Of a stretch of DNA of 64,000 nucleotides, positions 1 to 64,000 are shown in pieces. A program made the position numbers and the translations under genes. The notes beneath the pieces are model-generated. The model was not told where the DNA came from, did no database searches, and saw only the letters and a list, made by a program, of their open reading frames with translations. Source of the stretch: Acidipropionibacterium acidipropionici (lineage in GTDB: Bacteria; Actinomycetota; Actinomycetes; Propionibacteriales; Propionibacteriaceae); NCBI RefSeq assembly GCF_001441165.1, contig NZ_CP013126.1:835551-899550 (forward strand), given 5' to 3'. Every line of letters starts with the position of its first letter. Position 1 is the stretch's first letter.

Positions 1-575
1 AGGGCGAGGCCGGCGACCCCGGTGGCGGCCAGATCGGGGGCGTCGGAGGGGGTCACGTCGCCGATCGCCACCATCGGCAGTTCGGTGGCCGCGACCAGGG
101 GCGGGTATCCCGCAAGGCCCAGCGGGGTCCGCCCGGAGTTCTTGGTGGGGGTGGGGCGGAAGGGCCCGCAGCCCAGGTAATCGAGGGAGTCGGCCAGTTC
201 CTGGGCGCCCCGGACGAGCTCCATCGTCCCGGTGGTCATGCCGATGACGGCGTCGGGGCCGAGCATGGCGCGGGCCGCCTCGACGGGCAGGTCGTCCCAG
301 CCCAGGTGCACCCCGGCGACCGGGGCGCCGGCGTGGCGGGCGGCGAAGGCCACATCGGCGCGGTCATCAACGATCACCCGTGTGTTGGGGGCGGCGCGGT
401 GGACGGCCTCGGCGACGGCGGTGAGCAGTTCGAGCAGCTCGGCGGTGCCGACGTCCTTGCAGCGCACCTGGATCATCCCGGCCCCGGCTGAGGCCGCCGC
501 GGCGGCCGTCTCCACGGTGTGCCGGTCGTGACCCGAGGTGACCAGGTAGCAGCGCAGGTCCAGATCCTTGCTCAT
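1..575 (-). CDS. thiE: Thiamine-phosphate synthase ThiE (3' end outside window)
   Basis: Joins HMP-pyrophosphate and the thiazole phosphate to make thiamine phosphate in the cytoplasm. Reading back from an ATG at 575 gives MSKDLDLRCYLVTSG; a QVRCKD segment near residues 36-41 matches the family's IQxRxK phosphate/substrate strand. GCGPFRPTPTKNSG further on matches the conserved GxGPxxxTxTK loop. About 191 codons are present and the C terminus lies beyond the window. Its ATG overlaps the thiD stop as ATGA, so the two are translationally coupled behind one TPP riboswitch. The TIM-barrel core appears intact. Confident call. Confidence 0.93.
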   Translation of the reverse strand, partial: MSKDLDLRCYLVTSGHDRHTVETAAAAASAGAGMIQVRCKDVGTAELLELLTAVAEAVHRAAPNTRVIVDDRADVAFAARHAGAPVAGVHLGWDDLPVEAARAMLGPDAVIGMTTGTMELVRGAQELADSLDYLGCGPFRPTPTKNSGRTPLGLAGYPPLVAATELPMVAIGDVTPSDAPDLAATGVAGLA

Positions 576-1498
576 GACTCTCCTTCGATTCCCACTCCGA
601 CCCATGACTCCCGGTCGAAGAATCCCGGCTCGGCCGTCGCCGCCTCGAGCTCGGCGGCCAGGCGCCTGGCCCGGTGACCGTGATCCACGGGGCCGTGGCC
701 CCGGCCGACGTGCAGGGCGGCGCCGTACTCGATGGCCTCGTGGAGCCAGTCGGTGGTCCATGCCAGTGCGCGCTGCGGGCTGTCGCCGGCCCCCAGCCGG
801 GTGGCCAGGGCCGAGGACAGCGAGCAGCCCGTGCCGTGGGTGCTGGTCGTGTCGACCCGTCTGCTGGGGGCCTCGGCGGTGATCCCGTCCGGGCCGACCC
901 ACAGGTTGGTGGTGAGCGCCGAGTCCAGGTGCCCCGTTTTCACGATCACGGCCACGCCGGTGTCCGCGGCCCATTCGCGGGCCTGGGCGACGGCGGCGTG
1001 CTGGTCGGTGGCGGGGGTGGCGCCGGTCAGCACCGCCAGTTCGGGGATGTTGGGGGTGACGACGTCGGCCCGCCGGCAGAACTCTCGCATCGCCTCCTCG
1101 GCGTCGGGTTCCAGCAGCCGGTCGCCGCTGGTGGCCACCATGACCGGGTCGACCACCAGGACCGGCGGGCGGTGGGCGTCGAGCCAGGAGCCGACGGTCC
1201 CGATGATCCCGGCGGTGCCGAGCATTCCGGTCTTGACGGCGTCGACGGCGACGTCGTCGGAGACCGCCTCGAGCTGGGCGGCGAGGAAGTCGAGAGGCGG
1301 GGTGTGGATCGCCCGCACCCCGGTCGTGTTCTGGGCCACCAGGCAGGTGACCACGGTCATGCCGTAGCCGCCGGCCGCGGTGATGGATTTCATGTCGGCC
1401 GCGGTGCCGGCTCCCCCGGAGGGGTCGGTTCCGGCGATCGAGAGCACCCGGGGCACGTCGACGTGCCCGAGCGCATGAGGCAGGGTGGGAGAAGTCAC
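572..1498 (-). CDS. thiD: Hydroxymethylpyrimidine/phosphomethylpyrimidine kinase ThiD
   Basis: Phosphorylates HMP and HMP-P to HMP-PP, the pyrimidine half of thiamine. The 308-residue protein has the ribokinase-fold signature GTDPSGGAG at residues 23-31. DPVMVATSG lies mid-protein and the anion-hole/catalytic motif GTGCS lies near residue 222. It is slightly longer than the roughly 270-residue norm because of a C-terminal extension after the HVGRGHGPVDH segment. The start is a GTG directly after the TPP riboswitch, and the gene is coupled to thiE. Regulation by thiamine pyrophosphate is strongly implied. Confidence 0.95.
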   Translation of the reverse strand: MTSPTLPHALGHVDVPRVLSIAGTDPSGGAGTAADMKSITAAGGYGMTVVTCLVAQNTTGVRAIHTPPLDFLAAQLEAVSDDVAVDAVKTGMLGTAGIIGTVGSWLDAHRPPVLVVDPVMVATSGDRLLEPDAEEAMREFCRRADVVTPNIPELAVLTGATPATDQHAAVAQAREWAADTGVAVIVKTGHLDSALTTNLWVGPDGITAEAPSRRVDTTSTHGTGCSLSSALATRLGAGDSPQRALAWTTDWLHEAIEYGAALHVGRGHGPVDHGHRARRLAAELEAATAEPGFFDRESWVGVGIEGES

Positions 1499-1500
1499 CG

Positions 1501-1584
1501 GGACATCCCTTCGCTAGTCCGAACTAGATCAGGTTCCACGGGTGTGTTCTCAGCGCATCCGATCGCGCACCCCGTGTCCGGGGC
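1501..1584 (-). promoter_or_regulatory. TPP riboswitch (thi box) upstream of thiD
   Basis: Read on the minus strand the segment contains the THI-box landmarks in order: CGGGGTGC, GCTGAGA, ACCC, GAACCTGATC, then ACTAGCG.AGGGA just before the thiD start. The short distance to the GTG start suggests control of translation initiation, with the AGGGA end overlapping the ribosome-binding region. Seen directly by motif; ligand and logic are family knowledge. Confidence 0.95.
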
Positions 1585-1623
1585 TCAGTATGTCACGGGG
1601 CGCATCGAGGCATCACTGAGGGC

Positions 1624-2283
1624 TCAGTCTGTCGAGTGAGGATCGAGTGACGCCCGGGGTCGCAGGACCCTCGCGGCCAGCCCCAGGAACACCCGGGTGA
1701 CCGGCCCGATGCCGAAGGCGTAGAGGAAGGTGGCGATGAACAGCCGCCCTCCCAGCGCCCATCCGGCGGCCATCACCACCACCTCGATCCCCGAGCGCAG
1801 CAGCGCCACGGGCCTGCCGGTGCGCGCCACCAGGCCGGTCATGAGGCCGTCTCGCGGCCCCGGCCCCAGAGGCGGGGAAATATACAGAACGGTGGCGAAG
1901 CCGTTGAGCACCAGCGCCCCCAGGGCCATCGCCAGCTGGGCCCACAGCGCCCCGGGACGGTCCACGACGGCGGTGGTGGCGTCGATCACCACACCGACGA
2001 CGACGGCATTGGCCAGGGTGCCCGGCCCGATCCGCTGGTGCAGCGGGATCCACAGCAGCAGCACGAGCAGCGACAGGATGATCGCCGCCTGCCCGGTGCT
2101 CAGCGGCGTGTGCGCCGCGATCCCCTGATGGAGCACGTCCCAGGGCATGTTGCCCAGCCCCGCCACGATCATGAGCCCGGCGGAGACCCCGAAGAGCACC
2201 AGCCCCACCGCCAGGGCGCCGATCCTCACCGGCCAGCTGCGTTCGGCCAGCAGGCCGAACGCCACACCGGTACCCGTCGCCAT
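1624..2283 (-). CDS. YczE/YitT-like integral membrane protein
   Basis: A 219-residue hydrophobic protein starting MATGTGVAFGLL. It has about five membrane helices, for example around residues 20-45, 65-85, 90-110, 120-140 and 155-180. A GLGNMPWDVLHQG loop and a GPGPRDGLMTGL segment are typical of the YczE/YyaS/YitT family. I chose the ATG at 2283 because it is the first start after the divergent gene; the longer open frame upstream runs antisense to the neighbour. The substrate is unknown in this family. The position next to thiD is suggestive only, because the riboswitch lies downstream of this gene. Confidence 0.8.
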   Translation of the reverse strand: MATGTGVAFGLLAERSWPVRIGALAVGLVLFGVSAGLMIVAGLGNMPWDVLHQGIAAHTPLSTGQAAIILSLLVLLLWIPLHQRIGPGTLANAVVVGVVIDATTAVVDRPGALWAQLAMALGALVLNGFATVLYISPPLGPGPRDGLMTGLVARTGRPVALLRSGIEVVVMAAGWALGGRLFIATFLYAFGIGPVTRVFLGLAARVLRPRASLDPHSTD

Positions 2284-2307
2284 GACGGCGACTGTAGCGT
2301 GAGGCCC

Positions 2308-2808
2308 GTGAATCCGATCCGGGGCCGCGTCATCACTGTCTCCGACCGCTGCGCCGCAGGGTCGGCCGTCGACAGGTCCGGCCCGCTGGCCGCCCGACTG
2401 CTCGCCGGCTACGCAGAACACGTGCTGCTGCGCGACGACGTGGTGATCGTCCCCGACGGCATCGAGCCGCTCCGGCGGGCCATCGCCGAGGCCGTGGACG
2501 ACGGCGTCCGCCTCGTGTTCACCACCGGTGGCACCGGAATATCCCCGCGGGACCTCACCCCGGAGGCCACCCTCCCGCTGCTCGCCGCGAGGCTCGACGG
2601 CCTGGCCGAGCAGATCCGCGCCCGGGGGGCCGAGGCCGCCCCGGCCGCCGGGCTGTCCCGCGGCCTGGTGGGCATCACCTCCAGGGAGGCCGACGCCGCT
2701 CTGATCGTCAACGCCCCGGGCTCTCCCGGCGGGGTGCGCGACGCCGTGGCCGTCATCGGCCCGATCATGGGACATATCGTCGAGCAGCTGGGCGGCGGGG
2801 ACCACTGA
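2308..2808 (+). CDS. MoaB/Mog-family molybdenum cofactor protein
   Basis: 166-residue MoCF-domain protein, probably a molybdopterin adenylyltransferase (MPT + ATP to MPT-AMP). The core motif is TTGGTGISPRDLTPEA near residues 73-88, followed by GSPGGVRDA, both conserved in MoaB/MogA. The start is a GTG at 2308 (VNPIRGRVITVSDR), 24 bp from the divergent membrane-protein start; an in-frame GTG at 2299 is an alternative. It converges on the moaC end of the nar-moa operon, so it is transcribed separately from the other Moco genes. A second MoaB-like gene lies at 21474-21980. Confidence 0.9.
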   Translation: MNPIRGRVITVSDRCAAGSAVDRSGPLAARLLAGYAEHVLLRDDVVIVPDGIEPLRRAIAEAVDDGVRLVFTTGGTGISPRDLTPEATLPLLAARLDGLAEQIRARGAEAAPAAGLSRGLVGITSREADAALIVNAPGSPGGVRDAVAVIGPIMGHIVEQLGGGDH

Positions 2809-2825
2809 GTCTGCCCGGAACCGAG

Positions 2826-3305
2826 TCAGGCCTGACGGGTCCACTCCCCGCTGCGCCCACCGGCCTTGTGGGTGATGATCGCGTGCTCGATGGCGAATCC
2901 GCGATCGACCCCCTTGACCATATCGGCGACGTTCAGCGCGGCGACGGTCACAGCGGTGAGGGCCTCCATCTCCACCCCGGTGCGGTCGGCGGTGCGCACC
3001 GTGGCGCGGATCCGCACCCGGTCGTCCTCCAGCCACAGGTCCACCTCGGCGCCGTGGACGCCGATCCGATGGGCCAGCGGCAGCAGATCCGGGGTGTGCT
3101 TGGCGGCCTGGATGCCGGCCACCCTGGCCACCGCCAGGACGTCCCCCTTGGGCACCGACTCGTCGCGCAGGGCCGCCATGATCGGCTCGGAGCACACCAC
3201 GGCGCACTCGGCGGTGGCCTCGCGGACGGTCGGCGTCTTGGCGGTGACGTCGACCATCCGGGCCGATCCGTCCCCGCGCAGATGATTGAACAAGACCTCA
3301 CTCAT
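2826..3305 (-). CDS. moaC: Cyclic pyranopterin monophosphate synthase MoaC
   Basis: Converts the MoaA product to cyclic pyranopterin monophosphate. The 159 residues include KGDVLAVARVAGIQAAK, then TGVEMEALTAV (the two catalytic Glu) and DMVKGVDRG (catalytic Asp and Lys). The usual PLCHP segment reads PLAHR here: the histidine is kept but Cys and Pro are replaced. The ATG overlaps the moeA stop (ATGA), making it the last gene of the nar-moa operon. The gene overlaps no neighbour on its 3' side. Confident apart from the functional meaning of the PLAHR variant. Confidence 0.95.
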   Translation of the reverse strand: MSEVLFNHLRGDGSARMVDVTAKTPTVREATAECAVVCSEPIMAALRDESVPKGDVLAVARVAGIQAAKHTPDLLPLAHRIGVHGAEVDLWLEDDRVRIRATVRTADRTGVEMEALTAVTVAALNVADMVKGVDRGFAIEHAIITHKAGGRSGEWTRQA

Positions 3306-4549
3306 TGAATGTCTCCCCTTGTCACCAGCACGTCCAGCGCATCCCCAGGGGCGACGGCGTCGACCCCGGCGGGCACCACCGCCAACCCCTCGACCAGCGG
3401 CAGGCTGGCCACCAGGTGGGACTTCGATCCCAGCCTGTGAACCGGGACGGCAGTCCCGTCCTCCCATCGGACGGGCATGAACTGGGTCTTGGCGGCCGGG
3501 GAACGCCAGGCGGCACCGGCCCCGGCGCGCACCATCGGCGGCTCGGCGGCCAGCCCGCGCAGGGCGGCGATGAGCGGGCGCGCATACACGTGGAAGCTCA
3601 CGTAGACGCTCACCGGATTGCCGGGCAGGGCGATCACCGGCGTCGCGCCCACGACTCCGGCACCCTGCGGGCCGCCGGGCTGCTGGGCCACCTTGTGGAA
3701 GGTCAACTCGGGCAGTCCCTGGCGCACCACCTCGTAGGCCCCGGCCGAGATGCCTCCGGCGGTGATCACCAGATCCACATCCCAGCCGGTGATCACCTCC
3801 CGGAGCCGTGCCGGGTCGTCGGGGACCCGGGCCTGCTCGGTCACCACCGCCCCGGCGTCGGCCACCAGCCCGGCGAGCAGGACGCCGTTGGAGTCGGGGA
3901 TGCTTCCGGCGGCCAGCTCCTGCCCGGCACCGCTGAGCTCCGATCCGGTGGAGATGACGCCGATCCGGGGCGTCGGGCGGACGGCCAGGAGGCCGTGGCC
4001 GACCGAGGCCGCCGCGGCGAGGCAGGGTCCGTCGAGGACCCGTCCGGCCTCGAGCACCGGATCGCCGATCTGAAGGTCCTCGCCGCAGCGGCGCACATTG
4101 GCGCCGGGTTCCGGGGCCTCGAAGATCGCCACCTCGGCGGGCGGGGAGGTGATCCCGGGGGCGTGGTCGGTCTGCTCCACCTTCACCACGGCGTCAGCAC
4201 CGACGGGCATCGGCGCCCCGGTCATGATCCGCATCGCGGTGCCCGCCTCCAGGGGCTCGGCGGCAGGCGACCCCGCCGGGATGTCACCGGCCACCGGCAG
4301 CCTCACCGGGTGCCCGGGAGTCGCATCCCGGACGTCTTCCAACCGCACTGCGAAGCCGTCCATCGCAGAGTTCGTGAAGGGCGGAACCGCCAGCCGGGCG
4401 GTCAGCGGCCGGGCGCTCACCAGTCCGAGGCATCGCTCCAGCGGCATCTCGACGACGGCCGGTTCCGGTGCCAGGGACATCACCAGACGCCGGTGATCGG
4501 CGATCTCCACGGGTGCGGTCTCAACTGGCCCACTTCTGACTGGCTCCAC
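3302..4549 (-). CDS. moeA: Molybdopterin molybdotransferase MoeA
   Basis: Inserts molybdate into adenylated molybdopterin. About 415 residues, the family length. Visible motifs are PPFTNSAMDGFAV (about residue 57), GDIPAGSP, AMRIMTGAPMP with GADAVVKVEQ, TGSEL, AGGISAGAYEV and ALPGNPVSVYVSF. The GTG at 4549 was chosen because a GAGGAGA ribosome-binding site sits 6 bp upstream and it leaves an 8 bp gap to moaE; the open frame continues further upstream only inside moaE. It is coupled to moaC by ATGA. Confidence 0.94.
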   Translation of the reverse strand: MEPVRSGPVETAPVEIADHRRLVMSLAPEPAVVEMPLERCLGLVSARPLTARLAVPPFTNSAMDGFAVRLEDVRDATPGHPVRLPVAGDIPAGSPAAEPLEAGTAMRIMTGAPMPVGADAVVKVEQTDHAPGITSPPAEVAIFEAPEPGANVRRCGEDLQIGDPVLEAGRVLDGPCLAAAASVGHGLLAVRPTPRIGVISTGSELSGAGQELAAGSIPDSNGVLLAGLVADAGAVVTEQARVPDDPARLREVITGWDVDLVITAGGISAGAYEVVRQGLPELTFHKVAQQPGGPQGAGVVGATPVIALPGNPVSVYVSFHVYARPLIAALRGLAAEPPMVRAGAGAAWRSPAAKTQFMPVRWEDGTAVPVHRLGSKSHLVASLPLVEGLAVVPAGVDAVAPGDALDVLVTRGDIQ

Positions 4550-4557
4550 GTCTCTCC

Positions 4558-4974
4558 TCACGGCAGCCCGGACCACTCGTGGGATCCGTCGGCAAGCCAC
4601 TGACACTTCCACACCGGCACCCCGGCCTTGACGGCGTCCACCAGATCGGAGGCGGCGGCGAAGGCCTCGCCGCGGTGCTCGGCCGATACCGCGACGACCA
4701 TCGCTAGGTCGCCGACCTCCAGGTGGCCGACGCGGTGCGCGGCCGCCGCCCCGTGCACGCCGTCTCGCTGCGCGCACTCCTCCACCAGCCCGGCCAGGAT
4801 GGCCTCGGCCTGCGGGTGGGCGCTGTAGTCGATGGCGGTGACCGGCTGCCCGTCGTCGTGATTGCGGACGACGCCGGTGAAGGTCACCACGGCGCCGCTG
4901 CGGTCATCGCCCACCCGGGCGGCGACATCGGCGACCGACAGGGGCTCCTCCGTGATCCGTGCGTACACGCTCAC
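4558..4974 (-). CDS. moaE: Molybdopterin synthase catalytic subunit MoaE
   Basis: Large subunit of MPT synthase, which transfers sulfur from thiocarboxylated MoaD to precursor Z. The 138 residues carry TFTGVVRNHDDG near the N terminus, HRVGHLEVGD and EHRGEAFAAASDL. The active-site segment VKAGVPVWKCQW has both conserved lysines. The start is a GTG overlapping the moaD stop (GTGA), so subunit stoichiometry is probably set by translational coupling. Confidence 0.95.
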   Translation of the reverse strand: MSVYARITEEPLSVADVAARVGDDRSGAVVTFTGVVRNHDDGQPVTAIDYSAHPQAEAILAGLVEECAQRDGVHGAAAAHRVGHLEVGDLAMVVAVSAEHRGEAFAAASDLVDAVKAGVPVWKCQWLADGSHEWSGLP

Positions 4975-5210
4975 CCTCCCGCGAAGGGGGGCAGGACGTC
5001 GACGCGGGAGTCCCCGGCGGGCACGGCGTCACGACGCGCCGCGGAACCGTCGAGGAAGAAACTGCACACCGGCATGGTTCTCGCCAGGCCGGGATGCAGC
5101 GACACCAGCCGGTCGGCGAGCTCTCCGACCGATTCCCCGGCCACGGCGTCGACCCCCTCCTCGGGGGTCCCGGCGGCCTCGGCGGCGCCGCCGTAGTAGT
5201 GCACGATCAT
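4971..5210 (-). CDS. moaD: Molybdopterin synthase sulfur carrier subunit MoaD
   Basis: Small ubiquitin-fold sulfur carrier of 79 residues, ending in PPFAGG; the C-terminal Gly-Gly is the thiocarboxylation site. The ATG at 5210 lies 2 bp after the moaA stop. Longer in-frame readings run back into moaA and were discarded. It sits immediately before its partner moaE. The sequence is divergent, with an inserted Cys (PVCSFFLDG), but its length, ending and position make the call secure. Confidence 0.9.
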   Translation of the reverse strand: MIVHYYGGAAEAAGTPEEGVDAVAGESVGELADRLVSLHPGLARTMPVCSFFLDGSAARRDAVPAGDSRVDVLPPFAGG

Positions 5211-5212
5211 GG

Positions 5213-6262
5213 TCAACCTCCGATCGCCGACATCCGGCGCGCTGAATCCCCGAACTCCCCCGACCCATGAGCTCCGTCTGACCCGTGAGCCTCCGCCTTG
5301 CGCCACATCTCACCTTGCCACAGCATGATCAACTCGTCATCTGAGGCCCCGGACCGCAACGCCGCGCGCAGATCGGTCTCCCGGGTGGAGAAGAGGCAGT
5401 TGCGGATCTGGCCGTCGGCGGTCAGCCGGGTGCGTGAGCAGTCGCCGCAGAACGGGCGGGTCACCGAGGCGATGATCCCCACCCGTCCGGTGCGCCCGTC
5501 GGGGGCGGTGACGCTCCACCGCTGGGCCGGCGCCGATCCGCGCGGCCGGCGATCCTCGGACAGCGAGTACCCGGCCTCCCCCAGGGCCGAGAGGATGTCG
5601 TCGGCGCTGATCACGGCGTCTTTCGACCAGCCGGGAGCGCCGATCGGCATGTACTCGATGAATCGCAGCTCCAGGCCGCGGTCCAGGCAGAAGCTCAGCA
5701 GTTCGGGGACGTCGTCGCGGTAGGTGCGCTGCGGCACGGCATTGATCTTCACCGGTTCCAGGCCGGCCTCCAGGGCGGCGTCGATGCCGGCCAGGACGTC
5801 GTCCAGGCGGTCGCGGCGGGCCACCGCGGCGAAGCGGTCGGGGTCGAGGGAGTCCAGGGAGATGTTGACCCTCCCCAGTCCGGCCCGAACCAGGCCGGCG
5901 GCACGGCGGTCCAGGCCGATGCCGTTGGTGGTGAGCGCGGTCGCGGGGACGACGCCGTCGGGACCGCGCATCGCCGAGGTCGCGGCGATCAGGGTCTCCA
6001 GAGTGGGCCGTATGAGCGGCTCCCCGCCGGTGAACCGCACCTTCGTGACGCCCAGGCGTTCGACGCCGATCCTGATGAGCCGCAGCAGCTCGTCGTCGGT
6101 GAGCAGCTCCCGGCGCGGCAGCCAGGCCATTCCCTCGGCGGGCATGCAGTAGGTGCAGCGCAGGTTGCACCGGTCGGTCACCGAGACGCGCAGGTCGGTG
6201 GCCACCCGGCCGAACCGGTCGGGCAGCCCGGCCGCGCGCACCGAGACCTGGGAGGCGGTCAT
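5213..6262 (-). CDS. moaA: GTP 3',8-cyclase MoaA
   Basis: Radical-SAM enzyme that starts Moco synthesis from GTP. The N-terminal SAM cluster motif is CNLRCTYC (about residues 32-39), followed by FTGGEPLIR. The C-terminal second 4Fe-4S site is CGDC plus the later Cys in RNCLF. The protein ends in IGG; a C-terminal Gly-Gly is required for GTP cyclisation in this family. The ATG at 6262 overlaps the regulator stop as ATGA. At 349 residues it is of normal length. Confidence 0.96.
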   Translation of the reverse strand: MTASQVSVRAAGLPDRFGRVATDLRVSVTDRCNLRCTYCMPAEGMAWLPRRELLTDDELLRLIRIGVERLGVTKVRFTGGEPLIRPTLETLIAATSAMRGPDGVVPATALTTNGIGLDRRAAGLVRAGLGRVNISLDSLDPDRFAAVARRDRLDDVLAGIDAALEAGLEPVKINAVPQRTYRDDVPELLSFCLDRGLELRFIEYMPIGAPGWSKDAVISADDILSALGEAGYSLSEDRRPRGSAPAQRWSVTAPDGRTGRVGIIASVTRPFCGDCSRTRLTADGQIRNCLFSTRETDLRAALRSGASDDELIMLWQGEMWRKAEAHGSDGAHGSGEFGDSARRMSAIGG

Positions 6263-6984
6263 GACGCCGGCCTCGGGGCCCGGCCCGTCGGGACCAGGAC
6301 CACCGTGGTCACCCACGGGTCGTCGTCGTCGCGGAAGGTCGGCGTGGCCATGCCGCGGGCGGTGCGCTCGACCACCCGCTCCACCATCCCTTGGCGGATG
6401 GCGAAGGCCACCGGGTCTGGTGCGGCGGGATCGGCGTAGGGGCAGTCGCGCAGCACCAGGGCGGTGGGGAGTTCGGGGTGGGGTTCGGCGGCCAGCCCGA
6501 AGGCGGTGAGGAAGACCCTGATCTTGGCCATGTGGGCGGCCAGCTCGAAATCGGGCGAGATGTCGCCGACGTCGTGATCGGGCACCCGGGCGGTGGCCAG
6601 GGCGTCGTCGCCCAGATGGTGCCCGAGCTCGATCCCGGCGGCGATCGGGTCGCCGGTGGTGGCGCGGATCCAGGCGATGGTGGAGCGCGCCATGTGGCGC
6701 AGCATCTCCACCGATGAGGCGGGCCCCGACAGGGCCCGGCTCACATATCCCCAGGCGGGGCGGCCGCGGCCGCTGGCTGGCAGCTGCTCGCGCTCCACCA
6801 GCCCGAGCTCCAGCAGCACGTCGAGGGGTTGGCGAACGGTGTTGACGTGCAGCCCGCACTCGCGCGCCACATCGGCCACCCGCACCGGGTCCTGATGGCC
6901 CGAGACCGCGGCGAGCACGGTCTGCTGGGCCGTCGTCAGGGAGCCGATCGCCGGCAGGATGTGGTCGATCCCGGATGCGCTCAC
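6259..6984 (-). CDS. COG2345-type (ArsR/DeoR-like) transcriptional regulator in the nar operon
   Basis: About 241 residues. An N-terminal winged helix-turn-helix (ADVARECGLHVNTVRQPLDVL) is followed by a C-terminal ligand/metal-binding-like domain containing RDCPYADPAAPDPVAFAIRQ. This layout resembles SufR-type COG2345 regulators, but only one cysteine is kept in the C-terminal segment. I prefer the GTG at 6984, 4 bp after narI with GGTGAGG upstream; a longer start at 7047 would overlap narI by 59 bp. It sits between narI and moaA with ATGA coupling, so it may tune the operon according to Moco or nitrogen-oxide status. Target unknown. A Cys-rich relative is at 48271-48900. Confidence 0.75.
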   Translation of the reverse strand: MSASGIDHILPAIGSLTTAQQTVLAAVSGHQDPVRVADVARECGLHVNTVRQPLDVLLELGLVEREQLPASGRGRPAWGYVSRALSGPASSVEMLRHMARSTIAWIRATTGDPIAAGIELGHHLGDDALATARVPDHDVGDISPDFELAAHMAKIRVFLTAFGLAAEPHPELPTALVLRDCPYADPAAPDPVAFAIRQGMVERVVERTARGMATPTFRDDDDPWVTTVVLVPTGRAPRPAS

Positions 6985-6988
6985 CGCC

Positions 6989-7705
6989 TCACCATCCTCG
7001 GCGTCCAGGTGCGGAGGCGAGGTGCTCGTCGCGCGACCGGTAGACAATGGCCGGCCGGGTGGGGTAGTCCAGCGGGGCCGAAAGGACGTGCACCAGCCGG
7101 GTGAACGGCCACACGCAGAACAGGATCATGGCCGACACGATATGCAACTTGTAGTCGAGGGGCACCGAGGCCATCAGCCAGGGGCTGGGCCGCAGCAGCG
7201 GAATGGTGCGGAACCACGGGCTGATCGTCTGGCGGTAGTCGTAGCCGCCGCCGATGATCTGCTGGTGGATCGTCGCCCAGGCGCCCAGGGCGATGGCGAT
7301 GCCCAGCAGGATGTACATCACGACGTCCATCCTGGTGGTGGCCAGCCTCACCGACTTCACGACGACGCGGCGGTAGATGAGCCCGGCCAACCCGATGAGG
7401 GTGGCCACGGCGGCGAGGGTGCCGGGGATCATCGAGATGTAGTGGTAGACGATCTCGGGGATGCCGACGGCCGTGGTCCAGGACTCGGGGATCGCCAGGC
7501 CGAGGATGTGGCCCAGGAAGACGAAGAGCATCCCGAAGTGGAACAGCGGGGAGGCCCAGCGCAGGATCGCCGGTTCGTTCCACTGGCTGGAGCGGCTCGT
7601 CCAGCCGAACTGGTCGGTGCGGTAGCGCCAGATCAGGCCGCCGACCAGCATGACGATGGACAGGTAGGGCATCGCCACCCACAGCACCAGCTCCGCCATG
7701 CTCAT
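6989..7705 (-). CDS. narI: Respiratory nitrate reductase gamma subunit NarI
   Basis: Membrane cytochrome b subunit that oxidises quinol and passes electrons to NarH. It has 238 residues and about five membrane helices. Heme-ligand histidines fit HFGMLFVFLGHILGL near residues 56-70 and DYKLHIVSAMILF near the C terminus. The ATG at 7705 (MSMAELVLW) overlaps the narJ stop (ATGA). The C terminus after VIYRSRDEH is polar and cytoplasmic. Confidence 0.95.
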   Translation of the reverse strand: MSMAELVLWVAMPYLSIVMLVGGLIWRYRTDQFGWTSRSSQWNEPAILRWASPLFHFGMLFVFLGHILGLAIPESWTTAVGIPEIVYHYISMIPGTLAAVATLIGLAGLIYRRVVVKSVRLATTRMDVVMYILLGIAIALGAWATIHQQIIGGGYDYRQTISPWFRTIPLLRPSPWLMASVPLDYKLHIVSAMILFCVWPFTRLVHVLSAPLDYPTRPAIVYRSRDEHLASAPGRRGW

Positions 7706-8385
7706 GATCGACCTCCGGTTGTGAGGGGGGACGGTGTCGCGTCGAGGGCGGCGATGCCCACCAGCTCGGTGGGCGGCCCCTGGTTGATGAGTTCCTGGTA
7801 GCGGGCGAGGGTGTCCGCGTCCAGGGGAGGCAGGGTGGTGCACAGCGCCTCCAGCAGGTGGGCGTAGGGGCTGGACGCCGACACCAGGGCGGCGCGGATC
7901 ACCTCCAGGCCCTCGCGGTTGGCCCGCAGCAGCTCGTCGCCGGACGCCGTCTCGTTGAGGGCGCAGAACTCCAGGACGACGGGCAGGTAGTCGGGCAGCT
8001 CCTCGCGGGCCATCTCGAACCCGGCGCGGCGCATCACCTCGCGGAATCCGAGGATCGCCGCCCCTCGCCCGCGGGTGTCGCCGGCCGAGTAGTAGGTGAG
8101 GTACAGGGCGGTCCGCCGGCGCTGGTCGAAGGTCTCCACATAGTGCTCCTGGAGACGCCGCAGCCCCCATTCGCGGGCCACCTGGCAGAATGCGCCGATC
8201 TCGTCGGCCGCGGCGGCCGGCATGAGGTCGGCGTCGCGGGTGGCGGCGTCGAGGATCCCGGGCAGGGAGTCGCCGGGGTAGTCGAGCAGCAGGCCGGCGG
8301 CCATCTGCACCACCCGGCGCTGGTCGGGGGTGGCGTCCACCGAGGCGGCGACGGGCATCCTGGCGGCGCCCATGAAGACATTCAT
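7702..8385 (-). CDS. narJ: Nitrate reductase assembly chaperone NarJ
   Basis: TorD/NarJ-family chaperone that holds apo-NarGH until Moco is inserted and the complex reaches NarI. 227 residues; the typical YVETFDQRRRTALYLTYY segment and the PDYLPVVLEFCAL helix are clear. The ATG at 8385 was chosen because GGAGG lies 7 bp upstream; an adjacent GTG at 8388 is possible. Start and stop both overlap neighbours (TGATG with narH, ATGA with narI). Confidence 0.94.
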   Translation of the reverse strand: MNVFMGAARMPVAASVDATPDQRRVVQMAAGLLLDYPGDSLPGILDAATRDADLMPAAAADEIGAFCQVAREWGLRRLQEHYVETFDQRRRTALYLTYYSAGDTRGRGAAILGFREVMRRAGFEMAREELPDYLPVVLEFCALNETASGDELLRANREGLEVIRAALVSASSPYAHLLEALCTTLPPLDADTLARYQELINQGPPTELVGIAALDATPSPLTTGGRS

Positions 8386-9920
8386 CACAGCACCTCCAGT
8401 GGGAGCGTGCGGGTCCCGGCGGGGGCGGCCCCGGGGCTTGTCGCAGCAGGATTGGCCCCGTGGAATGCTTCGACGTCGTAGTCGACGGGGCAGCCCTCCA
8501 ACTCCGTGATGCCCGGCGGCATCCCGGTGCGTGTGGTGGGGATGACGTAGCGCTCGTCGTACTTGGCGATCGACAGCAGCCGGTACATGGCGCGGACGTC
8601 GTCACCGGTCATGCCGACCGCGGCGGGAATGGATTCGTCGGCGTCATTCCCCATGAAGACGTCGCGCATATAGGAGCGCATCGCCGCCAGCCGGCGCAGG
8701 GAGCGCTCCACCGGAGCGGTGTCGCCGGCGCTGAACAGCCCGGCGAGATATTCCATCGGGATCCGCATCTGCGAGATCGCCGAGAGCAGCACCTTGTGGT
8801 TCTCGCCGTCGGAGCCCGACGCGGTGACGGCGTCGACCACCGGGGAGAGCGGCGGCACGTACCAAACCATCGGCAGGGTGCGGTACTCCGGATGCAGCGG
8901 CAGGGCCACCTGGTAGCGGGTGATGAGATCCCAGATCGGGGAGGCCTGGGCGGCTTCGATCCAGGAGTGGGCGACGCCGTCGGCCTTGGCCTGCTCGATC
9001 ACCGCGGGATCGTTGGGATCCAGCAGGATCTGGCGCTGGGCCTCGTAGAGATCGCGCTCGTCGGCCTGGGATGCGGCCCAGGAGACCCGGTCGGCGTCGT
9101 AGAGCAGCACCCCCAGGTAGCGCAGCCGCCCCACGCAGGTCTCCGAGCAGACGGTGGGCTGGCCGGCCTCCAGGCGCGGGTAGCACAGGGTGCACTTCTC
9201 GGCCTTGCCGGTCTTGTGGTTGAAGTAGACCTTCTTGTAGGGGCATCCCGAGACGCACATCCGCCAGCCGCGGCAGCGGTCCTGGTCGACGAGCACGATG
9301 CCGTCCTCGACCCGCTTGTACATGGCCCCCGAGGGGCAGGAGGCCACGCAGGTGGGATTCAGGCAGTGCTCGCAGATCCGCGGCAGGTAGAACATGAAGG
9401 TGTCCTCGATGGTCTTGGCGACCTCGAGGTTCATCTGGTGCAGGACGGGGTCGGCGTCGAGGGTCTCCATCGATCCGCCCAGATCGTCGTCCCAGTTGGG
9501 CCCCCAGGCGATGGTGTCCTTGTGCTCGCCGGTGAGGGTGGATTTCGCCCGGGCCGTCGGCGTGGTGCGCGAGGCCGGGGCGGACAGCAGGGTGTCGTAC
9601 TCGTAGGTCCACGGCTCGTAGTAGTCGTTGACGCCGGGCAGGTTCGGGTTGGAGAAGATCTTCCCGAGCAGGGCCAGACGACCGCCCTGCCGGGGCACCA
9701 GCCGGCCGGAGGCGGTGCGCCGCCAGCCCCCCTTCCACTTCTCCTGATCCTCCCAGCCGCGGGGGTAGCCGACGCCGGGGCGGGTCTCCACGTCGTTGAA
9801 CCACATGTACTCGGTGCCCTCGCGGTTGGTCCACGCCTGCTTGCAGGTCACCGAACAGGTGTGGCATCCGATGCACTTGTCGAGATTCATGACCATCGCG
9901 ATCTGCGCCATGACCTTCAT
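8385..9920 (-). CDS. narH: Respiratory nitrate reductase beta subunit NarH
   Basis: Iron-sulfur electron-transfer subunit between NarI and NarG, 511 residues. The first cluster motif is CIGCHTCSVTC at residues 16-26. Further Cys groups are CEHCLNPTCVASCP, CRGWRMCVSGCP and CTLCYP with CSETC. The CRGW tryptophan in place of a Cys marks the 3Fe-4S site typical of NarH. The ATG at 9920 is preceded by GGAGGT and overlaps the narG stop by one base. The C-terminal GCPVDYDVEAFHG segment is normal. Confidence 0.97.
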   Translation of the reverse strand: MKVMAQIAMVMNLDKCIGCHTCSVTCKQAWTNREGTEYMWFNDVETRPGVGYPRGWEDQEKWKGGWRRTASGRLVPRQGGRLALLGKIFSNPNLPGVNDYYEPWTYEYDTLLSAPASRTTPTARAKSTLTGEHKDTIAWGPNWDDDLGGSMETLDADPVLHQMNLEVAKTIEDTFMFYLPRICEHCLNPTCVASCPSGAMYKRVEDGIVLVDQDRCRGWRMCVSGCPYKKVYFNHKTGKAEKCTLCYPRLEAGQPTVCSETCVGRLRYLGVLLYDADRVSWAASQADERDLYEAQRQILLDPNDPAVIEQAKADGVAHSWIEAAQASPIWDLITRYQVALPLHPEYRTLPMVWYVPPLSPVVDAVTASGSDGENHKVLLSAISQMRIPMEYLAGLFSAGDTAPVERSLRRLAAMRSYMRDVFMGNDADESIPAAVGMTGDDVRAMYRLLSIAKYDERYVIPTTRTGMPPGITELEGCPVDYDVEAFHGANPAATSPGAAPAGTRTLPLEVL

Positions 9921-12900
9921 CAGAACTGCACCTCCTGGCTGCGACGCCGGATGAGCGTCACCTCGTCGCGCTGGTTGCCTGTGGGGCCGTAGTAGTTGAA
10001 CGAGTAGCTCAACTGGGCGTACCCGCCGATGAAATGGCTGGGTTTGAGCATGATCCGGGTCAGCGAGTTGTGGATCCCGCCGCGCTTGCCGGAGCGCTCC
10101 GACAGCGGGGTGTTCATGGTGCGCTCCTGGGCGTGGTACATGAACACGGTGCCCTCGGGGATGCGGTGGCTGACGATGGCGCGGGCGTCGACGGTGCCGT
10201 TGCGGTTGTAGGCCTCCACCCAGTCGTTGTCGGCCACCCCGATCTTGGCGGCGTCGGCCGGGGACATCCAGATGGTCTGGCCGCCGCGGCCCAGGGTGAG
10301 CATGTGCGGGTTGTCGTAGTACTGGGAGTGGATGGCCCACTTGTTGTGGGCGGTGATGTAGCGCACCGCGACCTCGGCGACCCCGGTCTCGGTCTGGCCC
10401 CGGTAGCCGACGGGACGCTCCCCGTAGAGGTGGGCGATGTCCAGGGGAGGCCGGTAGACCGGCAGGTTCTCCCCCATGTCGCGCATCCAGTCGTGATCCA
10501 GGTAGTAGTGCATCCGCCCGGTCAGGGTGTGCCAGGGCTTGTGGCGCTCCACATTGACCACGAAGGCCGAGTAGCGGCGCCCGCCGTGCTCCGAGCCCGA
10601 CCACTCCGGGGAGGTGATCACCGGCTGGGGATGGGATGCGGTGTCGGCGAAGGTGACGCGACGATCCTGGGACCCCGACGCCAGATCGGCCATCGTCGTG
10701 CCGGTGCGGCGCTCCATCTGCTGGAAGCCGTCGGTGGCCAGGCGCCCGTTGGTGGTGCCGGAGGTGGCCAGGATGGTGTCGCATGCCTTGATGTCGGTGT
10801 CGACCAGAGGCCGTCCCTTCCCGGGGCCCGCGGTGGCGACGCCGTGGCGGCGTCCCAGCTCGGCGATCTCCTGGTCGGGGTGGAAGGTGACCCCCTTGAC
10901 GGCCATGCCGACGGTGTCGGTGAGCGGCCCCAGGGTGTCGAATTTCGCACCGATCTGGGTGTAGTCGCGCTCGACGGGGATGAGCTTGGGCATGGTGACG
11001 CCGGGGATCCAGAGTCTTTCGCCGGTCTCCGGGTCGGTGACGTCGCCGGTGGCCCCGGCCGCGCTGGTCATCTCGTCGGGGGTGTCGTGCATGAGCGGGG
11101 CGGCGACGACGTCGGTACGGGTGCCGAGATGTTTTTCGGCCATCTGGGAGACGAGGTGGGCCAGGGTGCGGAAGGTCTCGAAATCGGTGCGCGCCTCCCA
11201 GGGCGGGTCGACGGCCGCATTGAAGGAGTGCACGAAGGGGTGCATATCGGTGCTGGAGAGATCGTGCTTCTCATACCAGGTGGCGGCCGGAAGAATGACA
11301 TCGGAGTGCAGGGTGGTGGACGTCGTGCGGAAATCCGCGGTCCACATCAGGTCGAGCTTTCCGGAGGGGGCCTCGTCCCGCCATCGGATGTCGCGCGGCC
11401 GCTGGTCGGCAGGCAGCTCGGAGGCGTTGACGTCGTCATCGCAGCCGAGCATGTGACGCATGAAGAACTCGGTGCCCTTGGCGCTGGAGCCCAGCAGGTT
11501 GGTGCGCCAGTTGGCCAGCACGCGGGGCTGGTTCTCCTCGGCATCGGGATCCTGGCAGGCGAAGCCGAGAGTCCCGGAGGCCAGCTGGTCGGCGATGTAC
11601 TCGCCGGGTTTCCGGCCGGCCGCCGCGGCTTCGTCTGCCAGGTCGAGGGGGTTGCGGTCGAAGGTCGGGTAGCTGGGCGACCATCCCCGCCTCGCCGATT
11701 CGACGAGGGTGTCGGCGGTGGTGAGCCCGGCGAGGGTGCCGGCCCCCAGCGGGGAGGCGACCTTCTCGGCCCGCGCGCCGTCGTAGCGCCACTGGTCGGT
11801 GGTGAGGTAGTACCAGGCGGTGGAGATCATCTGGCGGGCCGGGCGGGCCCAGTCCAGAGCGAAGGAGTAATTGGCCCATCCGGTGAAGGGACGCACCTTC
11901 TCCTGGCCCACATAGTGCGCCCATCCGCCGCCATTGACGCCCTGGGTGGCGCACATATTGGTGAGCGACAGGAATGTCCGGTAGATCTCGTCGGCGTGAT
12001 AGAAGTGATTGACTCCGGCGCCCATGATGATCATGGATCGTCCGCCGGACTCGATGGCATTGAGGGCGAATTCGCGCCCGATCCGCTCGGCCGCGGCGGC
12101 GGGGACGCCGGTGAGTTCGGCCTGCCAGGCCGGGGTGCCCGGTGCCGTGGGGTCGTCGTAGCCGGTGGGCCAGTCGCCGGGCAGGCCGTCGCGGCCCACC
12201 GCGTAGCGGGCCAGGAGGAGATCGAAGACGGTGGTCACCAGATGGCCGTCGACCCGTCGGGCAGGCACGCCCCGGAGCACCACCCCGGCGCCCAGGCTGG
12301 CCTGGTCGGGCGAGGCGGGCAGGTCGAAGCGGGGCATCGCCACCTCGACGGGCTCCCAGGAGTCGGTGTCCATGACGCTCATCACCGGGTCGACGCCGTC
12401 CAGGTCGAGGTTCCAGTGCCCGGCGCCGGACTCCGAGAAGCGGTCGGCCAGGGTGCCGCCGGGGTCCTTGACGGCGCCGTCGGCCTCCATCACCAGGGGC
12501 CGGAACTCCGGCTTCTCCGGGCGGGTCTCGACTGTGGTGTGCGCGGCCGTGAGGAATTTGCCGGGGATCCGGGTGCCGGCCGCGGCGGCGTCCTGCCCGC
12601 CCTGATCGTCGGACTCGTAGGGATCGAGCTCGACCAGGAAGGGCGAGTCGGTGTAGCGGCGCATGTAGTCCATGAACATGGGTTCGCGGCGTCCGACGTG
12701 GAACTCGGTGAGGATGACGTGGCCCATCGCCATCGCCAGGGCCCCGTCGGTACCGGGCTGGACGCGCAGCCACTCGTCGGCGAATTTCGTGTTGTCGGCG
12801 TAGTCGGGGCTCACCACGACGACCTTCTGGCCGTGGTAGCGGGCCTCGGTCATGAAGTGGGCGTCGGGGGTGCGGGTGATGGGGACGTTGGATCCCCACA

Positions 12901-13676
12901 TGATGAGGTACTGGGAGTTGAACCAGTCGCCCGACTCGGGGACGTCGGTCTGGTCTCCGAAGACCTGAGGGCTGGCCGGGGGCAGGTCGGCGTACCAGTC
13001 GTAGAAGCTCAGCATGGTCCCGCCGAGCAGTTCGGTGAACCGGGACCCGGCGCCGTAGGAGACCATCGACATGGCCGGGATCACGGAGAACCCGGCGATC
13101 CTGTCTGGCCCGTAGGCCTTGATGGTGTGGACGTAGCCGGCCGCGATGATCTGAGTGGCCTCCTCCCAGGAGACCCGCACCATGCCGCCGTGGCCGCGCG
13201 CGCTCTTGTAGGCACGTGCCAGTTCGGGGTCGGAGACGACGGCCCCCCAGGCGTCGACCGGGTCCGCCGAGCTCGGCCAGCTTCGCCCGCCAGGCGTCCA
13301 GCAGCACCGAGCGCACATAGGGGTGGCGGATCCGCGTCGGGGAGTACTCGTACCAGCTGAACGCCGCCCCGCGCGGGCAGCCGCGCGGCTCGTACTCGGG
13401 CATGTCGGGGCCGGTGGTCGGGTAGTCGGTCTCCTGGGACTCCCAGGTGATGATCCCGTCCTTGACGTAGACCTTCCAGGAGCACGATCCGGTGCAGTTG
13501 ACGCCGTGGGTGGAGCGCACCACCTTGTCGTAGGACCAGCGCTGCCGGTAGAAGACGTCGGCCCCCCGGCCGCCCTGCAGGAAGAGCTGGCGGGTGTCGG
13601 GGGAGGGCTTGCCGCGACGCAGCCAGCTGCCCATCCGCAGCAGGGCGGAGGACTTCTCCTCGGAGCTCGTGGTCAT
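9920..13676 (-). pseudogene. narG: Nitrate reductase alpha subunit narG, interrupted by a one-base frameshift
   Basis: Molybdopterin catalytic subunit reducing nitrate to nitrite. From the ATG at 13676 the frame reads THGVNCTGSCSW (FS0 cluster His/Cys set) and PRGCPRGAAFSWYEYSP up to WRAKLAELGG, then becomes nonsense. A second frame, open to the stop at 9920, resumes with DPVDAWGAVVSDPELARAYKSARG. It contains FYDWYADLPPASPQVFG (Mo-ligand Asp region), QTDVPESGDW and normal NarG to the end. The span is 3757 nt, one more than a multiple of three, and the shift lies at about 13258-13270. Either one base is extra (real mutation or sequencing error), or 138 and 1100+ residue halves are made separately. 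Repaired, it would encode about 1251 residues, full length. Confidence 0.93.
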
Positions 13677-13715
13677 GAGATCTCTCCTAGTCAGCCGGGT
13701 ATCGGGGGGGGCGGA

Positions 13716-15050
13716 TCAGCCGGGGTAGGGGGCCCGGGGGCGGGCGTACTGGAACCAGCACACGGCCGAGCAGAGCAGGCAGAAGGCGGCGCAGATCCAG
13801 AACCACACCGCTGCCGACAGCGAGGACAGCGCGACTCCGACGACAAAGGGGCCGAAGCAGCCGATCGCCGCGGTGAATCCGATCGCCCCGCCGGCCTGGC
13901 GGGCGGGCATGATCATCGGCATCTGCTTGAAGGTGCCGGCATTGCCGATGCCCGAGAAGAAGAACATGGCGAGCATCCCGGCCAGGAAGAGGCCGAACTG
14001 GCCGGGCGACGTCGGATTGAGGAAGAGGGCGCAGAAGGCCAGGGTGATCGTCATCCCGATGCCCGAGACGAAGGTCCAGACGGCGCCGCCGAAGCGGTCG
14101 CACAGCGGGCCCCAGGCCACCCTCACCAGGGAGCCGATGAGCGGGCCGAGGAAGGCGTAGGAGGCGCTGGAGGGCAGGTTCGAGAACTTCCCGGCCAGGT
14201 CGGAGGCGTCCCCGAAGGTGTTGTTGATGAGCAGCCCGAACTGAGCGCTGAAGCCGCTGAACAGGCCGAAGGTCATGACGTACATCAGCGTCATGACCCA
14301 GGTGTTCGGGTTGGAGAAGATGTCGATCTGAGTGCGGAAGTTGGCCTTGACCGGGACGTCCTTGAGCAGGGTGAAGGCCAGGATCGCCGCCAGGACGGTC
14401 CAGGGCAGGAAGACGATCGCGGCGTTGTGCACCCACAGGGGGCTGGAGCCGGCCCGCTCGGGGGCGATCCAGGTGATGCCGAGCAGGCCGAATCCCATGA
14501 GCCAGGGGCCGAGCAGCTGGATGATCGACATGCCGAGGTTGCCGACGCCGGCCTGGATGCCCAGCGCGGTGCCCTGCTTGCGCTTGGGGAAGAAGTAGCC
14601 GGTCGAGGGCATGTAGCCGGAGAAGGATCCGCCGCCGATGCCGCACAGCAGCGAGAGGAGGAGCAGTGTGCCGAAGCTTGTGGTGGTGTCCTGGACGGCG
14701 AAGAACCAGCCGAGCATCGGGATGAGGTAGAGCAGGGAGCTGATCCCGACGAGCTTGCGGGTGCCGATGACCGGGGGCAGGAACATGTAGACCAGCCGGA
14801 TGAAACCGGCCGACAGGCCCGGCATGGAGGTGAGCCAGTAGAGCTGGGACTTCGACAGGTCGAATCCGATGGCGTTGAGCTTCGGGGCGACGGCGCTCAC
14901 CAGGAACCAGACGCAGAAGGCGATGACCATCGAGAAGGTCGAGACGGTCAGGGTGCGCCAGGCCAGCCGGGAGTCCCAGTTCTCCTCCGGGTTCCAGTCC
15001 TTGACGACATGGCGCGACGCTGCTGTGCTCCGCGACGTTGCAGTGCTCAC
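13716..15050 (-). CDS. narK: Nitrate/nitrite MFS transporter NarK
   Basis: 12-helix major facilitator of the nitrate/nitrite porter family, 444 residues; imports nitrate or exchanges it for nitrite. Family motifs seen include GIGGGSFSGYMPSTGYFFP and GIQAGVGNLGMSIIQL (nitrate signature), then a second-half GIGNAGTFKQMPMIMP. The GTG at 15050 is preceded by GAGGGGA. First gene of the nar-moa operon; the gap to narG is 39 bp. Confidence 0.95.
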   Translation of the reverse strand: MSTATSRSTAASRHVVKDWNPEENWDSRLAWRTLTVSTFSMVIAFCVWFLVSAVAPKLNAIGFDLSKSQLYWLTSMPGLSAGFIRLVYMFLPPVIGTRKLVGISSLLYLIPMLGWFFAVQDTTTSFGTLLLLSLLCGIGGGSFSGYMPSTGYFFPKRKQGTALGIQAGVGNLGMSIIQLLGPWLMGFGLLGITWIAPERAGSSPLWVHNAAIVFLPWTVLAAILAFTLLKDVPVKANFRTQIDIFSNPNTWVMTLMYVMTFGLFSGFSAQFGLLINNTFGDASDLAGKFSNLPSSASYAFLGPLIGSLVRVAWGPLCDRFGGAVWTFVSGIGMTITLAFCALFLNPTSPGQFGLFLAGMLAMFFFSGIGNAGTFKQMPMIMPARQAGGAIGFTAAIGCFGPFVVGVALSSLSAAVWFWICAAFCLLCSAVCWFQYARPRAPYPG

Positions 15051-15229
15051 TGTCCCCTCCGAGACGTGTCGGGATCAATTTCCCCGGACATTACCAGGGA
15101 AAACATGACGGATGTGTTAACGGCACACGATCGCCCCTCCTCCCTCCCAACCCGGCGTCATCCGTGGGAGCGGACCGCGGCGACGTCGTCGCGCATCTGA
15201 CCCCTGCCGCGGCCCCGGCCCGACCCTCG

Positions 15230-15278
15230 GCGGCATCCAAACCTGGCGGCGGCAGTGGAATTTCACTGCCGCCGCCAG
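15230..15278. repeat. Palindromic repeat, family A copy 1
   Basis: GGCATCCAAACCTGGCG followed by a perfect 15 bp stem (15243-15257 with 15264-15278) around GAATTT. The left flank and the GCAGTGGAAT core recur at 25358-25427, so this is a dispersed palindromic element rather than a simple terminator. The right arm here has decayed outside the inner stem. Confidence 0.75.
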
Positions 15279-15291
15279 TTCTTCCTGACGT

Positions 15292-15352
15292 CGCGCCAGA
15301 GTCTGCACGAGGCGCCCGAAATACCTGGCGCGCCGTGCAGGTTCTGGCGCGT
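15292..15352. repeat. Imperfect inverted repeat, family B copy 1
   Basis: The arm CGCGCCAGAGTCTGCACG starts at 15292. It pairs imperfectly with the complement of GCGCGCCGTGCAGGTTCTGG ending near 15352. The same arm recurs at 61560-61582, next to an unrelated gene, showing a second dispersed repeat family. Confidence 0.7.
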
Positions 15353-15425
15353 CGTGGGGTCATGCGGGCGACGGGGTCGGTACTGGGGCAGGGGGCTCGG
15401 GACCGGGTCGGGGAGGCCCGTTCGA

Positions 15426-15451
15426 TATTTAACGGATTAAGCCGTTAATAT
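15426..15451. promoter_or_regulatory. Operator-like inverted repeat before the P450 gene
   Basis: TTAACGG (15429-15435), a 6 bp spacer, then CCGTTAA (15442-15448), extended by A/T-rich flanks, in an otherwise GC-rich region 37 bp upstream of the P450 start. It is placed as a repressor or activator site for the P450/flavoprotein operon; the binding protein is unknown. Confidence 0.5.
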
Positions 15452-15487
15452 TCCCCTGAGATGTCCTGGCACCCCGGAGGAGACCCC

Positions 15488-16684
15488 ATGCCGCACACCG
15501 CACCCAGCCCCGCGATCACCACGGCTCCGACCGCCGACACGCTCGACGAGAGGAACCGGGATCCCCGCCAGGCCACCGAGGAGATGCGCGGCACCGCTGT
15601 GTCCGCCGACGCCTCGGGCGACTGGGTGGTGCTGGGCCACGACGAGGCGGTGCAGGTCGCCTGCGATGCGGACTCCTTCTCCTCGGCCGTCTCGGCCCAC
15701 CTCCAGGTGCCCAACGGGCTGAACGGGGAACGGCACGCCGCCTTCCGAAGGGTCATCGATCCCTTCTTCTCCGCCAGGCGGATGGCGGCCCTGGAGCCGG
15801 TGCTCCGATCTGTCGCCCGGGACCTCGTGGCGGCGCTCCCCCACCTCGCTCCGGTGGACGCCGTGGCCGAGATCGGCTCGGTCTTCGCCGTGCGCGCCCA
15901 GACCCGGTGGCTCGGCTGGCCCACCGCCCTGGAGCCGCGGCTGCTGGCCTGGATGGACGCCAACCATGCGGCCACCAGATCCGGTGAGAGGAGCCGCACG
16001 GCCGCCGTCGCCGCGGATTTCGACGCCATCATCGAAGAGGTCGTCACCGCCAAGACGCTGGATGGCGACCGGAACGACGTCACGTCCGAGCTGCTGGCCA
16101 CCACCGTGAGCCTCGACGGCGAACCGGAGCGCCCGCTCACCCGCCCCGAGGTGGTCTCGATCCTGCGGAACTGGACCGGCGGGGATCTGGGATCGATCGC
16201 GCTGTGCGTCGGCGTCGTGCTCCACGATCTGGCCGCCGCCCCGCGCCTTCAGGAGCGGATGCGGGTGGCCCGGCGCCCCGAGAGGGCGGCGATCATCGAC
16301 GAGCTGCTGCGCCGCGACGACCCCTTCGTGTCCAACCGGCGGGTGGCCACCTGCCCGGTGGATCTGGGTGGGCAGCACATCGAGGCCGGCCAGCGGGTCC
16401 GGATCCACTGGACGGCCGCCAATCGCGACGAGCGGGTCTTCTTCGATCCCGATCTCATCAGGACCGGGAGCCACGCCGGACACAATCTGGTCTACGGCGT
16501 CGGGCCCCATGTGTGTCCGGGCCGACCATTGGCCACCCTCGAACTCGTCGTGCTCGTCGAGGCTCTGCTGGCCGCCTGTCGAATCGAGCCCTCCACCGAC
16601 ATCCCCACCAGCCGCGAGGTGAGCCCCGTCGGGGGCTACGCCCGGGTCGGCATCACACTGCGCCCTATCCGCGAGGAGAAATGA
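15488..16684 (+). CDS. Cytochrome P450
   Basis: 398-residue soluble P450 monooxygenase. The heme-binding loop GVGPHVCPGRPLATLE carries the axial cysteine near residue 345, and the ExxR motif appears as ELLRRDDP near residue 277. The I-helix reads NWTGGDLGSIAL, with Ser where the usual oxygen-activating Thr sits. The ATG at 15488 has GGAGGAGA just upstream; an upstream in-frame ATG at 15461 lacks a site. The stop overlaps the next flavoprotein gene, implying a functional pair. Substrate unknown. Placement between nar and hcp genes raises a nitrogen-oxide-linked role as speculation. Confidence 0.88.
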   Translation: MPHTAPSPAITTAPTADTLDERNRDPRQATEEMRGTAVSADASGDWVVLGHDEAVQVACDADSFSSAVSAHLQVPNGLNGERHAAFRRVIDPFFSARRMAALEPVLRSVARDLVAALPHLAPVDAVAEIGSVFAVRAQTRWLGWPTALEPRLLAWMDANHAATRSGERSRTAAVAADFDAIIEEVVTAKTLDGDRNDVTSELLATTVSLDGEPERPLTRPEVVSILRNWTGGDLGSIALCVGVVLHDLAAAPRLQERMRVARRPERAAIIDELLRRDDPFVSNRRVATCPVDLGGQHIEAGQRVRIHWTAANRDERVFFDPDLIRTGSHAGHNLVYGVGPHVCPGRPLATLELVVLVEALLAACRIEPSTDIPTSREVSPVGGYARVGITLRPIREEK

Positions 16685-17313
16685 TGGCAGAACACATCCT
16701 CATCGACCCGCCCATCCTCTACATCGGCACGCCGGTCGTGCTGCTCTCCACCCTCAATCCCGACGGCACGCCCAACCTGGCGCCGATGTCCTCGGTCTTC
16801 GCACTGGGACAGACCGTGGTGCTCGGCATGGAGCTCACCAGCCGCACGGCCCAGAACCTGCGCGAGCGCCGCCAGGTCGTGGTCAATGTGCCCGGCCCCG
16901 AGCTGTGGCGCAATGTGGAGTCCCTGGCCCGGCTCACGGGAAGCGACCCGGTGCCCGATGACAAGCGCGACGTCTACTCCTACTGCGCCGACAAGTTCAC
17001 CGCCGCCGGGCTCACCGCCGAGGCCTCGGACCTGGTCGGCCCGCCGAGGGTGGCTGAGTGCCGCCTCCAGATCGAGGCCGAGGTGACGTCGGCCGAGCCC
17101 GACGCCGGGGGCGTCTTCCTGGTCACCCAGACCCGGGCGCGGGCGATCCACGCCGACCCGGCGCTCATGGTGCCCGGGACGCAGCACATCGACGCCCACA
17201 AGTGGCGCCCGCTGGTGCTGAACTTCCGCCACTACTTCAGGCTGGGCGAGGAGGTCGGGGAGAACTTCAAGACCCCGACCCCCAGCAATCCGGCGGTTTC
17301 CCGGCAGAGGTGA
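16684..17313 (+). CDS. FMN-binding split-barrel flavoprotein (flavin reductase-like)
   Basis: 209-residue protein of the flavin-reductase-like/PNPOx-like split barrel. TPVVLLSTLNPDGTPNLAPMS at the N terminus and RTAQNLRERRQVVVNVP match the FMN-binding strands of the family. The start is taken at the second of two adjacent ATGs because GAGGAG then lies 5 bp away. It overlaps the P450 stop, so it may supply reduced flavin or electrons to the P450, or act on a shared substrate. It ends near a strong hairpin. Confidence 0.75.
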   Translation: MAEHILIDPPILYIGTPVVLLSTLNPDGTPNLAPMSSVFALGQTVVLGMELTSRTAQNLRERRQVVVNVPGPELWRNVESLARLTGSDPVPDDKRDVYSYCADKFTAAGLTAEASDLVGPPRVAECRLQIEAEVTSAEPDAGGVFLVTQTRARAIHADPALMVPGTQHIDAHKWRPLVLNFRHYFRLGEEVGENFKTPTPSNPAVSRQR

Positions 17314-17325
17314 CCGGAGGCGTCG

Positions 17326-17375
17326 AGAGCGTGTAGGAGATGCGGGCGTCATTTCCCACATCTCCTACACGCTCT
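17326..17375. terminator. Bidirectional terminator-like hairpin between convergent genes
   Basis: A perfect 17 bp stem pairs 17326-17342 with 17359-17375 around a 16 nt loop. It lies between the flavoprotein stop and the hcp-reductase stop, which converge here. There is no U-tract, as is common in GC-rich actinobacteria. Confidence 0.7.
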
Positions 17376-17389
17376 GGACGAGTCGCGGC

Positions 17390-18427
17390 TCAGGCGGCCG
17401 AGGGGGCGAAGTTCTCCACCACGACCCGCTCGGCGGGCAGTCCCGCCGCGGCGGCGATCCGCTTCGTTGCGGCGACCATTCCCGGCGGGCCGCACACGTA
17501 GATGTCGGGCGCCGCGGGAGCCTGCGCCAGGGCATCTCCCAGTCCATCGAGCGGCGTGCCGACAAGACCCTGCCAGCTCTCGGAGGGCTGCCCGACCACC
17601 ACGTCATAGCGGAATCCGGGCAGCTTCTCGGCCAGGGCGTCCATGGCCTCCAGACCGAAGATCTCGGCCTCGGTCTGCACACCGAACCAGAGGCGGCTCG
17701 GATGGGGCTCGCCCCACTCGGCCATCCGCTCCAGCATCGACAGCAGCGGTGACAGCCCGGTGCCCCCGGCGATGAACCAGCGCGGCCGGATCCCGGTGTC
17801 GCGCACTCCGAAGGCGCCCTGGGGGCCGCGCACCGCCAGCTTCTGACCGGGCTCGATGCCACGCAGGAATCCGGAGAACTCGCCTCCCTCCCGCAGCTTG
17901 ATGAAGAGCTCGGCCACACCGTGCCAGTTGGGGGTGTTGGCCAGTGAGTAGGACCGGCGGGTGCTGGTGCCCGGGATCGTCAGCTCCAGGAACTGGCCGG
18001 GGTCGAACTCGCACCCGGCGCCGTCCTCGCCGGCATCCAGCGCCAGCTCCAGGCCGATCGTGTCGTCGGCCACCTCGTTGACCGCCGTGACGGTGGCCGT
18101 CCGCTCCGGAATGCGCCCGGAGATGATCCGGCCCTGCTCGTAGGGCAGGTCGATATTCAACGGCCCGTGGGCGTAGGTCCGGCACAGCAGCACATCGCCG
18201 CAGGCCGCGGCATCGTCGTCCAGCACGGTAGCCGCGTGGTCGCCGAGCTCGTAGTCGCCCGCGGCGTGGGCATGACATGCCCCGCAGTTGCCCGCCCGGC
18301 AGGAGGAGGGCAGCAGCATTCCCGCCTCCTCGGCGGCCTCGATGATCGTCTCCCCCTCGCCGCTGTGCAGCTCCAGGTGGGCGCCGTCGGCAGTGGTCAG
18401 GGAATGGGTCCAGGTCGCGGTACTCAT
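17390..18427 (-). CDS. hcr: NADH oxidoreductase with 2Fe-2S ferredoxin domain, probable Hcp reductase (Hcr)
   Basis: 345 residues in three domains. An N-terminal plant-type ferredoxin carries [13 protein letters not shown] and a fourth Cys in GDVLLC. An FAD-binding barrel carries RRSYSLAN (residues about 176-183), and a C-terminal NAD domain carries [13 protein letters not shown] and YVCGPPGMV. The layout matches BenC/MmoC-type reductases with the ferredoxin in front; classical Hcr has it at the C end. The ATG at 18427 overlaps the hcp stop (ATGA), so electron supply to Hcp is the natural role. Symbol given by context. Confidence 0.85.
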
Positions 18428-20097
18428 GCGGTGGCTCCTGCCATGGCCTTGTCGAGGTCGGCGATCGGGTCGTCGCCGATGAGGTGCAGCCCGAAGCGCT
18501 CGACGACGATCTGGATGGCGGCCGGGGTGAGGAAGGCCGGAAGGGTGGGCCCGAGATTGATGTCGCGGATCCCCAGGGCCAGCAGGGTCAGCAGCACGGC
18601 CACCGCCTTCTGCTCGAACCAGGACAGCACCATCGTCAGCGGCAGGTCGTTGACCTCGCAGCCCAGCGCCTCTGCCAGCCCCATGGCGATCCGCACCGCC
18701 GAGTAGGAGTCGTTGCACTGGCCGACGTCCAGCAGCCTCGGCAGCCCGATGAGAGTCCCGAAGTCCAGGTCGTTGAAGCGGTACTTGGCGCAGCCCATGG
18801 TGAGGATCAGCGTGTTGTCGGGGGTGGCCTCGGCGTACTCGCGGAAGTAGTTGCGGCCAGGCGACGCGCCGTCGCAGCCGCCCATCACGAAGATGTGCGT
18901 CAGCTTGCCGGTGCGCACGGCGTCGAGCACCTCGTCGGAGAGCTCCAGGACGGCCTTGTGGCCGAAGCCGACCGGGATGGACTTCTCGGGGGCGGTCTCG
19001 GTGAATCCGGGGAGCGCCCGGGCGGCCTGGATGACCTCGGAGAAGTCGTGGTCGGCGATGTGGCGCACACCCGGCCAGCCGACCGGGCCGTTGGTGAAGA
19101 TCTGGTGCTTGTAGGCCTGCCGGGGCTCGATCATGCAGTTGCTGGTCATGATGATCGGGCCGGGGAAGTTGGCGAAGTCGACCTGCTGGTCCTGCCAGGC
19201 GCCGCCGTAGTTGCCCGCCAGGTGCGGGTAGGCGCGCAGCTCGGGGTAGCCGTGGGCCGGCAGCATCTCACCGTGGGTGTAGACGTTGATGCCGGTGCCC
19301 TCGGTCTGCTCCAGCAGGGCCTTCAGCCCCGGGAAGTCGTGGCCGGAGATGAGGATCGCCTTCCCGGCCACCGGGGTGGTGCGCACGGTGGTGGGCGAGG
19401 GCGTGCCGAAGGAGCCGCTGTTGGCCCGGTTGAGCATGTCCAGCACCGACAGATTCGTGCGGCCCAGCCCCAGGGCGTGCTCGAGGAGGTCCTCGATGTC
19501 GGTGGGGTCGGTGCCCAGGTAGCCCAGCGCGTCCTCGACGTCGGCGAAGACCGCCGGGTCCGTGTAGCCCATGACGGCCGCGTGGTGGATGTAGGCGCAG
19601 ATGCCCTTGAGCCCGTACAGATTCAGGGCCCGCAGGCCGATGACGTCGGGGCCCACCTGCTCCAGACCGGCCAGGATGCCGTGGGAGGCGGCCTGCTCGA
19701 TGAGCCCGTCGGTGGTCGACGCCGGGACGAAGGCCGCGGGACCGGTGAGGGTCTCGGGGGTGACGCCGGCGTCGGCGGCGGCCTGCTCGTAACGGGCCTT
19801 GAGGTGGGCCCGGTACAGCTCGGCCTGACGGATGAGCTCGACGAAGCGGGTCTGGCTGAAGTTCACATTGGTCAGCGTGGTGAACATGGCCAGGGCCAGG
19901 AATCCGGCCGCCTCGTCGTCGCCGGCGCCGAGGCGCCGGGCATGGGCGGCGTAGTCGGCGACGCCCTTGAGCTGATAGATGAGCAGATCCTGCAGAGCCG
20001 ACGTCGGCTCGTCCTTGCCGCAGGTGCCCCGGGTGAGCGAGCACCCCGGAATCGGGCCCGAACGGTCGGCCTGCTCGCACTGGTAGCAGAACATCAT
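18424..20097 (-). CDS. hcp: Hybrid cluster protein Hcp (NO/hydroxylamine reductase)
   Basis: 557 residues. The N-terminal cluster Cys are in [18 protein letters not shown] (residues 4-26). Hybrid-cluster ligands appear in [37 protein letters not shown] and GQCNDSYSA. Hcp proteins reduce NO or hydroxylamine during anaerobic nitrate/nitrite metabolism, which fits the nar and nirK genes here. Two ATGs (20097, 20094) follow GGGAAGAG. It heads a two-gene operon with its reductase. Confidence 0.95.
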
Positions 20098-20243
20098 CTC
20101 TTCCCTTCCCCCTGGCCGGGACGGTCCCGGCCTGTCGGGTTTTTGACTAGTCGATCCGTATTAATGATCGGCAGTCTATGCATACCCGCTTGTCGGGAGC
20201 CACTTGGGGGTCGGGTCTCCGGATCTCGGGCATGATTCCAGGC
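20098..20243. promoter_or_regulatory. Divergent promoter region hcp / mobA
   Basis: This 146 bp gap is locally AT-rich. It contains the 8 bp palindrome GACTAGTC and the arms CGATC and GATCG around CGTATTAAT. These may be hcp operators, but no clear FNR, HcpR or NsrR consensus is visible. Transcription start sites cannot be placed with confidence. Confidence 0.35.
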
Positions 20244-20843
20244 ATGACAGATGACCGGATCGACGCCGTGATCCTGGCCGGTGGCACCGCCGAGAGACTC
20301 GGCGGTGCCTCGAAGGCCGACCTCCTGCTGAACGGGCGTCGACTGCTGGATCTGGTGCTCGGATCGATCCGCGAGCTGCGGGCGGAGCGGGACGGGCGCG
20401 ACGTCGTCGTCGCACCGGCGTCGGTGGAAACGCCGACCCTGCGCACCATGGAGGATCCGCCCGGATCCGGCCCCCTGGCCGGCATCGGCGCCGGGCTGGA
20501 GCTGCTCCCGCATGACGCGGGCCTGGTGCTGGTGTGCGCGGTGGACTCCCCGGGGATCGGAGCCTGGGCGCCGGCGCTGCTGCAGGCGATGGAGGCGGGG
20601 ACCGACGCGGACGGCGCCATCGTGCTGGGCGGTGAACCCGAACCCTTCCGGCAGTACCTGCAGGGGATCTACCGGCGTCGCTCCCTGGCGGCGGCGCTGG
20701 AGGCGGCCGGGAGCCTGGATAACCGCTCGGTGCGCGGGGTGCTGGGCCGCCTCAGGCTGATCGACGTCCCCGTCGACGCCGGGGCCTGCCGCGATCTGGA
20801 CACCCCCGAGGACCTCGCCCGGTGGCGCAGCTATTTCGCCTGA
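20244..20843 (+). CDS. mobA: Molybdenum cofactor guanylyltransferase-like MobA
   Basis: 199-residue nucleotidyltransferase attaching GMP to Mo-molybdopterin to give the bis-MGD form required by NarG. The N-terminal signature is ILAGGTAERLGGASKADL (residues 9-26), with GPLAGIGAGL and a VCAVDSPG Asp motif. The ATG at 20244 is preferred; an in-frame ATG at 20232 is possible. The NTP-binding Lys and Arg are present. It stands alone, divergent from hcp. Confidence 0.9.
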   Translation: MTDDRIDAVILAGGTAERLGGASKADLLLNGRRLLDLVLGSIRELRAERDGRDVVVAPASVETPTLRTMEDPPGSGPLAGIGAGLELLPHDAGLVLVCAVDSPGIGAWAPALLQAMEAGTDADGAIVLGGEPEPFRQYLQGIYRRRSLAAALEAAGSLDNRSVRGVLGRLRLIDVPVDAGACRDLDTPEDLARWRSYFA

Positions 20844-20869
20844 CCAGGCCGGACCGGCGAAGGGGTTCC

Positions 20870-21187
20870 TCAGTCCAGTGCCAGGATGGCCAGGAGTGCG
20901 CGGTCCACCTGGGCGAGCTCCTCAGACGTGAGCCGACCGACGAACTCACCGAGACGGACCTCGGGGTCGATCGCGGTGACCTGCTCGATGAGGATGCGGG
21001 TCGACACCCCGTCGATCTCGACCTCTGGACGGAAGGACGCGGGCCTGCGGCCGGTCGAGGTGGGAGCGACGAGCCAGGTCGACAGGGGCAGGTCGTCGGA
21101 CTGGACGACGACGGCGAACCGGCGTCCGGCCTGCTCATGTCCGCGGGCATTGCGGGGAGATCTCAGCCGGTAGATGTCACCACGCAC
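20870..21187 (-). CDS. MazF/PemK-type endoribonuclease toxin
   Basis: 105 residues. The N-terminal MRGDIYRL strand, RRFAVVVQSDDL and LIEQVTAIDPEV match the PemK/MazF fold, which cleaves mRNA at short sequences. A GTG start (21187) overlaps the upstream antitoxin gene by 11 bp, the normal antitoxin-first arrangement. Specificity cannot be predicted from sequence. Confidence 0.85.
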   Translation of the reverse strand: MRGDIYRLRSPRNARGHEQAGRRFAVVVQSDDLPLSTWLVAPTSTGRRPASFRPEVEIDGVSTRILIEQVTAIDPEVRLGEFVGRLTSEELAQVDRALLAILALD

Positions 21188-21407
21188 TGATCTCGCCCAT
21201 CTCTGCGGCGAGTTCCTTGGCTGCGGCCCGCTCCTGGGGATCGTCGCGCAGAGCCTCGGCCTCCTCGCGCATCACCTGCCGCCGATGGGCGCGGCCGGCC
21301 TCGAGGATGGCTGCGCGGGCGGCCTCGGACTTCGACAGGCCGTCGGCCGTGAGCTCCTCGAGCGCCTCCTCGGTCTTCTCATCCGTGAGAATCGTCAGCG
21401 TTCCCAT
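21177..21407 (-). CDS. Ribbon-helix-helix-type antitoxin of the MazF-like toxin
   Basis: 76 acidic residues with a short N-terminal strand TLTILTDEKTEEALEEL and helix SKSEAARAAILEAG, typical of RHH antitoxins. The C-terminal tail probably wraps the toxin. The promoter is immediately upstream: a TACAAT hexamer lies 7 nt from the ATG and is embedded in an inverted repeat, implying autorepression and a leaderless transcript. Confidence 0.8.
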   Translation of the reverse strand: MGTLTILTDEKTEEALEELTADGLSKSEAARAAILEAGRAHRRQVMREEAEALRDDPQERAAAKELAAEMGEISAW

Positions 21408-21414
21408 AACGCAT

Positions 21415-21427
21415 ATTGTACGACAAT
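21415..21427. promoter_or_regulatory. Toxin-antitoxin autoregulatory operator
   Basis: ATTGT-ACG-ACAAT, a perfect inverted repeat. It overlaps the minus-strand -10 element TACAAT (complement of 21415-21420), just upstream of the antitoxin start. Confidence 0.6.
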
Positions 21428-21473
21428 CTGACCTACACGACGGCTTCCGTGAGCATGCGGCCCTGCACGGGCG

Positions 21474-21980
21474 TCAGGCCTCGTCGAGCTGGGCGAGGAT
21501 GTGGGGAAGCAGAGGGAGGACGACGTCCAGGGTGTCGGCCGCCCCGCCCCTGGAGCCGGGCGAGGCCACCAACAGGGCGCCGTGCTCATCGCGGGAGGTG
21601 ACGCCGACCACCTCCCGCGAGAGGCTCGACAGGGCAGTGCTCTCCAGCCCGTGGGCGCGGATCTGCTCGGCGATGCCCGGCAGCTCCACCTCGACCGCCT
21701 CGCGCACCACTTCGGGCGCATGGTCCCGGCGTCCGAAACCAGTACCGCCCAGCACCAGGACGAATCTGGCAGCGGTCGCCAGAGCGGCGGCCAGGGCCAC
21801 CCGGATCTGGCCGACGTCCTCCCCCACGATCTCCAGATCCACCGACGACAGTCCAGCCTCCTGGAGCCGGGTACGGGTCGCGGGGCCGGCCTTGTCCGGG
21901 CGCTCGCCGGCCACCACCCGGTCGTCGACGACGATGATCCGGGCCACGACGTCGCTCATGTCGTAGGGCTCATGGCTCAT
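21474..21980 (-). CDS. Second MoaB-like molybdenum cofactor protein
   Basis: 168-residue MoCF-domain protein. The core motif reads VLGGTGFGRRDHAPEV instead of the usual TGGTGxxxRDxTPE, so the Thr before GGTG and the Thr before PE are replaced. GSRGGAADTLD stands for the GSPGG loop. The ATG at 21980 follows AAGGAG. It is divergent from the molybdate-sensing/transport operon. It may be a paralogue with altered activity or partner; adenylyltransferase function is less sure than for 2308-2808. Confidence 0.75.
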   Translation of the reverse strand: MSHEPYDMSDVVARIIVVDDRVVAGERPDKAGPATRTRLQEAGLSSVDLEIVGEDVGQIRVALAAALATAARFVLVLGGTGFGRRDHAPEVVREAVEVELPGIAEQIRAHGLESTALSSLSREVVGVTSRDEHGALLVASPGSRGGAADTLDVVLPLLPHILAQLDEA

Positions 21981-22075
21981 GATGGCTCCTTGTTCTCGGC
22001 TGATGAGCCGCATTTATTCCTCAGATTCGGAACCGTGGCCTGATTTGCACGGTTCTTTCCGGTATATTGTCGCGC

Positions 22076-22483
22076 ATGCCACCACATCGCATCTCGGATG
22101 TGGCCACACTGCTCGGCGTCTCCGACGACACCGTCCGTCGCTGGATCGACCAGGGCCACGTCCAGGCCGCCAAGGACGACGCCGGTCGGCTGCGGGTCGA
22201 CGGGGCGGGCCTGGCCCGATTCCTCACCGACCAGTGGCGCGCCCGCCCCGGCCTGGAGGACGGGTCGAAGGTCCAGTCGGCCCGCAACCACATCCAGGGC
22301 ATCGTCACCGCCATCACCTCCGATGTCGTGATGAGCCAGGTCGAACTCATCGCCGGCAATGCCCGGATCGTCTCACTCATCTCCACCGAGGCGGTCCGCG
22401 ATCTCGGCCTGGAGGTCGGCTCCATCGCCGTCGCCCAGGTCAAGGCCACCAACGTCTCCATCGAACTTCCCCGGACCCGCTGA
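22076..22483 (+). CDS. HTH-TOBE molybdate-responsive regulator
   Basis: 135 residues. An N-terminal excisionase/MerR-like helix-turn-helix (ISDVATLLGVSDDTVRRWIDQG, first 30 residues) is fused to a single TOBE (Mop) domain, with SARNHIQGIVTAI binding molybdate. This layout is common ahead of mod operons in actinobacteria and probably represses or senses molybdate. The TATATT -10 at 22063-22068 leaves 7 nt to the ATG and no ribosome-binding site, indicating a leaderless message. It is followed by modA and modBC. Confidence 0.85.
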   Translation: MPPHRISDVATLLGVSDDTVRRWIDQGHVQAAKDDAGRLRVDGAGLARFLTDQWRARPGLEDGSKVQSARNHIQGIVTAITSDVVMSQVELIAGNARIVSLISTEAVRDLGLEVGSIAVAQVKATNVSIELPRTR

Positions 22484-22497
22484 AGGAGACACCGCTC

Positions 22498-23313
22498 ATG
22501 ACCCACCAGATCCCCACGCACCCGACCCACAGGAGCAGGACGGCGCTGGCCGCCCTGCTGGCCACCGCCCTGCTCTCCCCGCTCGCCGCCTGCTCCAGTT
22601 CGCAGGACTCGTCGGGGGCCACGGCGTCCGGATCGGCGAAACCCACGACGCTGACCGTCTTCGCCGCGGCCTCCCTCACCAAGTCCTTCGACCAGATCGG
22701 CAAGGACTTCCAGAAGGCCCACCCCGGCGTCACCGTCCGGTTCTCCTACGAGGGCTCCCAGACGCTGGTCGAGCAGCTGTCTGAGGGGGCCCCGGCCGAC
22801 GTGCTGGCCACCGCCGACACCAAGAACATGAACACCGCCACCAAGGCCTCCCTGGTGGGCACCACCACCGAGTTCGCCACGAACACTCTGACCCTCATCA
22901 CCCCGCCCGGCAATCCCGCGAGTATCACCGGACTGGATGCCTCCCTGAACGGCAAGAAGCTGGTGATCTGCGCCCCCGCGGTGCCCTGCGGCAACGCCAC
23001 CAAGCAGCTCAGCGGCAAGCTCGGCGTCACCCTCAAACCCGTGAGCGAGGAGCAGAAGGTCACCGACGTCCGCGGGAAGGTGGAGTCCGGCGAGGCCGAC
23101 GCCGGCATCGTCTACCGCACCGACGCCGCGGCGAGCGGGAAGAAGGTGACCACCGTGGCCATCAAGGACGCCGGCCAGGTGATCAACCACTACCCGATCG
23201 CGGTGACGAAGAGTTCGAAGAACGCCGCACTCGCCCAGCAGTTCGTCTCCCAGGTCACCTCGGAGGCCGGCCAGAAGGTGCTGGCCGACGCCGGATTCTC
23301 CCCGGCCTCCTGA
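22498..23313 (+). CDS. modA: Molybdate ABC transporter substrate-binding lipoprotein ModA
   Basis: 271 residues with a lipoprotein signal: hydrophobic core LAALLATALLSPLAA then Cys at about residue 32. The mature part begins TLTVFAAASLTKSF, the ModA strand holding the first oxyanion-binding Ser. SYEGSQTLVEQL, GAPADVLATAD, AGIVYRTDA and HYPIAV are all standard. An AAGGAGA site precedes the ATG at 22498. The stop overlaps modBC by one base (TGATG). Confidence 0.95.
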   Translation: MTHQIPTHPTHRSRTALAALLATALLSPLAACSSSQDSSGATASGSAKPTTLTVFAAASLTKSFDQIGKDFQKAHPGVTVRFSYEGSQTLVEQLSEGAPADVLATADTKNMNTATKASLVGTTTEFATNTLTLITPPGNPASITGLDASLNGKKLVICAPAVPCGNATKQLSGKLGVTLKPVSEEQKVTDVRGKVESGEADAGIVYRTDAAASGKKVTTVAIKDAGQVINHYPIAVTKSSKNAALAQQFVSQVTSEAGQKVLADAGFSPAS

Positions 23314-25298
23314 TGCCGGCGGAGGGTCGCCGGGGCAGCCGGAAGATCGATCCGGCGCCGCTGCCGGCCTGGATCGCCATCCTGGCGGTGGTCGGCGTCT
23401 GCGCCCTCGTGCTGCCGCTGCTGGGGATGGGGCAGCGGGTGCCGTGGACCCGGCTGACCTCGCTGATGGCCACCGGCGAGGCCCGCGACGCGCTGTGGCT
23501 GAGCCTGCGCAGCTGCCTGGCCGCGATCGGGGTGGATCTCCTGCTCGGCGTCCCGCTGGCCCTGCTGCTGGCCCGCGACTGGCGCGGGGTGAGAGTGGCG
23601 CGGGTGGTCGTGCTGCTGCCACTCTCCCTGCCTCCGGTGGTGGCCGGCATCGCCCTGCTGGCCACCTTCGGCCGCCGTGGGTTGATCGGCGCCCGACTGG
23701 AGGCCGTCGGCGTCTCGATCGCCTTCTCCACGGTGGCGGTGGTGATGGCCCAGGTCTTTGTCTCCCTGCCCTTCCTGGTGACCACCCTCGAATCGGCGCT
23801 GCGCACCCGGGCCCCCGGGCTGGAGGAGGCCGCGGCGGCCCTGGGGGCCGGGCCCTCGAGGGTGCTCGCCACCATCACGGCGCCGACCATGATGCCCGCC
23901 CTGGCCCGCGGCACCGCACTGGCGGTGGCCCGCTGCCTGGGCGAGTTCGGGGCGACGCTGACCTTCGCAGGATCCCTGCAGGGCACCACCCGCACCATGC
24001 CGCTGGAGATCTACCTGGCCCGGGAGACCGATTCGGACACCGCCCTGGCTCTGGGCGTCGTCCTCGTGGCTGTGGGGGCAGTCGTGGTGGGGTTCACCGA
24101 ATGGACGCCGCGGCGCCGTCGCCGTCGTCCCCGTCCGGCGCCTGATCCCGGTGTCCCGGCCGCGGCCACACCAGCAGCACCGGTGAGCGCGGCATCAGTG
24201 CTTGTCACCGGTCAGATCCGGGAGCGCGGCTGGGATGTCGATCTGAGGGTGGACGCCGGCGAGGTGGTGGCGGTGATGGGCCACAACGGCGCCGGGAAGT
24301 CCACCCTGGCCGAAGTGATCGCCGGACTGCTCGGCCTGGACGAGCTGGACCGGGCGGAGCAGGGAGAGGTGCGGATCGGCGGGGAGCTGGCCGACGGGCC
24401 CGGCACCCTCCTGCCGCCGCGACGCCGCGGGGTGGCGCTGCTCACCCAGCAGCCCCGGATCTTCGGGCACATGTCGGTGCTCGACAACGTCGGCTACGGG
24501 CCCAGGGCCCACGGCGCGCCCAGGGCCAGGGCGCGGAGGATCGCTCTGGAGGAACTGGCGGCAGTGGGCTGTGCAGATCTGGCCGGACGCCGCGGCGACG
24601 AGCTGTCGGGGGGCCAGGCGGCCCGAGTCGGGTTGGCGCGGGCGCTGGCCGCCGCCCCGTCGGTGCTCATCCTCGACGAGCCGACCGCGGCTCTGGACGT
24701 GGAATCCCGGGCTGGCGTGCAGCGGGTGCTGCGGGAACGTCTGGCCGCCACCGGCACCACGGCGATCCTGGTCACCCACGATGTCATCGACGCGGTGCAG
24801 GTCGCCACGCGTCTGGTCGTGATGGACGCCGGCCGGGTGGTGGAGGACGGCACGCCGAGCGGCCTGCTGGCCTCCCCGGCCACCGGATTCACGGCCCGGC
24901 TGGCCGGGGTGAACCTGATCCGGGGGCGGGCGTCGGTGGATCGCGACAGGCTGGTGTCGGTGGGGGTCGGGCGCCGGCGTCTGACGGCGGCCCTGCCGTC
25001 CGGACCCGAGCAGGCGATCGCCGAGGGGGACGACGTCGCCCTGGTCTTCGGCCCCGAGGCGGTGGCCCTGCACCGCGAACCCGTCGCCGGGTCGCCGCGC
25101 ACCCTGCTGCCCGGCGTGGTGGCCGGCGTCGAGGAGACGGGGGGCCTGGTGACAGTGCTGGCGACCCTCGAATCCGGGGAGACCATCCGGGCCCGGATCA
25201 CCCTCCCGGCGTGGACCGAACTGGCGGTGGGCGTCGGAGACCGGCTGTGGTGCGCCATCAAGGCCACCCAGGTGCGCGCGGTGCCCGCCGCCCTGTGA
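23313..25298 (+). CDS. modBC: Fused molybdate ABC permease-ATPase ModBC
   Basis: 661 residues in one frame. The N-terminal part, residues 1-255, is a ModB permease with about five helices and the EAA loop (LEEAAAALGAGPSRVLATITAP). An Arg/Pro-rich linker spans about 255-285. The ATPase has Walker A GHNGAGKS near 322, signature LSGGQ near 430, Walker B LILDEPT near 451, an H-loop THD, and a C-terminal TOBE-like domain. Transporters usually keep these as separate chains, and fusion fixes 1:1 stoichiometry. No frameshift is needed to obtain it. Confidence 0.93.
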   Translation: MPAEGRRGSRKIDPAPLPAWIAILAVVGVCALVLPLLGMGQRVPWTRLTSLMATGEARDALWLSLRSCLAAIGVDLLLGVPLALLLARDWRGVRVARVVVLLPLSLPPVVAGIALLATFGRRGLIGARLEAVGVSIAFSTVAVVMAQVFVSLPFLVTTLESALRTRAPGLEEAAAALGAGPSRVLATITAPTMMPALARGTALAVARCLGEFGATLTFAGSLQGTTRTMPLEIYLARETDSDTALALGVVLVAVGAVVVGFTEWTPRRRRRRPRPAPDPGVPAAATPAAPVSAASVLVTGQIRERGWDVDLRVDAGEVVAVMGHNGAGKSTLAEVIAGLLGLDELDRAEQGEVRIGGELADGPGTLLPPRRRGVALLTQQPRIFGHMSVLDNVGYGPRAHGAPRARARRIALEELAAVGCADLAGRRGDELSGGQAARVGLARALAAAPSVLILDEPTAALDVESRAGVQRVLRERLAATGTTAILVTHDVIDAVQVATRLVVMDAGRVVEDGTPSGLLASPATGFTARLAGVNLIRGRASVDRDRLVSVGVGRRRLTAALPSGPEQAIAEGDDVALVFGPEAVALHREPVAGSPRTLLPGVVAGVEETGGLVTVLATLESGETIRARITLPAWTELAVGVGDRLWCAIKATQVRAVPAAL

Positions 25299-25623
25299 CA
25301 GGTCGGCCGGCGGGCTCCCCGGCTGACGGCCCGGGGAGGACGTGGACGTGAGGGAGGCTCGACGGCATCCAAACCTGGCGACGTCAGGTGTATTCCACTG
25401 CCCTCGCCAGGTTTGGATGCCGTCGAGGAGAGGAGCCGGGAGCCGATTCGGCCGGTGAAGCTAACCATCCGCATTTCAAGACGAGATCTCAGATAGCAAT
25501 ACGGGTCTTGTCATGTTCACAGGTCCTCCCTTATCGTCGTCCTCGGCGCTGTCGGGACCGACGACGCCAGGCCCGGAGGATCCGGGCCATGGAGGGCGAA
25601 CAGCCCCCGACCGAGGAGACATT
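25299..25623. other. 325 bp leader/intergenic region upstream of the Cys-rich uORF
   Basis: It contains the family A palindrome (25358-25427) and, further on, a 7 bp hairpin GGCCCGG-AGGAT-CCGGGCC (25570-25588). It ends with the ribosome-binding site GAGGAG (25614-25619) of the leader peptide. An in-frame ATG at 25513 could give a longer 67-residue version of the leader, but it lacks a comparable site. No other gene is supported. Confidence 0.6.
25358..25427. repeat. Palindromic repeat, family A copy 2
   Basis: A perfect 23 bp stem, 25358-25380 pairing with 25405-25427 (arm ends CTCGACGGCATCC and CGCCAGG), around a 24 nt spacer. The arm sequence GGCATCCAAACCTGGCG and the TATTCCACTG core match copy 1 near 15230. 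It lies after modBC and may also terminate it. Confidence 0.8.
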
Positions 25624-25716
25624 GTGAGCGACCTGATGCACACCGCTGGAGGCACGGCAACGACCGCCCGCCGCCAGATGTGTATGTGCATGCGCTCCGT
25701 CTCCTGCTGTTGCTGA
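25624..25716 (+). CDS. Cys-rich leader peptide (cysteine attenuator uORF)
   Basis: A 30-codon ORF with GTG start, GAGGAG ribosome-binding site and TGA stop. It ends RRQMCMCMRSVSCCC: five Cys codons in the last eleven, three consecutive before the stop. Short uORFs with clustered Cys codons are known cysteine-responsive attenuators in mycobacteria, and similar putative leader peptides precede sulfur-transport genes in Streptomyces. It lies 157 bp before an ABC importer operon, with competing hairpins in between. Stalling at Cys codons when Cys-tRNA is scarce would raise downstream expression. The function is inference; the codon pattern is plain. Confidence 0.8.
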   Translation: MSDLMHTAGGTATTARRQMCMCMRSVSCCC

Positions 25717-25743
25717 CGCCCACACAGATCGTCACCAGCCGCT

Positions 25744-25794
25744 GAGCCCCGGCTCGGCCACCCCCAGGAGACACCGCGCAGGGCCGAGCCCTGC
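25744..25794 (+). promoter_or_regulatory. Attenuator-like competing hairpins after the Cys leader
   Basis: Segment 2, GGCTCGGCC (25751-25759), can pair with segment 1, GAGCC (25744-25748). Alternatively it pairs perfectly with segment 3, GGCCGAGCC (25782-25790). Segment 3 overlaps a rival hairpin, GCAGGG-CCGAG-CCCTGC (25778-25794). Mutually exclusive stems behind a Cys-codon leader fit an attenuator. No U-tract follows, so control may be Rho-dependent or translational. Confidence 0.55.
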
Positions 25795-25873
25795 CCGCGC
25801 TCCCCCCCCCTCATCGTCACGCAGCACCCGTGCGCCCCGCCGCGCCCCGGTCTGCCCTTCAGATGGAACACGC

Positions 25874-26893
25874 ATGCAGCATCTTGTCGCCGACACCGCC
25901 CTGAGTGGGCCGCTCGAGCAGTCCCCTGAGACCGACTCGAGGGCCCGCCGCCGCGCCCTGGCCCGCCTCATCATCACCCGGATCCTGGGCGCCGTCTTCG
26001 TCCTGTGGGCCGCGGTCACCCTCACCTTCCTGGCCGTCCACGCCACCCCCGGCGACACCGTCTCCCTGCTGCTGGGCCAGAACCGCGACGACCCGGTGCT
26101 GCGGGCCCGCACCATCGAACGCTGGGGCCTGGACCATCCGCTGTGGTACCAGTACCTCCTCTACCTGGTGCGCATCCCCACCGGGGATCTGGGCGTCAGC
26201 TACACCTTCTCCCGCCCGGTCACCGATCTGCTCGCCGAGTCCATCGGCCCGACGCTGCAGCTGGCCGGGGCGGCCACCCTCGGCGCGGTGATCATCGCCT
26301 ACCTCATCACCTTCGCCACCTCCACCCGCCTCAAGGCCCTGCGGCCGGTCTCCCAGTTCATCGAGCTCATCCTGCTGTCTGCGCCCTCCTTCTGGATCGG
26401 GATCGTGCTGCTGCTGGTCTTCAGCTTCAAGCTCGGCTGGTTCTCCATCGTCGACCCGAACTCCCCGCAGGCCCTGGTGCTTCCCGCGCTCTCGCTGGCC
26501 CTGCCGATCGGCTGCTACCTGGCGCAGATCCTGCGCGACGGCGCCGACCGGGCCATGGAGCAGCCCTTCGCCCTCACCTCCCGCTCCCGCGGGCTGTCGA
26601 CCACCAGGGTCTATTCGGCCCACGCCCTCAAGCACGGCACCGTTCCGGTGATCACGGTGCTCGGCCTCATCATCGGCAGTCTCATCGGCGGCGCGGTGGT
26701 CGTCGAGCAGGTCTTCGGACGCGCCGGCCTGGGCCAGATCGCCGTCCAGGCGGTCAACGTCAAGGATGTGCCCCTCATCCTGGGGGTCACGATCGTCGCC
26801 ACCGGCGCCTTCGTCATCGCCTCCACCCTGGTGGACGTCGCGGCCCTGGCCATCGACCCGCGGCTGCGCGCCGCCTCAACCGCCAGGAGCTGA
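25874..26893 (+). CDS. Dpp/Opp-type ABC transporter permease (DppB-like)
   Basis: 339 residues, about six membrane helices. The N-terminal helix RILGAVFVLWAAVTLTFLAVHATPGD is the OppB/DppB start signature. The LILLSAPSFWIGIVLLLVF segment and the EAA-like loop (ALTSRSRGLSTTRVYSAHALKHG) follow. It partners the DppC-like protein 2 bp downstream. Substrate class is peptides, nickel or glutathione-like compounds; the Cys leader and GST-fold neighbours suggest a sulfur compound. The start ATG at 25874 has only a weak ribosome-binding site, which is consistent with regulated initiation. Confidence 0.9.
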   Translation: MQHLVADTALSGPLEQSPETDSRARRRALARLIITRILGAVFVLWAAVTLTFLAVHATPGDTVSLLLGQNRDDPVLRARTIERWGLDHPLWYQYLLYLVRIPTGDLGVSYTFSRPVTDLLAESIGPTLQLAGAATLGAVIIAYLITFATSTRLKALRPVSQFIELILLSAPSFWIGIVLLLVFSFKLGWFSIVDPNSPQALVLPALSLALPIGCYLAQILRDGADRAMEQPFALTSRSRGLSTTRVYSAHALKHGTVPVITVLGLIIGSLIGGAVVVEQVFGRAGLGQIAVQAVNVKDVPLILGVTIVATGAFVIASTLVDVAALAIDPRLRAASTARS

Positions 26894-26895
26894 CC

Positions 26896-27747
26896 ATGGC
26901 CGTCCTCACCCTCCCCGTCTCCGCCCGCCGCACCGGCCTGGGACGCTCGAACCTCACCATCGTCGCCTCCGGCACCGTGCTGGCCCTGGCCGCCGTCACC
27001 GCCATCGCCCCGAACCTGCTCTCCCACACCGACCCTCTCTTCGCCGACCCGACCGCCTCCCTGTCGGCCCCCTCGGCCGCCCACTGGGCCGGCACCGATC
27101 TGCAGGGCCGCGACGTCTTCTCCCGGATCATCCACGGAGCCCGCTACTCCCTGTCCATCGGGCTGGGCGCCACCCTCCTGGCCCTGTCCGCCGGACTCCT
27201 GCTCGGCGTCATCGCCGCCACCGCTCCGCGCTGGGCCGACCAGATCGTCAGCCGGGCCGTCGACATCCTGGCGGCCTTCCCCGAGGTGCTGCTGGCCCTG
27301 CTGTTCATCGCGCTGACCGGCCCCGGCGTCGTCAACCTCATCGTGGCCATCGGCATCGCCGGCATCCCCAAGTACGCCCGGCTGGTGCGCACCCAGATCC
27401 TGGCCACCCGCCAGTCCGGCTTCGTGGAGCAGGCTCGCACCTTCGGCATCACCGGCCTCCGCTCTCTGCTGCGGCACGTGCTGCCCAATGCCCTGGGCTC
27501 CCTGCCGATCATCGCCACCATCGGGCTGGGCGAGGCCATCGTCTCCTCGGCGGCGCTGAGCTTCCTGGGACTGGGCCCCCAGCCCCCCAACCCCGAATGG
27601 GGACTCATGATCTCCGAGTCCCGCGACTACCTGCGTCACGCCTGGTGGCTCGGCGTCTTCCCGGGAGCCGCCGTCACCGTCGTCGTCATCGCCGCCACTG
27701 TGCTGGGCCGCACCCTCCAGGCCCGCTACGAGAGAAGGTCGTCATGA
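26896..27747 (+). CDS. Dpp/Opp-type ABC transporter permease (DppC-like)
   Basis: 283 residues with the DppC N-terminal helix followed by HWAGTDLQGRDVFSRIIHGARYSL, the signature periplasmic segment. The EAA loop is EQARTFGITGLRSLLRHVLPNA and SFLGLGPQPPNPEWGLMI lies near the end. The ATG follows the dppB stop by 2 bp, and the stop overlaps the ATPase start (ATGA). Complete and intact, unlike its paralogue at 50230. Confidence 0.92.
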   Translation: MAVLTLPVSARRTGLGRSNLTIVASGTVLALAAVTAIAPNLLSHTDPLFADPTASLSAPSAAHWAGTDLQGRDVFSRIIHGARYSLSIGLGATLLALSAGLLLGVIAATAPRWADQIVSRAVDILAAFPEVLLALLFIALTGPGVVNLIVAIGIAGIPKYARLVRTQILATRQSGFVEQARTFGITGLRSLLRHVLPNALGSLPIIATIGLGEAIVSSAALSFLGLGPQPPNPEWGLMISESRDYLRHAWWLGVFPGAAVTVVVIAATVLGRTLQARYERRSS

Positions 27748-29495
27748 GCATCACGGATCACATCCCCGGAAAGCGTCTCCGCGTGGTTCCCGATGACGTC
27801 TCCCCCGATGCGAGCGCTGCCGACGCGCTGGTGGCCATCCGCAACCTCGACGTCCGCTTCACCGGGCGCCGCGAGGTGCACGCCGTGCGCGGCATCTCGC
27901 TGACCATCCGCCCCGGGGAGGCCGTGGCCATCGTCGGCGAGTCCGGATCCGGCAAGTCCGTCACCTCCCGCAGCATCGTCGGCCTGGCCGGGGACAACGC
28001 CCAGGTGAGCGCCGACGAGTTCAGCGTCGTCGGGCGCGACGCCCTGAGGCTGCGCGAGGGCCAGTGGCGCGACATCCGCGGACGCCGGATCGGCTTCGTC
28101 CTCCAGGACGCGCTGCCCTCCCTGGACCCGCTGCGCACCGTCGGCGCCGAGATCGCCGAGACCCTGCGCACCCACCGCATCGTCTCCCGCAAGGAGATTC
28201 CCGGGCGAGTCGACGAGCTGCTGCGCGAGGCCGGGATCCCCGACGCCGAGGTGCGCTCCCGCCAGTACCCCCACCAGCTGTCCGGCGGCCTGCGGCAGCG
28301 CGCCCTCATCGCCTCGGCCCTGGCCGGGAAGCCCGAGCTGCTCATCGCCGACGAGCCCACCACCGCACTGGACGTCACCGTCCAGGCGCAGATCCTGGAT
28401 CTGCTGGAGGCAAAGAGGGAGGAGGGCACCGCCCTGCTTCTGGTCTCCCACGACCTGGCGGTGGTCTCCCGGATCGCCGACCGGGTGCTGGTGATGCACG
28501 ACGGCGTCGTGGTCGAGGAGGGCCCCACCGCCACCGTGCTCACCGACCCCGCCGACCCCTACACGCGCTCCCTGCTGGCGGCCGTGCCCTCGGCGTCGAC
28601 CCGCGGCACCAGGCTGTCGAGCACCTCCCCCGTCCCGATCAGCACCGGCCCGGCCACCACGAAGCCCGTCCCCTCCGACGACACGGATTCGACGCCGGTG
28701 CTGGAGGCGGTCGGCGTCACCAAGCGCTACCCGCTGCCCGGCGGCGGCTCCCGGACCGCCGTCGACGACGTCAGCCTCACCCTGGCTCCCGGCCAGAAGC
28801 TCGGGATCGTCGGGGAGTCCGGCTCCGGCAAGTCGACCCTGGCCCGGCTCCTGCTGGATCTCACCCTCCCCGACGAGGGCCAGATCCGCATCGGCGGACT
28901 GCCGTGGTCCAAGAAGGAGGGGGTGGACGCCGACCTGCGCCGTCAGGTGCAGTTCATCTCCCAGGACCCCCTCGGGTCCTTCGACCCCCGCTACTCCATC
29001 GGCGAGATCGTCGCCGAGCCCCTCGGTATCAGGCTGCGCACCCCCGGGGCCCGCGAGGCGGTCGCCGAGCTGCTCGGCTCCGTCGGCCTGGACGCCAGCT
29101 TCATCGACGCCTCGCCGAAGCGCCTGTCCGGCGGCCAGCGTCAGCGCGTCGCCATCGCCCGCGCCCTGGCCCTGGAACCCCGGGCACTGATCTGCGACGA
29201 GCCCGTCTCGGCCCTCGACGTCTCCATCCAGGCCCAGGTGCTCGACCTCTTCTCCGACCTGGCCGAGCGCACCGGCACCGCCCTGGTCTTCATCTCCCAC
29301 GACCTGGGCGTCGTCCACCACCTCGTCGACCAGGTGCTGGTGATGCGCTACGGCCGGGTCATCGAGTCCGGAGACGTCGACGACGTCTTCACCAACCCCC
29401 TGCACCCCTACACCCAGGACCTGGTAGCCGCGATCCCCCGGCTCGCCACCACCGCACCCCACCAACCCGGATCCCCGCGACGCCTGCCCGCCTGA
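27744..29495 (+). CDS. Duplicated ABC transporter ATPase (DppD-DppF fusion)
   Basis: 583 residues with two nucleotide-binding domains. Domain 1 has Walker A GESGSGKS near 65 and the LSGGLRQR signature with ADEPTTALD. Domain 2 has Walker A GESGSGKS near 357, LSGGQRQR and CDEPVSALD, and both keep the H-loop (SHDL). The linker around residues 285-315 is Ser/Thr/Pro-rich. It energises the two permeases upstream. The short OligoHPY-type tail after domain 1 (DPYTRSLLAAVPS) is typical. Confidence 0.93.
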   Translation: MSITDHIPGKRLRVVPDDVSPDASAADALVAIRNLDVRFTGRREVHAVRGISLTIRPGEAVAIVGESGSGKSVTSRSIVGLAGDNAQVSADEFSVVGRDALRLREGQWRDIRGRRIGFVLQDALPSLDPLRTVGAEIAETLRTHRIVSRKEIPGRVDELLREAGIPDAEVRSRQYPHQLSGGLRQRALIASALAGKPELLIADEPTTALDVTVQAQILDLLEAKREEGTALLLVSHDLAVVSRIADRVLVMHDGVVVEEGPTATVLTDPADPYTRSLLAAVPSASTRGTRLSSTSPVPISTGPATTKPVPSDDTDSTPVLEAVGVTKRYPLPGGGSRTAVDDVSLTLAPGQKLGIVGESGSGKSTLARLLLDLTLPDEGQIRIGGLPWSKKEGVDADLRRQVQFISQDPLGSFDPRYSIGEIVAEPLGIRLRTPGAREAVAELLGSVGLDASFIDASPKRLSGGQRQRVAIARALALEPRALICDEPVSALDVSIQAQVLDLFSDLAERTGTALVFISHDLGVVHHLVDQVLVMRYGRVIESGDVDDVFTNPLHPYTQDLVAAIPRLATTAPHQPGSPRRLPA

Positions 29496-29545
29496 GCCGG
29501 CGTCATCCCCCAATCCCCGCCCACCACGAATTCAAGGAACCCGAC

Positions 29546-31246
29546 ATGACCTCTCCCCTCGATCCGTTCCACCGCCCCGTCGGCCGCCGCTCGCTGCTCA
29601 TGGCCGCCGCCGGGCTGGCCGCACTCGGACCGGTCCTGAGCGCCTGCGGAGGGTCCTCCTCGAGCGCCGCGCCCGCCACCCCCACCGGCAAGCCCGTCGA
29701 CGGCGGCAGGCTCATCTGGGCGGTGGAGACCCAGCTCTCCTCGGCCAACCCGCACATCAACGGCCAGGACAAGGCCCGCCCGATCCTGCGCAACGCCTTC
29801 GACTCGCTCATCTTCCTGGACGCCGACGGCAAGTACCAGCCCTGGCTCGCCAAGACCATCACCCCCTCGGACGGCGGCACCGTGCTGACCCTGGAGCTGC
29901 GTCAGGACGTCACCTTCTCCGACGGCGAGAAGTTCAACGCCGCCGCCGTCATCAAGAACTTCGACAAGCTGTCGGACGCCAAGTACGCGACGTCGGCGGC
30001 GGGCGCCCTCAGCTCCGTCAAGAAGTACGAGGCCACCGGCCCCTACACGGTGAAGTTCACCCTGTCCAAGCCCGACACCTACTTCCTCACCTGGCTGGCG
30101 GGGGTCAACGCGGCCCCCATCTCCCCCAAGAGCCTGGCCCTGTCCCTGGACGACCTACAGGCCGGCGGCACCAAGATCGCCGGCACCGGCCCCTTCACCA
30201 TCACCAAGTACGCCCTCAACACCGAGATCGTCTTCACCAGGCGCAAGGACTACGCGTGGGCGCCGACGGCGATCGCCAAGGGGCAGAAGGCCGCCCACCT
30301 GGAGCAGGTGACCTACCGCACCCTCAAGGAGGGCTCGGCACGCACCGGGGCGCTGCAGCGCTCCCAGGTGGACGTCGCCTCCGACATCCAGCCCCTCGAC
30401 GTGGAGACCTTCACCTCCAACCCGAAGTTCGGATACGTCCGCGCCACCGTCGCCGGCTCCCCGTACTCGCTGTACCTCAATGTCTCGAAGTCTCCCTTCG
30501 AGGATATCAGGGTGCGTCAGGCATTCGCCCAGGGCGCCGATATCACCGCCATCGTCAACAGCATCTACCGCGGCACCTATCAGCGCGCCTGGGCGCCCTA
30601 CAATCTGGTCGGCCCCTTCCAGGATCCGTCGCTCAAGAACTGGCTTAAATTCGACAAGGCGGCCGCCAACAAGCTGCTCGACGAGGCCGGCTGGAAGACG
30701 AAGAACTCCTCGGGTATCCGCACCAAGGGCGGCAAGACGCTGACTGTGACGGCGTCGACCGCCACTGACTTCGTCCGGGAGTCCCGCGACCAGCTCAATG
30801 TGGCCCTGGGGGCCGCGCTCAAGCAGAACGTCGGCATCGACTACAAGTACCTCCCCGTAGATCTGGGCACCGACACGGCGAAGGGGAAGGCCAACCAGTA
30901 CGAGGTCTTCGACAACTCTTACGGCGGCGCCGACCCGGTGGTGCCCTTCGACCTGCTGTACTACTCGTCGGATCCCTCCCGCGGATATATCGCCCGCGGC
31001 CGGTACAACGACAAGAAGCTCGAGAAATGGCTCGACGACGCCCGGTTCAGCAATGACACCGCCGCGCGCAAGAAGACCTACGCCAGCGTTCAGGAATACG
31101 TCACCAAGGAGAAGTACTACACCATTCCGCTGGCGGTGACCCAGGACACCTACGCCTACAACGCGGAGAAGGTGGCCGGGATCGTCGCCGACCCGGCCTC
31201 CGGCGGCCCCTTCAGCGCCTACACCGCATGGGTGGCGTCGAAGTGA
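29546..31246 (+). CDS. ABC transporter substrate-binding lipoprotein (SBP family 5)
   Basis: 566 residues, peptide/nickel-type binding protein (SBP_bac_5). The signal peptide has a twin Arg (GRRSLLMAAAG) and lipobox LSAC with Cys near residue 33, so export could be Tat-dependent. DGGRLIWAVETQLSSANPH and LRQDVTFSDGEKFNAAAVI are family landmarks. A CAAGGAA site precedes the ATG. It delivers the substrate to the permease pair; the ligand is unknown, with an organosulfur compound inferred from the Cys leader and downstream enzymes. Confidence 0.92.
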   Translation: MTSPLDPFHRPVGRRSLLMAAAGLAALGPVLSACGGSSSSAAPATPTGKPVDGGRLIWAVETQLSSANPHINGQDKARPILRNAFDSLIFLDADGKYQPWLAKTITPSDGGTVLTLELRQDVTFSDGEKFNAAAVIKNFDKLSDAKYATSAAGALSSVKKYEATGPYTVKFTLSKPDTYFLTWLAGVNAAPISPKSLALSLDDLQAGGTKIAGTGPFTITKYALNTEIVFTRRKDYAWAPTAIAKGQKAAHLEQVTYRTLKEGSARTGALQRSQVDVASDIQPLDVETFTSNPKFGYVRATVAGSPYSLYLNVSKSPFEDIRVRQAFAQGADITAIVNSIYRGTYQRAWAPYNLVGPFQDPSLKNWLKFDKAAANKLLDEAGWKTKNSSGIRTKGGKTLTVTASTATDFVRESRDQLNVALGAALKQNVGIDYKYLPVDLGTDTAKGKANQYEVFDNSYGGADPVVPFDLLYYSSDPSRGYIARGRYNDKKLEKWLDDARFSNDTAARKKTYASVQEYVTKEKYYTIPLAVTQDTYAYNAEKVAGIVADPASGGPFSAYTAWVASK

Positions 31247-32253
31247 CCGCCACCACCGAGCAGCCGACCGTCCGGGAGGCGGGACCGGTTGACTTCGAGA
31301 CCTTCGGGACGATCTACGAGCCGCGCGGGGAAGCCCGGCGGGCGCCGTTGGGAACCGGGGCCGAGGTCTACCCGTTCCGGGGACGCATCGACCCCGACGG
31401 CGAGTTCCCGCCCGAGCCCGGCCGCTACCACCTGTACGTCTCGGCGGCATGCCCCTTCGCCCACAGGACCCTCATCGTGCGGGCGCTCAAGGGCCTGGAA
31501 GAGGCGATCGGCGTCTCGGTGGTCGACCCGATCCGCGACGGGAGGGGCTGGGCCTTCCGGGCCGATCCCGATCCGTCATCGCCCAGCGGCGTCCACCAGA
31601 CCCTCGACCGCGCGAACGGCTTCGCCTTCCTGTCCCAGGCCTACGAGGCCTCCGTGCCGGGCGCCTACACCGGGCGGGTCTCGGTGCCGGTGCTGTGGGA
31701 CACCCGGACCGGGCAGGTGGTCTCCAACCACTTCCCGGAGATCACACTGGACCTCGGTTCGCAGTTCAACCGGTGGGCCCGCGATCCACAGCTGGACCTC
31801 TACCCGGTGCCGCTGCGCGACGAGATCGACGCCCTCAACGACGTCATTGGCCCGCACCTCAACCAGGGCGTCTACCACGCCGGCTTCGCCACGACCCAGG
31901 ACGACTACGAGGCGGGGTACCGGGAGGTGTTCGAGACCCTTGACCTGCTGGAGGATCTGCTGGGAGACGGCCGGGAGTTCCTTGTCGGCGGCCGGCTCAC
32001 CGAGGCCGACGTCCGTCTCTGGCCCACCCTGGTGCGCTTCGACCCGGTGTACCTCAGCCACTTCAAGCTCAACCGCAACCGTCTTGTCGATTTCGAGAAA
32101 CTGTGGGCCTACGCGCGTCGGCTCCACGCGATCCCGGCCTTCCGCACAACCACCGATTCCGACCAGATCAGACGCCACTATTACGGCACCCAGCGACACA
32201 TCAATCCCACCGGGATCGTGCCACCCGACCCGCGGATCGACTGGTCCCTGTAG
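31243..32253 (+). CDS. Glutathionyl-hydroquinone reductase-like protein (ECM4/YqjG family)
   Basis: 336 residues. The thioredoxin-fold N domain has catalytic CPFAH (Cys near residue 70), equivalent to CPWAH of Xi-class GSTs. The all-helical C domain carries FLVGGRLTEADVRLWPTLVRFD, FKLNRNR and RHYYGTQRHINPTGIVP, all diagnostic. The family reductively cleaves glutathionyl-quinol thioethers. Actinobacteria normally use mycothiol, so the real thiol partner or substrate may differ. A GTG at 31243 overlapping the SBP stop was preferred; an ATG at 31228 is possible. Confidence 0.9.
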   Translation: MTATTEQPTVREAGPVDFETFGTIYEPRGEARRAPLGTGAEVYPFRGRIDPDGEFPPEPGRYHLYVSAACPFAHRTLIVRALKGLEEAIGVSVVDPIRDGRGWAFRADPDPSSPSGVHQTLDRANGFAFLSQAYEASVPGAYTGRVSVPVLWDTRTGQVVSNHFPEITLDLGSQFNRWARDPQLDLYPVPLRDEIDALNDVIGPHLNQGVYHAGFATTQDDYEAGYREVFETLDLLEDLLGDGREFLVGGRLTEADVRLWPTLVRFDPVYLSHFKLNRNRLVDFEKLWAYARRLHAIPAFRTTTDSDQIRRHYYGTQRHINPTGIVPPDPRIDWSL

Positions 32254-32294
32254 CACCTCAATTCCACCCGAGAGAAACAAGAGAAGGAAACGAT

Positions 32295-33392
32295 ATGTCC
32301 ACCGTCGTCACAGATCTCGAGACCGAGCTCAACACCGAACACCCCGAGCCCGCCGAGACCACCGCCTCATTCCCCGAGACCAACACCGAGCAGACCCCGG
32401 ACGGGGCCTTCCGGCGTCAGCGCAACCTCTTCCCCGTGCGCTTCGGGGACGGACCCGGCCAGTACCCGGCCGAGCCTGGACGCTACCGGCTGCTGGGCAG
32501 CGTGAGCTGCGGCTGGTGCAGGCGCCAGCTCATCGCGATCCGGCTCCTCGGCCTGGAGGAGGCGCTGCCCTTTGTCCCGCTCTACGGCCGTGACGGCGCC
32601 GGCTGGCGGATCAGCGAGACCCAGGGCGACGTCGTGCAGAAGTGGGGGTCCGACCGGCTGAACTCCTTCTACGAGCGCACCATCCCCGGTTTCACCGGCC
32701 GCGGCACCTCCCCGACGATCATCGACATCGAGACCGGGAAGGTGGTCACGAACTCCTACCACACCATCGATCTGGATCTGGCGAGCGTCTGGAAGCCCTT
32801 CCACAGGGCGGGGGCGCCCGACCTGTACCCCGAGGAGTTGCGGCCTGAGATCAACCTGCTCAATCAGCAGATCTTCGACGACGTCAACAACGGCACCTAC
32901 AAGGTGATCTTCGCCACCAATCCGCAGGCCGCCCGGGCCGCCCTGGGCATCTTCGAGGCCCGGCTCGCCGATTACGATTTCCGGTTGGATTCCAGGCGCT
33001 ATCTGTTCGGCGACAGGATCACCGATTCCGACATCCGGCTCTTCCAGACACTGTCCTCCTTCGAGCGCAGCTACCGTCCGCGGCTCGCGGACATCCTGGG
33101 CGACGGCAACGTCAAGCATCTGCAGGACTTCGGCAATCTGTGGGACTACGCTCGCGACCTGTTCCAGCACGGCTTCGTCGACGACCGGGAGCTGTACTTC
33201 CTCGATCTGCTGCCCGGGCCCTCGGGCGAGTACGTCCAGGGGCTGGGCTTCGCCGAGGGGCTCGAGCTGCCGGACGCCGCCGAGGCCCTGGCGGCCTGGC
33301 AGCAGCCGAGCGGCCGCGAGGACCTGGCCGGTTCGCCGCTGTACTCCGGCCCGGGATCGGGCGGCTCCTTCGAGCTGTGGAGCCTGTCGTGA
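32295..33392 (+). CDS. GST-fold paralogue with CGWC motif
   Basis: 365 residues, homologous to the preceding protein but divergent. The active-site segment is SCGWCRRQ (Cys 72 and 75), a dithiol CxxC rather than CPFAH. The shared helical-domain motifs include DLYPEELRPEINLLN, FDDVNNGTYKVIFATNP and RYLFGDRITDSDIRLFQT. The C-terminal HYY/NP region is absent and replaced by a Gly-rich tail. The ATG has GAGAAGGAAA upstream. A dithiol site suggests disulfide or thioether reduction by a different mechanism. Confidence 0.82.
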   Translation: MSTVVTDLETELNTEHPEPAETTASFPETNTEQTPDGAFRRQRNLFPVRFGDGPGQYPAEPGRYRLLGSVSCGWCRRQLIAIRLLGLEEALPFVPLYGRDGAGWRISETQGDVVQKWGSDRLNSFYERTIPGFTGRGTSPTIIDIETGKVVTNSYHTIDLDLASVWKPFHRAGAPDLYPEELRPEINLLNQQIFDDVNNGTYKVIFATNPQAARAALGIFEARLADYDFRLDSRRYLFGDRITDSDIRLFQTLSSFERSYRPRLADILGDGNVKHLQDFGNLWDYARDLFQHGFVDDRELYFLDLLPGPSGEYVQGLGFAEGLELPDAAEALAAWQQPSGREDLAGSPLYSGPGSGGSFELWSLS

Positions 33393-34461
33393 GCACCATC
33401 ATCGACGCCCAGCCGCGCGGGGCCGTCCAGGAGTCGATCAACGGCCCCGAGCAGACCGATGACGGCGCCTTCAAGCGCCAGCCCAACCGCTTCACCGCGC
33501 GGTTCTCCACCGGGGAGCTGCCGGTGAAGGCCGGACGCTACCGGCTGGTCGTCTCTGCCGTCTGCGGGTGGTCGCGTCGTCAGATCATCGTGCGGCGGCT
33601 GCTGGGGCTCGAGGACGCCATCTCGATCTCCTACGTCTCGGGGCGCGGCGACGACGGCGGCTGGGTCTTCACCGACCAGCCCGGGGGCCGGGATCCGGTG
33701 CTCGGCTTCAAACGCCTCAACGACGCCTACCGCACCGCCGAGCCCGGCTACCGGGGACGCGGGACGGTGCCGGCACTGGTCGACACGCGCACGGGTGCGG
33801 TGGTCACCAACGACTACCACACCCTCAGCCTGGAGCTGGAGACGGCGTGGAAACCCTTCCACCGGGCCGGGGCGCCCGACCTGTACCCGAAGGATCTGCG
33901 CCCCCGGATCGACCTGCTCAACCAGCAGCTCTTCGACGACGTCAACAACGGGCCCTACAAGGTGCTCTTCGCCACCTCCCCGGAAGCGGCGGAGGTCGCC
34001 CGGGCGGTCTTCGAGGCCCGGCTGCGGGATTACGACCACCGGCTGGCGACCAGGCGGTATCTGTTCGGGGACCGGCTCACCGATTCCGACATCCGGCTGT
34101 GGGTCCCCTGGCCAGCTTCGACCAGACCTACGTCACCGGATATCCCGAGGCCGTGCGCGACACTGCGCTACGGGTCCGCGATCTGCCGAACCTGTGGGCC
34201 TACGCCCGTGACCTGTTCCAGACGCCGGGGTTCGTCGACGACCGCGACACCGAGGCACTGGGCATCACGCCCGGCCCCGACGGCTCCTACCTGGGCGGGT
34301 TCGGTGAGGCGCCCGACGCCGCGTCGGGCGACCGCCTGGCGGCCTGGAGCGAGCCCGCGGGCCGCGAAGGGCTGTCGGGGTCCGACGTCACCGCCGGCCC
34401 CGGAGGGGCAGGCACCGATCAGTACTGGGCGTTCGCGCCCGGCCGGGTCCCGATCGTCTGA
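33389..34461 (+). pseudogene. GST-fold paralogue with CGWS motif, one-base frameshift
   Basis: Starts GTG at 33389, overlapping the previous stop (GTGA). The motif is VCGWSRRQ (Cys near residue 59), a monothiol version of its neighbour. The frame is good through RYLFGDRLTDSDIRLW, then breaks at a run of four C (34105-34108). The other frame resumes with LASFDQTYVTGY and NLWAYARDLFQTPGFVDD, running to the stop at 34461. The 1073 nt span is one short of a codon multiple, so one C is missing: a real mutation, slippage or a sequencing error. Repaired length is about 357 residues. Confidence 0.85.
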
Positions 34462-34471
34462 GGAGGAGACC

Positions 34472-35908
34472 GTGAGCACCATCGTCAGGCCCGTCATCGA
34501 CGCCTATTCGTATCCGCCCGAGGTGATCGCCTCGCTGCGCCCGATCCCGGTGGATCTGTGGTTCCGGGATCTGGGCGCCTCCCGGCTCGGGCGCCTCGTG
34601 CTGCGCCACGCCCTGCCAGAGGAGTACGGCGAGGTGGGCGACGTCCTGGAGGCCGCCTTCACCACGGGCTGCTGGTCGACCCCGGAGTACATCGTCGGCC
34701 TGCACGCCATCGACGCCCGGGCGCGGACGTCGAATGTGTGGGTGGTGGCCGACGACGAGGGCGTCCTCGCGGCGGTGCTCACCCCCCAGCCGCGGTACCT
34801 GGACGGGCCATTCACCTTCAACATCCTGGGGGTGGGGCCGCGGGGCCGCGGGCTGGGGCTGGGCCGGCTGCTCACCGACCACGCCGTGAATCTGGCCCGG
34901 GCCCTGGGGATCGGCAGCATCGAGATCCACTCCGGGCCGCAGATGGCCGCGGCCCACAAGGTGTATGTGGACTACGGCTTCGTGCGGCGCATCGAGCAGG
35001 AGACGGTGGTGGTCGACGGCCACCAGCGGCTGCGCAGCTTCACGTTCCGGGTGCCGGATCCGGTCGCAGACCCGCCACACATCGAGCACGCCGACCCGCC
35101 GGCCGGCGACTCCCCCTTCCCGCCCCCAGGAGATCCCGTGAGCATCACCGCACTGCGCCCCGCCGGGGTCCAGGACGCCGGCCACTTCCACGCCACGGCA
35201 CCCAGACGCCCCGGCCCGGCCGAGCTGCCGGACCGGCGACTGCGGCTGGTGGCCCCGGCGTCATCGCCCCGCAGCTGGGGGGCGGTGCTGGGCGCCCGGA
35301 TCGCCGCCCCCGACTGGGTGACGGTGGAGTGGTCCCAGGAGGTGTCCTCGCCCGTGCTGCTGGACGGCGAGGGGCTGCTGGTGAGCGACGACTGGTCGTG
35401 GATCGCGCGGTCGCTGGCCACGGCGTCGGGCAGCAAGATCTACCCGGCGGCCCGGCGCGAGGAGATCGACGCCCTGGAGCAGGTGATCGACGCCGAGCTC
35501 ATCGGCGCCCTGGAGGAGGTGGTTTTCTCCACCGACCAGGCGGTGCGCGACGCCGTCTCCCGGCTGCTCTTCGCCCGGCTCGGGCTGCTGGACCTACAGC
35601 TGGCGGACCGCCGCTACCTGCTCGGCGACGAGCTGACCTCTGCCGACCTGCCCCTGTTCGGGGTGCTGCTCGGCTGGGACCTGCGCTACCGGGCCCACCT
35701 GGGCTGGGGTGCGGCCTCCCTGGTCGACTACCCGAATCTGTGGAGGTGGGCCCGTCGGCTGGCCGCCGAGGTGCTCTCGGCCGAGGACCGGGTCGCCGCC
35801 GGCCTGGAGGCCGGCCCCGACGGCTCCTTCGCCGAGCCCTGGGGCCCGGCGCTGCCGGTCGAGGGGATCGACGACATCCGGGCCGCGTGGCGGGAGCCGG
35901 TGGAGTAG
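34472..35908 (+). CDS. GNAT acetyltransferase fused to GST-like helical domain
   Basis: 478 residues. The N-terminal half (about 25-200) is a GNAT domain with GVGPRGRGLGLGRLL, the acetyl-CoA loop, and HKVYVDYGFVRR. The C-terminal half (about 330-460) repeats the paralogues' helical domain: KIYPAARREEIDALEQ, ADRRYLLGDELTSADLPLF and YPNLWRWARRL. No thioredoxin-type catalytic motif is present. A GAGGAGGAG site precedes the GTG. Inside, AGGAGATCCC and an in-frame GTG at 35138 mark what looks like a former or alternative start of the second half, suggesting fusion of two genes. Confidence 0.8.
   Translation: MSTIVRPVIDAYSYPPEVIASLRPIPVDLWFRDLGASRLGRLVLRHALPEEYGEVGDVLEAAFTTGCWSTPEYIVGLHAIDARARTSNVWVVADDEGVLAAVLTPQPRYLDGPFTFNILGVGPRGRGLGLGRLLTDHAVNLARALGIGSIEIHSGPQMAAAHKVYVDYGFVRRIEQETVVVDGHQRLRSFTFRVPDPVADPPHIEHADPPAGDSPFPPPGDPVSITALRPAGVQDAGHFHATAPRRPGPAELPDRRLRLVAPASSPRSWGAVLGARIAAPDWVTVEWSQEVSSPVLLDGEGLLVSDDWSWIARSLATASGSKIYPAARREEIDALEQVIDAELIGALEEVVFSTDQAVRDAVSRLLFARLGLLDLQLADRRYLLGDELTSADLPLFGVLLGWDLRYRAHLGWGAASLVDYPNLWRWARRLAAEVLSAEDRVAAGLEAGPDGSFAEPWGPALPVEGIDDIRAAWREPVE
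35860..35908. repeat. 49 bp direct repeat, left copy (3' end of the GNAT-GST gene)
   Basis: CGAGGGGATCGACGACATCC through GGTGGAGTAG matches 37268-37316 with three mismatches. Together the two copies bracket the AAA/DUF4143 gene. Confidence 0.85.
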
Positions 35909-35933
35909 GCGCCTGTGCCTGACAGGTGAGGGA

Positions 35934-37196
35934 TCACGGTCCAAGAGTGGTCAGTGGGACGACGTGGACGCCGTCGGGTCTCCGGCCGGCGGCGCCCGTC
36001 GCCGTGATCACGACCAGCGCCGCAGGAGCACCCGTCCGTTTCGGATCGATCTCATCAGCGAAAGCCAACAGGTTCGCGGCAGCGCCGTCGATGATCCTCG
36101 GATCTCCGGTGAGTTTCACCTCGAATGCACCCCAACCGTCCGGGGTCTCGACAACCGCGTCCACCTCCTTGCGTCCATGCGCCTCCCGCCACGAGTACAC
36201 CGAACCTCCCATCAGTTGTGAGTAGATGCGGAGGTCTCTGACGGCCATCGCTTCGAAATGGAACCCAGCGGCCTCCAGATCCTGCAGCAGGCCCTTCGAG
36301 CTGATACGCAGCGCAGCTGTCCCCAGTGATGGGTCGACGAAGTAGCGCACGGGCGACTCCCTCAACCTGGTACGCGATCGCATGTGGGGTTGCCAGGATG
36401 CCGAGTTGTCAGTCAGTTTCAGCCTGTCCAAGGCATCCAGGTACGCGGTCACCGTCTCTTTGGCCGCGGGGCGATCCGTGTCACCTCCGATATCTGCCGC
36501 CAGTGCGCTCATCTTCACCGACTGCCCCACGGATCGACCGAGTGAGGCGAGAGTCCGTCGAAGACGCGCCGGCGCCCGCCTCGTCGTCCCCAGACTTGGA
36601 ATGTCCACCTCGACGATTTGGTCCAGGTAGTCGGCCAGCCAGGCTCTGGCCGTTGACTCGGTCTCGCCCACGAGTGCCGGCCACCCGCCCACGACGATCC
36701 GCTCGAGGAGCTCAGCGACGCCGAGCGGGCTGCGGCTCGCACGTTGGGTCTCCCCTCTCAACAGTGCCGCCAAGGACACTTCACCGGTCGAGTGCCCGGA
36801 CTCGAACAGGCTCATGGGGCGCATGTGCAAGGTTCCGATACGTCCTGCTCCGGAGTGGAGTTCGCGGGCGCCGGCAGGGGTGGCGGAACCCGTGAGGAGG
36901 TAGAGCCCCTTCCGCTGGAGGTCATCGACATGGCGTCTCACGTGGTCCCAGATCTCCGGAGCGCGCTGCCACTCGTCGAAGACGATGGGAAGTTCGCGAT
37001 TGAACAGCTCCTCCGGATTGAGGCTGAGCATCGCGGCAGCGTTGGGATCGGTGTCGAACCAGATGGAGCTCCTCGCCACCTGCATGGCCGTCTCGGTCTT
37101 CCCGCAACCCTTGGGACCATCGATCAGGATGGCACCGATCGTCGACATACGGGTCTTCAGCTCGCGGTCCGCTACGCGTGGGAGATACCTGAACAC
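35934..37196 (-). CDS. AAA ATPase with DUF4143 and restriction-like C domain
   Basis: 420 residues. Walker A is DGPKGCGKTE (residues 26-35), Walker B VFDEWQ and sensor LLTGSA. A central DUF4143 region is followed by a PD-(D/E)xK-like stretch EVDAVVETPDGWGAFEVKL, of unproven activity. Stand-alone ATPases of this type are widespread in bacteria and archaea, often horizontally acquired, without a settled function. Start is a GTG. The codon and base composition are less GC-skewed than the neighbours. It lies between 49 bp direct repeats and is preceded by tandem repeats that may be operators. Confidence 0.88.
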   Translation of the reverse strand: MFRYLPRVADRELKTRMSTIGAILIDGPKGCGKTETAMQVARSSIWFDTDPNAAAMLSLNPEELFNRELPIVFDEWQRAPEIWDHVRRHVDDLQRKGLYLLTGSATPAGARELHSGAGRIGTLHMRPMSLFESGHSTGEVSLAALLRGETQRASRSPLGVAELLERIVVGGWPALVGETESTARAWLADYLDQIVEVDIPSLGTTRRAPARLRRTLASLGRSVGQSVKMSALAADIGGDTDRPAAKETVTAYLDALDRLKLTDNSASWQPHMRSRTRLRESPVRYFVDPSLGTAALRISSKGLLQDLEAAGFHFEAMAVRDLRIYSQLMGGSVYSWREAHGRKEVDAVVETPDGWGAFEVKLTGDPRIIDGAAANLLAFADEIDPKRTGAPAALVVITATGAAGRRPDGVHVVPLTTLGP

Positions 37197-37202
37197 AGCT
37201 GT

Positions 37203-37243
37203 AACCTACCGTTTTGACACATTGGAATCTACTTTTTTGACAT
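37203..37243. promoter_or_regulatory. Tandem 18 bp repeats upstream of the AAA ATPase
   Basis: AACCTACCGTTTTGACAC (37203-37220) and AATCTACTTTTTTGACAT (37226-37243) match at 14 of 18 positions with a 23 bp period. They lie in an AT-rich pocket right before the divergent ATPase start. They are probably an operator or iteron-like binding site. Confidence 0.5.
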
Positions 37244-37267
37244 CGCGAGATCGCCGAGTTTGACAGC

Positions 37268-37316
37268 CGAGGGGATCGACGACATCCGGATCGCGTGGCG
37301 GGAGCCGGTGGAATAG
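37268..37316. repeat. 49 bp direct repeat, right copy
   Basis: A degenerate, non-coding duplicate of the last 49 bp of the GNAT-GST gene, including its TAG. It marks the far boundary of the inserted ATPase cassette. Confidence 0.85.
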
Positions 37317-37428
37317 CGACAATTTCTGGATCCAGAACCCACCGATTGACGTCGCCGACCACGATCATGCGGTTCTGGAGCGAGAAATTGCGCCCCTACA
37401 CTGGGCACACGCCGACGGAGGAGGACCC

Positions 37429-37716
37429 ATGGCCAAGCCCACCATCACCGACAACACCGAGGAGCACCGCTACGAGGCGCGCCTGGACGGCGAACTCGCC
37501 GGATACCTGGTCTACGAACAGACCGGCGACGTCGTCGACCTGCCCCACACCCTTGTCTTCCCGCAGTACGAGGGGAAGGGCATCGCCGGGAGGCTGGTCC
37601 GCCACGGGCTCGACGACATCCGGGACCGCGGACTGACGGTGACGCCGACCTGCCCCTACGTCGACTCGTGGATCCAGCGCCATCCCGACTACGCCGACCT
37701 GGTGCACCAGAGCTGA
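37429..37716 (+). CDS. Small GNAT-family N-acetyltransferase-like protein
   Basis: 95 residues. Strand LAGYLVYEQ, then VFPQYEGKGIAGRLVRHGLDDIRDRGLTVTPTCPYVDSWIQRHP, is the YjdJ-like mini-GNAT pattern with an acetyl-CoA loop GKGIAGRL. Ends HPDYADLVHQS. The family is small and cytoplasmic, with substrates mostly unknown. A GGAGGA site precedes the ATG. Its last 39 bp are partly duplicated at 38100-38138. Confidence 0.85.
   Translation: MAKPTITDNTEEHRYEARLDGELAGYLVYEQTGDVVDLPHTLVFPQYEGKGIAGRLVRHGLDDIRDRGLTVTPTCPYVDSWIQRHPDYADLVHQS
37678..37716. repeat. Direct repeat, 3' end of the mini-GNAT gene (left copy)
   Basis: The terminal 28 bp (37689-37716) recurs at 38111-38138 with one mismatch. Weaker similarity extends 11 bp further upstream. 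Confidence 0.8.
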
Positions 37717-37770
37717 CTCAGCGCAGCTACAGAGCCGGCTCAGCAGCGATGATCCGCCGCCACCCGATTC

Positions 37771-37800
37771 CGTATACAGAAACCATCCATTTTCGTATAC
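37771..37800. promoter_or_regulatory. Paired CGTATAC operators and -10 of the RHH gene
   Basis: CGTATAC occurs at 37771-37777 and again at 37794-37800, 23 bp apart. The second overlaps a TATACA -10, which leaves about 7 nt to the ATG at 37810. This suggests autoregulation and a leaderless transcript. Confidence 0.5.
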
Positions 37801-37809
37801 ACTACGAGC

Positions 37810-38079
37810 ATGAGCAAGCAACTGCTGCACGGCAAGCCCGTCAGCGATGAGCAGATCCAGTCGTGGGCCGACGAGGCCGAGGCCGGGTACGACCCGTCGA
37901 AGCTTCCCAAGCCTCGGCGTGGCCGCCCGCCTGTCGGCGACGGTCCCGGGATCGTCGTTCCCGTCCGCCTCGACGCCGCCACCATCGCCGCATTGACTGC
38001 ACGCGCGGATGCCGAAGGCATCAGCACCCGCTCCGAAGCCGTCCGCGCAGCCATCCGCGAGTGGCTCGACGTTGCCTGA
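37810..38079 (+). CDS. Ribbon-helix-helix (CopG-like) DNA-binding protein, orphan antitoxin candidate
   Basis: 89 residues. A basic linker PKPRRGRPPVGDG is followed by strand IVVPVRLDAATIAALTARAD and helix TRSEAVRAAIREWLDVA, the RHH fold. In many genomes such proteins precede a toxin, but the following 75 bp hold only a repeat copy of the mini-GNAT end. It is therefore an orphan or has lost its partner. Paired CGTATAC sites upstream suggest self-repression. Confidence 0.75.
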   Translation: MSKQLLHGKPVSDEQIQSWADEAEAGYDPSKLPKPRRGRPPVGDGPGIVVPVRLDAATIAALTARADAEGISTRSEAVRAAIREWLDVA

Positions 38080-38099
38080 CATCCATCGGTCCGCCCGAG

Positions 38100-38138
38100 C
38101 GCCACTCCACCTACGCCGACCTAGTGCACCAGAGCTGA
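38100..38138. repeat. Direct repeat, duplicated mini-GNAT 3' end (right copy)
   Basis: Would encode ERHSTYADLVHQS plus stop, against QRHPDYADLVHQS in the intact gene. It is a remnant copy without the rest of the gene, marking the far side of the RHH insertion. Confidence 0.8.
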
Positions 38139-38154
38139 GGACTCGGCCAGTATT

Positions 38155-38178
38155 GACTACATTGTTTACAATGTAGTC
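38155..38178. promoter_or_regulatory. 24 bp perfect palindrome, relBE-like operator
   Basis: GACTACATTGT-TT-ACAATGTAGTC directly abuts the antitoxin ATG at 38179. It contains TACAAT (38167-38172), 6 nt before the ATG, so the operator covers the -10 and the transcript is probably leaderless. Confidence 0.75.
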
Positions 38179-38457
38179 ATGACCTCCACTCTGGGCAGTC
38201 CTATCTCCGTCCGGCTCCCCCAGGAGCTCCGTGATCGCGTTGTCGCCCTCGCGCACGCCACGCGCCGCAGCCAGGGCGACGTCGTCCGTGAAGTCCTCGA
38301 GCGCGACCTGGGTGCACTCGAGTGGGAGCAACGCATCGCCGATCGGGCCGCGGATCTGCGCGCGGGACGCGTCAAGGCCGTTTCCGCCGACGAGGTCGAT
38401 CGGCAACTCGGTCTTGACGGGGAACCGCCGGCCACCTCGCTCGACGACATCTCATGA
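38179..38457 (+). CDS. RHH antitoxin of a RelE-type system
   Basis: 92 residues; SPISVRLPQELRDRVVALAHATRRSQGDVVREVLERDL is the ribbon-helix-helix DNA-binding part. The acidic C-terminal tail LDGEPPATSLDDIS is the expected toxin-binding region. The stop overlaps the toxin ATG (ATGA). A perfect palindrome at the promoter supports autoregulation. Confidence 0.85.
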   Translation: MTSTLGSPISVRLPQELRDRVVALAHATRRSQGDVVREVLERDLGALEWEQRIADRAADLRAGRVKAVSADEVDRQLGLDGEPPATSLDDIS

Positions 38458-38720
38458 CCGAGTGGGTCCTCGAGTACGATCCCGACGCCGCCCGATGGCT
38501 CCGCAAGGCCGACCCCCAGACGGCCCGTCGCATCCGGAACAACCTTAAGGCCGTGATCGCCACCGGAGATCCGCGCATCCGCGGCAAGGCGCTGACTGGT
38601 CGCCTGGCGGGCATGTGGCGCTATCGCATCGGCGACTATCGGGTGATCTGCGACATCCAGGACGCGAAACTTGTCGTCCTCATCGTTGAGGTGGGTAAGC
38701 GCGACCACATCTACGACTGA
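38454..38720 (+). CDS. RelE/ParE-superfamily toxin
   Basis: 88 residues. WVLEYDPDAARWLRKADPQTARRIRNNLKAV, then GRLAGMWRYRIGDYRVICDIQDAKLVVLIVEVGKRDHIYD, follow the RelE pattern: basic helices and the GxWRYRIGDYRV strand. C-terminal residues H and Y are those expected for ribosome-dependent mRNA cleavage. Coupled to its antitoxin. Confidence 0.9.
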   Translation: MTEWVLEYDPDAARWLRKADPQTARRIRNNLKAVIATGDPRIRGKALTGRLAGMWRYRIGDYRVICDIQDAKLVVLIVEVGKRDHIYD

Positions 38721-38739
38721 CACTCAGCACACCACGTCT

Positions 38740-38853
38740 CAGGCCGTCTCAGGGGCCGTGGGTCTCGGGGCTGACCAACCAGGCCTGCTGCTCCAACTTC
38801 TGGGTGTACTCGTGCAGCACGTCCAAGGTGGTCGGATCCTTGGCGTCGACCTT
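38740..38853 (-). pseudogene. dps 3'-end fragment (ghost copy)
   Basis: The minus strand encodes VDAKDPTTLDVLHEYTQKLE and then QQAWLVSPETHG, nearly identical to the C terminus of intact Dps (39677-40210). The N-terminal two thirds are missing. Confidence 0.85.
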
Positions 38854-38859
38854 GATCAA

Positions 38860-38965
38860 CACGACCTCAGGCCGGGACGTGAGGATCAGGACCTTGAAGC
38901 GCGGGGAGCCATGATCCCCTGCTGAACGGCTTTGGGGTCATCCCGAGCAGAGCGACGACGTGGAT
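38860..38965 (-). pseudogene. crp/fnr-like gene fragment (ghost copy)
   Basis: GATCAGG...CTTGAAGCGC and CTGCTGAACGGCTTTGGGG through TCATCCCGAGCAG align with the intact regulator at about 40399-40475, with several indels. It directly follows the dps ghost, so the dps-crp locus was duplicated and then deleted internally. Confidence 0.75.
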
Positions 38966-39171
38966 ACTGCGACTGCCGAATGAGCCGACGTCTACAACAC
39001 CCACAGACCCCTACTCACTGGGCTACATGGCCCCTCGGGAATGGCTGACCGCCCATCCCGACGGTGTCGATCCCGAAGACCCTGCCAACACCCAGAACCT
39101 CGTAGGCTGGCCCCCACCCGAGACGCGAGCCACCTGTACTCGCGGCTTGACTCGGAACATAGGGACGCCCC
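38966..39171. other. Degenerate intergenic sequence
   Basis: Several short overlapping open frames, none with a recognisable protein or ribosome-binding site. Less GC-skewed than the flanks. Nothing supportable seen. Confidence 0.4.
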
Positions 39172-39549
39172 ATGTACCCCGACCCCAAAGACCAACTGCA
39201 GCCGTTTCTCACACAGTCAGCCCACAGCTACACCCTCAATCCTGAAGAGCCACTACGACGACTCCACGGGCCGACAGTCCCCGGCTGAGAACCGGAAGGC
39301 TTCCTCATCTCCGTCGACGTCGCCGCCCCCGATCCTCAGACTGTGCTGGAGCGGGCCCGGGACGTGCTGGAGATCGTCATCCCGCTGACCCAGGAGCAGA
39401 TCGACCAGGAGATCGACCAGCCGCGCCTGCTGCCCGACTGGTTCACCCGGGCCTGCACCCCGCCCCGGAAGCAGGCGAGGGTGGCCCGGCGGCGATGGTG
39501 GCCACGGCGCGACCCCGAGACCCGTACCGGTGCGATTCACGTGACCTGA
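39172..39549 (+). pseudogene. Unknown small gene interrupted by an in-frame TGA
   Basis: From the ATG at 39172 (AGGGACG upstream) the frame reads MYPDPKDQLQPFLTQSAHSY and continues to TVPG, then hits TGA at 39286-39288. The same frame then stays open for 86 more codons: EPEGFLISVDVAAPDPQTVL ... IVIPLTQEQIDQEIDQPRLLPDWFTRAC and so on. The second part has strong coding character. Removing one stop would give about 125 residues. I do not recognise the family. A real nonsense mutation in a decaying islet is likeliest. Confidence 0.5.
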
Positions 39550-39605
39550 TCCAACGCATTAGTCCGACCTGGCCACCCTGGCGAACAACGTCGCCTGACA
39601 CGCAC

Positions 39606-39652
39606 AATGCGGCGGTGCCGCCGACCTCAATGGTCGGCGGCACCGCCGCATT
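39606..39652. terminator. Strong hairpin terminator downstream of dps
   Basis: A perfect 21 bp stem (39606-39626 with 39632-39652) and a 5 nt loop TCAAT. It lies 24 bp after the dps stop on the minus strand and also faces the plus-strand ghost gene. Confidence 0.85.
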
Positions 39653-39676
39653 CTTAACTCTTGTGAAACGCCTGTA

Positions 39677-40210
39677 TCAGGCCTTCTCGGGGGCGCGGGT
39701 CTCGGAGCTGATGAACCAGGCCTGCTGCTCCAGCTTCTGGGTGTACTCGTGCAGCATGTCCGAGGTGGTCGGATCCTCCGCGTCCACGGCGTCATGCACC
39801 TCGCGCATTGTGGCGACAGTGGTCTCGATAGCGGCCACGATGAGGTCGATGGCGTCGTGGGTCGACACCTCGCCCTGCGGGAACTGCTCGATGGAGGTGC
39901 GGGCTGCGACCACCGACGGCCGGCCGTCCGGGGTGGCGTGGAGGGCACGCAGACGCTCGGCGAACTCGTCGGACCCGTCACGGGCGATGTCGACGACCTC
40001 GTCCAGGTTGAGGTGAAGGTCGCGGAAGTTCGGCCCCACGATGTTCCAGTGGGCCTGCTTGCCGACCAGGCTCAGGGCGATGAGATCGACCAGGACCTTC
40101 TGGATGTTGTCGCTCAGCTCCTGGGACGCGCGGAAGCCCTTCTCAGCGTTCTCCGCGGCGGTCCGGGTGTCTCCAGCGTGCTTCGGAACGGTGATGGACT
40201 GCTCGGTCAT
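39677..40210 (-). CDS. dps: Dps-family ferritin-like DNA-protecting protein
   Basis: 177 residues; forms dodecamers that oxidise and store iron and bind DNA. The ferroxidase segment is KQAHWNIVGPNFRDLHLNLDEV, continuing to DGSDEFAERL (His, Asp and Glu ligands). It ends QQAWFISSETRAPEKA. An AGAAGGAG site precedes the ATG at 40210; upstream in-frame sequence is non-coding. Located next to a Crp/Fnr regulator on the same strand, 123 bp downstream of it, so stress/anaerobic control is plausible. Confidence 0.94.
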   Translation of the reverse strand: MTEQSITVPKHAGDTRTAAENAEKGFRASQELSDNIQKVLVDLIALSLVGKQAHWNIVGPNFRDLHLNLDEVVDIARDGSDEFAERLRALHATPDGRPSVVAARTSIEQFPQGEVSTHDAIDLIVAAIETTVATMREVHDAVDAEDPTTSDMLHEYTQKLEQQAWFISSETRAPEKA

Positions 40211-40333
40211 ATGACCTACTCCTTCTATCTCGACGTCTCTTTCGCTCTCTGTGGGGTGGAACGTCCCACCGCCCTCCACTATTCCGTGTAGGAGAGCCCG
40301 GCGTGTCGCGATCGGTCAGGATCCCGCACGCCT

Positions 40334-41023
40334 TCAGCCGGCGGCCAGTTCCTCCAGGGCGTCGACGTCGCGCAGCGTGATCTCCGCGCCCGAGGTGGCG
40401 ATCAGGCCCTTGGAGCGCAGGGCGTCCAGGCCCCTGCTGAACGACTCCGGGGTCATCCCGAGCAGCGACGCCGTGTCCTTCTTGGCCATCGGCAGCCTCA
40501 CCCGGTAGCCCGACTCCTCGGCGCTGCCCGGCTGGTCGAGCAGATAGCCGGCGATCCGTGCCGGACGGCTGGTGGAGGCCAGGCTCAGCCGGTGCTCGGC
40601 GTCGTCCAGCCGCTGAGCCAGTGAACGCATCATCGCCATCGCCACCGACGGATGGGCGGCGATCAAGGGCGCCAGGTCGGCCCGGGAGAAGACGCACATC
40701 CTGGTGGGGGCGGCGGCCTCGATGAGATAGCTCGGCGCCTCGCCGGTGAGGAAGGACCCCTCCCCCACGAAGTCGCCGGGCCCGGCCAGCCGCAGCACCC
40801 GCTCGTGGCCGCTCGCCGAGAGCCGCGACACCTTCACCTGCCCCCGGTGGACGACGGCCAGACGCCCGGTCGCCGGGCCGAACGCCTCCCCCCGTTCCAG
40901 CGTCGTCGGCCTGGCCAGGGCCCCGACGGCGTCCTGATCGGCCGCGCTGAGACCGCCGAACAGCGGGACCAGACGCACACAGCTCACATGCTCGGTGACG
41001 TCGGTCAGAGGCAGGTTCTTCAC
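40334..41023 (-). CDS. Crp/Fnr-family transcriptional regulator
   Basis: 229 residues. N-terminal cyclic-nucleotide-fold sensor (GDFVGEGSFLTGEAPSYLIEA), long dimer helix, and C-terminal HTH KKDTASLLGMTPESFSRGLDAL. The N-terminal Cys cluster of oxygen-sensing FNR is absent; only Cys near residues 15 and 110 are seen, so heme/NO or another signal is possible. The recognition helix Glu-Ser-Phe-Ser-Arg fits binding of TTGAC-N4-GTCAA sites. One such perfect site lies about 100 bp upstream in the divergent promoter region. Likely regulator of the denitrification and metal genes around it. Confidence 0.88.
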   Translation of the reverse strand: MKNLPLTDVTEHVSCVRLVPLFGGLSAADQDAVGALARPTTLERGEAFGPATGRLAVVHRGQVKVSRLSASGHERVLRLAGPGDFVGEGSFLTGEAPSYLIEAAAPTRMCVFSRADLAPLIAAHPSVAMAMMRSLAQRLDDAEHRLSLASTSRPARIAGYLLDQPGSAEESGYRVRLPMAKKDTASLLGMTPESFSRGLDALRSKGLIATSGAEITLRDVDALEELAAG

Positions 41024-41098
41024 CCGTCCGAGGCTAGTGCCGATCGGCCAGCGCTGCGGCGTTCAGCCGGAGATGGCCCCGCCCAACCGCCCGATAAT

Positions 41099-41112
41099 CC
41101 TTGTTGACAAGG
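41099..41112. promoter_or_regulatory. Inverted repeat CCTTGT-TG-ACAAGG
   Basis: 6 bp arms with a 2 bp centre, containing TTGACA on the plus strand. It lies between crp and the copper-chaperone gene. It could be a -35 element, an operator, or both. Confidence 0.4.
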
Positions 41113-41125
41113 GAGTTCATGTGAT

Positions 41126-41141
41126 CTTGACCTACGTCAAG
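41126..41141. promoter_or_regulatory. Crp/Fnr-type binding site CTTGAC-CTAC-GTCAAG
   Basis: A perfect 6-4-6 palindrome, TTGAC-N4-GTCAA, the general form of Fnr/Dnr/NnrR boxes. Its centre is about 43 bp before a plausible start site preceding the chaperone gene (class II activator spacing). It is also about 110 bp upstream of crp. Confidence 0.65.
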
Positions 41142-41211
41142 GAGTGTGGCGCCGCCTCGAACCAGTATTCGAGGTGTCGCCGGAACAGGCGGCATGACGA
41201 AAGGACAGATC

Positions 41212-41451
41212 ATGAGCACCAACGAGATCACCACCACCCACACCGTGCTGCGCGCCGAGGGGTTCTCCTGCCCCTCCTGCGTCGCCAAGATCACCGGGGC
41301 CCTGGAGAAGCTGCCCGGCGTCGGCGACGTCACCGTGCACTTCGCCTCCGGACGCATCGAGGCCGACCACGACGAGGCCCGCACCAGCGTCGACGATCTG
41401 ATCGCCGCCGTCGGCAAGCTGGGCTACCCCGCCACCGCCTCGGCCTTCTGA
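41212..41451 (+). CDS. CopZ-like heavy-metal-associated (HMA) chaperone
   Basis: 79 residues, single ferredoxin-like HMA domain. Metal-binding loop GFSCPSCVAKI (Cys near 20 and 23). HMA proteins carry Cu(I) or other soft metals to P1B ATPases. The ATG at 41212 has AAAGGA upstream; an in-frame ATG at 41194 is less likely. It is followed 34 bp later by a P-type ATPase that lacks its own HMA domain, so this is probably its donor. Confidence 0.9.
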   Translation: MSTNEITTTHTVLRAEGFSCPSCVAKITGALEKLPGVGDVTVHFASGRIEADHDEARTSVDDLIAAVGKLGYPATASAF

Positions 41452-41485
41452 GCCGACCGCCAACCGAATGCGAAGGAGAAGGATG

Positions 41486-43492
41486 ATGTCTGCTATCAGA
41501 CGCCCGGGGCCGCGACTTGCCGCCGCCGGGATCCTCATCGCGGCCGCCCTGGTGATGGGCCGCCTCGGCACCGATTGGGCACTGCCCGGCAACATCGCCA
41601 TGGCTGCCGCCGCCATCATCTCGACCATCCCGATCGCGGCGGCCGCCCTGCGGGCGCTGCGCTCCAGGACGATCGGGATCGACCTGCTGGTCACCATCGC
41701 CTCGATCGGGGCCCTGGCGATCGGCAACTACTGGGAGGCGGCCGCCGTCACCTTCCTCTTCGCATTCGGCCACGTCCTGGAGCAGGGGGCCATGACGCGC
41801 ACCCGATCGGCCCTCACCGATCTGGTGCGCTCGGCCCCCCAGGACGCGGTCCTGGTGCGCGACGGACGCACCGAGACCGTGCCCACCCGCACCCTGAGGC
41901 CCGACGACGTCGTACTGGTCGCCGCCGGCAGCTCCGTCCCGGTCGACGGGACGGTGATCTCGGGATCCGGTGCCGCCGACGAGTCGGCGGTGACCGGGGA
42001 ATCCATGCCCGCCGAGAAGACGCCGGGCGACCAGGTGCGCTCCGGCACCACGCTCACCTCGGGGATGGTCCAGGTGCGCGCCGAGAAGGTGGGCTCCCAG
42101 ACCCTGCTGGCCCGCATCGTGGCCAGGGTCGAGGAGGCCCAGGACGCCCGCGGACGGGTGCAGACGATGATGGATCGGTTCGGACGCTGGTACACCCCGG
42201 CCATCATCGTGCTTGCGATCGTCGTCGGGCTCATCAGCGGCAGCCTCACGCTGGCCCTCACCCTGCTGGTGATCGGCTGCCCCGGCGCCCTCGTGATCTC
42301 GGTGCCGGTGGCCGTGGTCGCCGGTATCGGACGCGGGGCCCGCGACGGCATCCTCATCCGCGGCGGGGAGCATCTGGAGACCGCGGCGAAGGTCGACACC
42401 GTCGTCTTCGACAAGACCGGGACGCTGACCACCGGGCATCCCGAACTCACCGACGTCGTGGCGTACGGGGCCGCAGACGAGGAGGAGGTGCTGCGGTGGG
42501 CGGCGCTGGCCGAGATCGGCTCCGGGCACCCGCTGGCCGGCCCGATCCTCGACGCCGCCCGGAGCCACGGCGTCGCCCCCGAGGGAGTTCCCGGCGAGGC
42601 CGACGCGATCCCGGGACGCGGCCTGATCGCCGACGTGCTGGACGCCGAGCACCCGCAGACCCGCCATCGGGTGGTCGTCGGCACAGTGGAACTGGCCGGC
42701 CAGGAGCTGGGCTCCGACAAGGAGTCCGACACCGCATGGGCGGCCCGGACGTCCGCGCGGCTGGCCGGCGGCGGGGCCACGCCGGTCACCGTCGTCCGCG
42801 ACGGCGTCCTGCTCGGCGTGCTCGCGATCGCCGATACGATCCGGGCCGACGCCCCCGCCGCACTGGCCCGGCTTCGCCGCACCGGCGTCACCCGTCTGGT
42901 GATGCTGAGCGGCGACCGGCAGGAGGTCGCAAGCGCGGTGGCCGATCAGCTCGGCATCGACGACGCCCGTGGCGGGCTGCTGCCCGAGGACAAGCTGGCT
43001 GCAGTCCAGGAGCTGCGCGCCGGCGGAGCGGTCGTGGCCATGGTGGGCGATGGGATCAATGACGCCCCGGCCCTGGCGGCCGCCGACGTCGGGGTGGCGA
43101 TGGGGGCGGCCGGCAGCGCCCTGGCGGTGGAGACCTCCGACATCGCGCTGATGGCCGACGACCTCACCCGGCTGCCGGAGTCGCTGAGGCTGGCCCGCCG
43201 CACCCGCGCGGTGATCCGCCAGAACATCGTCATCGCCGTCGCGACGGTGACCCTGCTGCTGGCCGGGGTGCTGCTCGGAGGGGTGACGATGGCGCTGGGG
43301 ATGCTCGTCCACGAGGCGTCTGTGCTCGTGGTCATCGTCAACGCCCTGAGACTGCTGGGACGCCGAGCCCGCACCCGCGAGGAGTCCCGCCAGGACCAGG
43401 CCGGCAAGCAGGATCAGCCGTGGCAGACTTCAGAGCATGGCGGATCGAGATCGGGACGCCCAGGGGCGTCCCCGCAACAGCAGGCCGCGTGA
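41486..43492 (+). CDS. Heavy-metal P-type ATPase with CPG transmembrane motif
   Basis: 668 residues. Visible features are the TGES phosphatase loop, the transmembrane metal-site motif CPG (VIGCPGALVISVP, Cys near 265), phosphorylation site DKTGTLTTG (Asp near 309), SGHPL, and GDGINDAPAL. The last helices read HEASVLVVIVNALRLL, resembling Zn/Cd/Pb or Cu exporters. The usual motif is CPC (or CPH, SPC, TPC, CPS); CPG is uncommon, so specificity is uncertain. Start chosen by GGAG spacing; ATGs at 41483 and 41468 are alternatives. Its end overlaps the DUF309 gene by 56 bp. Confidence 0.88.
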   Translation: MSAIRRPGPRLAAAGILIAAALVMGRLGTDWALPGNIAMAAAAIISTIPIAAAALRALRSRTIGIDLLVTIASIGALAIGNYWEAAAVTFLFAFGHVLEQGAMTRTRSALTDLVRSAPQDAVLVRDGRTETVPTRTLRPDDVVLVAAGSSVPVDGTVISGSGAADESAVTGESMPAEKTPGDQVRSGTTLTSGMVQVRAEKVGSQTLLARIVARVEEAQDARGRVQTMMDRFGRWYTPAIIVLAIVVGLISGSLTLALTLLVIGCPGALVISVPVAVVAGIGRGARDGILIRGGEHLETAAKVDTVVFDKTGTLTTGHPELTDVVAYGAADEEEVLRWAALAEIGSGHPLAGPILDAARSHGVAPEGVPGEADAIPGRGLIADVLDAEHPQTRHRVVVGTVELAGQELGSDKESDTAWAARTSARLAGGGATPVTVVRDGVLLGVLAIADTIRADAPAALARLRRTGVTRLVMLSGDRQEVASAVADQLGIDDARGGLLPEDKLAAVQELRAGGAVVAMVGDGINDAPALAAADVGVAMGAAGSALAVETSDIALMADDLTRLPESLRLARRTRAVIRQNIVIAVATVTLLLAGVLLGGVTMALGMLVHEASVLVVIVNALRLLGRRARTREESRQDQAGKQDQPWQTSEHGGSRSGRPGASPQQQAA

Positions 43493-43925
43493 CGGCCTCG
43501 GCCGGCCCCTGCCCCGTGGCCAGGAGGGTGTCCCGGTGACTCCGGACGACCTGGAGCTGCCGGGCCCCGAGACCCTGGAGATGGCCCAGGAGCTGCTCGA
43601 CCGGGGCCGGCCCTTCCACGCCCACGAGGTACTCGAGGCCAGGTGGAAGAACTGCCCCGAGGCGGAGCGGGACCTGTGGCACGGTCTGGCCCAGCTGGCC
43701 GTCGGCGTCACCCACCAGATGCGCGGCAACACGACCGGCGCGATCAGGCTCATCGGGCGCGGGGCCATGTACCTGCGCCCCTACGCGACGGCGGCCGCAC
43801 CGGCCCGCGTCGAGGAGGTGGACGTGGCGGGCATCCTGTCCTGGGCCGATGCCACCGTCACCGCACTCGAGGACGGCCACGGGATCGACACCGTGGTGAC
43901 ACTGCGTCAGAAGGCATCCTCATGA
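43437..43925 (+). CDS. DUF309-family protein
   Basis: 162 residues. The family-typical actinobacterial N terminus MADRDRDAQGRPRNSRPRDG is followed by helical repeats with RGRPFHAHEVLEARWKNCPE and GLAQLAVGVTHQMRGN, the DUF309 signature (HAHEVLE). Because that N terminus is characteristic, the start overlapping the ATPase gene by 56 bp seems right. Biochemical function unknown. Confidence 0.85.
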   Translation: MADRDRDAQGRPRNSRPRDGLGRPLPRGQEGVPVTPDDLELPGPETLEMAQELLDRGRPFHAHEVLEARWKNCPEAERDLWHGLAQLAVGVTHQMRGNTTGAIRLIGRGAMYLRPYATAAAPARVEEVDVAGILSWADATVTALEDGHGIDTVVTLRQKASS

Positions 43926-43947
43926 GGCTGCATCAGAAGGGGTCGTT

Positions 43948-44322
43948 ATGACGACGTTCCAGATCGCCAATATCCGCGACGACATCCGCGAGGGCAGTGC
44001 CGACTCCGGCTACCGCGTCCTGGTGGACAGGATCTGGCCGCGCGGCGTCAGCAAGGAGCGGGCCGGCCTGGACGAGCACCGCAAGGAGGTCGCCCCGAGC
44101 AACGAGCTGCGCAAATGGTTCGGCCACGACCCGGTGCGTTTCGACGAGTTCACGGCCCACTACCGGGCAGAATTGGACGCCTCCGGCGCCGCCGAGACCT
44201 TCGCCCGGGACATGGCCGGCCACCCGCTGGTGACACTGCTCTACGGCGCGAAGGATCACGAGCACAACCAGGCGGTCGTTCTGAAGCAGGTCCTGGAGGA
44301 GCTGGACGGGCACACCGCCTGA
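43948..44322 (+). CDS. DUF488-family protein
   Basis: 124 residues. YRVLVDRIWPRGVSKERAGLDEH, RKWFGHDPVRFDEFTAHYRAEL and HPLVTLLYGAKDHEHNQAVVL are the three conserved blocks of this family. Function is not established. An AAGGGG site precedes the ATG. Probably co-transcribed with the metal genes upstream. Confidence 0.9.
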   Translation: MTTFQIANIRDDIREGSADSGYRVLVDRIWPRGVSKERAGLDEHRKEVAPSNELRKWFGHDPVRFDEFTAHYRAELDASGAAETFARDMAGHPLVTLLYGAKDHEHNQAVVLKQVLEELDGHTA

Positions 44323-44355
44323 AGCCGCGGGCGACCCGCGTGATATTTTCAAGGA

Positions 44356-45528
44356 GTGCCTGATCAAAAATCGCGGGATCCCCGCGCCCGCGTTCAGGCC
44401 GCTCATCTCGAGGCGAAGGCCCGCCCCGGCGTCCTCAGCCGGCACCGGGCCTGGTTGATGGTCGGCGCGGGGTTCTCCCTGCTCGCCAGCCTCGACGGCG
44501 CTCTCATCCTACTGGGGGTCTGGTCGCCGGTGCTCACCGCCCGGCTCTCGCAGTGGCACGGCCCCTTCATGACGCTGGGCTTCATCGGCACTGTCATCTG
44601 CCTGGAGCGAGCCGTCGCCCTGGACCGTACGTGGGGCTATCTGGCCCCGCTGGCCTCGGGCATCGGATCGATCCTGCTGGCCTCCCCCGCACCGGTGCAG
44701 ATCGGGCTGGCGCTGCTGCTGCTCGGCCAGATCGGCATGCTCGCCATCTACATCCCCTTGTGGCGGCGCAGCGAAGACGACGCCACCGTCATCCAGGCCG
44801 CCGGATCGGCATGCGCGGTCGGCGCCGCCGGGCTGCTGCTCGCCGGGGTCGAGGTGAGGTCGGTGATCGGATGGCTGTCGTGCTATCTGGTGCTGACCAT
44901 CCTCGGGGAGCGCCTCGAGCTGTCTCGGCTGACGATGACCCGGAACCGCTTCCTGCCCGCCGCCGCGCTGTGTCTGCTGGCCGCCCTGGTGATCCAGACC
45001 GCCTCGCCGAAGGTCGGCTGGCCGCTGCTCGGCGTCGTGCTGGTGGTGATGTCGGTGTGGCTCATCGACAAGGACGTCGCCCGGGTCGGCATGCGGCGCG
45101 GCGGGCAGGCCGCCTACATCGGCGGGATGCTGATGGCCGGCTATGTGTGGCTGGCGATCGCCGGCGTCGTGTGGATCTTCTCAGGGCCGCTGGGCACCGG
45201 TACGGGATATGACGCCGCCGTCCACGCCGTCTTCCTGGGATTCGTGATGGGCATGATCCTGGGGCACGCGCCGATCATTCTTCCCGCCGTGCTGCGGATC
45301 CGCCTCGACTGGTCGAACTGGTTCTGGGTGCCGGCGGTGCTGCTGGAGGCCTCGCTCGTGATCCGGTTGGGGATCGGCGACGGGCTTGGCATGCCCCTGG
45401 CCGTCCAGATCGGTGGGACGATCAATGTGATCGCCCTGCTGAGCCTGATCGCCGTCGTCGTCACCCATGCCCATTCACGAGATGGTGCTCATTCAGCCCA
45501 TCCACACGACAGGAGGTCCCGTGCCTGA
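44356..45528 (+). CDS. NnrS-like polytopic membrane protein next to nirK
   Basis: About 390 residues and 10-11 membrane helices. Conserved-looking His segments are WHGPFMTLGFIGTVICLERA and HAVFLGFVMGMILGHAPIILPAVLR, similar in position to heme/copper-binding His of NnrS. NnrS-type proteins protect against NO in denitrifiers. Start is a GTG directly after AAGGA with TATTTT 6 nt upstream, so the message may be leaderless. The stop overlaps the nitrite reductase start by 8 bp, a strong functional link. Family assignment tentative. Confidence 0.65.
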   Translation: MPDQKSRDPRARVQAAHLEAKARPGVLSRHRAWLMVGAGFSLLASLDGALILLGVWSPVLTARLSQWHGPFMTLGFIGTVICLERAVALDRTWGYLAPLASGIGSILLASPAPVQIGLALLLLGQIGMLAIYIPLWRRSEDDATVIQAAGSACAVGAAGLLLAGVEVRSVIGWLSCYLVLTILGERLELSRLTMTRNRFLPAAALCLLAALVIQTASPKVGWPLLGVVLVVMSVWLIDKDVARVGMRRGGQAAYIGGMLMAGYVWLAIAGVVWIFSGPLGTGTGYDAAVHAVFLGFVMGMILGHAPIILPAVLRIRLDWSNWFWVPAVLLEASLVIRLGIGDGLGMPLAVQIGGTINVIALLSLIAVVVTHAHSRDGAHSAHPHDRRSRA

Positions 45529-48274
45529 GATCACCTCGCGCCCGCAAGAGGATCCGGGGAGACCCGCCCCGAAGGGCTCCGACCGGACCCGCCGCAGCGC
45601 CTGGCACCGCAAGGCCTCCGCCCCGGTGTCGGTGTGGCTGGTGGCCCTTCTCGCCGTGGTGATCGGCGGGCACTGGATCCCCCAGCAGCGGTGGCTGCTG
45701 GTGCACATGGTGACCCTCGGCGTGGCGACCACCTCGATCCTGGTGTGGGGGCAGTACTTCACCGAGTCGATCCTCCACGAGAAGCTCGCGGAGCCGGACC
45801 GCAAGCGTCAGGTGTGGCGGATCCGCATCCTCAACCTCGGCGTGCTGGCCTGCTGCGTCGGCATGGTGCCGAGCTGGCCGTGGGTGGTGGTGGCCGGCGC
45901 TACCGTCGTCGGTCTGGCGATGTGCTGGTATGCCCTCGACCTGGGCCTGCAGGTGCGCCGCGCCCTGCCGGGACGATTCGACGCCACCGTGCGGTTCTAC
46001 AGCGCCGCGGCCTGCCTGCTGCCACTGGGCGCGATCGCCGGGGCGGTGATGGCCTTCTCACCCGAGGAGCCCTGGCGCACCCGACTGCTGATGGCCCACC
46101 AGGGGCTCAACATCATGGGGTTCGTGGGGCTGACGGCGGTCGGCACCCTGGTGACCCTGTGGCCCACGGTGCTGCGCACGAAGATGCAGCCCACCCAGGA
46201 CCGCAACGGGAGGCGGGCGCTGTGGATCATGTGCGCCGCCGTTCTCGTGATGACGGTCGGATCGCTGGCCGGATGGTGGTGGCTCGAGGCCGCCGGGGTG
46301 CTCGCCGAACTGGCCGGGCTGTGCGTCGTCGGGGTCGACCTGGTGCGCTGCGCCATGAAGAAGCCCCCGCGGGACTTCCCCGGATACTCGATGGGTGCGG
46401 CGGTCATCTGGTTCGCCATCTGGCTGGGATGGCTGGCCGCCACCATCCTCATCAAGCGCGACCACCTGCTCCAGGAGGACATCACCGCCCTCACCGTGCC
46501 AGTGGTCGTCGGCTTCCTGCTGCAGTTGCTGCTGGGGGCCATGAGCTACCTCATGCCGATGGTGATGGGCGGAGGGCCGGCGATCGTGCGCGCCACCAAC
46601 GCGAGGATGCATACCCTGGGGGCGCTGCGGGCCACCGCCACTAACGCCGGACTGGTGATCTGGGCGCTGGCCGCCGGGACGTGGACCTCCCGGATCGGAC
46701 TGGGACTGGCCATTCTCGGGATGGCGGGATTCCTGCCGGCGATGGTCGCCATGGTGAAGACCGGGGTCGGGATGCTGCGGGCGAAACGGGCCGCGGCCGA
46801 GCAGAAGGCCCCGGTGCCGGCGGCCGACCGCGCGGATCACTCGCCCGAGGGCCGTTCTGGGGCTCCGGAGCCCGGGAAGGCCGCTCCAGCTAGCAAAATG
46901 CGCACTCCCACCAACCATCCGGCCCCGGCTCCCACCGCCCCGGCCTCCCGGCGCTCCTTCGCCGAGGCGGCGATCGGCCTGGGCGCCGCCCTGGGAGCGG
47001 TGGCCGTGGGCCGGCGCCTTGACGGGGACACCTCCGGCTCCGGGTCTTCCGGCCATGTCACCGCGACCGGCCGCACCACCACCGTCAAGATCTCGATGAA
47101 GGACATGCACTACCACCCGTCGGCGGTCGAGGTGCCCGCCGGGAACCGCCTGGTGGTCCAGCTCCACAATGCCGATCCGGAGCAGACCCACGACCTCTAC
47201 TTCCCCTCCGGTGCGGCCTCGAGGCGGCTGGCCCCCGGGCAGAGCCAGACCGTGGACGCCGGAGTCATCAGCGCCCCCACCCAGGGGTGGTGCACCATCG
47301 TGGGCCACCGCTCGATGGGCATGGAGCTCGAGGTGACGGTCGGCGGCGCCTCCGCCTCCCAAAACGGATCCTCGGCGGCAACGTCCACCCGCCGGAAGAT
47401 CGACCTCACCAAGGCGCCCGGTGCGGGATTCCGCACCCGTGACGCCAGACTCCCGGCCCTGCTGGCCGGGCGTGATCACACGATGACCCTCACGGTCACC
47501 GAGTCCACCCAGGAGGTGGCCCCGGGCGCCACGATCCGCGCCATGACCTACAACGGGCGGGTGATGGGACCGGCGATCCACGCCCGGATCGGCGACACCA
47601 TGGACGTCCACCTGGTCAACCGCGGCTCGATGGGCCACTCGATCGACTTCCACGCCGGGACCGTCTCCCCCAATGCCGTGATGCGCACCATCTCGCCGGG
47701 GGCGTCCCTGGACTACCGCTTCACTCTGCACCGGTCGGGCGTCTGGCTGTACCACTGCTCGACGATGCCGATGAGCTCGCACATCGCCGCCGGCATGTAC
47801 GGGGCGGTCGTCGTGCCTCCCCACGACCTGGCCCGCGCCGACCGCGAGTACCTGCTGGTGCAGTCGGAGACCTACCTCGACGCCGCCAACGGCAAGGAGG
47901 TCGACGCCGACAAGATCGCGGCCGAGACCCCCGATCTCACGATGTTCAACGGCCACGCCAACCAGTACGTCTTCGCCCCACTGACCGCGAAGGTCGGGGA
48001 GCGGGTGAGGATCTGGGTTCTGGCCGCAGGCCCGAGTCGTGGTATCTCATTCCATGTGGTGGGTACCCAGTTCGACACGGTCTTCAAGGAGGGCGCCTAC
48101 CTGCTGCGCCCCGACAACGCCGAGGGCGGCGGGGCCCAGGCCCTGGATCTGGCCAGCGCCCAGGGAGGATTCGTGGAGATGGTCTTCGAGGAACCGGGCC
48201 GCTACACCTTCGTCAACCACTCCTTCGTCGAGATGGAGCGCGGGGCGAGGGGACTCATCGAGGTGATCTCATGA
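45521..48274 (+). CDS. nirK: Membrane-fused copper nitrite reductase (NirK type)
   Basis: 917 residues in three parts. Residues about 30-440 are a 10-helix membrane domain related in pattern to the preceding gene. A cupredoxin domain (about 515-610) has MHYHPSAVEVPAG and a WCTIVGHRSMGM copper loop. The C-terminal two-domain CuNIR has HSIDFHAG (His 706, 711), YHCSTMPMSSHIAAGM (His 745, Cys 746) and SFHVVGTQFD. It reduces nitrite to NO, with the N-terminal parts probably feeding electrons from quinol. A GTG with AGGAGG upstream was chosen. Confidence 0.88.
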   Translation: MPEITSRPQEDPGRPAPKGSDRTRRSAWHRKASAPVSVWLVALLAVVIGGHWIPQQRWLLVHMVTLGVATTSILVWGQYFTESILHEKLAEPDRKRQVWRIRILNLGVLACCVGMVPSWPWVVVAGATVVGLAMCWYALDLGLQVRRALPGRFDATVRFYSAAACLLPLGAIAGAVMAFSPEEPWRTRLLMAHQGLNIMGFVGLTAVGTLVTLWPTVLRTKMQPTQDRNGRRALWIMCAAVLVMTVGSLAGWWWLEAAGVLAELAGLCVVGVDLVRCAMKKPPRDFPGYSMGAAVIWFAIWLGWLAATILIKRDHLLQEDITALTVPVVVGFLLQLLLGAMSYLMPMVMGGGPAIVRATNARMHTLGALRATATNAGLVIWALAAGTWTSRIGLGLAILGMAGFLPAMVAMVKTGVGMLRAKRAAAEQKAPVPAADRADHSPEGRSGAPEPGKAAPASKMRTPTNHPAPAPTAPASRRSFAEAAIGLGAALGAVAVGRRLDGDTSGSGSSGHVTATGRTTTVKISMKDMHYHPSAVEVPAGNRLVVQLHNADPEQTHDLYFPSGAASRRLAPGQSQTVDAGVISAPTQGWCTIVGHRSMGMELEVTVGGASASQNGSSAATSTRRKIDLTKAPGAGFRTRDARLPALLAGRDHTMTLTVTESTQEVAPGATIRAMTYNGRVMGPAIHARIGDTMDVHLVNRGSMGHSIDFHAGTVSPNAVMRTISPGASLDYRFTLHRSGVWLYHCSTMPMSSHIAAGMYGAVVVPPHDLARADREYLLVQSETYLDAANGKEVDADKIAAETPDLTMFNGHANQYVFAPLTAKVGERVRIWVLAAGPSRGISFHVVGTQFDTVFKEGAYLLRPDNAEGGGAQALDLASAQGGFVEMVFEEPGRYTFVNHSFVEMERGARGLIEVIS

Positions 48275-48900
48275 CCGAGAATCAGCACACACTCACCGAT
48301 CCCGGGGCCGATTCTCCGGCCGACCGGGTCGTCGAGGCCCTCAGGCGCCGTGGCGGCACGGCCTCGGCCGCCGAGGTGGGCGCCGATCTGGGCATCCACG
48401 TCTCGACGGCGCGCTTCCACCTGGACCATCTGGTCGAGGACGGACGCGCCCGGTCGGGTCGCGAGAAGCGCGCCACCCGCGGGCGCCCGCGCACCATGTT
48501 CACCCTGACCCCCGACCCGAAGGAGGGGCCGAGGGCCTACCAGATGCTCGCCGGGGTGCTCGTCGACCACCTGTCGCGGCAGGACGACGCCGTCGCCCTG
48601 GCCCACCAGGCCGGGGTGGAGTGGGGACGTCGGTACGCAGGTGTCGACGTCACCGAGATCCTTGAACAGATCGGCTTCGCCCCTTGCACGACCCTGGTGG
48701 ACGACGACCAGGATGAGGGCCCGGACGGCGAGGCACGGATCGCACTGCGCCACTGCCCCTTCATCGACGTCGTCCAGGAGCATGCGGCCCTGCTCTGTCC
48801 GCTGCACCGCGGCGTCGTCGAGGGGGTCGTGGGCCATCCGGTGACTCTGGAGGCCCACCCCGGCGCAACCTGCTACGTCGACCTGGAGCAGGCCGGCTGA
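48271..48900 (+). CDS. COG2345-type regulator with four Cys, likely nitrogen-oxide or redox sensing
   Basis: 209 residues. Winged HTH at the N terminus (SAAEVGADLGIHVSTARFHLDHLVEDG). The C-terminal domain has Cys in GFAPC, RHCPF, LLCPLH and ATCYVD, the spacing expected for an Fe-S-binding SufR-like sensor. ATGA overlap with nirK makes it part of that operon. I infer NO- or redox-responsive control of nirK. It is a relative of 6259-6984, which keeps only one of these Cys. Confidence 0.8.
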   Translation: MTENQHTLTDPGADSPADRVVEALRRRGGTASAAEVGADLGIHVSTARFHLDHLVEDGRARSGREKRATRGRPRTMFTLTPDPKEGPRAYQMLAGVLVDHLSRQDDAVALAHQAGVEWGRRYAGVDVTEILEQIGFAPCTTLVDDDQDEGPDGEARIALRHCPFIDVVQEHAALLCPLHRGVVEGVVGHPVTLEAHPGATCYVDLEQAG

Positions 48901-49001
48901 TCCGCGGGAAAGCACCATACCCGCGCCTCGTGAGCGCGAGGTACCGCCTCTGAGAACCGCGATGTTTGCGCAATCTCTCACACGGTCATATGCTCCTGGT
49001 C
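48901..49001 (+). promoter_or_regulatory. Terminator-like hairpin and promoter of the second Cys leader
   Basis: CCTCG-TGAGCG-CGAGG (48926-48941) may end the nirK operon. Then TTGCGC (48966-48971), a 17 bp spacer and TATGCT (48989-48994) form a reasonable promoter. Its start site would fall at or next to the ATG of the leader at 49002. Confidence 0.5.
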
Positions 49002-49073
49002 ATGACTGACGCACGTATCTCGCTGGGCAGCTCTGCTTCTGCTCTGCGAATGTGTTGTCCCTGCAGCCTGTGA
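49002..49073 (+). CDS. Second Cys-rich leader peptide (leaderless uORF)
   Basis: 23 codons from ATG to TGA, ending LRMCCPCSL: three Cys codons within four positions. No ribosome-binding site is present; the inferred promoter places the transcript start at the ATG itself, as in known polycysteine leaderless uORFs of mycobacteria. It lies 177 bp before a second oligopeptide-type importer. Presumed cysteine-responsive attenuator; too short for homology, so the call rests on codon content, promoter and context. Confidence 0.72.
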   Translation: MTDARISLGSSASALRMCCPCSL

Positions 49074-49129
49074 TCCTGCGCCTGTGACGGTGCATCACCG
49101 GTAAGTCAATTCTCCGAAGCTTCACAGCG

Positions 49130-49149
49130 GGAGGCGTCTCTGCGCCTCC
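49130..49149 (+). terminator. Hairpin in the leader region before the second importer
   Basis: GGAGGCG-TCTCTG-CGCCTCC, a perfect 7 bp stem, followed after 14 nt by CCTTTTCT. It is a candidate attenuator terminator between the Cys leader and the permease gene. Confidence 0.5.
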
Positions 49150-49250
49150 ACGCAGCTTCTCACCTTTTCTGCAGCGGCCCGCATGTGCGCAGTGACCACC
49201 ACGATCTGCTTCTGAGGGCGGCGTTCTGCATGCCCTTCAGGAGCCAACCT

Positions 49251-50233
49251 GTGGTCAGACTCATCCTCAGACGAATCGCCGGCTGGGCGGCGATAATCGT
49301 CGTCGCCACCAATGCCACGTATTTCCTCGCGGTGGCATTCCTCGATCCCCGATCCAACTACCGGGACACCCGCCCCGTCCCCAGCGAGATCCATATCGAC
49401 CAGGCCCTGGCTCCCTACAACCTCGACCCGAGGGTTCCCGTCCTGGAACGCTGGTGGCACTGGCTCAGCGACATCGTGCTGCACTTCGACTGGGGACGCC
49501 CCCCACCGGTGGATCGGTCAACGCGGAGGTCGGGTACCGGGTCTTCACCAGCGCCGAACTGGTCCTACTGGCCACCGTCCTGTCGGTGGTCATCGGGGTG
49601 GGCCTGGGCGTGGTGAGCGCGCTTCACCAGTACCGACCTGCCGATCGCATCCTGCAGAGTGTCTCCGTCATCCTCTACAACGTTCCGACCGTAGTGGCGT
49701 CCCTGTTCCTGGTGTTCGGGGCGATCCGCCTCAATGACGCCGTCGGCCGGCGCATCTTCTTCGTCACCGGCTCCAGCTCCCCCGACGTCACCGGCTTCTG
49801 GGCCACCTTGGGTGACACCCTCGCCCACCTCCTGCTGCCGACGATCTGTCTCACCGTGCTCGGCTACGTCGGCTACCACCTGACCCAGCGGTCCCTGCTC
49901 CTGGACACCATCAATGCCGACTTCGTGCGCACCGCCCGGGCCACCGGGCTCACCCGCGCCCAGGCCGTCCGGCGGCACGCTCTGAGGGCCTCGCTCATCC
50001 CCACCGCCACCTCCGTCGCCTTCTCCATCCCCGGTATTTTCACCGGAGCGGTCCTCACCGAGAGCATCTTCGGCTGGCACGGCATGGGCGAGTACTTCAC
50101 ATTGACCCTCAGCAAGAATGATGTTCACGGCGTGGTCGCCGTCGCTGCCTTCGGGGCACTCATGACGGCGATCGGCGCCGTTCTCGCCGATATCGCCACC
50201 GCATTCCTCGACCCGAGAGTGAGGCTACGATGA
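49251..50233 (+). pseudogene. DppB-like permease, one-base frameshift
   Basis: GTG at 49251 after AGGAG reads VVRLILRRIAGWAAIIVVAT and continues to HFDWGRPP. The frame is then lost at a run of six C (49499-49504). The other frame continues TGGSVNAEVGYRVFTSAELVLL through FGWHGMGEYF to the stop at 50233. The span is 983 nt, one short of a codon multiple; adding one C restores 327 residues. If genuine the transporter is dead; if a sequencing error it is an ordinary permease. Confidence 0.85.
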
Positions 50234-51188
50234 CGGCCCTTCCACCTGCAGACGCCGCCACTATCGCCGCCGAGTCCGCGGTGACCGATGGTGCGGCCGT
50301 CGCTCCGACCCCCGACGAGACGGGAGAATTCGTCCGGATCGGGCGCCGACGGATCCTGCTCCGCAGGTTCCTGAGGAACCCCTCCGCGATCACCGGAAGC
50401 ATTATCTTCTTGCTCCTCATCGCATTCAGTATTTTCGGCGGACTGTTGACACCGTATTCATATGATCAGCCCGACTTCCTGGCCCTCACCCGGCCCCGGG
50501 CGGCCAGCACCCGCTGGACACGACATCGGGCGGCAACGACCTGCTGGCCGAGGTGGTGCACGCCCTGCAGCGCTCCCTCGTCATTGCCGTCTCGGTCTCG
50601 GTGATCACCATCATCCTGTCGGCGGTCATCGGCGCCGGCGCCGCCTACATCGGCGGGCGCGTCGAGCAGATCGCACTGGCCGTCATCCACTTCCTGCTCG
50701 TGGTGCCCTCCTTCCTCATCCTCGCCCTCGTCTCCTTCCGGGTCGGCGGCGACTGGAAGGTGCTCATCGTCGTGCTGGCGGTCTTCGGCTGGATGGGCAC
50801 CGCCCGGGTCATCTGGTCGGTCTCCACGAGCCTGCGGGAACGCGACTACGTGCGGATGGCGCAGATCATGGGCGTCTCGGGATGGCGGATCATCGTCCGC
50901 CACATCATCCCCAACCTGGGATCCCTGCTCATCGTCAACGTCACCCTCGGCGTTGTCTCCACCGTCCTCACCGAGACCTCGCTGTCCTTCCTCGGGTTCG
51001 GCATCAAGCCGCCCGACGTCTCCCTGGGTGTGATGCTCCAGGACGGATCGGCCGCCCTGACCACCGCCCCGTGGATCTTCCTGGTGCCGTCGGTGGTCCT
51101 GGTGCTCCTGACCGTCTCGGTCACCCTCATCGGCGACGGCCTGCGCGATGCCCTCGACCCCGACTCCGCCCGTGGAGGCACCCTGTGA
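50230..51188 (+). pseudogene. DppC-like permease, one-base frameshift
   Basis: ATG at 50230 overlaps the previous stop. The frame is good to [10 protein letters not shown], then breaks at a four-C run (50494-50497). The alternative frame resumes [22 protein letters not shown] and includes the EAA loop ([20 protein letters not shown]) and [18 protein letters not shown]. The span of 959 nt is one short; one added C gives 319 residues and the motif [12 protein letters not shown], as expected for DppC. Confidence 0.85.
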
Positions 51189-52597
51189 CCCTGCTCAATG
51201 TGCGCGATCTGCACGTCACCTTCGAGTCTGAGCGCGGCCCTGTCCGCGCGGTCCGCGGGGTGGATCTGAATCTTGAGAGGGGTCGGACGCTGTGGCTGGT
51301 CGGTATCCGCGAACCCGCCAAGCGCGCCTCCGATTTCCCCCACGAGTTCTCCGGTGGGATGCGTCAGCGCGTCGTCATCGCCATGGCCGTCGCCAACAAC
51401 CCCGATCTCATCATCGCCGACGAGCCGACGACCGCCCTCGACGTCACCGTCCAGGCGCAGATCCTCGAGACGCTGCGCACCGCCCAGCGCGAGACCGGGG
51501 CCGGCGTCCTGCTCATCACCCACAACCTGGGAGTCGTCGCGGGCTACGCCGACGACGTCGACGTCATGTACGCCGGCAAGGTCGTCGAACAGGCTCCGGT
51601 GGAGCCCGCCTTCGCCGCCCCTCGAATGCCCTACACGATCGGCCTGCTGGGCGCGGTGCCCACCGTCTCCAGCCAGGAGCGGGAGCCACTGACAGCCATC
51701 CCCGGCGAGCCCCCGCAGCTGGCCGCCGAACCCACCGGATGCCCCTTCGCCGACCGCTGCCCCGCCGCCGTGGAGGCCTGCCGGCAGGGCGAGCCCGAGC
51801 TTCGCCGGGTCGGCCCCGACCACGCCGCCGCCTGCGTGCGGGCCGATGAGATCGCGGCGGGGACCCTCGACGTCGCCTCCCTGTTCGGGCGAGGGCCCTC
51901 GCCCGAACAGGGTGTCGACCGGCACGAGAGCGAGGAGGTGCTGCGGGTGCGCGGGCTGGTCAAGACCTACCCGATCACCAAGGGGGCCATCCTGCGGCGC
52001 ACCGTCGGGCGCACCACCGCGGTGCGCGGCGTCGATCTGGATCTGCGCGCCGGGGAGACGCTGGGTCTGGTGGGCGAGTCCGGATCGGGCAAGTCCAGCA
52101 CCCTGATGGAACTCATGCGGCTCGCCCCGCCCGAGTCCGGCTCGGTGGAGCTGCTCGGCACCCCGATCACCGACGACCTCACCAGCGCCGACCGCAGCCG
52201 CATCCGATCGGGCGTCCAGCTCGTGATGCAGGACGTCAGCGGCTCGCTGAGCCCCCGGCTGACGGTCTACGACATCCTCGCCGAGCCGCTCCAGGTGAGC
52301 GGCCTCGGCCGGTCGGCGATCGAGAGCCGTGTCTACGAACTGCTGGATCTGGTCGGGGTCGACCGCTCGGCCGTCGACCGCTTCCCCTCGGCCTTCTCCG
52401 GTGGTCAGCGCCAGCGCATCGGCATCGCCCGGGCGCTGGCTCTGGGGCCCCGCGTCGTCATCCTCGACGAGCCCGTCTCCGCTCTGGACATGTCGGTTCA
52501 GGCGGAGGTGCTCAACCTGCTGGTGCACCTCCAGAAGAGGCTGGCTCCCGTCAACGGCGCCACCCACCAGGTGGCCTGCCACGCGGCCGCCGCCTGA
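51185..52597 (+). CDS. Duplicated ABC ATPase with internal deletions (probably non-functional)
   Basis: 470 residues, against about 550-600 for this architecture. Domain 1 starts normally, but after TLWLVG it jumps to [22 protein letters not shown]. The Walker A, Q-loop and roughly 100 residues are missing in frame. Walker B ([10 protein letters not shown]) and the H-loop remain. Domain 2 has Walker [10 protein letters not shown] near 297, SGGQRQR and LDEPVSALD. It then passes from LQKRL straight to [13 protein letters not shown], losing the H-loop and most of the tail. Two in-frame deletions suggest decay rather than base-calling error. Confidence 0.85.
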
Positions 52598-52656
52598 CGG
52601 CGTCCGACCCGTACCCCCTCCCCTCCGACAACCCCCCGATCTCCAAGGAAGAACTC

Positions 52657-54375
52657 ATGACACACCGTTCCCCGGCCGGCCGTCGCCCGGCCGCCCGTCT
52701 CACCTCGGCAGCCGCCGGCCTGGTCGCCCTCAGCCTGGTCGCCGCCGGCTGCTCGGCCGGCTCCTCGACCGGGAGCGACTCCTCGACGCCGCGCTCGACC
52801 GCCGCGATCGGAAAGACCGACTACAACCCGCAGCCCTACGAGAAGCTGAAGGATGGCGGCTCGTACACCACCGCCGGATCCTTCTCCGGTGATGACACCC
52901 AGGGCCTGCCCTGGAACCTCAACACCACCCTGACGGGCAGCCGGATCTGGTCCTGGTACAACCCGGTGGCCATCACCTACTCCCCCACCGGCGAGGTGCA
53001 GATCAACAAGGACTACTACACCGGAGCCACCGCGAAGACCGTCGGCGGCAAGCAGGTGGTGACGATCACCATCAACCCGAAGGCGCAGTTCAACGACGGT
53101 TCGCCGATCGACTGGCACGCCATCGAGTCCACCTGGAAGGTCGCCAACGGCAGCAACAAGAACTTCCAGGTCGGCTCCACCAACGGATACGACCAGATCG
53201 AGTCGGTGAGGAAGGGAACCGACGACCGCCAGGCCGTCATCACCTTCTCCACCCCGTACACGGCATGGCCCGCACTGTTCAGCAACTTCATCAACCCGAA
53301 GGCCGCCACCGTCGCGAACTTCAACGGTGCCTACTCCAACAAGCTCGAGCCGCAGTGGGGGGCCGGGCCCTACACCGTCTCCTCCTACGACCCGAACTCC
53401 AAGAAGATCGTCTTCACCCGCAACCCGAAGTGGTGGGGCCGGAAGGGCAAGCTCGACAAGCGGATCTACCTCGACTACCCCAACGCCCAGGCTCAGGTGA
53501 ACGCCTACAAGAACGGCCAGCTCGATTACACCTCCGTCTCGACCCCCGAGGATCTCAGCGAGGTCAAGAACGTCAAGGGCGCACAGATCCGCCAGGGCGG
53601 CAGCCCCTTCCAGTACTCGCTGTTCCTCAACGGGAAGTCGCCGATCCTCTCCGACGTCGCCGTGCGCCACGCGGTGCTCGCCGCCGTCGACCGCAAACAG
53701 ATCGCTGACATCCAGTTCCAGGGCCTCGACTACTCCGAGCCGCTCCGCGGGTCTGCGCTCTACTACGGATTCCAGAAGGGCTACCAGGACAATGTCGCCG
53801 CAGTGCTGAAGTCAGGCGCCTCCGAGGCCTCGAAGATCCTGGAGGCCGCTGGATGGAAGAAGGGCTCGGACGGCATCCGCGTGAAGAACGGGAAGCCGCT
53901 GACGATCAGCTACACGATCTTCAGCGACACCGCCCTCGACAAGGCCACCGCGGCATCCCTGGCTGCCTCGGAGAAGAAGGCGGGCATCAACCTCAAGATC
54001 ACGACACTGGACGCCTCCCAGTGGGCCAGCACGATCAACGGCGGCAAGTTCGACACCGTCCTGTCGGGCAACCGGTCCACCGATCCCTTCGGCTCCTTCA
54101 ACCTGTCCAGCACCTACGGCTCCAAGAACGCCGCCAACATCACCGGCGTCGGCTCCCCCGCACTGGACAAGGAGATCTCCGCGGTCAATGCGATCCCGGA
54201 TCCGACCAAGCAGGTGCAGCAGGCCAATCAGGTGGAGCGGAAGGCACTGAGCCTGTACGGCCAGCTTCCGCTCTACAGCGGCCCCTCCACCTACTCGGTG
54301 AAGAAGGGCCTGGCGAATGTGGGCGCCACCCTGCTGTACTCGCCCCTTCCCGAGACGATCGGCTACCAGAAGTAA
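52657..54375 (+). CDS. ABC transporter substrate-binding lipoprotein (SBP family 5), second system
   Basis: 572 residues, apparently intact. Lipoprotein signal with VAAGC (Cys near residue 32). TINPKAQFNDGSPIDWHAIESTW, PYTVSSYDPNSKKIVFTRNPKWWG and VRHAVLAAVDRKQI are SBP_bac_5 landmarks of the oligopeptide class. CAAGGAAG precedes the ATG. The transporter genes upstream are damaged, so it may be a leftover or may serve the intact importer at 25874-29495. It is only distantly similar to the first SBP. Confidence 0.9.
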   Translation: MTHRSPAGRRPAARLTSAAAGLVALSLVAAGCSAGSSTGSDSSTPRSTAAIGKTDYNPQPYEKLKDGGSYTTAGSFSGDDTQGLPWNLNTTLTGSRIWSWYNPVAITYSPTGEVQINKDYYTGATAKTVGGKQVVTITINPKAQFNDGSPIDWHAIESTWKVANGSNKNFQVGSTNGYDQIESVRKGTDDRQAVITFSTPYTAWPALFSNFINPKAATVANFNGAYSNKLEPQWGAGPYTVSSYDPNSKKIVFTRNPKWWGRKGKLDKRIYLDYPNAQAQVNAYKNGQLDYTSVSTPEDLSEVKNVKGAQIRQGGSPFQYSLFLNGKSPILSDVAVRHAVLAAVDRKQIADIQFQGLDYSEPLRGSALYYGFQKGYQDNVAAVLKSGASEASKILEAAGWKKGSDGIRVKNGKPLTISYTIFSDTALDKATAASLAASEKKAGINLKITTLDASQWASTINGGKFDTVLSGNRSTDPFGSFNLSSTYGSKNAANITGVGSPALDKEISAVNAIPDPTKQVQQANQVERKALSLYGQLPLYSGPSTYSVKKGLANVGATLLYSPLPETIGYQK

Positions 54376-54413
54376 GGCGTCTCGCCACCGCTCGCTGGCC
54401 CCGCCCCATTCAG

Positions 54414-54513
54414 GGGGTCAGCGAGCGCCTGCGCGAGCGCAGGGGGACGCCGAACCCGGACGCAGACCCAACCCGCTCGAGGGGTCAGCGAGCGCCTGCG
54501 CGAGCGCAGGGGG
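54414..54513. repeat. Two 33 bp direct repeats with hairpin cores
   Basis: Copies at 54414-54446 and 54481-54513 are identical and begin GGGGTCAGCGAGCG. Each contains the perfect palindrome CCTGCGC-GA-GCGCAGG followed by a G-run. They lie between the convergent SBP and pfk genes and probably terminate both. Confidence 0.8.
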
Positions 54514-54533
54514 GTCGTCCCCCTGTTGACTAT

Positions 54534-55664
54534 TCAATCATCCCCAAGGCTGGTGCCGACCGAGCGGGCGGCCTCGACCCAGGGGTGGTCCAGCGGCACG
54601 TACTTCACCTTGCCGCCGACGTCCTTGAGGGGAATCGTGCCGGTGCCGGTGCCCTGGGCGGTGACCATGATCCCGAACTGGCCGTCGTCGACGAGCTGGG
54701 CGCCCTTGGTGCCCAGCCGGGTGGCCAGCAGGCGGTCCTGGGCGCAGGGCGTCCCGCCGCGCTGGACGTAGCCGAGGATGGTGACCCTGGACTCCAGGCC
54801 GGTGGCGTCCTCCAGCTGGGTGGCCAGCTTTATGGTGTTGTCGCGCATGGACCGCTCGAGATCCTTCTTCGCCTTCTTCGCCGCGGCCTTCGTGTCGGGG
54901 GTCCTGGACTCGTCCACAAGGGCCTGGGCTCCGGACATGGCCAGCGCGTCGGTCTCGTCGCGGGCCCCCTCGGCCACCGCGATCACCGAGAAGTTGAGCC
55001 CGTCCTTGCGGCGCTGCTCCACCGCCTTGACGATCGAGTCGAGGTGGTAGGGCACCTCGGGCAGCAGGATGATGTCGGCGCCGCCGGCGATTCCCGAGCC
55101 CAGAGCCAGCCAGCCGGCACGGTGGCCCATGATCTCGGCCAGGATGATGCGGTGGTGGGAGTGGGCCGTCGAGTGCAGACGGTCGATGGCGTCGGTGGCG
55201 ATCTCCAGAGCCGTCGAGAAGCCGAACGAATCATCGGTTCCGACGATGTCGTTGTCGATGGTCTTGGGCAGATGGAGGACGTTGAGGCCGGCCTTGGAGA
55301 GCTTGTTCGCGTTGCGCGCGGTGCCGCCGCCGCCCAGGGTCACCAGGGCGTCCAGGCCGAGCTTCTCGTAGTTCTCCTTGATCGTCGGGATCATGTCGCG
55401 GGTCTCGCCGTCGACGACCATGCGATTGACCTTGTCACGGCTGGTCCCCAGGATGGTGCCGCCGATCGTGAGGATGCCCGAGAGGGCCCGCCCGTCCAGC
55501 GGGATGTAGCGGTTCTCCGCCAGCCCTCGCACGCCGTCCTGGAATCCGATGAGCTCCATGCCGTGTTGCCGGATCGCGGCCTTGCCGAAGCCGCGGATGG
55601 CGGCGTTGAGGCCGGGGCAGTCCCCACCAGCCGTGAGAATTCCGACCTTCTTCTTCTTGGCCAT
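54534..55664 (-). CDS. pfkA: 6-phosphofructokinase (PKTIDND type)
   Basis: 376 residues. Substrate loops are GGDCPGLN (13-20), LGGGGT (about 108-113), PKTIDND (about 133-139, catalytic Asp pair) and MGHRAGWLA. Lys in PKTIDND is seen in PPi-dependent and mixed group III enzymes, while Gly at the position after GGG (not Asp) argues for ATP use, so the phosphoryl donor is uncertain. PPi-PFK is well known in propionibacteria. The ATG at 55664 follows AGGAGGAAG. Diverges from the SatD-like gene. Confidence 0.92.
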   Translation of the reverse strand: MAKKKKVGILTAGGDCPGLNAAIRGFGKAAIRQHGMELIGFQDGVRGLAENRYIPLDGRALSGILTIGGTILGTSRDKVNRMVVDGETRDMIPTIKENYEKLGLDALVTLGGGGTARNANKLSKAGLNVLHLPKTIDNDIVGTDDSFGFSTALEIATDAIDRLHSTAHSHHRIILAEIMGHRAGWLALGSGIAGGADIILLPEVPYHLDSIVKAVEQRRKDGLNFSVIAVAEGARDETDALAMSGAQALVDESRTPDTKAAAKKAKKDLERSMRDNTIKLATQLEDATGLESRVTILGYVQRGGTPCAQDRLLATRLGTKGAQLVDDGQFGIMVTAQGTGTGTIPLKDVGGKVKYVPLDHPWVEAARSVGTSLGDD

Positions 55665-55771
55665 GCTTCCTCCTGTCGCGGTCGGTCTGAATCCTGCCAT
55701 GCCGACAGCCGACTCGTGAGGTTCCGATCCAGGCGGCGAACGGTAGGGTCTCGATGTCACTTTCCCCATAG

Positions 55772-55787
55772 TGAGGCAATCGCCTCA
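55772..55787. promoter_or_regulatory. Palindrome TGAGGC-AATC-GCCTCA between pfk and the SatD-like gene
   Basis: A perfect 6-4-6 inverted repeat in an AT-rich gap, 40 bp before the plus-strand start, with a third TGAGG half-site at 55801-55805. Likely operator for one or both divergent promoters; TATCCT at 55815-55820 is a plausible -10, 6 nt before the ATG. Confidence 0.55.
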
Positions 55788-55826
55788 TTCTAATAAAGAG
55801 TGAGGTGTTCAGGTTATCCTAGGAAC

Positions 55827-56528
55827 ATGGGTGCGATGCACGGCTGGGCTCTCACGGTGGACCAGCGCCGCAGCAGGATGTCGGAGGATCTGGTTCCCGC
55901 GCTCCAGCGCGTCCTGGCCGAGCTGCCGGTTCTCGACGACACCGGGGCGACGCCGGCCCGCCCGCCGCGCTGGGATCTGCCGGCCGAGCGGACCGCCGGT
56001 GACGAGGTGCAGGCCTTCACCACCGACCCCGGCACGCTGGTGGCCGCGGTCTGGGCGGTCTGCGGGCAGAAGCTGTGGTGGTGCGGGGTCGGCCTGGGAG
56101 CGGTGCGCACGCCTCTTCCGGGGTCCACCCGGGAGGCCGCCGGATCGGCCTATATCGCGGCCAGGGTGGCCGTCGAAGAGGCGAAGAAGGCGATCAACGG
56201 AGTGAGTGTGGAGGTCGCCGAGGCCCCGGCGCCCCGCCTGGTTCAGGTGCTCGACGTGCTGGCCGAGGTGGTGGGATCTCTCACCTCGGCGGAACTTGAC
56301 GTATGCGACCTCTACGATCGCGGCATGGCCCGACCGGCGATCGCCGGGCGCCTCGGCATCAGCGCACCGGCGGTGAGCAAGAGGCTCACCACCCGGCGCT
56401 GGGAGTTCCTGCGCCGGACCCGGGCGCTGGCGGTCGACCTGGCCGCGGAGGCCCTGTCCGAAAGGACAGCCCAGGATCAAGCACTGTCCAAAAGGACAGT
56501 GTCCAAAAGTACCGGTAGGGGGGACTGA
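55827..56528 (+). CDS. SatD-like protein with C-terminal helix-turn-helix
   Basis: 233 residues. The N-terminal half ALTVDQRRSRMSEDLVPALQ, then ERTAGDEVQAFTTDPGTL and GAVRTPLPGSTREAAGSAYIAAR, follows the SatD pattern. The C-terminal part has a sigma-region-4-like HTH (MARPAIAGRLGISAPAVSKRL). It is probably a DNA-binding regulator. The coding end contains tandem palindromes TGTCC-(A/G)AAA-GGACA. Start at 55827 with TATCCT 6 nt upstream. TGATG overlap with the next gene. Family assignment moderate. Confidence 0.65.
   Translation: MGAMHGWALTVDQRRSRMSEDLVPALQRVLAELPVLDDTGATPARPPRWDLPAERTAGDEVQAFTTDPGTLVAAVWAVCGQKLWWCGVGLGAVRTPLPGSTREAAGSAYIAARVAVEEAKKAINGVSVEVAEAPAPRLVQVLDVLAEVVGSLTSAELDVCDLYDRGMARPAIAGRLGISAPAVSKRLTTRRWEFLRRTRALAVDLAAEALSERTAQDQALSKRTVSKSTGRGD
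56454..56513. repeat. Tandem CTGTCC-NAAA-GGACAG palindromes
   Basis: CTGTCC-GAAA-GGACAG (56454-56469), ACTGTCC-AAAA-GGACAGT (56483-56500) and a degenerate TGTCCAAAAGTACC (56500-56513). They lie inside the end of the SatD-like ORF, 15-60 bp before the next gene. Possible operators or RNA tetraloop hairpins. Confidence 0.65.
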
Positions 56529-56962
56529 TGCTCATCGATGTTCTCGTCACCCTGGTGCTGGCAGTGATCGCAGTGCCCGGGGGCGCGCCCGTCGTCCGTG
56601 CGGTGTTCTGGGCGGCGACGCCGTCCGCCGAGCGGAGGACATCGCTGTGGACGGCGATGTGGTCACGCCAGACCGACGACGGCGTGCTGCGCGGCGGACG
56701 CTGGATCGGCTATCTGGAACGCCTGGGGATCGCCGCGACCCTGCTCGCCGGCCAGCCCGGCGGAGTGGCCGTGATCGCCGGGGTGAAGACCCTGGCCAGG
56801 TACGCCGAGCTGCACTCGACACCCGCCCCGGGAACTGACGCGGGGCAGGCCCGGCGCCAGTCCCAGGCGGCCATCGAGCAGTTCATCATCGGCACCCTGA
56901 CTTCGTTCATCTGGGCCGGGATGCTGGCCCTGCTCACGCGACGGCTGTGGTGGGTCTGGTGA
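56528..56962 (+). CDS. Small membrane protein of unknown function
   Basis: 144 residues. Three predicted membrane segments: the N terminus (LIDVLVTLVLAVIAVPGG), about 65-85 (LGIAATLLAGQPGGVAVIAG) and near the C terminus (FIIGTLTSFIWAGMLALL). SatD-type genes are often followed by such a membrane protein, so the pair probably works together. Its ATG overlaps the upstream stop by one base and its stop overlaps the next GTG (GTGA). I cannot name a function. Confidence 0.7.
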   Translation: MLIDVLVTLVLAVIAVPGGAPVVRAVFWAATPSAERRTSLWTAMWSRQTDDGVLRGGRWIGYLERLGIAATLLAGQPGGVAVIAGVKTLARYAELHSTPAPGTDAGQARRQSQAAIEQFIIGTLTSFIWAGMLALLTRRLWWVW

Positions 56963-57591
56963 GCCCCGACGACTCCGATCTCATACGGCGCTGGGAGCGG
57001 CTCGGCGTCGAGTCCACGAAGGCCGCGGGCCTCGGGTCCCGGCTCATCGCACGCTGGGGCCGGCCGCACCGCTTCTACCACGGCCTCGAGCATCTGAGAG
57101 GCGCCCTGGACGCCCTGGAGCGGTTCGGCGGGGGACGTCTGGAAGCGGTGGCGGTCTTCTTCCACGACTCCGTGTGGACCCTCCCTTCCGATCCTGATCA
57201 TGGCGCTGACGAGGCACGATCCGCAGATCTGGCCAGAACCTGGCTGGTCGGCGCACTGCCCGCCGAGCAGATCGAGGAGGTGGCGCGACTGGTCATGGTG
57301 ACCGCCGACCACCTCCCCGAGGCCGCGGATCCGCCGGGCTGCCGGGTCAGCGACGCCGACCTGGCGGTGCTCGCCGCGCCCTGGCCCCGCTACGCCGAGT
57401 CGGTCGCCGGGCTGCGGGTCGAGGCGGGGCTGGCCGGCCCGGGCACTGCCGAAGACTGGTCGGCGCTGCGGCGCGGCCAGATCGCCGAACTGCTGGGTCG
57501 CCCGTGGCTCTACCGGGTCGCGCCCCCGGCCTGGGAGACGGCCGCCCGGGCCAACCTCACCCGGGAGCGCGACCTCCTCACGATCCTCTGA
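56959..57591 (+). CDS. HD-superfamily predicted metal-dependent phosphohydrolase
   Basis: 210 residues, COG4339-like. RFYHGLEHLRGALDAL supplies the first His pair and VAVFFHDSVW the HD metal-binding pair. VTADHLPEAADP and SDADLAVLAAPWPRYAESV complete the pattern. Substrate unknown, presumably a nucleotide or phosphomonoester. Start GTG at 56959 overlaps the membrane-protein stop; a longer start at 56947 would extend into it. Confidence 0.85.
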   Translation: MSPDDSDLIRRWERLGVESTKAAGLGSRLIARWGRPHRFYHGLEHLRGALDALERFGGGRLEAVAVFFHDSVWTLPSDPDHGADEARSADLARTWLVGALPAEQIEEVARLVMVTADHLPEAADPPGCRVSDADLAVLAAPWPRYAESVAGLRVEAGLAGPGTAEDWSALRRGQIAELLGRPWLYRVAPPAWETAARANLTRERDLLTIL

Positions 57592-57653
57592 GCCCACCGC
57601 CATATGAGCTCACGACCACCTGAGGCGGTGCGCCCGGGGGACTACCCGCCGCA

Positions 57654-57734
57654 ACCCGGGCATTTCAGCGAGACACCCGGGGTCTGGGACAAGAACGCCA
57701 CCAGAACCCCTGAGTCGCGCTGGAATGCCGGGGT
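57654..57734. terminator. Large imperfect inverted repeat between convergent genes
   Basis: Outer arms 57654-57670 and 57718-57734 (17 bp, two mismatches) enclose further weakly pairing sequence. They sit between the convergent HD-hydrolase and gabD stops. Likely bidirectional terminator. Confidence 0.6.
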
Positions 57735-57752
57735 GACCGAAAGTACAGCAGA

Positions 57753-59216
57753 TCAGGCGGGGTTCGGCAGGGCCACGTAGATGGTCTCGAGGAACTCCTC
57801 GATCCCCTGGTAGGAGCCCTCACGACCCAGACCGGACTCCTTCACCCCGCCGAAGGGGGCGGCGGCGTTCGAGAAGACGCCGATGTTGGCGCCGACCATG
57901 CCGGTCTCCAGCTTCGCGCCCATCCGCTGGATGCGGTCGACATCTCGGGTGTAGACGTAGCCGGCCAGCCCCACGGGCACCGAGTTGGCGATCCGGAGCG
58001 CCTCCTCCTCGGTGGAGAAGGTGGTGATCGGGGCCACCGGCCCGAAGATCTCGGTGGTCATCACCTCGGCGTCGGCGGGCACCCCGGTGATCACCGTGGG
58101 CGGGTAGAAGTAGCCCCTGCCCGAGGGGATCTCGCCGCCTGTGAGCACGGTGCCTCCCGCGTTCCTCGCCGACTCGACGAGGGCGTTGATCTTCTGTCGG
58201 TCCCCCTCGCCGATGATCGGCCCGACGTCGGTGCCCTTCTCCATCCCGTCTCCGACCACCAGACCGGACATGTACGCCGTGAACTTCTCGGTGAACTCCT
58301 CGGCCACCGACTCGTGGACGATGAACCGGTTCGCGGAGATGCAGGCCTCGCCCATGTTGCGCATCTTGGCGCCCTTGGCCCCCTCGACGGCGGCGTCGAC
58401 GTCGGCGTCCTCGAAGACGATGAAGGGGGCGTTGCCGCCCAACTCCATCGAGGTGCGCAGCACATGCTCGGAGGCCTGGGACAGCAGGTGGCGCCCGACC
58501 GGGGTCGATCCGGTGAAGGAGAGCTTGCGCAGGCGCCGGTCGGCGAGGATCTTGTCCGTGACGCCGTGATCGAGGCCGGTGATGACGTTGAGGACGCCGT
58601 CGGGCAGCCCGGCGTCCTGCATCGCCTTGGCGAAGAGCAGGGTGGTGAGCGGGGTGGACGACGCGGGCCGGATGATGACGGTGCAGCCGGCGGCGAGGGC
58701 GGGCCCGGACTTGCGGGTGGCCATCGCCAGGGGGAAGTTCCACGGGGTGATGAACAGGCAGGGGCCCACCGGCCTCTTCATGACGAGCTGGCGGACCTTC
58801 CCCTCGGGGAGGATGCCGTAGTCGCCGCGGATCCGCACGGCCTCCTCGGAGAACCAGCGGAGGAACTCGGCGCCGTAGGTCACCTCGCCGTAGGCCTCGG
58901 CGAGCGGCTTGCCCATCTCCAGGGTCATGAGGCGGGCGAAGTCGTCCTTGCGTTCGGTGACGATCTCCCATCCCCGGCGCAGGATCTCGGCGCGCTCGCG
59001 CGGGGCGGTCGCGGCCCAGGCGTCCTGGGCGTCGACGGCGGCGGTCAGGGCGTCGAGGCCCTGGTCCTCACCGGCGTCGGCGATGGAGATGAGGACGTCC
59101 TCGGTGGCGGGGTCGATGACGTCGAAGGTACGACTCTCGTCGGCGTCGACCCATCGTCCGCCGATGAGGAGCTGGTTCGGAAGATCTGTGGGCAGCGAGC
59201 GGTCAGTGGTCGTCAT
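57753..59216 (-). CDS. gabD: NAD(P)-dependent succinate-semialdehyde dehydrogenase-like aldehyde dehydrogenase
   Basis: 487 residues. The nucleophile is in GEACISANRF, the general base Glu in MELGGNAPF, and FTGSTPVGR is the cofactor turn. The segment ITPWNFPLAMATRKSGPALA is typical of GabD. The usual VKPAExTP cofactor lysine segment reads IIRPASSTPLT, with Arg replacing the adenine-ribose-binding Lys, which may alter NAD versus NADP preference. The ATG at 59216 was chosen; the upstream extension is unlike the family. Confidence 0.88.
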   Translation of the reverse strand: MTTTDRSLPTDLPNQLLIGGRWVDADESRTFDVIDPATEDVLISIADAGEDQGLDALTAAVDAQDAWAATAPRERAEILRRGWEIVTERKDDFARLMTLEMGKPLAEAYGEVTYGAEFLRWFSEEAVRIRGDYGILPEGKVRQLVMKRPVGPCLFITPWNFPLAMATRKSGPALAAGCTVIIRPASSTPLTTLLFAKAMQDAGLPDGVLNVITGLDHGVTDKILADRRLRKLSFTGSTPVGRHLLSQASEHVLRTSMELGGNAPFIVFEDADVDAAVEGAKGAKMRNMGEACISANRFIVHESVAEEFTEKFTAYMSGLVVGDGMEKGTDVGPIIGEGDRQKINALVESARNAGGTVLTGGEIPSGRGYFYPPTVITGVPADAEVMTTEIFGPVAPITTFSTEEEALRIANSVPVGLAGYVYTRDVDRIQRMGAKLETGMVGANIGVFSNAAAPFGGVKESGLGREGSYQGIEEFLETIYVALPNPA

Positions 59217-59372
59217 GGCACCCACGGTACGACCGATGCGCCCGTCCGTGAGCAGGGGTTCACCTGCGGGACAACCCCCAGGCCGCGGCGTCGGAGTCCT
59301 CCCCCGGTATGAGGACCGGAACAGCCCTCCGGCATGATCCGCGACGAGGCCCGCTGCGGGAAGGCTGGAGCC

Positions 59373-60167
59373 ATGCTCAGCCGAACAGTCCACCAGACCT
59401 CACCCGCACAGGCCGGCGACCCGCTGGCCGGCCACCCGCCCGTCATCATCGCCGACTCCCTGGTCAAGACCTACGGCCCCACCCGTGCTCTGGACGGGGT
59501 CGGCACGATCATCGGGGCCGGGGAGTCGGTGGCCGTCATGGGGCCATCGGGATCCGGGAAGACCACCCTGCTTCACTGTCTGTCGGGCATCCTGGCGGCC
59601 GACTCCGGCTCGGTCGAGCTGCTGACGCCCGAGGGCGGGATCCGCGTCGACGGGCTGGACGCCGCGGGCCGCGCCAGGCTGCGACGCGAGAGGCTCGGAT
59701 TCGTGTTCCAGCAGGGGATGCTGGTGCCCGAGCTGACCGCCGTCGAGAATGTGGCCCTGCCGCTGATGCTCAACGGCGTCGACCGGACGACTGCCGAGGC
59801 CCGGGCCTCGCAGTGGCTGGCCGCCCTGGGGCTGCCGGGACTGGAGGGACGCCGGATCGGGCAGCTGTCGGGGGGTCAGGCGCAGCGGGTGGCGATCGCC
59901 CGCGCCCAGGTCACCGACCCGGCCATCGTCTTCGCCGATGAACCGACCGGCGCTCTGGATTCCCGCACCGCCGAGGAGGTGATGGGGGCCCTGCTGGAGT
60001 CGACCACTGGGCGCGGCCGCACTCTGGTCGTCGTCACCCACGATCTGAACGTCGCCCGGACCTGCGGACGGATCCTCACCCTGGCCGACGGCCGGATCGT
60101 GGCCGATCAGCGGCGTCCGGGCACCGCCGCCCACACCGAGAACAGCAGGCAGGAGGCCCTGCGGTGA
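59373..60167 (+). CDS. ABC transporter ATPase (LolD/MacB-type)
   Basis: 264 residues. Walker A GPSGSGKTT near residue 62, Q-loop FVFQQGMLVPELT, signature LSGGQAQR, Walker B VFADEPTGALDS and H-loop THD. The DEPTGALD form is typical of LolD/MacB-like ATPases paired with FtsX-type permeases, as here. The ATG at 59373 follows GGAG; an ATG at 59334 is an alternative. Overlaps the permease start (GTGA). Substrate unknown; often antimicrobial-peptide or envelope stress related. Confidence 0.9.
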   Translation: MLSRTVHQTSPAQAGDPLAGHPPVIIADSLVKTYGPTRALDGVGTIIGAGESVAVMGPSGSGKTTLLHCLSGILAADSGSVELLTPEGGIRVDGLDAAGRARLRRERLGFVFQQGMLVPELTAVENVALPLMLNGVDRTTAEARASQWLAALGLPGLEGRRIGQLSGGQAQRVAIARAQVTDPAIVFADEPTGALDSRTAEEVMGALLESTTGRGRTLVVVTHDLNVARTCGRILTLADGRIVADQRRPGTAAHTENSRQEALR

Positions 60168-61516
60168 ACGCCACCTGGCCGATCCTGCGGATGCTGGCCC
60201 GCCCCACCCTGGCCGACCGCCGCTCCTGGGCGCTGCCGGTGACCGCCTTCGCCGTCATCGCGACGATCATCCTCGACGTCACCGCCGGCGCAGCGATGTT
60301 CTGGCGGATCCCCGGCGACATGGCGACCACCTACCGAGGGCTGGCCGGAGTCGCCGTGGTGTTGCTGGTGCTGCCCCTGGTGACGCTCGCCTCCTCCGCC
60401 ACCCGGCTGTCGGCCAGACGCCGCGACGACCGTCTGTCGGCGCTTCGGCTGCTGGGGGCGACGTCGGGAACCCTGCGTCTGCTCACCCTCGCCGAGTCCG
60501 GCGCCTACGCCCTCGCCGGATCGTTGATCGGCGTGGTGGGTTACGCCATCACCCTGCCGCTGCTCGCCATGCTGCCCTTCAACGGCGGCCCCATCGGGGT
60601 GGGCTCCCTGCTGCTCGGTCCGCTTCCGCTGCTCGGCGTCATCGCCGCACTGGTGGTGCTGGCGCTGGCGAGCTCGGCGGTGAGCCTGCGACGGGTGGAG
60701 ATCTCCCCTCTCGGGGTGGCGATGCGAAGCTCGGCGCAGGGGGTGTCGAGGATGCGGATCATCGCCGGCGGAGCCCTGCTGGCGGTGGCCGCCGGCGCCG
60801 CTGCGATCGCCCCGAGGCTAGGGATGGCGGCCGCGCCGATCATCGTGATCATGGTCGTGCTCCTGGCGATCGGAGCCGGCCTGACCGTGATCAACATCGT
60901 CGGGCCGAAGCTGCTGGCGGTGCACTTCCGAAGCCGGCTGCGCCGGGCCCGCACGGCGCCGGCCCTGGTGGCCGCCCGGATGGTGCTGGAGTCCCCTAAG
61001 GCGGCCTGGCGTCAGGTCTCGGCCCTCGGCTCGGTGTGCTTCGTCGGCGTGGCGGGCGGGGCCGGGGTGGCGCTGCTGAGCCGGACGTCGGGTTCGGGCG
61101 CCGATCGGGCCGAGGCGATCCTGATCGGCGACATCCGGACCGGCATCATCCTCACCATCGTCTTCGCCTTCGCGACGGTGGCCTGCTCGGTGGGCATCAA
61201 CCAGACGTCGGCGGTACTGGACCGCCGCGACATCGAGGTGGGCCTGGATCTGGTGGGGATGACGGCCGCCGAGCAGGAGGAGGTCAGACGCCGTGCCGTG
61301 CTGGGGCCGCTGTGGTTCGTCATGGCGGTGTCTGTCCTCAGCTCGGTGGCGGTGCTGCTCCCCCTTGTGGGAGCGGCGTTGGTGATGTCACCGGTGACGA
61401 TGGCGGTGACCGCCGGTGTCATCGCCGCCGGCGCCGGAATGGTCGCGCTGGGCCTGAGGGCGACCCACGGCACCCTGGCCGGGGTACTGGAGGAGGGGTT
61501 GGCCAGGGTGGAGTGA
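60164..61516 (+). CDS. FtsX-like ABC transporter permease
   Basis: 450 residues, eight or so membrane helices in two FtsX-like halves. The first half reads RLSARRRDDRLSALRLLGATSGTLRLL; the second has DRRDIEVGLDLVGMTAAEQEEVRRRAVLG, the same motif repeated. The large extracellular loop of MacB is absent, so this is the actinobacterial exporter type. Partner of the ATPase upstream. No adjacent two-component system is visible. Confidence 0.87.
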   Translation: MNATWPILRMLARPTLADRRSWALPVTAFAVIATIILDVTAGAAMFWRIPGDMATTYRGLAGVAVVLLVLPLVTLASSATRLSARRRDDRLSALRLLGATSGTLRLLTLAESGAYALAGSLIGVVGYAITLPLLAMLPFNGGPIGVGSLLLGPLPLLGVIAALVVLALASSAVSLRRVEISPLGVAMRSSAQGVSRMRIIAGGALLAVAAGAAAIAPRLGMAAAPIIVIMVVLLAIGAGLTVINIVGPKLLAVHFRSRLRRARTAPALVAARMVLESPKAAWRQVSALGSVCFVGVAGGAGVALLSRTSGSGADRAEAILIGDIRTGIILTIVFAFATVACSVGINQTSAVLDRRDIEVGLDLVGMTAAEQEEVRRRAVLGPLWFVMAVSVLSSVAVLLPLVGAALVMSPVTMAVTAGVIAAGAGMVALGLRATHGTLAGVLEEGLARVE

Positions 61517-61559
61517 CGGCCCGCCACCGCCCCCTCCTCTCACTAGTGAGGTCTCACGT

Positions 61560-61582
61560 CGCGCCAGAGTCTGCACGGCGCG
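61560..61582. repeat. Dispersed repeat, family B copy 2
   Basis: CGCGCCAGAGTCTGCACG followed by GCGCG matches one arm of the repeat at 15292-15352. It sits in the 123 bp gap between the convergent permease and phosphoglucomutase genes, beside a CTCACTAGTGAG palindrome (61539-61550). Confidence 0.65.
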
Positions 61583-61639
61583 CACCCGACCCGAACAGGG
61601 TCCCCGCCAGGGGTTCGAAGGGGGTTGCCCCCTCGCGAT

Positions 61640-63061
61640 TTAGAGCCCGTACTTGGCCACCACCGCGTCGATGCACCGCTGGGCCGAGGCGGCGTCGGGC
61701 ATCTCGCAGAAGACCCGCAGCAGGGGTTCGGTGCCGGAGAACCGCACGATGATCCAGCCTCCGTTGGCGAAGTACACCTTGATGCCGTCCATGTCGGAGA
61801 TGTGGTCGATCTCGACGTCGAAATCGGGCAGGTCCTGGTCGATGTAGATCCGCTTCTTGAGCCCCTCCTTGGCCTCGGGGGCGAAGGAGAAGTCGTCCTC
61901 GATCATCTCGAGGCGCCCGTAGCGCTTCTCGATGTCGGCGTAGATCTGGGAGAGCGGCTTGCCCTTCCTGGCGATCATCTCCACCAGCAGGGTGCCCGCG
62001 TAGACGCCGTCCTTACCGGCGATGTGGCCCTTGACGGTGAGGCCGCCGGAGGACTCTCCGCCGATCACCGCGCCGGTCTCGGCCATCTTGGAGGACACCC
62101 ACTTGAAGCCGACGGGCACCTCGTAGCAGGTCTGCCCGTGGGCCTCGGCGACCCGGTCGAGCAGGTGGGTGGTGGCGAGGTTTCGCACGCAGGGGCCGAT
62201 CCAGCCCTTCTCCTCCAGCAGGTAGGAGTACAGCAGCACGAGGATCTGGTTGGGGTGCAGGAAGTTGCCCCGGTCGTCGATGATGCCGAGCCGGTCGGCG
62301 TCGCCGTCGGTGGCGATGCCCAGATCGGCGCCGCGTTCGACGACCACCCCGGCCAGAGCCTTGAGGGTCTTGGAGTTCGGGGAGGGCAGGCGCCCGCCGA
62401 AGAGGGTGTCGCGGCGCTCGTGGATGGTGTCGACGTCGCAGCGGGCGGTGAGCAGGATGGTCTGCAGGCAGGTCTTGGAGACCCCGAACATCGGGTCGAG
62501 GACGATCTTGAGGTGGGCGTGGCGGATGACGTCCAGATCCACCTGGTCGAGGATCGAGTCGATGTACCAGTTCATCGAGGTCTGCACCCTCACCAGGCCC
62601 TGTTCGACGGCCTCGTCGCGGCCCAGGGCCTTGATGTCGGCGTCGGCGATGGTGTTGATGTGCGCCTGGAGGGGGCCGGTGACCTCCACCTCGGCGTCGC
62701 GGCCGCCCTCGGTGAAGATCTTGATGCCGTTGTAGGTGGCGGGGTTGTGGGAGGCGGTGATCGCCATCCCGTAGGCGCAGCCCTTGTCGCGGACGGTCCA
62801 CATGATCATGGGGGTGGGGGCGGGGCGGTCGATGACGCGGACGTGGATGCCGTTGCCGGCGAGCACCTCGGCGGCCCACCAGGCGAATTCCGGGGAGAGG
62901 AAGCGCTGGTCGTAGCCGATGACGACGGGGCGGTCGGCCACGTCCTCGTCGTGGATGCGGTCGGCCAGGCCCTGGGCGACCCGACGGACGTTTGCCTTGG
63001 TGAAGGTGTCGGCGATGACGGCCCGCCACCCTCCGGTACCGAACTCGATCTCATCAGCCAT
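61640..63061 (-). CDS. Phosphoglucomutase/phosphomannomutase
   Basis: 473 residues of the alpha-D-phosphohexomutase family. Active-site Ser in TASHNPATYNGIK (about 103-115), metal loop DGDADRLG, sugar-binding GGESSGG and phosphate-binding RFSGTEPLLR. It interconverts hexose 1- and 6-phosphates for glycogen, trehalose or envelope sugar synthesis. Gluco- versus manno-preference cannot be decided from sequence. Start ATG at 63061 gives MADEIEFGTGGWR, the normal beginning. Confidence 0.93.
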   Translation of the reverse strand: MADEIEFGTGGWRAVIADTFTKANVRRVAQGLADRIHDEDVADRPVVIGYDQRFLSPEFAWWAAEVLAGNGIHVRVIDRPAPTPMIMWTVRDKGCAYGMAITASHNPATYNGIKIFTEGGRDAEVEVTGPLQAHINTIADADIKALGRDEAVEQGLVRVQTSMNWYIDSILDQVDLDVIRHAHLKIVLDPMFGVSKTCLQTILLTARCDVDTIHERRDTLFGGRLPSPNSKTLKALAGVVVERGADLGIATDGDADRLGIIDDRGNFLHPNQILVLLYSYLLEEKGWIGPCVRNLATTHLLDRVAEAHGQTCYEVPVGFKWVSSKMAETGAVIGGESSGGLTVKGHIAGKDGVYAGTLLVEMIARKGKPLSQIYADIEKRYGRLEMIEDDFSFAPEAKEGLKKRIYIDQDLPDFDVEIDHISDMDGIKVYFANGGWIIVRFSGTEPLLRVFCEMPDAASAQRCIDAVVAKYGL

Positions 63062-63181
63062 GATTCAACGCTAGTTCCGCACCACGGGAGATGGTCACAT
63101 CCGACGCCGTCCTGCTGTTCGTTCGCGCATCCGAACTGAGCGTCCTGTGCAGGGGCTGTTCACTCGAGGAGGATCGGGAAT

Positions 63182-63246
63182 GAGTTCTGCCATATGTCGG
63201 CCGCGGGGTGGATTATCCACCCGGCGCCCGACATATGGCCGAACTC
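63182..63246. repeat. Nested inverted repeats between phosphoglucomutase and decarboxylase genes
   Basis: Outer arms GAGTTCTGCCATATGTCG (63182-63199) and its near-complement (63229-63246, one mismatch) enclose a perfect inner hairpin GGGTGGA-TTA-TCCACCC (63206-63222). Possible terminator of the decarboxylase gene or a cruciform/operator. Confidence 0.65.
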
Positions 63247-63314
63247 AACGCGGCCGCGGACACGACCCGTTCAGGGAGTCAGCGAACCCTGGCGAGCAAG
63301 GAGGGAGACGACGA

Positions 63315-64000
63315 CTAGAAACTCCCCATCAGGGCCAGCAGCACGCCCCCGGCCATCGCCGAGGCGACCTGACCGGCGGCGTTGGCCCCCATGGCGTGCA
63401 TCAGGACGAAGTTGCCGTCATCCTCCCTGCTCACCTCCTGCTGCACCACCCGGGCGGCCATCGGGAAGGCGCTGATGCCGGCGGCCCCGATGAGCGGGTT
63501 GAAGCCATCGCGGGAGAACACATTGAGCAGTTTGCCGAAGCACACCCCGGCGGCGGTGTCCAGGACGAAGGCGACGAGCCCCAGCACCAGGATCATCAGG
63601 GTCTGCACCTTGAGGAACTGGGTGCCGACCATCGTCGATCCGATCGCCAGGCCCAGCAGCAGGGTGACGATATTGGTGAGTTCGTTCTGGGCGGCCCCGG
63701 TGAGCCGCTCCACCACATGGGACTCCCGCATCAGGTTGCCGAGCATCAGCGATCCGATGAGCGGCAGCGCGAAGGGCACCAGGATGCCCACCACGATGGT
63801 GACGACGATGGGGAAGATGATGCGCGTCCGAGCGCTGATCTGGCGCTGGGAGTAGGCCATCCGGATGGTGCGCTCCTTCTTGGTGGTGAGCAGCCTCATC
63901 ACCGGCGGCATGATGATCGGCACCAGGGACATGTAGGAGTAGGCGGCCACCGTGATGGGGCCCAGCAGGCCGGGGGCCAGCTTCCCGGAGACGTAGATCG
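63315..64000 (-). CDS. Sodium-translocating decarboxylase beta subunit (5' end outside window)
   Basis: The C-terminal ~228 residues of an OadB/GcdB/MmdB-type membrane carboxyltransferase. It couples decarboxylation of biotin-bound CO2 to Na+ export. Visible are YSYMSLVPIIMPPVM, GSLMLGNLMRESHVVERL, TIVxGIxVP-type helices, DTAAGVCFGKLLN, NPLIGAAGISAFPMAARVVQ and a terminal AGGVLLALM helix. The frame stays open to the window edge, so the start is missing. Substrate (methylmalonyl-CoA, oxaloacetate or glutaconyl-CoA) depends on genes outside the window. Confidence 0.93.
   Translation of the reverse strand, partial: IYVSGKLAPGLLGPITVAAYSYMSLVPIIMPPVMRLLTTKKERTIRMAYSQRQISARTRIIFPIVVTIVVGILVPFALPLIGSLMLGNLMRESHVVERLTGAAQNELTNIVTLLLGLAIGSTMVGTQFLKVQTLMILVLGLVAFVLDTAAGVCFGKLLNVFSRDGFNPLIGAAGISAFPMAARVVQQEVSREDDGNFVLMHAMGANAAGQVASAMAGGVLLALMGSF

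Follow-up and report, generated by a model that had tools for sequence, protein, structure and literature searches.

The window analysed here, a 64,000-nucleotide stretch of the Acidipropionibacterium acidipropionici genome, carries a forward-strand operon in which an opp-type ABC transporter (25.9–31.25 kb) leads straight into four genes, designated G1 to G4, that are related to Xi-class glutathione S-transferases (GSTs). The transporter consists of an oppB-like permease (25901–26890, start approximate), an oppC-like permease (26896–27747), fused oppD-oppF ATPases (27744–29495, with two ABC_tran and oligo_HPY domains in Pfam), and a family-5 solute-binding lipoprotein (29546–31246; Pfam SBP_bac_5, E = 6e-67). 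This lipoprotein is NikA/GsiB/TIGR04028-like; its best PDB match is NikA, and it scores 229 bits against TIGR04028, which is under that profile's cut-off. Family-5 binding proteins take part in varied imports, including those of nickel and peptides. The oppB-like permease has a counterpart of 92% identity in genome G039, of 63% in G181, and of about 60% in P. cyclohexanicum, where the locus is of the same kind. The stop codon of the binding-protein gene overlaps the start codon of G1 as GTGA, as do those of G2 and G3. A sequence-only reading of this DNA had described an operon of four tandem genes; the four genes stand, but the operon was drawn too short, as the transporter belongs to it as well. 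Across the window, Rfam models matched only a TPP riboswitch away from the operon, with no T-box at the operon, and at six related loci they matched one tRNA and nothing else, and on these grounds the riboswitch or T-box control that we had considered was rejected. Promoter and terminator scans returned nothing noteworthy above chance.

G1 (31243–32253) has Xi GSTs/glutathionyl-hydroquinone reductases as its top PDB matches (best E = 5.6e-73), and its active-site motif, CPFAH (31450–31464), matches in type the CPWA motif that is strictly conserved in glutathionyl-hydroquinone reductases (PMC5063366). G1 also keeps the HYY motif, which contains the third tyrosine of the Xi-class triad, as do five of the eight operonic G1-clade relatives that were scored.

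G2 (32295–33392, motif CGWC at 32508–32519) and G3 (33389–34461, motif CGWS at 33563–33574) are united in one deep clade by an invariant C-G-W-x-R-R motif. The best PDB matches of G2 are again Xi GSTs (best E = 1.1e-52), and the top 32 Foldseek matches to its structure model (pLDDT 85.7) all belong to this class. CPWA-type motifs are absent from G2 and G3 (CGWx), as from G4 (no Cys). The first two triad tyrosines are present in G2 (Y202 and Y260), while HYY was found in none of 42 CGW-clade proteins, compared to all 20 canonical Xi GSTs. In place of the Glu-Ser pair that binds the gamma-glutamyl group, the operonic paralogues have N-[DNHS]-[YF], which also occurs in canonical actinobacterial proteins of the same order. 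The clade has a C-terminal tail of its own, GPGxGG...W, in 33 of the 42 sequences. The first Cys of the motif is kept throughout, with the single exception of a same-genus G3 that reads SGWS. The second Cys of G2 is found in this genus only, and since clade members vary at the fourth position of CGWx (N, A, S, G, F, or C), the “dithiol” CGWC is idiosyncratic. The graded monothiol, dithiol, monothiol series that had been proposed for G1 to G3 is therefore not borne out.

The CGWS paralogue is present as described earlier, motif included, but not as one intact frame: near 34100 its reading frame slips by one base, and from there a different frame encodes the remainder, conserved C-terminal tail included, up to 34461. 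The original frame runs on past the slip into G4 without a stop, which makes the long open reading frame at 33140–35908 an artefact of the shift. Intact relatives of G3 exist (L080, L047, and L044), and the relative in G198, of the same genus, has no interruption at that point.

G4 (34475–35908) fuses a GNAT acetyltransferase to a degenerate, Cys-less Xi-class GST of which the helical C-terminal domain remains. Pfam places the GNAT domain (Acetyltransf_1, E = 6.9e-7) at residues 62–168 (34661–34981) and GST_C_2 (E = 3.6e-7) at residues 355–427 (35540–35758). The thioredoxin half survives as a vestige, RLRLVAPASSPRSW, which aligns to YHLYVSAACPFAH of G1; the structure model has no thioredoxin fold there, and residues 270–323 have pLDDT values below 50. 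The sequence-only reading was thus right in practice that the fourth paralogue has a GNAT domain and no thioredoxin domain, and right that G1, G2, and G3 share the GST fold, with the helical GST half in G4. Sequence comparison gave the GNAT domain no informative relative of solved structure, and the domain is too divergent from ScmL for a sequence link. The fusion is rare: with a GNAT-GST profile at a strict E ≤ 1e-40, only 1 of 395 genomes of the class was retrieved, the window's own. Among G4 relatives, loss of the thioredoxin half is widespread and three MAGs have a duplicated helical domain, which looks like repurposing.

All four paralogues are of old origin, and dN/dS of 0.18–0.25 for each gene indicates purifying selection. 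They fall in separate, well-supported clades, and combinations of G1, G2, G3, and GNAT recur in other genera and in another actinobacterial order, all of which backs the earlier view of co-inherited, non-redundant paralogues. Relatives of G2 (54–91% identical) occur in Propionibacteriaceae, Bifidobacteriaceae, and Symbiopectobacterium, at loci with one to five GST-like paralogues; plasmid records contain distant homologues only, at most about 41% identical. The four-gene order is not uniform, as G039 lacks G3, and in the stretch of G198 that was read, G3 and GNAT are present without G1, G2, or the transporter. That only G1 is functional and G2 to G4 are drifting remnants is, in our estimation, very improbable. 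The frameshift in G3, the SGWS relative, and the missing thioredoxin half and Cys of G4 would all fit such decay, but selection acts on all four genes, the order of G2 and G4 is conserved in G039 and in other genera, and the loss in G4 relatives, with its wide distribution and the duplicated helical domain in three MAGs, looks like repurposing. G2 and G4 are thus neither unique to this strain nor under relaxed selection; the frameshifted G3 is a partial exception.

Gene neighbourhoods of the relatives give clues to function. GNAT genes adjoin 19 of 37 CGW-type loci and sulfur enzymes 11 of 37, whereas 20 canonical Xi-GST loci from the same order have neither (Fisher p = 6e-5 and 0.005, respectively, which are nominal values because the loci are related to one another). 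Sulfur enzymes here means M20 deacetylases, Cys_Met_Meta_PP proteins of the cystathionine-lyase type, PatB C-S lyases, and cysteine synthase/CBS. In the other loci, some of them on short contigs, the available DNA shows no GNAT gene (18 of 37) or no sulfur enzyme (26 of 37). Cystine-type or opp-type importers are found near the related loci and near none of the 20 canonical ones. The domain assignments of these neighbours were confirmed. Next to the window's own operon no sulfur enzyme was recognised, and the link to sulfur is therefore drawn from its relatives. The M20 protein of the bifidobacterial loci has Bacillus subtilis YxeP (1ysj) as its best solved relative (E = 3.5e-81; next best, 4e-47); YxeP, or ScmP, is the demonstrated N-acetylcysteine deacetylase of an acetylate-break-deacetylate pathway (PMC12757645). 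In the set examined, the M20 deacetylase and an aminoacylase/prolidase-type amidohydrolase never occur at the same locus; loci have one or the other. Propionibacteriaceae and a few MAGs have fusions of GNAT to the GST half, GNAT and M20 deacetylase form one protein in B. oedipodis (L061, 11116–12876), and in two Bifidobacterium loci (L050 and L109) GNAT and the GST half are separate adjoining genes. The two kinds of fusion suggest coupled steps, and the earlier proposal of a multi-step thiol reaction is plausible, though not as a graded thiol series.

Together, these neighbours point to cysteine or sulfur salvage rather than quinone detoxification, in which hetero-oligomers of the four paralogues would run successive thiol reactions on thiol-quinone conjugates. 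Homology to glutathionyl-hydroquinone reductases and the CPFAH and HYY motifs of G1 would suit such a role, as would the habitats of the hosts (plant-fed guts, termites, silage or dairy-type environments), where cysteinyl-quinones occur. We nonetheless regard it as quite improbable: the neighbours are sulfur-amino-acid genes rather than genes for aromatic degradation or redox stress, and neither CPWA nor HYY, both features of hydroquinone reductases, is present in the CGW clade. In addition, no mshC match above the cut-off was obtained in the window's genome, its genus, or the bifidobacteria tested, and neither glutamate-cysteine ligase family was detected in this genome, which removes mycothiol and glutathione as obvious cofactors. 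Matches to mshC below the cut-off (about 230–260 bits) were read as cysteinyl-tRNA synthetase because all control genomes give the same signal. Other cluster-bearing Propionibacteriaceae do have mshC, so the cluster does not need its absence. Cysteinyl-quinones could still be substrates for salvage.

Because related loci in propionibacteria, bifidobacteria, and an insect symbiont adjoin cysteine-metabolism genes, the operon most likely helps these mostly oxygen-avoiding bacteria regain cysteine from chemically modified cysteines. Specifically, we tentatively favour an accessory system, at somewhat less than even confidence, that retrieves the sulfur of cysteine from S-substituted cysteine compounds. 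S-modified cysteine or short peptides would enter through the opp-type importer, and GNAT would acetylate the amino group of the cysteine conjugate. Using their single conserved Cys and an external thiol, the Xi-GST-like paralogues could then cleave the N-acetylated conjugate at its C-S (or S-S) bond, each serving a different S-substituent, and release N-acetylcysteine, from which a hydrolase, in this genome a presumed deacetylase, would liberate cysteine. The helical domain is the dimer interface in Xi GSTs; the GST half of G4 would be non-catalytic, its helical domain probably docking the acetyltransferase onto G1, G2, or G3 in heterodimers. The plan would be acetylate, break, deacetylate, as in scm/yxe, except that GST-like enzymes may break the C-S bond in place of an FMN monooxygenase or a 2SL lyase. 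The main weakness of the salvage reading is that neither cluster deacetylase family was detected in this genome, where the best match to the M20 deacetylase is 28% identical (39 bits) and the best to the cluster-type amidohydrolase scores 22.7 bits. In addition, we know of no Xi-class enzyme that cleaves cysteine conjugates without glutathione-like thiols.

A thiol-disulfide role for the same genes seems unlikely, if less so than a role in quinone chemistry. GST-like monothiol reductases would turn imported cystine or mixed disulfides into cysteine in hosts without mycothiol and glutathione, with GNAT and deacetylase acting on N-acetylcystine or in a protective side reaction. The bifidobacterial and Symbiopectobacterium loci do carry cystine-type ABC transporters, CGWx resembles the CGFS of monothiol glutaredoxins, and MstX of Corynebacterium glutamicum, a mycothiol-dependent Xi-class mycothiol S-transferase with a CPWA motif, is a monothiol transferase (PMC6815410). 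Changing CPWA to CGFS abolished the thiol-transferase activity of MstX, however (PMC6815410), and this role leaves the fusion of GNAT to both the GST half and a ScmP-like deacetylase unexplained; up to five CGW paralogues also fit varied substrates better than one disulfide.

Within the salvage reading, the CGWxRR proteins may, more speculatively, be a new GST-fold class for thiol-driven C-S cleavage of N-acetylated S-substituted cysteines without oxygen or flavin, a possibility that we rate as clearly less likely than not. Besides the ScmK monooxygenase and the 2SL lyase, cysteine salvage would then have a third means of carrying out its breaking step, built on a GNAT-GST scaffold in anaerobic gut actinobacteria. 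Cysteine is frequently trapped in stable thioethers, such as damage products, plant quinone adducts, and xenobiotic conjugates, and the recovery route known from bacteria depends either on a monooxygenase that requires oxygen or on a lyase restricted to one substrate. An oxygen-independent GST route in bifidobacteria, propionibacteria, and insect symbionts would explain how anaerobic gut bacteria draw sulfur from such thioethers, and a Xi-GST branch so far unassigned would gain a function; the GNAT fusions make the claim directly testable. A literature search found no account of such a cluster.

Among characterised systems, MstX (3m1g) is one of the closest actinobacterial relatives by sequence, and a monothiol mechanism is expected here as well; unlike the mycothiol-dependent MstX with its CPWA motif, the proteins of this genome and of the bifidobacteria tested occur where mshC was not found above the cut-off. 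With the Xi GSTs YqjG, PcpF, and ECM4, the paralogues share fold, sequence family, the position of the catalytic Cys, the Trp after the Cys pair, and two of three catalytic tyrosines, to which G1 adds CP[FWY]A-H and HYY. The G2/G3 clade differs in having CGWxRR for CPWA and its own tail, and in lacking HYY and Glu-Ser. As here, the B. subtilis scm (yxe), yha, and ytn clusters include an amino-acid importer. Those clusters break down S-(2-succino)cysteine and S-alkylcysteine (PMC12757645). In contrast to them, the present loci encode one to five Xi-GST-like proteins; where neighbours of the examined CGW loci were annotated, none was an FMN monooxygenase of the ScmK type or a 2SL lyase. GNAT forms a fusion with either the GST half or the deacetylase, and the window locus has no deacetylase. 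Like the B. subtilis clusters, the present loci combine GNAT and, in the bifidobacterial relatives, a ScmP-like M20 deacetylase with what would be an exchangeable C-S breaking enzyme, the breaking enzyme of the scm-type pathway being known as replaceable (PMC12757645).

The genome that holds the window is complete, a single contig of 3.65 Mb. On the forward strand, an opp-type transporter (oppB-oppC-oppDF-SBP, 25.9–31.25 kb, with DF and the solute-binding lipoprotein, SBP, identified by domain calls) is followed without a gap by four genes in a row, G1–G4. For G1 (31243–32253) and G2 (32295–33392), the best solved-structure match is a Xi-class GST; G3 (33389–34461) contains a frameshift, and G4 (34475–35908) encodes a GNAT acetyltransferase and then a GST part with a recognisable helical domain. 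Stop and start codons overlap as GTGA at two junctions, SBP/G1 and G2/G3, which suggests coupled translation. The opp-type transporter is preceded by modABC-like molybdate transporter genes, read by eye (about 22.0–25.3 kb, forward strand), and these in turn by a DNA-binding regulator-like ORF. An ORF resembling an AAA/DUF4143-type ATPase (35934–37196, reverse strand) converges with G4. Elsewhere in the window, a TPP riboswitch (1489–1584, reverse strand; Rfam RF00059, 66 bits) has downstream of it a gene whose translation resembles hydroxymethylpyrimidine kinase (ThiD-like).

In a maximum-likelihood tree of 75 proteins, G2 and G3 fall together in a clade with 41 members (support 100/100), inside which G3 belongs to a sub-clade of its own (100/94), and G1 belongs to a separate operonic clade of nine (100/100). 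By these groupings, the paralogues are old and no recent tandem copies. Relative to the compared genome G039, dN/dS is 0.18 for G1, 0.18 for G2 and 0.22 for G4; the intact part of G3 gives 0.25 against G198 (same genus), and the values for two transporter genes are 0.18 and 0.28. The tree also holds another Xi-GST branch, marked by CPWAHRQ-like motifs (loci L045, L046, L044 and L067; a tandem pair in L045), that belongs neither to the canonical clade nor to the operonic G1 clade.

The sequence-only reading saw a graded divergence of the motifs, with CGWC (G2) as dithiol and CGWS (G3) as monothiol. The contrast between these two is no functional gradient, as the clade-wide motif is C-G-W-[N/A/S/C/G/F]-R-R, with a variable fourth position; within the clade, only the window and G039 have a second Cys as in G2. 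The first Cys is invariant, with the sole exception of G198, where the G3 orthologue (L080, about 12020–13075) reads SGWS, the catalytic Cys replaced by Ser, and has a GNAT gene after it. The CGW clade lacks CPWA, lacks the HYY motif (0/42 proteins vs. 20/20 canonical) and has a private GPG-rich tail (33/42), and thus, by its sequence, is not a typical hydroquinone reductase. Changing CPWA to CGFS abolished activity in MstX, a CPWA enzyme in contrast to the CGWxRR clade (PMC6815410), so the clade probably carries out another chemistry.

The G3 frame is broken by a one-base shift near 34100, and downstream the gene goes on in another frame, conserved tail included, up to 34461. The G198 relative is unbroken at the corresponding point, and intact G3 genes occur in G111 and P. 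cyclohexanicum; the shift may be genuine or a sequencing error. Because the first G3 frame stays open past the shift and into G4, the resulting 922-residue ORF (33140–35908) is, as far as the evidence goes, no natural fusion gene. The helical domain of G4 matches Pfam GST_C_2, and phmmer aligns the protein to Xi GSTs over residues 280–432. G4 had been described as having no thioredoxin domain; a Cys-less vestige of that half is still in the sequence, and it is unfolded in the predicted model. The G4 relatives in three termite-gut MAGs have lost this vestige and carry two copies of the helical domain.

The four-gene order was recovered in part: G039 has G1-G2-G4 behind the transporter, without G3, and G198 has G3 and GNAT only, within the 19 kb read. 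Gene content is modular. Relatives of G2 (54–91% identity) occur in Propionibacteriaceae, Bifidobacterium (biavatii, miconis, thermophilum, apri, oedipodis, merycicum, pongonis and others), termite-gut-type MAGs and Symbiopectobacterium, an enterobacterial insect symbiont. Ten of 101 Bifidobacterium genomes have any G2 match; all 10 include a close copy (59–63%), and one has five matches. Two layouts recur. One, in Propionibacteriaceae and one Bifidobacterium (L109), combines an opp-type transporter, an amidohydrolase, G2, GNAT and a GST half; G1 and G3 may be present or absent. The other, in Bifidobacterium, combines a cystine-type transporter, cystathionine-lyase-type PLP enzymes, an M20 deacetylase and GNAT with between two and five CGW paralogues, and G1 is again optional. 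No locus among those examined had both the amidohydrolase and the M20 enzyme. Domain calls also place PatB C-S lyase and metX in L054, cysteine synthase/CBS in L037, L044 and L055, and a methionine-synthase relative in L107. Among 37 CGW-type loci, some on short contigs, GNAT neighbours occur at 19 and sulfur enzymes at 11. In the control set of 20 canonical loci (CPWA) from that order, no such neighbour lies within 8 kb; the Fisher p values, 6e-5 for GNAT and 0.005 for sulfur enzymes, are nominal, as the loci are related by descent. Locus L105/L106 of a Bifidobacterium (G301) packs five CGW-type matches, several cystine-type binding proteins, two cystathionine-lyase-type genes, GNAT and an M20 deacetylase into about 17 kb. 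In Symbiopectobacterium (L067, L069, L072), a cystine-type ABC transporter has a CGW gene on one side and a paralogue with CPWAH on the other, probably acquired from actinobacteria; the CGW gene of L072 is apparently broken.

In Xi GSTs, a single Cys removes the thiol from a conjugate by forming a mixed disulfide with it, and dimerization is through the helical C-terminal domain (PMC5063366). The main rival to cysteine-sulfur recovery is a thiol-disulfide role for the operon's GST-like proteins. Neither mshC above cut-off nor either glutamate-cysteine ligase family was found in the window's genome, which also has no close M20 deacetylase or amidohydrolase of the cluster type; the sulfur-gene context is that of the relatives' loci, not of the window locus. 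Under recovery of cysteine sulfur from S-substituted cysteines, the target of the conserved Cys of G1–G3 would be either the sulfur atom in N-acetyl S-conjugates or a mixed disulfide, a small thiol would close the cycle, and the GST half of G4 would act as a docking module.

Among the closest known systems is the scm pathway, in which ScmL, a GNAT, acetylates S-(2-succino)cysteine, the FMN monooxygenase ScmK (an unrelated lyase, 2SL, in other bacteria) performs the breaking step, and ScmP, which is YxeP and has been shown to deacetylate N-acetylcysteine, frees cysteine; its authors regard the strategy as general and the breaking enzyme as exchangeable (PMC12757645). Among solved structures, the bifidobacterial M20 protein matches B. 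subtilis YxeP best (1ysj, E = 3.5e-81), with the next match far behind; the GNAT is too divergent for a sequence-based tie to ScmL. In Bifidobacterium oedipodis, GNAT and an N-acetylcysteine-deacetylase-like M20 part form a single protein (L061, 11116–12876); elsewhere, GNAT is fused to a GST half. Taken together, these fusions tie all three steps. As in scm, GNAT and deacetylase occur in the bifidobacterial clusters; among the annotated neighbours, Xi-GST-like proteins stand in place of the ScmK or 2SL that the scm plan predicts.
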